From positions 1 through 15,325 of the forward strand of contig CAMWZE010000007.1 of the NCBI GenBank assembly GCA_947178685.1: a DNA stretch of 15,325 nucleotides. The letters run 5' to 3'. Positions 1 to 15,325 of the stretch are shown here, piece after piece. Position 1 is the first letter of the stretch. Every line of letters begins with the position of its first letter. Under the pieces are notes generated by a model, which saw nothing but the letters and a program-made list of their open reading frames with translations, made no database searches and was not told where the DNA came from. This DNA is from an uncultured Porphyromonadaceae bacterium. Lineage in GTDB: Bacteria > Bacteroidota > Bacteroidia > Bacteroidales > Muribaculaceae. The translations under genes were made by a program, and so were the position numbers.

Positions 1-246
1 GTAATGCTCGATTTCGAGGGTGCTGAGCGCATTGCAAGGAGAGCAGATATTTTTTTTCGGAAATTTCGCGAATTCCTCCAATACGCCCGTTTCAGTGACC
101 GATTCAGCTTTGGCCACCGATTCGATCGAGACCTCGATACCGGTACACCTAAGCTTCGCCGCCTCTCCGCGAGCCCATATCGTCATACAAGCGATGTAGG
201 CAAACAGAGAGGTGAGAATCAACCATTTAAGGAGTGTCTTGCGCAT
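1..246 (-). CDS. ftsQ: Cell division protein FtsQ, N-terminal part (runs off the window)
   Basis: FtsQ is a bitopic inner-membrane protein that links early and late division proteins; its periplasmic POTRA domain helps to recruit FtsL and FtsI. Only 82 codons are visible. They begin with ATG at 246, followed by MRKTLLKW and a hydrophobic stretch at about residues 6-25 (a single membrane anchor), then a polar periplasmic segment containing CTGIEVSIES, as expected at the start of a POTRA domain. The start is 11 bases after the murC stop and has a GAAAGGA ribosome-binding sequence at 251-257, one of the few clear ones in this window. Identity rests on position (directly after murC, before the expected ftsA and ftsZ) and topology, because the visible sequence is too short and variable to be diagnostic alone. 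Confidence 0.82.
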   Translation of the reverse strand, partial: MRKTLLKWLILTSLFAYIACMTIWARGEAAKLRCTGIEVSIESVAKAESVTETGVLEEFAKFPKKNICSPCNALSTLEIEHY

Positions 247-257
247 GGTGTCCTTTC

Positions 258-1664
258 TTACCGATGGTCTAATATGCTACTGATAGCCGGGAGCAACCGG
301 TCGATGTCGGCGGCTCCTAACGTCATTAAGATTTCAAAATTACTATTTTTTATCAGATTTAGCAAATCTTTTCGCTCACAATAACATTTATTTACAGCCT
401 TAACCTTGTCGAGGATAATATCGGTGGTGACTCCCTCTATCGGAAGTTCGCGTGCCGGATATATCTCCGGCATTATTACTTCGTCGGCTTTGGAGAGCGC
501 ATCTGCAAACTCTGTGGCGAAATCACGGGTGCGGGTGTAGAGGTGTGGCTGGAAAATAACTGATATCCGGCGCCCGGGGTAGAGCTTCCTCACAGAGGTG
601 ATGGATGCCGCCACTTCGTTGGGGCTGTGGGCATAGTCGTCAATGAGCACGGTGCCTCCATCCTTGCCATCGCGGATTATCTCAAAACGCCGTTTTGCAC
701 CCCTGAATGTGGCAATGCCACGACGCACATCTTCCGGGGTGGCACCGGCCGACAGAGAGGCTGCCGCCGCTGCCACGGCATTGTCGATATTGATCTCTAC
801 CGGCACACCCAACCGGATGTCGGGGATACGCACATCGGGCCCTATGAGGGTGAAGCTGAGAGTGCCGTCGCCGAAGGTGATATCCTCGGCATGCCAGTCG
901 CCTTCGTCATGGCCGCTATACGTCTGCACAGTCACACCCTCCTGTGTGGCAGGTTGCATCTTAAGTCCCGTATGAAGCAGGAGAAGACCTCCGGGGCGTA
1001 TAAGCGAGGTAAACTTTGAGAATCCCTCAAGATATCCGGCCTCGTCGCCATATATGTCAAGATGGTCGGGGTCGGTGGATGTCACCACCGCTATGGTGGG
1101 GGAGAGATGATGGAATGAGCGGTCGTATTCATCGGCCTCTATCACCGACCACTCCGAGCCTTCGCAAATCACGAGGTTGCTGCCTGTGTTTCGCAGTATT
1201 CCGCCTAAGAATGCGTTGCAGCCTATGGCCGATTCGCGGAGTATGTTTGCCGTCATGGAGCAGGTGGTGGTCTTGCCGTGTGATCCGGCTATGCATATTG
1301 CCGAGGTTGTGCGTGTGATCTTGCCGAGTAGGGCGGCACGTTTCACCACCTCGAATCCGTTGTTGCGAAACCAGGTGAGTATTGGGCTGTCGTCGGGCAC
1401 GGCCGGAGTGTAAACCACAAGAGTGTTGGCGGGATCGCGGAATCTCTCCGGGATCTCGTCGGGAGTATCGTTGAATGTGATCTCCACGCCCTCCCGGCTC
1501 AAAGCATCGGTGAGCGCGGATGGCGTGCGGTCATAACCGGCCACTTTGTGGCCTTTGCTGAGGAAATATCGCTCCAGGTTGGCCATCCCTATTCCTCCGG
1601 CCCCTACGAAGTAGAGGTTGGAGAAAGGAGCATCGGCGGGACGACCGGCTTTTGTGTTGTTCAT
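258..1664 (-). CDS. murC: UDP-N-acetylmuramate--L-alanine ligase MurC
   Basis: MurC is the cytoplasmic ATP-dependent ligase that adds L-alanine to UDP-MurNAc, the first step of stem-peptide synthesis. The protein is 468 residues, normal for the family. The N-terminal nucleotide-sugar domain has GAGGIGM (21-27). The central ATPase domain has the P-loop GSHGKTTT (127-134) and DPDHLDIYG (198-206). DNAVAAAAAS (294-303) and the C-terminal DYAHSPNEV (343-351) and QPHLYTRT (372-379) are typical of MurC and separate it from MurD and MurE. The ATG at 1664 is chosen because the conserved dinucleotide-binding fold starts about 15 residues later. It lies 50 bases after murG. The late motif usually read as GAGD is GAAD here (450-453), a mild difference. 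It is probably co-transcribed with the rest of the cluster. Confidence 0.97.
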   Translation of the reverse strand: MNNTKAGRPADAPFSNLYFVGAGGIGMANLERYFLSKGHKVAGYDRTPSALTDALSREGVEITFNDTPDEIPERFRDPANTLVVYTPAVPDDSPILTWFRNNGFEVVKRAALLGKITRTTSAICIAGSHGKTTTCSMTANILRESAIGCNAFLGGILRNTGSNLVICEGSEWSVIEADEYDRSFHHLSPTIAVVTSTDPDHLDIYGDEAGYLEGFSKFTSLIRPGGLLLLHTGLKMQPATQEGVTVQTYSGHDEGDWHAEDITFGDGTLSFTLIGPDVRIPDIRLGVPVEINIDNAVAAAAASLSAGATPEDVRRGIATFRGAKRRFEIIRDGKDGGTVLIDDYAHSPNEVAASITSVRKLYPGRRISVIFQPHLYTRTRDFATEFADALSKADEVIMPEIYPARELPIEGVTTDIILDKVKAVNKCYCERKDLLNLIKNSNFEILMTLGAADIDRLLPAISSILDHR

Positions 1665-1714
1665 TGTTTTGTTTTAAGTGGGCTGCTGTGGCCGGGTTGA
1701 GTTGCGTTCGCAGA

Positions 1715-2854
1715 TTATTTTATGTTAAGCAGACGGCACACTTCATCAGCTATCCTTGAGTCGCTGTCGGTGATTGCCATCTCTTTTATTCTTTTGCTCA
1801 TCTCCTCCCGGGCCTTATTGTCGGCCATAAGTCGGAGTGTCTCGTCGATGAGGGTCTGCCGGGCGTCGGCATCGGTCACGAGCACGGCTGCCCCGACATC
1901 GGAGAGGGCACGGGCATTATGGGTCTGGTGGTCTTCCGCCACATTGGGGGATGGAACGAGTATGACGGGTTTCCCGAGCACCTGAAATTCCGAGATAGAA
2001 CCGGCGCCGGCACGTCCGATCACGAGGTCGGCGGCTTGATAGGCGGCAGCCATGTTGGAGATGAAAGGAGTCACCACGATCCCCTTTCTTCCTTTCACGG
2101 CCAAAGGCCCCCGATTGCCGAAATTCTTTCCTGTCTGCCAAATCACCTGAATGCCATTGTCGGCCAGACGTCCGATTCCGGCCTCAAGGCTTTCGTTGAT
2201 GGTGAGGGCTCCGAGGCTCCCGCCCACCACCAGGAGGGTAGGACGTCGCGGATCAAGACCGAAAGACTCACGGGCTTGAGCCGTGGTCATATGATTGCCG
2301 AGGAGAGCTTCACGGATGGGATTGCCGGTCTTCACGATTTTCTCGGCCGGGAAGAATTTCTCCATATTGTGGTAGGCCACACATATGCGTCCGGCTTTCT
2401 CTCCGAGAAGCTTGTTGGTGACCCCGGCATAAGAATTCTGCTCCTGGAGCAGAGTCGGTATTCCGGCTTTCTGGGCGGCTTTGAGCATCGGTCCCGAGGC
2501 ATATCCTCCCACTCCGATGGCTATGTCAGGCTTGAAGTCGCGTATTATCTTGCGGGCGAGTCTCAGGCTCTTGAAAAGCTTCAAGAGGACGCCGAAGTTG
2601 CGCCAAATGCGCTTGCGGTCGAATCCGGCCACAGGGAGCCCGATGATTTTATATCCGGCTTCGGGCACACGTGTCATCTCCATACGGTTTTCAGCCCCTA
2701 CGAAGAGAATATCGGCGTTAAGACGTCTGCGGAGAGCGTCGGCAATGGAAAGAGCCGGGAAAATATGTCCGCCGGTGCCGCCTCCGCTGATCACTACTCT
2801 TGGGCGACGTGCATGAGCGGAATTTCCACCGTTGGAGTCAAGCTGTGTTGTCAT
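1715..2854 (-). CDS. murG: Lipid II synthase MurG (GlcNAc transferase)
   Basis: MurG is a peripheral membrane GT-B glycosyltransferase that moves GlcNAc from UDP-GlcNAc to lipid I, giving lipid II on the cytoplasmic face. The 379-residue protein shows the lipid-I binding glycine loop GGGTGGHIFPAL (24-35), EQNSYAG (138-144), a second glycine loop GGSLGA (211-216), GRAGAGSISE (280-289) and PNVAEDHQTHNA (303-314), the family's UDP-GlcNAc site. The ATG at 2854 overlaps the ftsW stop in an ATGA arrangement, which points to translational coupling with the SEDS glycosyltransferase. About 17 polar residues precede the conserved fold, so a later start cannot be excluded, although no other in-frame ATG is available before the glycine loop. 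Confidence 0.97.
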   Translation of the reverse strand: MTTQLDSNGGNSAHARRPRVVISGGGTGGHIFPALSIADALRRRLNADILFVGAENRMEMTRVPEAGYKIIGLPVAGFDRKRIWRNFGVLLKLFKSLRLARKIIRDFKPDIAIGVGGYASGPMLKAAQKAGIPTLLQEQNSYAGVTNKLLGEKAGRICVAYHNMEKFFPAEKIVKTGNPIREALLGNHMTTAQARESFGLDPRRPTLLVVGGSLGALTINESLEAGIGRLADNGIQVIWQTGKNFGNRGPLAVKGRKGIVVTPFISNMAAAYQAADLVIGRAGAGSISEFQVLGKPVILVPSPNVAEDHQTHNARALSDVGAAVLVTDADARQTLIDETLRLMADNKAREEMSKRIKEMAITDSDSRIADEVCRLLNIK

Positions 2855-4227
2855 TTCTTTTGGGATTGGTTGGAGAAGTTGGCTGCCTGCATCTCTTCAG
2901 GCAGTTCCTTTAGTTCGGCTTTTATCTGTTTCTTGTCGGCTGTTGTGACGGCAAATCGGCTCACAGAGAGCATTATGCCCAAAGCCGCCGACATGACGAG
3001 AATTGACGTACCACCCTTCGATATGAAGGGGAGAGGCTGTCCGCTCACAGGGAAGAGACCTGTTACGATGGCCATATGTACGAGAGCCTGGAACACTATA
3101 AGTACGGCACAACCCATTATGAGGAATGCCGGGAATGCCCGTCGGCACATGTAGGCGATGCGTCCGGCCCGCGCCAGCAGCGAGAGATATAGAATCAGAA
3201 GGAACAGTCCCCCGACGAAGCCGGTGTCTTCCACGATGATTGAGAAGATATAGTCGGAGAATGCGAGGGGGAGACGCGCGCTTTCGCGGGAGTTGCCCGG
3301 GCCTTGACCCACGAGACCACCGTTGGCCTGCGAAATCTTTGCGAATATCACCTGACGGTTCTCATCGGTGATAGGATCTTCGGGCGAGACACCGGCGAGG
3401 AATCGGGAGATGCGGCCTTTATGTGTATCGGCACGTCCCTCTCCACTTTTCTCGGAGGTTGAGGCCACGGCTGTGGTCTCACCGACCTTCTCGAATTCAC
3501 CGGAGGAACTGCCGGTATATTTAAGGCCAACCAAAGCTCCGGCACAAAGGCCGTAGACAAGCAATACGAGACCGAATTTTTTCCATTTCATACCACCGAT
3601 CAAGAACATCGACAAGCTCACTCCGAAGAGAAGTATAGTGTTGGTGAGGCCGTTTTTCCATAGCAAGGCGCCGAATAGCACTGCCACTCCGGCAGCTTGG
3701 ATCACACCTTGGTTAGTGACACCTCTCACCTCCTGATGCTGGCCAAGGATACGTGCGAGCACCACCACCACCGTGAGTTTTACGATTTCCGGTGGTTGAA
3801 GGGTAAATCCGGCTATTCGGATGGCACGCTGGGCACCGTTGATCTCCACTCCGATGAAGTTGGAGAGCAACAACAGACCGAGAGATACTATCGCACAGAA
3901 CCATGCAAGCCTGCTGAAATAGATGTAATGGGTCTTCTGGAAACTAAGCACGATTCCGAGTCCGATCACAAGGAATATGGTGTGTCGGATCAGAGGCATG
4001 TATACGTTAGCACCCGACACCTCAGAGCTGGAGGCTGAGAAGAGCTCAATCACGGATGCCATGAGCAACATTATGTATATGCCCCAGAGATAGGGGTCAG
4101 ACTTCTGGGGTCGCGCTGCGCGTTGGCGTTGTGGTTTGGCCTGCACCTCAGCCTCGGCAACGACACCGTCGATTGTATTCTTGATTGTCACTCCCTCTGC
4201 AGCGGGAGCCATTCGGTCGTTTGTCAC
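2851..4227 (-). CDS. ftsW: SEDS peptidoglycan glycosyltransferase FtsW
   Basis: FtsW is the polytopic SEDS-family enzyme that polymerises lipid II into septal glycan strands, working with FtsI. The protein has a polar N-terminal tail (1-45), then many hydrophobic segments beginning with YLWGIYIMLLMASVIELF. Family motifs are GAQRAIRIAG (131-140), GGLVGQGPGNS (303-313), SDYIFSIIVEDTGFVGG (324-340) and GQPLPFISKGG (396-406). A large extracytoplasmic loop (about 238-290) includes DPITDENRQ, where the catalytic aspartate region of SEDS proteins lies. The start is uncertain. GTG at 4227 (458 residues) has an AT-rich upstream region, as is usual in Bacteroidetes; ATG at 4212 (453 residues) is the alternative. 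The stop is TGA and overlaps the murG start. RodA is a possible paralogue, but the position between murD and murG supports FtsW. Confidence 0.95.
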   Translation of the reverse strand: MTNDRMAPAAEGVTIKNTIDGVVAEAEVQAKPQRQRAARPQKSDPYLWGIYIMLLMASVIELFSASSSEVSGANVYMPLIRHTIFLVIGLGIVLSFQKTHYIYFSRLAWFCAIVSLGLLLLSNFIGVEINGAQRAIRIAGFTLQPPEIVKLTVVVVLARILGQHQEVRGVTNQGVIQAAGVAVLFGALLWKNGLTNTILLFGVSLSMFLIGGMKWKKFGLVLLVYGLCAGALVGLKYTGSSSGEFEKVGETTAVASTSEKSGEGRADTHKGRISRFLAGVSPEDPITDENRQVIFAKISQANGGLVGQGPGNSRESARLPLAFSDYIFSIIVEDTGFVGGLFLLILYLSLLARAGRIAYMCRRAFPAFLIMGCAVLIVFQALVHMAIVTGLFPVSGQPLPFISKGGTSILVMSAALGIMLSVSRFAVTTADKKQIKAELKELPEEMQAANFSNQSQKK

Positions 4228-4283
4228 TTTATTATGGATTGTTGAGAGAGTTTATATTCATGTGAGTCACACGCGGAGTTGGT

Positions 4284-5651
4284 TCAGAGCATCCCCTTTA
4301 CGGCAGCCTTGAACCGGTCGCCACGGTCTTCGTAGCTTTTGAAGAGGTCGAAGCTGGCACAGCAGGGAGACAGGAGCACTGTGTCGCCCTCTGTGGCGAG
4401 CCGGCGACATTCGGCGAGGGCATCTTCGAGCGAGTGGGTGTCGGCAATGGCCGCCACTTTCCCCGAGAAGAATTCGAGCAGCTTCTCATTGTGAAGCCCC
4501 ATGCAGACAATGGCCTTTACCTTCTCCTTTACGAGAGGCTCGATTTCTGAATAGTCGTTGCCTTTGTCCTTACCGCCGAGTATCAGCACTGTGGGTGTTG
4601 TCATGCTTTCGAGGGCATACCAGGTGGAGTTGACGTTGGTGGCTTTGCTGTCGTTGACGTAACGCACACCGTCGACTGTAGCCACATATTCAAGACGATG
4701 TTCCACGGCCTCGAAATCCTCGAGAGCCTCACGGATATTCTCCTTGCGTATCTTGAGCACAGAGGCGGAGATGCCGGCGGCCATAGAGTTGTAGAGGTTA
4801 TGGAGACCCGGAAGGGCAAGACGGTTGCGAGGCACCTCCCACACTTCACCGGGGGTGGCGAAATGCACGATTCCATCCTCCACCCATGCCGCGCTTCCAT
4901 CCTCTCTCTCCATTCCGAAGGGGAGCTGCAGAGCCTCACTCTGCACCTGCTCGATCTGTCGGCGGATTATGGGATCGTCCTGCCAATAGACGAAGTAGTC
5001 GTCTTTTGTCTGATTCTGGAGTATCCGGAATTTGGCGGCCACATAGTTCTCCATCTTATGATCGTAACGGTCCATGTGGTCGGGGGTGATGTTCATGATC
5101 ACGGCAATGTTCGCCTTAAACCGATACATGTTCTCAAGCTGGAAACTTGAGAGCTCGATCACATAAGTGTCGTGAGGGTCGACCGCCACCTGTAGCGCGA
5201 GGCTCTTGCCGACATTGCCGGCCAACCCGACATCGATACCGGCCTTGCGGAGGATATGGTAGGTGAGGAGGGTGGTAGTGGTCTTGCCATTCGAGCCGGT
5301 GATGCAAACCATTCTCGAATCAGTGAAACCGGCGGCAAACTCAATCTCAGAGAGCACCGGAATCGATTTTGCGACAATCTTCTCCACCATGGGTGCGTAG
5401 GGAGGTATGCCGGGGCTTTTTACCACCACGTCGGCATTGAGAATAAGCTCCTCAGTGTGTTGTCCCTCCTCATATGGTATTCCGTAAGAGTCGAGGAGCT
5501 GTTTGTATTTGGCCGGGATTGTGCCCATGTCGGAGAGGAACACGTCCATCCCCTTCACTTTTCCGAGCACAGCGGCACCGGCGCCGCTTTCACCTCCTCC
5601 GAGCACCACCAGACGCACGCTGAGATCGATATTATGTTTATTTACAGACAT
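4284..5651 (-). CDS. murD: UDP-N-acetylmuramoyl-L-alanine--D-glutamate ligase MurD
   Basis: MurD is the cytoplasmic ATP-dependent ligase that adds D-glutamate to UDP-MurNAc-L-Ala. The 455-residue protein begins with a nucleotide-sugar binding fold (LVVLGGGESGAG, 14-25). The ATPase domain carries GSNGKTTTT (119-127) and NITPDHMDRY (187-196), followed by HNLYNSMAAG (284-293). The C-terminal domain has NDSKATN (333-339) and a conserved terminal block with SPCCASFDLFKSYEDRGDRF (428-447), which is diagnostic of MurD among the Mur ligases. The start is the ATG at 5651, 60 bases after mraY. The stop is TGA, which matters because it shows that TGA terminates in this genome. Confidence 0.97.
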   Translation of the reverse strand: MSVNKHNIDLSVRLVVLGGGESGAGAAVLGKVKGMDVFLSDMGTIPAKYKQLLDSYGIPYEEGQHTEELILNADVVVKSPGIPPYAPMVEKIVAKSIPVLSEIEFAAGFTDSRMVCITGSNGKTTTTLLTYHILRKAGIDVGLAGNVGKSLALQVAVDPHDTYVIELSSFQLENMYRFKANIAVIMNITPDHMDRYDHKMENYVAAKFRILQNQTKDDYFVYWQDDPIIRRQIEQVQSEALQLPFGMEREDGSAAWVEDGIVHFATPGEVWEVPRNRLALPGLHNLYNSMAAGISASVLKIRKENIREALEDFEAVEHRLEYVATVDGVRYVNDSKATNVNSTWYALESMTTPTVLILGGKDKGNDYSEIEPLVKEKVKAIVCMGLHNEKLLEFFSGKVAAIADTHSLEDALAECRRLATEGDTVLLSPCCASFDLFKSYEDRGDRFKAAVKGML

Positions 5652-5711
5652 TATATAATTATTATAACTTCATATTTGGCAGTCGCCCACAAGTGAGGCA
5701 GACTGTTTGCA

Positions 5712-6980
5712 TTATCGCAGTTTCAAGGTTACGAAAGTGAGGGCGGCGAGGAGTATTCCCACAATCCAGAACCTCACCACAATTTTCGACTCCGGCACCG
5801 GATTTTTCGGGAAGTTTATAAGACACTTCACGGAGCCGTCGCCGGCTTTCTGGAAATGATGGTGTAGCGGTGTCATCTTAAAGATTCTCCGTCCCTCGCC
5901 ATGCTTCCTCTTGGTGTATTTGAAATAGCCCACCTGCATTATCACGGATAGATCTTCAATGAAGAATATGAGACAGAGCAGGGGTATCAGAAGCTCCTTA
6001 CGGATTAATATTGCATATACAGCGAGAATACCGCCGAGCGTGAGGCTGCCGGTGTCGCCCATGAAAACCTGTGCCGGGAAGGCGTTATACCATAGGAATC
6101 CCACCAAGGCTCCGATAAAAGCGGCCGCATACACCACCAGTTCCTCGCTTCCGGGAATATACATGATATTCAGATAGCCCGAATATATCACGTTGCCGCC
6201 GAGATAAGCCATTATGGCCAGGGCCACTCCGATAATTGCCGAAGTGCCGGCGCAGAGACCGTCGAGACCGTCGGTGAGGTTTGCTCCGTTGCTCACGGCC
6301 GTGACCACAATGATAACTACGAGCACAAACACGAGCCATCCGAGCGTCTCGGCAGCCGAGGGGTCGCTCACCCATGATGTGAGCCACTCATAGTTGAAGT
6401 TGTTGTTCTTCACAAACGGTATGGTTGTCTGTGGCGACTTCACGGTTGTGAGGGAGTGTACTATCTCCGTCTGGTTGTTGATCTTGTTGACGATCTCCAT
6501 ATTCTCACTCATCACGATGTCGGGAGAGAGCCACATTGTAAGGCCGACGAGGAGCCCGAGACCGATCTGACCGATCACCTTGTATTTACCCTTCAGTCCA
6601 TCCTTATTATGATATTTGAGCTTACGGTAATCGTCGAGGAATCCTATTGATCCCATCCACATCGTTGCCACAAGCATGAGGATCATATAGATATTTGAGA
6701 GGTTGCCAATGAGCAGACAAGGCACCATTATTGAGAGAATAATGATCACCCCACCCATGGTAGGGGTACCGGTCTTGCTCATCTGTCCTTCGAGCCCGAG
6801 ATTTCGCACCACCTCCCCGACCTGCATTCGTTGCAGACGGTGGATAATGTCGCGACCGTATATCAGGGCTATGAGCATAGCAATTGTGAAAGCGGCTCCG
6901 GCTCGGAAGGTGATGTAGTCCATCAGACGGAGCCCCGGAAGATCGGCTCCCTGTATGTATTTGAACAATTCGTAAAACAT
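5712..6980 (-). CDS. mraY: Phospho-MurNAc-pentapeptide translocase MraY (lipid I synthase)
   Basis: MraY is the integral membrane enzyme that transfers phospho-MurNAc-pentapeptide from UDP to undecaprenyl phosphate, forming lipid I. The 422-residue protein has about ten hydrophobic segments and the family signatures TPTMGG (72-77), FLDDYRK (114-120, acidic Mg-binding pair), NGANLTDGLDGL (231-242), MGDTGSL (307-313) and the HHHFQKAG block (373-380). Residues from about 155 to 212 form a polar insertion between two membrane segments, making the protein longer than the roughly 360 residues of the E. coli enzyme. I believe this is normal for Bacteroidetes MraY. The ATG at 6980 precedes MFYELFKYIQG. 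The gene follows murE after 87 bases, the longest gap in the operon, in which I see no gene or clear promoter. Confidence 0.97.
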   Translation of the reverse strand: MFYELFKYIQGADLPGLRLMDYITFRAGAAFTIAMLIALIYGRDIIHRLQRMQVGEVVRNLGLEGQMSKTGTPTMGGVIIILSIMVPCLLIGNLSNIYMILMLVATMWMGSIGFLDDYRKLKYHNKDGLKGKYKVIGQIGLGLLVGLTMWLSPDIVMSENMEIVNKINNQTEIVHSLTTVKSPQTTIPFVKNNNFNYEWLTSWVSDPSAAETLGWLVFVLVVIIVVTAVSNGANLTDGLDGLCAGTSAIIGVALAIMAYLGGNVIYSGYLNIMYIPGSEELVVYAAAFIGALVGFLWYNAFPAQVFMGDTGSLTLGGILAVYAILIRKELLIPLLCLIFFIEDLSVIMQVGYFKYTKRKHGEGRRIFKMTPLHHHFQKAGDGSVKCLINFPKNPVPESKIVVRFWIVGILLAALTFVTLKLR

Positions 6981-7067
6981 TGTCGCAGTAAATTACGCTT
7001 TTGTCTCTTTTAGGCTTGAGTATGTTACACTTATCGTCATCAAGTGGTTTATGGAGATGTCTGAGGG

Positions 7068-8528
7068 TTATCTCATTGCGAGCGCCTCCTTCACCTCCTC
7101 ACGGTCGTCGAAATGATGGCGTACCCCCTTCACCTCCTGATAAGTCTCATGCCCCTTTCCGGCCACGAGCACCACTGTGCCGGGTTTAGCCCTTTTGATA
7201 GCCTCACGGATAGCCTCACGACGGTCGGTGATACATTCGGTGCGTTTGAGTTCCTCGGAGCTTAGTCCGGCACGCATGTCGGCAATAATCTCCTCAGGCA
7301 CCTCGTTGCGCGGGTTGTCGCTGGTTAGGATGAGATAGTCGGATCGGCACACAGCCTCCTGTGCCATCATCGGCCGCTTACCATGGTCGCGGTTTCCACC
7401 GGCACCCACTACGGTAATGATCTCACCGTCGTTGCCGACAATTTCCCTTATGGTGTCAAGCACGTTTACGAGAGCGTCGGGAGTGTGGGCATAGTCAACG
7501 ATTGCCGCCACTCCGTCTTGGGAGAGGAACGGCTGGAATCGCCCGGCCACAGGCACGAGGCGGCTCATGTTTACGAGCACCTCTTCGGGGTCGAAACCGG
7601 ATAGAATTGAAGCCCCGTAAACGTCGGTCAGGTTATATGCGTTGAAACGACCGGTGAAGCGCACCTCCACCTCACGGCGGTTAAGGAGCATGAGAGTGCC
7701 GTCAAGTCGGGTCTCGAGCACCTGTCCGCGGAAGTCGGCATCGGAACGCAAGGAATAGGTGTAGACCTTTGCAGGAGTATTCTGCACCATGTAGGCTCCG
7801 CAACGGTCGTCGGCATTTGTTAGGGCGAAAGCCGTAGGAGGGAGCATATCAAAGAAGGCCTTCTTAGCGTTCATATAGTTCTCGACAGTGCCATGATAGT
7901 CGAGGTGGTCACGTGTAAGGTTGGTGAATATTCCGCCGGCGAAATGTAATCCGGCCACACGTTTCTGAGCCGTAGAGTGGCTTGAGACTTCCATGAAAGC
8001 ATATTCACACCCCTCGTTCACCATGTCGGCAAGCAGAGAGTTGAGCGAGAGAGGGTCGGGGGTGGTGTGGGTGGAAGGCACGGCACGGTCGCCGATATAA
8101 TTGCAGACAGTTGATAGCAGACCCGCCTTATAACCCTCGAGCCTTGCCATCTCATAGAGCAGGGTGGCCGTGGTGGTCTTGCCGTTGGTGCCGGTGACCC
8201 CCACGAGCTTCAGATGGCGAGAAGGGTAGCCATACCATGCAGAGGCGAGACGTCCGAGCGCCTCTGCCGAGTCAGGCACCTGTATGTAGGTGACACCCTT
8301 AGCCAAAGTAGAGGGGATCTCCTCGCAGACAATTGCGCCTACGTGAGCGCTTGCCACGACAGGGATATACTTGTGACCATCGTTGGTGACTCCCTTTACG
8401 GCCACGAAAAGGCCGTCTTTCTCCACTTTACGTGAATCACTTTCAAGAGAGAGGATATTCTTGTCGGTTTCTCCGATTATCGATAATATGTCGAGATCTT
8501 TGAGAAGACTTGATAGTTTTGCTGTCAT
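7068..8528 (-). CDS. murE: UDP-MurNAc-tripeptide synthetase MurE (meso-DAP type)
   Basis: MurE is the cytoplasmic ligase that adds the third stem-peptide residue to UDP-MurNAc-L-Ala-D-Glu. The 486-residue protein has GTNGKTTT (113-120), THTTPDP (153-159), [12 protein letters not shown] (202-213), a probable carbamylated lysine in NAKKAFF (220-226), DYAHTPDAL (345-353) and DNPRNEVP (404-411). The DNPR motif in the C-terminal domain is the established marker for meso-diaminopimelate-adding enzymes, so this organism should have meso-DAP peptidoglycan. I start at ATG 8528 ([15 protein letters not shown]), which fits the usual short N-terminus. The frame stays open up to a TTG at 8555, which would add nine residues unlike the family. 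The gene lies 48 bases after ftsI. Confidence 0.96.
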
Positions 8529-8576
8529 ATGAGGATGTGATAATTTAAAATACAAAATTCATATAGCCGGTTAAGG

Positions 8577-9908
8577 TCAGACCTTCAGGTTGAGTGTAAT
8601 CTTCCCCCCCGGTTTTGCGGCCGCCCCTTTCGGGAGCGACTGCCACACCACGCGCCCGGTTCCCTTTAGCTGAACGGAAAGGCCACGGCTCTCGAGAATC
8701 TTCACAGCCGACGGGGCGTCATATCCGATTACGTTAGGCACAATGTCGAGATAAGCGCTGTCGCTTGCGGCCACGGCCTTGGCCTTGCGGGCACCGGTGA
8801 TTCCGAGAGAAGAGATCAGCTTACCGGGTTCATATTTTTCAGAGGCGCAGAACACCGGTTGAGAAGGTATTCTGGTAGATGTGAACGTGGATGTATTGTT
8901 TAGCAGTCCGCGGGAGAACATTTTTACAGCCATATTCTTCACCACCTGTCCGGATGTTCGGTTGGCGCTTGTGCCGGCGGGCCCGAGCACGAGAGCCATG
9001 CAGGAATATTTCGGTTTGTCGTAAGGGAAGAAACCGGCGAAAGCATATCGGCGTTTTGAGAGGTTGTAAGACCCCTTCTCAACGGGGTAAGCCGTTCCTG
9101 TCTTGCCAACCACTTCCACGCGGTCGTCGCGCACAGCGCGTGCGGTTCCATGTTCCCCCCACACCACTTCGCGGAGGCAGATCTTCACCTTCTTGGCCGT
9201 CTCCTCCGAGCAGATACGGTCGCGGATATAGTCAATCGGAAGCACTGAGTCACGACCCTCCTCATTTAGGAGCGAGCTAACGAGATGAGGACGCACATAC
9301 CGGCCACCGTTAGCAATTGCGTTATAGATGGAAAGTGTGTAAAGCGGCGGAATCTCCGTGTTGTAGCCATATGCCTGACGGGCGAGGTCAAGATGGCGCG
9401 ATGTCATCGTGATGTTGTTGCCACGGCTGTCTTTGGGGAGAAGCTTGCGTATGCGGGGGATACACTCTCCGGCAATACCGGAATGCATCGGTTCGAAGAA
9501 CCCGATAGAGGAGAGACGCTCATGGAAGGCGGCAGGGTTGCTCTCATAGCCACGGAATATTACCCTGGCGATACCCGTATTCGACGACATCTCGATCACC
9601 TGCTTCATGTTTTTTACAGATGGGGCGTGAGGATCGGAAGTGCGCTGGAAAGGGGAACAATCCACCATTTCGTTGACGCTTCTCACGAGACCATCCTCGA
9701 AAGCGATCATCAGAGAGATCGGTTTCATCACCGAACCCGGTTCGAAAGGTAGCACGGCCCGGTTCAGAGCCTCACCGTAAGTGCCGTCTTTGAGGAGCTC
9801 GATATTTGAGATAGCTTTAATCTCTCCGGTTGCCACCTCCATTAGAATGGCAGTTCCCCATTCGGCTCTTGATTCGGAGCAGATATTGTAAAGTTCCTCT
9901 TCAAGCAT
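8577..9908 (-). CDS. FtsI C-terminal fragment (transpeptidase and PASTA domains)
   Basis: This is the open frame after the internal stop. Its first ATG is at 9908, 13 codons beyond the stop. The 443 residues contain the complete transpeptidase fold: SVMK with the nucleophilic serine at fragment residue 59, SSN at 108-110, KTG at 269-271, and then the PASTA domain from about 391. If re-initiation occurred here, the product would lack a membrane anchor and a signal peptide and would stay in the cytoplasm, away from its substrate. The AGGA before this ATG is only one base away, too close for a good ribosome-binding site. I therefore doubt that this is a functional separate gene; it is the second part of ftsI. 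Confidence 0.7.
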   Translation of the reverse strand: MLEEELYNICSESRAEWGTAILMEVATGEIKAISNIELLKDGTYGEALNRAVLPFEPGSVMKPISLMIAFEDGLVRSVNEMVDCSPFQRTSDPHAPSVKNMKQVIEMSSNTGIARVIFRGYESNPAAFHERLSSIGFFEPMHSGIAGECIPRIRKLLPKDSRGNNITMTSRHLDLARQAYGYNTEIPPLYTLSIYNAIANGGRYVRPHLVSSLLNEEGRDSVLPIDYIRDRICSEETAKKVKICLREVVWGEHGTARAVRDDRVEVVGKTGTAYPVEKGSYNLSKRRYAFAGFFPYDKPKYSCMALVLGPAGTSANRTSGQVVKNMAVKMFSRGLLNNTSTFTSTRIPSQPVFCASEKYEPGKLISSLGITGARKAKAVAASDSAYLDIVPNVIGYDAPSAVKILESRGLSVQLKGTGRVVWQSLPKGAAAKPGGKITLNLKV

Positions 9909-9947
9909 ATCCTGAAGGTCGATGTCGATGGTGGTGTGAATGTCGAA

Positions 9948-10706
9948 TCATCTCACCGGATCCTGCGCCACCCAATTAGAGATGCCGGAAGTGAGAGCCA
10001 CCTTCTTTGAGAGACCCGGCTGTCCGTAAAGGAGAGAGTCAAGGTCTTTCTCCAGCCCGGAGTATCCGTGAAACTCACCGGTATTCTGGTTTTCGTTAAC
10101 GCGCCCGATGCTACGGTAAGCCATTCTGCCGTAAGGATAAATTCTGACATTCTTCTCCTCCTTATAGACCGGGATTCTGTATCCGCTTCCCTTGAAATCT
10201 TTGAGGTAAGGGAAGTTGCGTATCATCTTGAAGTCTTCGAGGGTCTTTTTGGCAGCGAGGCGCAGAGCGCGGGGCCTTTTGTCGGGATCCTTTTCAAACT
10301 CCTTTTTCAGGCGTGTGTGCCAGGAATATTTCTTGAAAGTGTCAGGGTGCTGGTTAAGTTTCCTCACACGCGGGAAATAATAGTCGAGCGAGTCGGCGAG
10401 ACTGTCGATCTTAGCCCAAGGGATATTGGTTTCCTTCATCACCTTGTTGTGGCGGAGGTCGAGCTTAATGTCGTAAACCTTCAGGTTGCATGCGAGAATG
10501 TTGCCGTTGGAAGCGAGTATATTTCCACGTTCAGGCGCTATGACAGTTGTACGCGACAATTCCTTGTGAGCCCGTTCGTTCCAAGCGGCGGCGTCGACCA
10601 CGGTAGTTTGGAAAAGTTTCCAGACTATACCGGCCGAGAAAATGAGGAAGGCCATAATGATAAGGCCGTATCGGAAAAGTATATGGTTTTTATTGTTCTG
10701 CTTCAT
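9948..10706 (-). CDS. FtsI N-terminal fragment (membrane anchor and pedestal domain)
   Basis: This is what would be translated if the TGA at 9948-9950 acts as a stop: 252 residues from ATG 10706. It has a short basic cytoplasmic tail, a membrane helix (GLIIMAFLIFSAGIVWKLF, about 14-32) and the periplasmic pedestal domain, but none of the catalytic motifs. Alone it could be inserted in the membrane but could not cross-link peptidoglycan. It might still occupy the FtsI site in the FtsQLBWI complex. The start is 22 bases after the stop of the FtsL-like gene, with no strong ribosome-binding site. Confidence 0.75.
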   Translation of the reverse strand: MKQNNKNHILFRYGLIIMAFLIFSAGIVWKLFQTTVVDAAAWNERAHKELSRTTVIAPERGNILASNGNILACNLKVYDIKLDLRHNKVMKETNIPWAKIDSLADSLDYYFPRVRKLNQHPDTFKKYSWHTRLKKEFEKDPDKRPRALRLAAKKTLEDFKMIRNFPYLKDFKGSGYRIPVYKEEKNVRIYPYGRMAYRSIGRVNENQNTGEFHGYSGLEKDLDSLLYGQPGLSKKVALTSGISNWVAQDPVR

Positions 10707-10728
10707 TGTGGAGGGAGATAAAGTTAAG

Positions 10729-11115
10729 TCAGTCTTTTTCGAGAATCAGTTCAAAAGGGGGCTGTTCCTGGAACTCGAGACCGAGTCCGTTCTCCTCCAC
10801 GAGCCGTCTCATCTCGGTTTCACGGATAAGAGACATATATGCCGCCTTTTCCTGGAGTTTAGAGCTTTCGGCAATCTGAAGTTCTGTAGTGAGCCGTTTA
10901 ATCTCCTCCATTTTGGTTTTAGTCTTGTATCGGAGTCCCATCAAAGCGAGCATAGACACCACTATAATCATCAGGAGCCATGCGTTTCTCTTGAAAAATT
11001 CCACGGAGAGAGATCGTCCGTATCTCACATCGGAGATCCAGGTGGTTGCATGTGATTTTTTAGACTTTTTGTTGTTGTCGTTGTCGTTTTTCTTTTTTTT
11101 GCTTGATCCAAACAT
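10729..11115 (-). CDS. FtsL-like cell division protein (Bacteroidetes type)
   Basis: FtsL is a small bitopic protein that, with FtsB and FtsQ, activates the FtsW-FtsI pair. This 128-residue protein has a lysine-rich cytoplasmic tail (KKKKNDNDNNKKSKK, 6-20), one membrane helix (WLLMIIVVSMLALMGL, about 46-61) and a periplasmic helix rich in charged and hydrophobic residues that should form a coiled coil (about 65-105). The size, topology and place between rsmH and ftsI match the Bacteroidetes FtsL-like family, which shares little sequence with E. coli FtsL. The ATG at 11115 is used, 72 bases after rsmH, with no clear Shine-Dalgarno site. The stop is TGA. Confidence 0.88.
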   Translation of the reverse strand: MFGSSKKKKNDNDNNKKSKKSHATTWISDVRYGRSLSVEFFKRNAWLLMIIVVSMLALMGLRYKTKTKMEEIKRLTTELQIAESSKLQEKAAYMSLIRETEMRRLVEENGLGLEFQEQPPFELILEKD

Positions 11116-11187
11116 GTTCAGGGAGAGTAAAGAGATGAAGATAAAATAAATGTTTTATATCAATGAATCAGGATCAGGATATTTATG

Positions 11188-12114
11188 TCATTCATCATCA
11201 GGCAAACGTTCGGCCACTCTCAGCTTCGCGCTTCTCGCGCGTGGATTACGTTCCACCTCTTCGGGAGAAGCCTCGACAGGACGGCGTGTTATGAGCTTCC
11301 AGGGAGTGGAGACCTTACCGAAGAAGTCTTTAGTCTCTATCCCTTCAACGTTGCCTGTCTTCATGAAATTCTTCACCATGCGGTCTTCCACAGAGTGATA
11401 TGTAAGTATTGCAAGACGTCCTCCGGGGCGGATCACCTTCAGTGAGGATGAGAGGAATTGACGCAGGTCGGCCATCTCATCGTTTGTGAGGATACGCAGG
11501 GTCTGAAACACCTGAGCCAACTCCTTCTTTTCCTGGCGAGGGTCAATGGCCTTGCGGACTGCCTCGGCGAGACGGAAGGTAGTGTCGATTGGTTGAGTGT
11601 CACGGGCGGCAATGATAGCCTTGGCCACATTCCCCGGGCGTTTAAGATCTGCATACGCGTATAGGGCTGTCTTGAGATCGGCTTCGGAAATATCAGAGAG
11701 AATATCGGCAGCCGAACGCAGACCCTTACGGTTCATACGCATGTCAAGAGGTGCGTCATTCCTGAAAGAGAAACCTCTTTCAGGATCATCGAAATGGTGA
11801 AAACTAACTCCGAGGTCGGCAAGGATACCGTCAACCTTGTCAATATTGTGGAATCGCAGGAAGTTTTCGATATATCTGAAGTTGGAATGTACGAAAGTGA
11901 ATCTGTGGTCGTCGATACGGTTGCGGAACGCATCCATATCGCGATCGAACGACAGGAGCCTGCCATTATCATCAAGGGCTTTTATAATTGCACGCGAATG
12001 GCCACCGCCCCCGAAAGTAACATCAACATACGTTCCGTCGGGACGGATATCCAGCAATTTCAAAGTCTCCGGCAGAAGAGCCGGTATGTGATAAGGTAAC
12101 TCCTCCTTTTCCAT
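11188..12114 (-). CDS. rsmH: 16S rRNA m4C1402 methyltransferase RsmH (MraW)
   Basis: RsmH methylates N4 of C1402 in the 16S rRNA decoding centre, using S-adenosylmethionine; its gene is a conserved early member of the dcw cluster. The 308-residue protein has the SAM-binding motif TFGGGGHS (33-40), GILADLGVS (96-104), FSFRNDAPLDMRM (115-127), LTYHSVEDR (237-245) and the C-terminal NPRARSAKLRVAE (290-302). It is the first dcw gene in this window, because no mraZ precedes it. The ATG at 12114 has only a short leader from the proposed promoter element at 12133-12140 and no Shine-Dalgarno sequence. Confidence 0.97.
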   Translation of the reverse strand: MEKEELPYHIPALLPETLKLLDIRPDGTYVDVTFGGGGHSRAIIKALDDNGRLLSFDRDMDAFRNRIDDHRFTFVHSNFRYIENFLRFHNIDKVDGILADLGVSFHHFDDPERGFSFRNDAPLDMRMNRKGLRSAADILSDISEADLKTALYAYADLKRPGNVAKAIIAARDTQPIDTTFRLAEAVRKAIDPRQEKKELAQVFQTLRILTNDEMADLRQFLSSSLKVIRPGGRLAILTYHSVEDRMVKNFMKTGNVEGIETKDFFGKVSTPWKLITRRPVEASPEEVERNPRARSAKLRVAERLPDDE

Positions 12115-12125
12115 CTGAATTCAAT

Positions 12126-12163
12126 TTGACTGTAAAGTTAGTTAAAATTCCAATTAAAAACAG
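12126..12163 (-). promoter_or_regulatory. Candidate promoter for the dcw operon
   Basis: On the minus strand the sequence TAACTTTA (12140 to 12133) matches seven of eight positions of the Bacteroidetes -7 element TAnnTTTG. It lies in an AT-rich stretch 18 bases before the rsmH ATG. I find no clear TTTG at -33; the region around 12158-12163 reads CTGTTT. An 18-base block containing the element recurs upstream of the 638-residue regulator gene with one difference, which strengthens the case that it matters. The implied leader is very short, about ten bases. Confidence 0.45.
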
Positions 12164-12244
12164 AAAATTTTCTCAGCTTTTTGAAAAAATTTAACAAAAG
12201 GCCAAAAATTCCCCAAATTGAATTCCCCGGAGATTGACAAATGC

Positions 12245-12282
12245 CACCCTCAACCACATCGTTTCAGTCGAGGTTGAGAGTG
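12245..12282 (-). terminator. 11-bp hairpin between the regulator gene and rsmH
   Basis: In minus-strand RNA, bases 12282-12272 (CACTCTCAACC) can pair with 12255-12245 (GGTTGAGGGTG) over 11 pairs, including one G-U, around a 16-base loop. It lies downstream of the regulator stop and upstream of the rsmH promoter candidate, a sensible place for a terminator. No uridine tract follows, so it may only be an attenuator, an RNA end stabiliser or chance. One arm falls inside the 28-bp repeat described separately. Confidence 0.35.
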
Positions 12283-12297
12283 ACAAGCATATCAGGT
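12264..12297 (-). pseudogene. Remnant or duplicate of the 3' end of the 132-residue HTH gene
   Basis: Read on the minus strand this piece encodes PDMLVTLNLD and a TGA stop. The 132-residue gene at 14597-14995 ends in PDMLATLNL and TAA. At the DNA level, 12270-12297 and 14600-14627 agree at 27 of 28 bases. Upstream of the piece (higher coordinates) the similarity to the 132-residue gene stops, so only the last ten codons are present. It could be a leftover of a duplicated gene, or the original 3' end separated from its gene by an insertion. Confidence 0.6.
12270..12297. repeat. 28-bp direct repeat, copy A
   Basis: This copy differs from copy B (14600-14627) only at 12283 (A here, G there). 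Both run in the same direction and are 2,330 bases apart. They enclose the complete 638-residue regulator gene and the 321-base gap. Confidence 0.85.
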
Positions 12298-12358
12298 GAT
12301 TTTTGAACTATTTTTGCACCTGAATATTTTTGGTTATTCAAAAGAAAATATTATAGGG

Positions 12359-14275
12359 CTACAGGATCCTAATCAAAATATCCAGATTCTGAGGGGCAAT
12401 TTCTTCGTCAAGTATCTTCTTGCTTATCGCTTTTCTTCTTGCCACCATAGTACTCTTGCCTCTGTTTGTAAGAGTAGCTAACTGTTGTGGCTGCATACCT
12501 AAACGTATGAGGAGTACGGTTTGAAGTTCCAAGGAGGAAAGATTTCCACCTGATAGCATGTTAATCGTTTTGATAAATTCTGGAGATATCGTGGTGATCA
12601 GATTCCGAATCTGTTCCCAACTATCATCGTCATCCTTAATTGGCTTTTTATCGTTTAACCTTGATTGAATAAAACTGTATATATTTGAGTTTAGAATTTC
12701 TGAAGGGATTGCAGGCAATTCCTCATTATTGTCAATGAAAGTCTTTAGTTTATTTTTTATATCAGATCGCAGTTCATTGATGGAGGGTCGGTTATTGACC
12801 GATGAAGCAGGATGCATGCCTGTTGGATCAGCGTTATTTAAGATAAGGGGATTTGTTTTTTCTGTATAGCCGTTATCCGGGGTGTTTCCATTTTTACTTT
12901 CGGATAACTCCATAATCTTTTGTCTGAGAACGGCAATCTCCTCATTCTTCTGATTTGACTGTTCGACAAGTTGACGATTTAGAGCACCCGCTTCCTTATC
13001 CTTACGATCCGATATGTCTTTAAGTTTCTGCCGTAATGATGTAATCTCCTGCTCCTTATGATGGGATAGATCCTCAAGCGTATGTCGCAATAATCGAATT
13101 TTTTTTCGCTGCCTACCAAAGCATAGAAAAGATAAAGTATTTGAAATCAGTAGCAGAAATGCGAGAGAAAGTACCCATTTAATAAGACTTGAGTTTACTT
13201 GTGATGTCTCTTCCTGACTCTTTACGTGTTTTGAATAATTATAGCTAGTCTGCTGCATTAGGGCGGCTTGATTGGCATTCTCATCCAGATATGATTCCAT
13301 GCCATCCGAGTACTCATCGATGTAAGTATTTAAAGAATCAATGGGAATTCTCGGTCGTATCTCGGGAGAGATAAGGATACGGTAGCCGATTCTTTTGTTT
13401 ATATATTCCGGGTGGTGTATAAGCCTTTTAGCCATTACATAAGCGGAATCAAGCATCCCGGCTCTGTAATAAATTTGTGCCCTATAAGCTAATATATCAC
13501 TCGATTCATCATTAGTTAAGGCTTTCCCTTCATTCTGGATAATACGTAAAGCCTCATTAATATTTTCGGTTTTGTACTTGGTTACTGCGAGAAGCACAAA
13601 TAAATTCCGTCTTTTCTCTTCCGGCAGGCCGTCGTTTTTTAACGTCTCGACAATAAGATTGTTTGCAAGAGAGAAATTATTATTATAGATATGGTTGTAG
13701 ACTAAAGCCATAACGTCTTCCGGTAGGGTTGATGTGTCCTTCAGGTTATGATCAATATCCACGACCTCTGTCAGATACGTGTTGGCTTCATCATGCAATC
13801 TCAACCTATTTAAAATATTTCCTGTTTGGCTTAGTATATTTGCTCTGAATTTAAGGTGGTCGTTACTAACGGGTAGATTATCGGCAGCTTTCCGAAAGAA
13901 ATCAAGGGCTGTGGGTAGATCTCCGAGGTCGGAGTAAACACGTCCACCGTAATATAGTGCTTCGGGGTAGTACGGGTCTTCCTTATGAGATTCGAAATAA
14001 TCCAGAACATCAAGGATAAGGCTGTCGGAGGTATGGGTGATGTATGCTTTATCGGAAGCCTTTATGATGAGGAGATCCCTAATGTGACGGGAATCTTTGT
14101 CAAGGGAATCCGGATTTATCTTTTTGAGTTCTGAGAGAGCCTTGTTAGGACTCTCCTCTATAGTCCGGTTAATGGCAAGGAGCCTTGGGTCAGATGTGTG
14201 GCGTGTACACGCCATCAGCACCATAATCAGTATGGTGAAGACAGGAGTAAATGAAGATTTATAATGCTTACGCAT
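12359..14275 (-). CDS. Lipoprotein-TPR-transmembrane-HTH regulator (638 residues)
   Basis: This is probably a membrane-spanning one-component regulator of the kind common in Bacteroidetes. In order: a signal peptide with lipobox LMAC and Cys23 as the predicted lipidation site; helical TPR-like repeats (about 30-300), including a repeat with ALYYGGRVYSDLGDLPTALD (106-125); a membrane helix (WVLSLAFLLLISNTLSFLCF, 367-386); a basic stop-transfer and coiled coil (about 389-460, with repeats of the ITSLRQKLKDIS type); a polar linker; and a C-terminal helix-turn-helix (about 579-622, with ELQTVLLIRLGMQPQQLATL). TPRs should lie in the periplasm and the HTH in the cytoplasm. The ligand and targets are unknown. 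The ATG at 14275 gives a complete signal peptide. The gene is more AT-rich than the dcw genes and flanked by a 28-bp direct repeat. It sits directly upstream of rsmH, so the dcw operon is one possible target, though proximity alone proves nothing. Confidence 0.85.
   Translation of the reverse strand: MRKHYKSSFTPVFTILIMVLMACTRHTSDPRLLAINRTIEESPNKALSELKKINPDSLDKDSRHIRDLLIIKASDKAYITHTSDSLILDVLDYFESHKEDPYYPEALYYGGRVYSDLGDLPTALDFFRKAADNLPVSNDHLKFRANILSQTGNILNRLRLHDEANTYLTEVVDIDHNLKDTSTLPEDVMALVYNHIYNNNFSLANNLIVETLKNDGLPEEKRRNLFVLLAVTKYKTENINEALRIIQNEGKALTNDESSDILAYRAQIYYRAGMLDSAYVMAKRLIHHPEYINKRIGYRILISPEIRPRIPIDSLNTYIDEYSDGMESYLDENANQAALMQQTSYNYSKHVKSQEETSQVNSSLIKWVLSLAFLLLISNTLSFLCFGRQRKKIRLLRHTLEDLSHHKEQEITSLRQKLKDISDRKDKEAGALNRQLVEQSNQKNEEIAVLRQKIMELSESKNGNTPDNGYTEKTNPLILNNADPTGMHPASSVNNRPSINELRSDIKNKLKTFIDNNEELPAIPSEILNSNIYSFIQSRLNDKKPIKDDDDSWEQIRNLITTISPEFIKTINMLSGGNLSSLELQTVLLIRLGMQPQQLATLTNRGKSTMVARRKAISKKILDEEIAPQNLDILIRIL
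14199..14214. promoter_or_regulatory. 16-bp perfect palindrome near the start of the regulator gene
   Basis: TGGCGTGTACACGCCA reads the same on both strands. It begins about 60 bases inside the coding region and overlaps the lipobox codons. A perfect palindrome of this length could be an operator for a dimeric HTH protein, perhaps autoregulatory, but nothing else in the window shares it and the coding sequence alone could explain it. Confidence 0.25.
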
Positions 14276-14341
14276 ATGTATGTTTTTATGTTTTGGAGGA
14301 GGGTGTGGGTGTATGGAGATAGTATCGCATGGAAAATTATC

Positions 14342-14359
14342 GTAAAGTTAGCTAAAATT
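14342..14359 (-). promoter_or_regulatory. Candidate promoter for the 638-residue regulator
   Basis: The minus strand reads TAACTTTAC from 14350 to 14342, close to the Bacteroidetes -7 element TAnnTTTG, with AT-rich sequence around it. The 18-base block matches 12132-12149, upstream of rsmH, at 17 of 18 positions. The leader to the ATG at 14275 would be about 60 bases, A-rich near the start codon and without a Shine-Dalgarno sequence. There is no clear -33 TTTG. Confidence 0.45.
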
Positions 14360-14549
14360 TTTATTATTCAGGTGAATGAAGTATGGCAAAATCAAGACTT
14401 TGCATTGTCCGGAGAAGCATTGGCAACCCTTTGTACAATTTTGGCGATACTGAATACAATAAGGCTTCGGCGTACATCTTGCAATCCGTAGCTTCGTTTC
14501 GGCACGACCCTTTTCCTCGCCATCCTGACAGACACCACGGATATGATTT

Positions 14550-14585
14550 AAAGTATTGACACCTATACCAGACAGTCATTACTTT
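14550..14585 (-). terminator. Weak hairpin after the 132-residue HTH gene
   Basis: In minus-strand RNA, AAAGTAATGAC (from 14585) can pair with GTCAATACTTT (ending at 14550) over ten pairs with one A-A mismatch and a 14-base loop. It begins about a dozen bases after the stop codon at 14597. The stem is mostly A-T and no uridine run follows, so termination is only a possibility. Confidence 0.25.
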
Positions 14586-14596
14586 TGAAGGATTCG

Positions 14597-14995
14597 TTAG
14601 AGGTTGAGAGTGGCAAGCATATCAGGTATGATTTCATGGTTGGCTGATAAGAGCCGTTTTCTCAGCCGACATCTTGCAGTGTACACCGCTTGTTTTGATG
14701 GTCGGCCGGTAAGAAAAGCGATGGAGGTGGAAGAGAATCCGAGGTAGAGCAGGATTACGAGCTGACGGTCAGCCGGAGTAAGATATGGACAAGCTTTGTC
14801 AAGACGGCTCATCCAATTACGGTTGTTGAGGTTTATCCATTGTTCCATTTCCGAGAATAATCCTTCGGTGCGGAATTCTCCGACCATATTCTGTTGGGGA
14901 GTTACCGATTCCTTATTTTCGAGAAGAGAAGCTTTTGCAAAAAGACGGGAGTAAATCCCGTCAAGCAGTGAAATCTGGAGATTGGAAGAGTGCAT
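14597..14995 (-). CDS. Small HTH protein, similar to the C-terminal domain of TPR regulators
   Basis: I cannot assign a named family. The 132-residue protein has a polar N-terminal half (1-60) and a C-terminal helix-turn-helix (about 72-115), with LTPADRQLVILLYLGF (72-87), IAFLTGRPSKQAVYTARCRL (92-111) and a basic RKRLL tail. The same pattern (L..... LQ.V.L...LG.....A.LT.R) occurs at the end of the 638-residue regulator, so the two are probably distant paralogues. This one has no TPRs, signal peptide or membrane helix and should be a soluble DNA-binding protein. It starts at ATG 14995, 42 bases after the transglutaminase-type gene, and may be co-transcribed with it. It may also be a regulator that has lost its sensor half. 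Its last ten codons recur at 12264-12297. Confidence 0.75.
   Translation of the reverse strand: MHSSNLQISLLDGIYSRLFAKASLLENKESVTPQQNMVGEFRTEGLFSEMEQWINLNNRNWMSRLDKACPYLTPADRQLVILLYLGFSSTSIAFLTGRPSKQAVYTARCRLRKRLLSANHEIIPDMLATLNL
14600..14627. repeat. 28-bp direct repeat, copy B
   Basis: This copy is the 3' end of the 132-residue gene (codons for PDMLATLNL). It pairs with copy A at 12270-12297 in direct orientation, with 27 of 28 bases identical. Confidence 0.85.
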
Positions 14996-15037
14996 ATATC
15001 TATAGTGTGATTATCTAAAATTATGGATAACTCAGAT

Positions 15038-15325
15038 TTATCTCCATACCTGTTGCCCGTTCTCATAGGTGAATATACGGTCTTCGTGACCTTTGGTGAG
15101 GTCACGAAGGTATAGCAGTGCATTCTTTGGCACACCGTAAAAAATCAGCTGTCCCTCAGTTGCTCTCTTCTGACCGAGACTCCGCCATCCGCCATCCTTA
15201 AAGTAGGATAACTCGTAGAGATCTCCCTTCTCGATGCTATTTCCGTCACCACGACCGAGATAGGTGATCTTCGCAGGACGAACCGGTTGACCGAAATCCA
15301 TGCCTACCCAGCAACCCTCTCCAAG
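15038..15325 (-). CDS. C-terminal part of a probable transglutaminase-type exported protein
   Basis: Only the last 95 residues are present; the frame is open to the window edge. It runs through CWVGMDFGQPVRP, YLGRGDGNSIEKGDLYEL, a segment with WRSLGQKRAT, then VPKNALLYLRDLTKGHEDR and the end FTYENGQQVWR. From memory of the family, this matches the C-terminal galactose-binding-like (discoidin/F5-8 type) domain of Bacteroidales transglutaminase-domain proteins, which are usually exported. The catalytic core would lie beyond 15325, so the enzymatic assignment cannot be checked here. The Met at 15301 is internal and not the start. The stop is TAA, 42 bases before the HTH gene. Confidence 0.65.
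   Translation of the reverse strand, partial: LGEGCWVGMDFGQPVRPAKITYLGRGDGNSIEKGDLYELSYFKDGGWRSLGQKRATEGQLIFYGVPKNALLYLRDLTKGHEDRIFTYENGQQVWR

Follow-up and report, generated by a model that had tools for sequence, protein, structure and literature searches.

Does the in-frame TGA that interrupts ftsI in this 15,325-nucleotide stretch of DNA (hereafter, the window), which derives from an uncultured Porphyromonadaceae bacterium, belong to the living organism or only to its assembled sequence? The two answers carry different prior expectations: where an essential gene has a single copy, fixation of a nonsense mutation should be rarer even than an error. Weighing the conservation of the interrupted codon, the selection acting on either side of it, the meaning of UGA and the gene content of related genomes, we conclude that the internal TGA is most likely an erroneous base in the assembled consensus of a normal, single-copy and essential ftsI. 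Two things here are inferred: the error itself, and the single-copy, essential status of ftsI in this organism.

An interrupted ftsI in a dcw cluster

The minus strand of the window contains a dcw cluster comprising rsmH (mraW), ftsL, ftsI, murE, mraY, murD, ftsW, murG and murC, which is the usual dcw order. The features of ftsI that bear on the question are as follows.

8577-10706, minus strand: ftsI, encoding the septal transpeptidase, a class B penicillin-binding protein; 709 residues in a single frame that is interrupted by a TGA at codon 253
9951-10706, minus strand: first part of ftsI, 252 residues, with a hydrophobic N-terminal stretch (by eye, the anchor) and the PBP dimerisation domain
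9960-9962, minus strand: codon 249 (Asp), also unique to the window; all 127 homologues have Pro or Ala here
9948-9950, minus strand: in-frame TGA, codon 253, where aligned relatives encode glycine
8577-9947, minus strand: second part of ftsI, with the transpeptidase domain (SVMK, SSN, KTGT) and the PASTA domain
8577-8579, minus strand: terminal TGA of ftsI; 66 of 78 loci end at the same residue, 27 of those with TGA

An earlier note on this DNA held that the two halves of ftsI lie in one frame and together give a 709-residue protein with the expected motifs, and this is how the minus strand reads. The PBP_dimer domain (PF03717) precedes the TGA, and the Transpeptidase (PF00905) and PASTA (PF03793) domains follow it, as do SVMK (residues 325-328), SSN (374-376) and KTGT (535-538), which we take to be the SxxK, SxN and KTG motifs of class B penicillin-binding proteins. 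That a single TGA splits the gene is also correct, codon 253 being the sole internal stop. The gene thus has the dimerisation and transpeptidase domains in one frame, the three motifs, and the ftsL-ftsI-murE position of a class B penicillin-binding protein, but its reading frame is interrupted. In length, domains, motifs, dcw neighbourhood and protein end it resembles the FtsI, or PBP3-type, proteins of Bacteroidota (PF03717, PF00905 and PASTA), and a full-length relative of 709 residues (P0002) is 93% identical to it; it is unlike full-length Bacteroidota FtsI in having a TGA at codon 253 and an unusual residue at 249.

Elsewhere in the window, positions 12359-14275 encode a 638-residue protein with weak TPR matches and lie in a stretch whose G+C content is 0.39-0.44, as against about 0.48-0.56 in the adjoining cluster. 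No mraZ was recognised among the window proteins scanned, and in one of the compared loci (L003) a glycosyltransferase-like gene (by eye) precedes rsmH instead. A 132-residue open reading frame at 14597-14995 has no Pfam or NCBIfam match, and its end resembles, by eye, that of the adjacent 638-residue protein, which is helix-turn-helix-like.

The interrupted codon lies at a glycine invariant among the relatives compared

The proposal that relatives of FtsI have glycine at the interrupted site is borne out in both of the sets that we compared. The codon-253 column is Gly in all 127 homologues (P0002-P0128, the best-listed of 3,106 and 612 scoring proteins, with P0129-P0167 outside the comparison) and in 77 of the 77 genome loci that cover it, from a set of 78 (L001-L078). 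With P0002 as the query against solved structures, the same Gly aligns with Gly in the PBP1 chains 7o49 and 8vbt, presumably from Staphylococcus. The nearest loci, L001 and L002, come from two metagenome-assembled genomes labelled uncultured Porphyromonadaceae (93% protein identity over the second half of FtsI, and 80% DNA identity over ftsI), and many of the other compared loci are labelled Muribaculaceae, so that the window may be called Muribaculaceae-like. In both L001 and L002 the glycine codon is one base away from the TGA of the window, in agreement with the earlier suggestion of a single-substitution change.

No stop occurs at this column in any of the 127 homologues, the 77 loci or the 101 genomes whose match spans it. 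If the TGA were a programmed site of read-through or recoding, we would expect relatives to have kept it, and those compared have not.

The departure at codon 253 also stands alone within the window. Over 2,679 residues of seven genes, compared among up to 78 loci (L001-L078 only, at columns with at least 40 sequences, and omitting murC and murG, to which the loci had no match), the internal TGA is the single position at which the window departs from an otherwise invariant column; other loci have from 0 to 26 such departures each. Because it is the only singleton of the window at an invariant column in so many residues, the departure is more than would be expected by chance.

Stops also appear inside six alignments of other genes and in none of ftsI: in murD and ftsL of L025 (at 10 and 127), in murE of L071 (at 5), in mraW of L005 (at 305), and, within insertions, in murE of L022 and L023. 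These lie mostly near gene ends or in insertions and are probably tblastn alignments that run past the gene.

Selection on either side of the stop

If ftsI had been inactivated long ago, the sequence beyond the stop should have been released from constraint. The two halves of the gene are, however, equally constrained: pN/pS before and after the stop is 0.074 and 0.070 relative to L002, 0.071 and 0.070 relative to L001, 0.176 and 0.175 relative to L003, and 0.157 and 0.182 relative to L006, these ratios being rough in that synonymous sites are almost saturated (pS about 0.7) and a very young lesion would leave no trace in them. Among neighbouring genes compared with L002, the corresponding values are 0.062 for murD, 0.063 for mraY and 0.057 for murE, and 0.173 for ftsW (247 aligned residues), 0.168 for ftsL and 0.174 for mraW. 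An old pseudogene was accordingly rejected, since relaxed selection is absent.

Only four of the 709 positions of the window FtsI hold a state found in none of the 127 homologues (D249, the stop, L480 and I613), and the three of these that are residues, as opposed to the stop, match the median number of private residues in the homologue set. Given the equal constraint on the two halves, the small number of private residues and the lone departure from an invariant column, the stop is either spurious or of too recent an origin to be accompanied by other traces.

UGA almost certainly retains its ordinary meaning

A further reading is that UGA encodes an amino acid in this lineage, whether glycine, selenocysteine or another residue. 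What speaks for such a reassignment is the glycine at this column, since Absconditabacteria and Gracilibacteria read UGA as that residue; according to PMC8629427 these two groups account for the bacterial UGA-to-glycine changes known as of 2021, and PMC13092985 gives the same two for its own data. Unlike in that code, TGA in the window is the ordinary terminal stop of five genes (ftsW, murD, ftsL, mraW and ftsI itself), and there is only one internal case. Among the 66 of 78 loci that align to the end of ftsI, the codon after the last residue is TGA in 27, TAA in 25 and TAG in 14. Among recognised genes of the window ftsI alone is split (murC, murG, ftsW, murD and mraW cover their families nearly end to end), although the finding of no internal stop in the 11 other window genes follows from the way in which open reading frames were listed.

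RF2 (prfB) was present in all eight relatives that were searched, from the set of 111 genomes described below, with seven above the cut-off and the eighth at a contig end. In none of the eight did a tRNA-Sec exceed the cut-off, as it did in 5 of 14 control genomes; all eight had weaker matches, which are probably other long-arm tRNAs. Within the window itself we found no tRNA gene and no Rfam match at gathering score, and the 81 bases around the UGA have no notable fold (z -1.14; 33 of 200 shuffled sequences fold as well). Neither the fold around the UGA nor the tRNA-Sec result in relatives lends selenocysteine any support. With TGA terminating five window genes and RF2 in eight of eight relatives, recoding is untenable, and we regard reassignment of UGA as next to inconceivable; the suppression that had been suggested for the case of a real stop likewise finds no support in the window or in the relatives searched.

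No support for a second FtsI or a split enzyme

A broken ftsI might be tolerated if another septal transpeptidase served as back-up. We searched 111 genomes listed as one genus with P0002 and obtained matches in 110, of which eight were weak, and are probably PBP2-like, and 102 were strong, the same number being returned by a separate search. Five of the strong matches are partial or split between contigs (G052, G084, G090, G095 and G106), that of G090 starting after the codon-253 column. An internal stop was found in the strong FtsI match of none of the 102 genomes, and, among the matches listed, a second FtsI match above 32 bits was found in no genome apart from the contig-split G095 and G106. 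Among the weak matches listed, two second matches include a TGA (G096 C6 and G032 C28; 20-23 bits); these are not FtsI, and their alignments probably run past the gene end.

With the Transpeptidase family as query, G001 and G002, from which L001 and L002 come, each yielded a single match, as against three apiece for G003 and G004; the single matches perhaps reflect incomplete genomes.

The alternative that ftsI is genuinely split or dead, with a second septal transpeptidase in reserve, draws on the presence of an internal ATG, the first past the TGA (9908, residue 267), which could begin a second product. Such a product would have no membrane anchor and would stay in the cytoplasm, and since the septal transpeptidase acts outside the membrane, a restart at residue 267 would not rescue function. 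A split enzyme, with all catalytic motifs after the stop and apart from the anchor, is implausible and was rejected; restart at the ATG that overlaps the TGA was also set aside, as it lies (by eye) in a different frame. Because there is, in addition, no relaxation of selection and no close second FtsI in the relatives searched, we consider this alternative extremely unlikely, and neither the second copy nor the divided enzyme that the earlier note had entertained for a real stop gains support.

Copies of the gene deposited as two products were also sought in a protein database. The 252-residue query retrieved 39 proteins, none above 82% identity, and the 443-residue query retrieved no product of that length among the best 120 of 612, in a database that is clustered at 90% and has the window's own products also unlisted, so that this search cannot show absence. 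One FtsI relative of 588 residues (P0122), from a 6,441-base contig and with no dimerisation domain listed, is perhaps an interrupted or misassembled ftsI.

A recent nonsense allele or a wrong base

There remain two ways in which an isolated stop could come to lie in an otherwise ordinary gene. In the first, the stop is a genuine nonsense mutation that arose very recently among the bacteria sampled, and either natural read-through of UGA or a suppressor mutation supplies enough full-length FtsI or the sequence comes from a sub-population that is dying. The frame past the stop is intact and constrained, and a mutation that arose just a few generations ago could not be told from an error by its appearance. 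Against this reading are the essentiality of ftsI (a matter of general knowledge), the absence of the stop from the relatives compared, the glycine that extends to the PBP1 chains, and the unremarkable structure of the RNA after the UGA.

The main published support for a real allele comes from Belinky et al. 2021 (PMC7918605), who describe in-frame stops under low dN/dS as widespread in bacterial genes and UGA as a leaky stop; in prfB+ B. subtilis, one TGA construct was read through at 6%. The likeness to our case is a single stop in a gene of low pN/pS; however, their set comes, by their own account, from reliably annotated genomes, whereas ours is one unreplicated record of a gene taken as essential, and the same paper counts sequencing errors among four sources of such stops. 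We judge a recent nonsense allele to be unlikely, and it is highly unlikely that a wild gut population makes its essential FtsI solely by UGA read-through, with the dose set by translation termination.

The second way, a wrong base, is the most likely explanation, given that the relatives compared are intact and that there is no decay around the stop. A private, single-substitution change to an ordinary ftsI would then have entered the consensus and not the organism, possibly because the library was damaged, because depth was low or because a defective molecule in the minority was taken up, and the living organism would most likely produce a full-length, ordinary FtsI. Of the branches that the earlier note had set out, base error is thus the best fit, and among those in which the stop is real only read-through of a very recent mutation retains some small probability.

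How often would such an error be expected? In 11 window genes, 3.6% of all single substitutions, and 11% of G-to-T substitutions, create a stop; under assumed rates of 1e-5 and 1e-4 errors per base, 0.005 and 0.05 nonsense errors are expected in the window. That figure is small for a single window though ordinary across a scan of many, and the error explanation thus depends on this window having been chosen because it looked odd. No other signs of error were seen in the window. D249 lies four codons from the stop. For any of the three unique residues to fall this close by chance has a probability of 0.033 (post hoc), and the proximity weakly hints at a locally poor consensus.

As to the specific cause, the substitution is G:C to T:A, a class that oxidised guanine can give. 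Oxidised-guanine damage from shearing has been reported in an NCG context (PMC5521083); the context here is not NCG, and we do not favour this as the specific cause although the class fits. A GGATCC lies near codon 249, but a scar left there by cloning or ligation was rejected, there being three such sites in the window and no support for it. We found no literature that treats metagenome-assembled genomes, premature stop codons, sequencing errors and pseudogenes together.

Implications

For annotation, the consequence is that automated gene calling would yield two genes in place of one, so that an essential gene would count as broken. The stop is most likely an assembly error and not new biology. 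If the base were real, this would be a natural instance of an essential division enzyme lying behind a nonsense codon, and would allow a direct test of how wild gut bacteria tolerate leaky termination.
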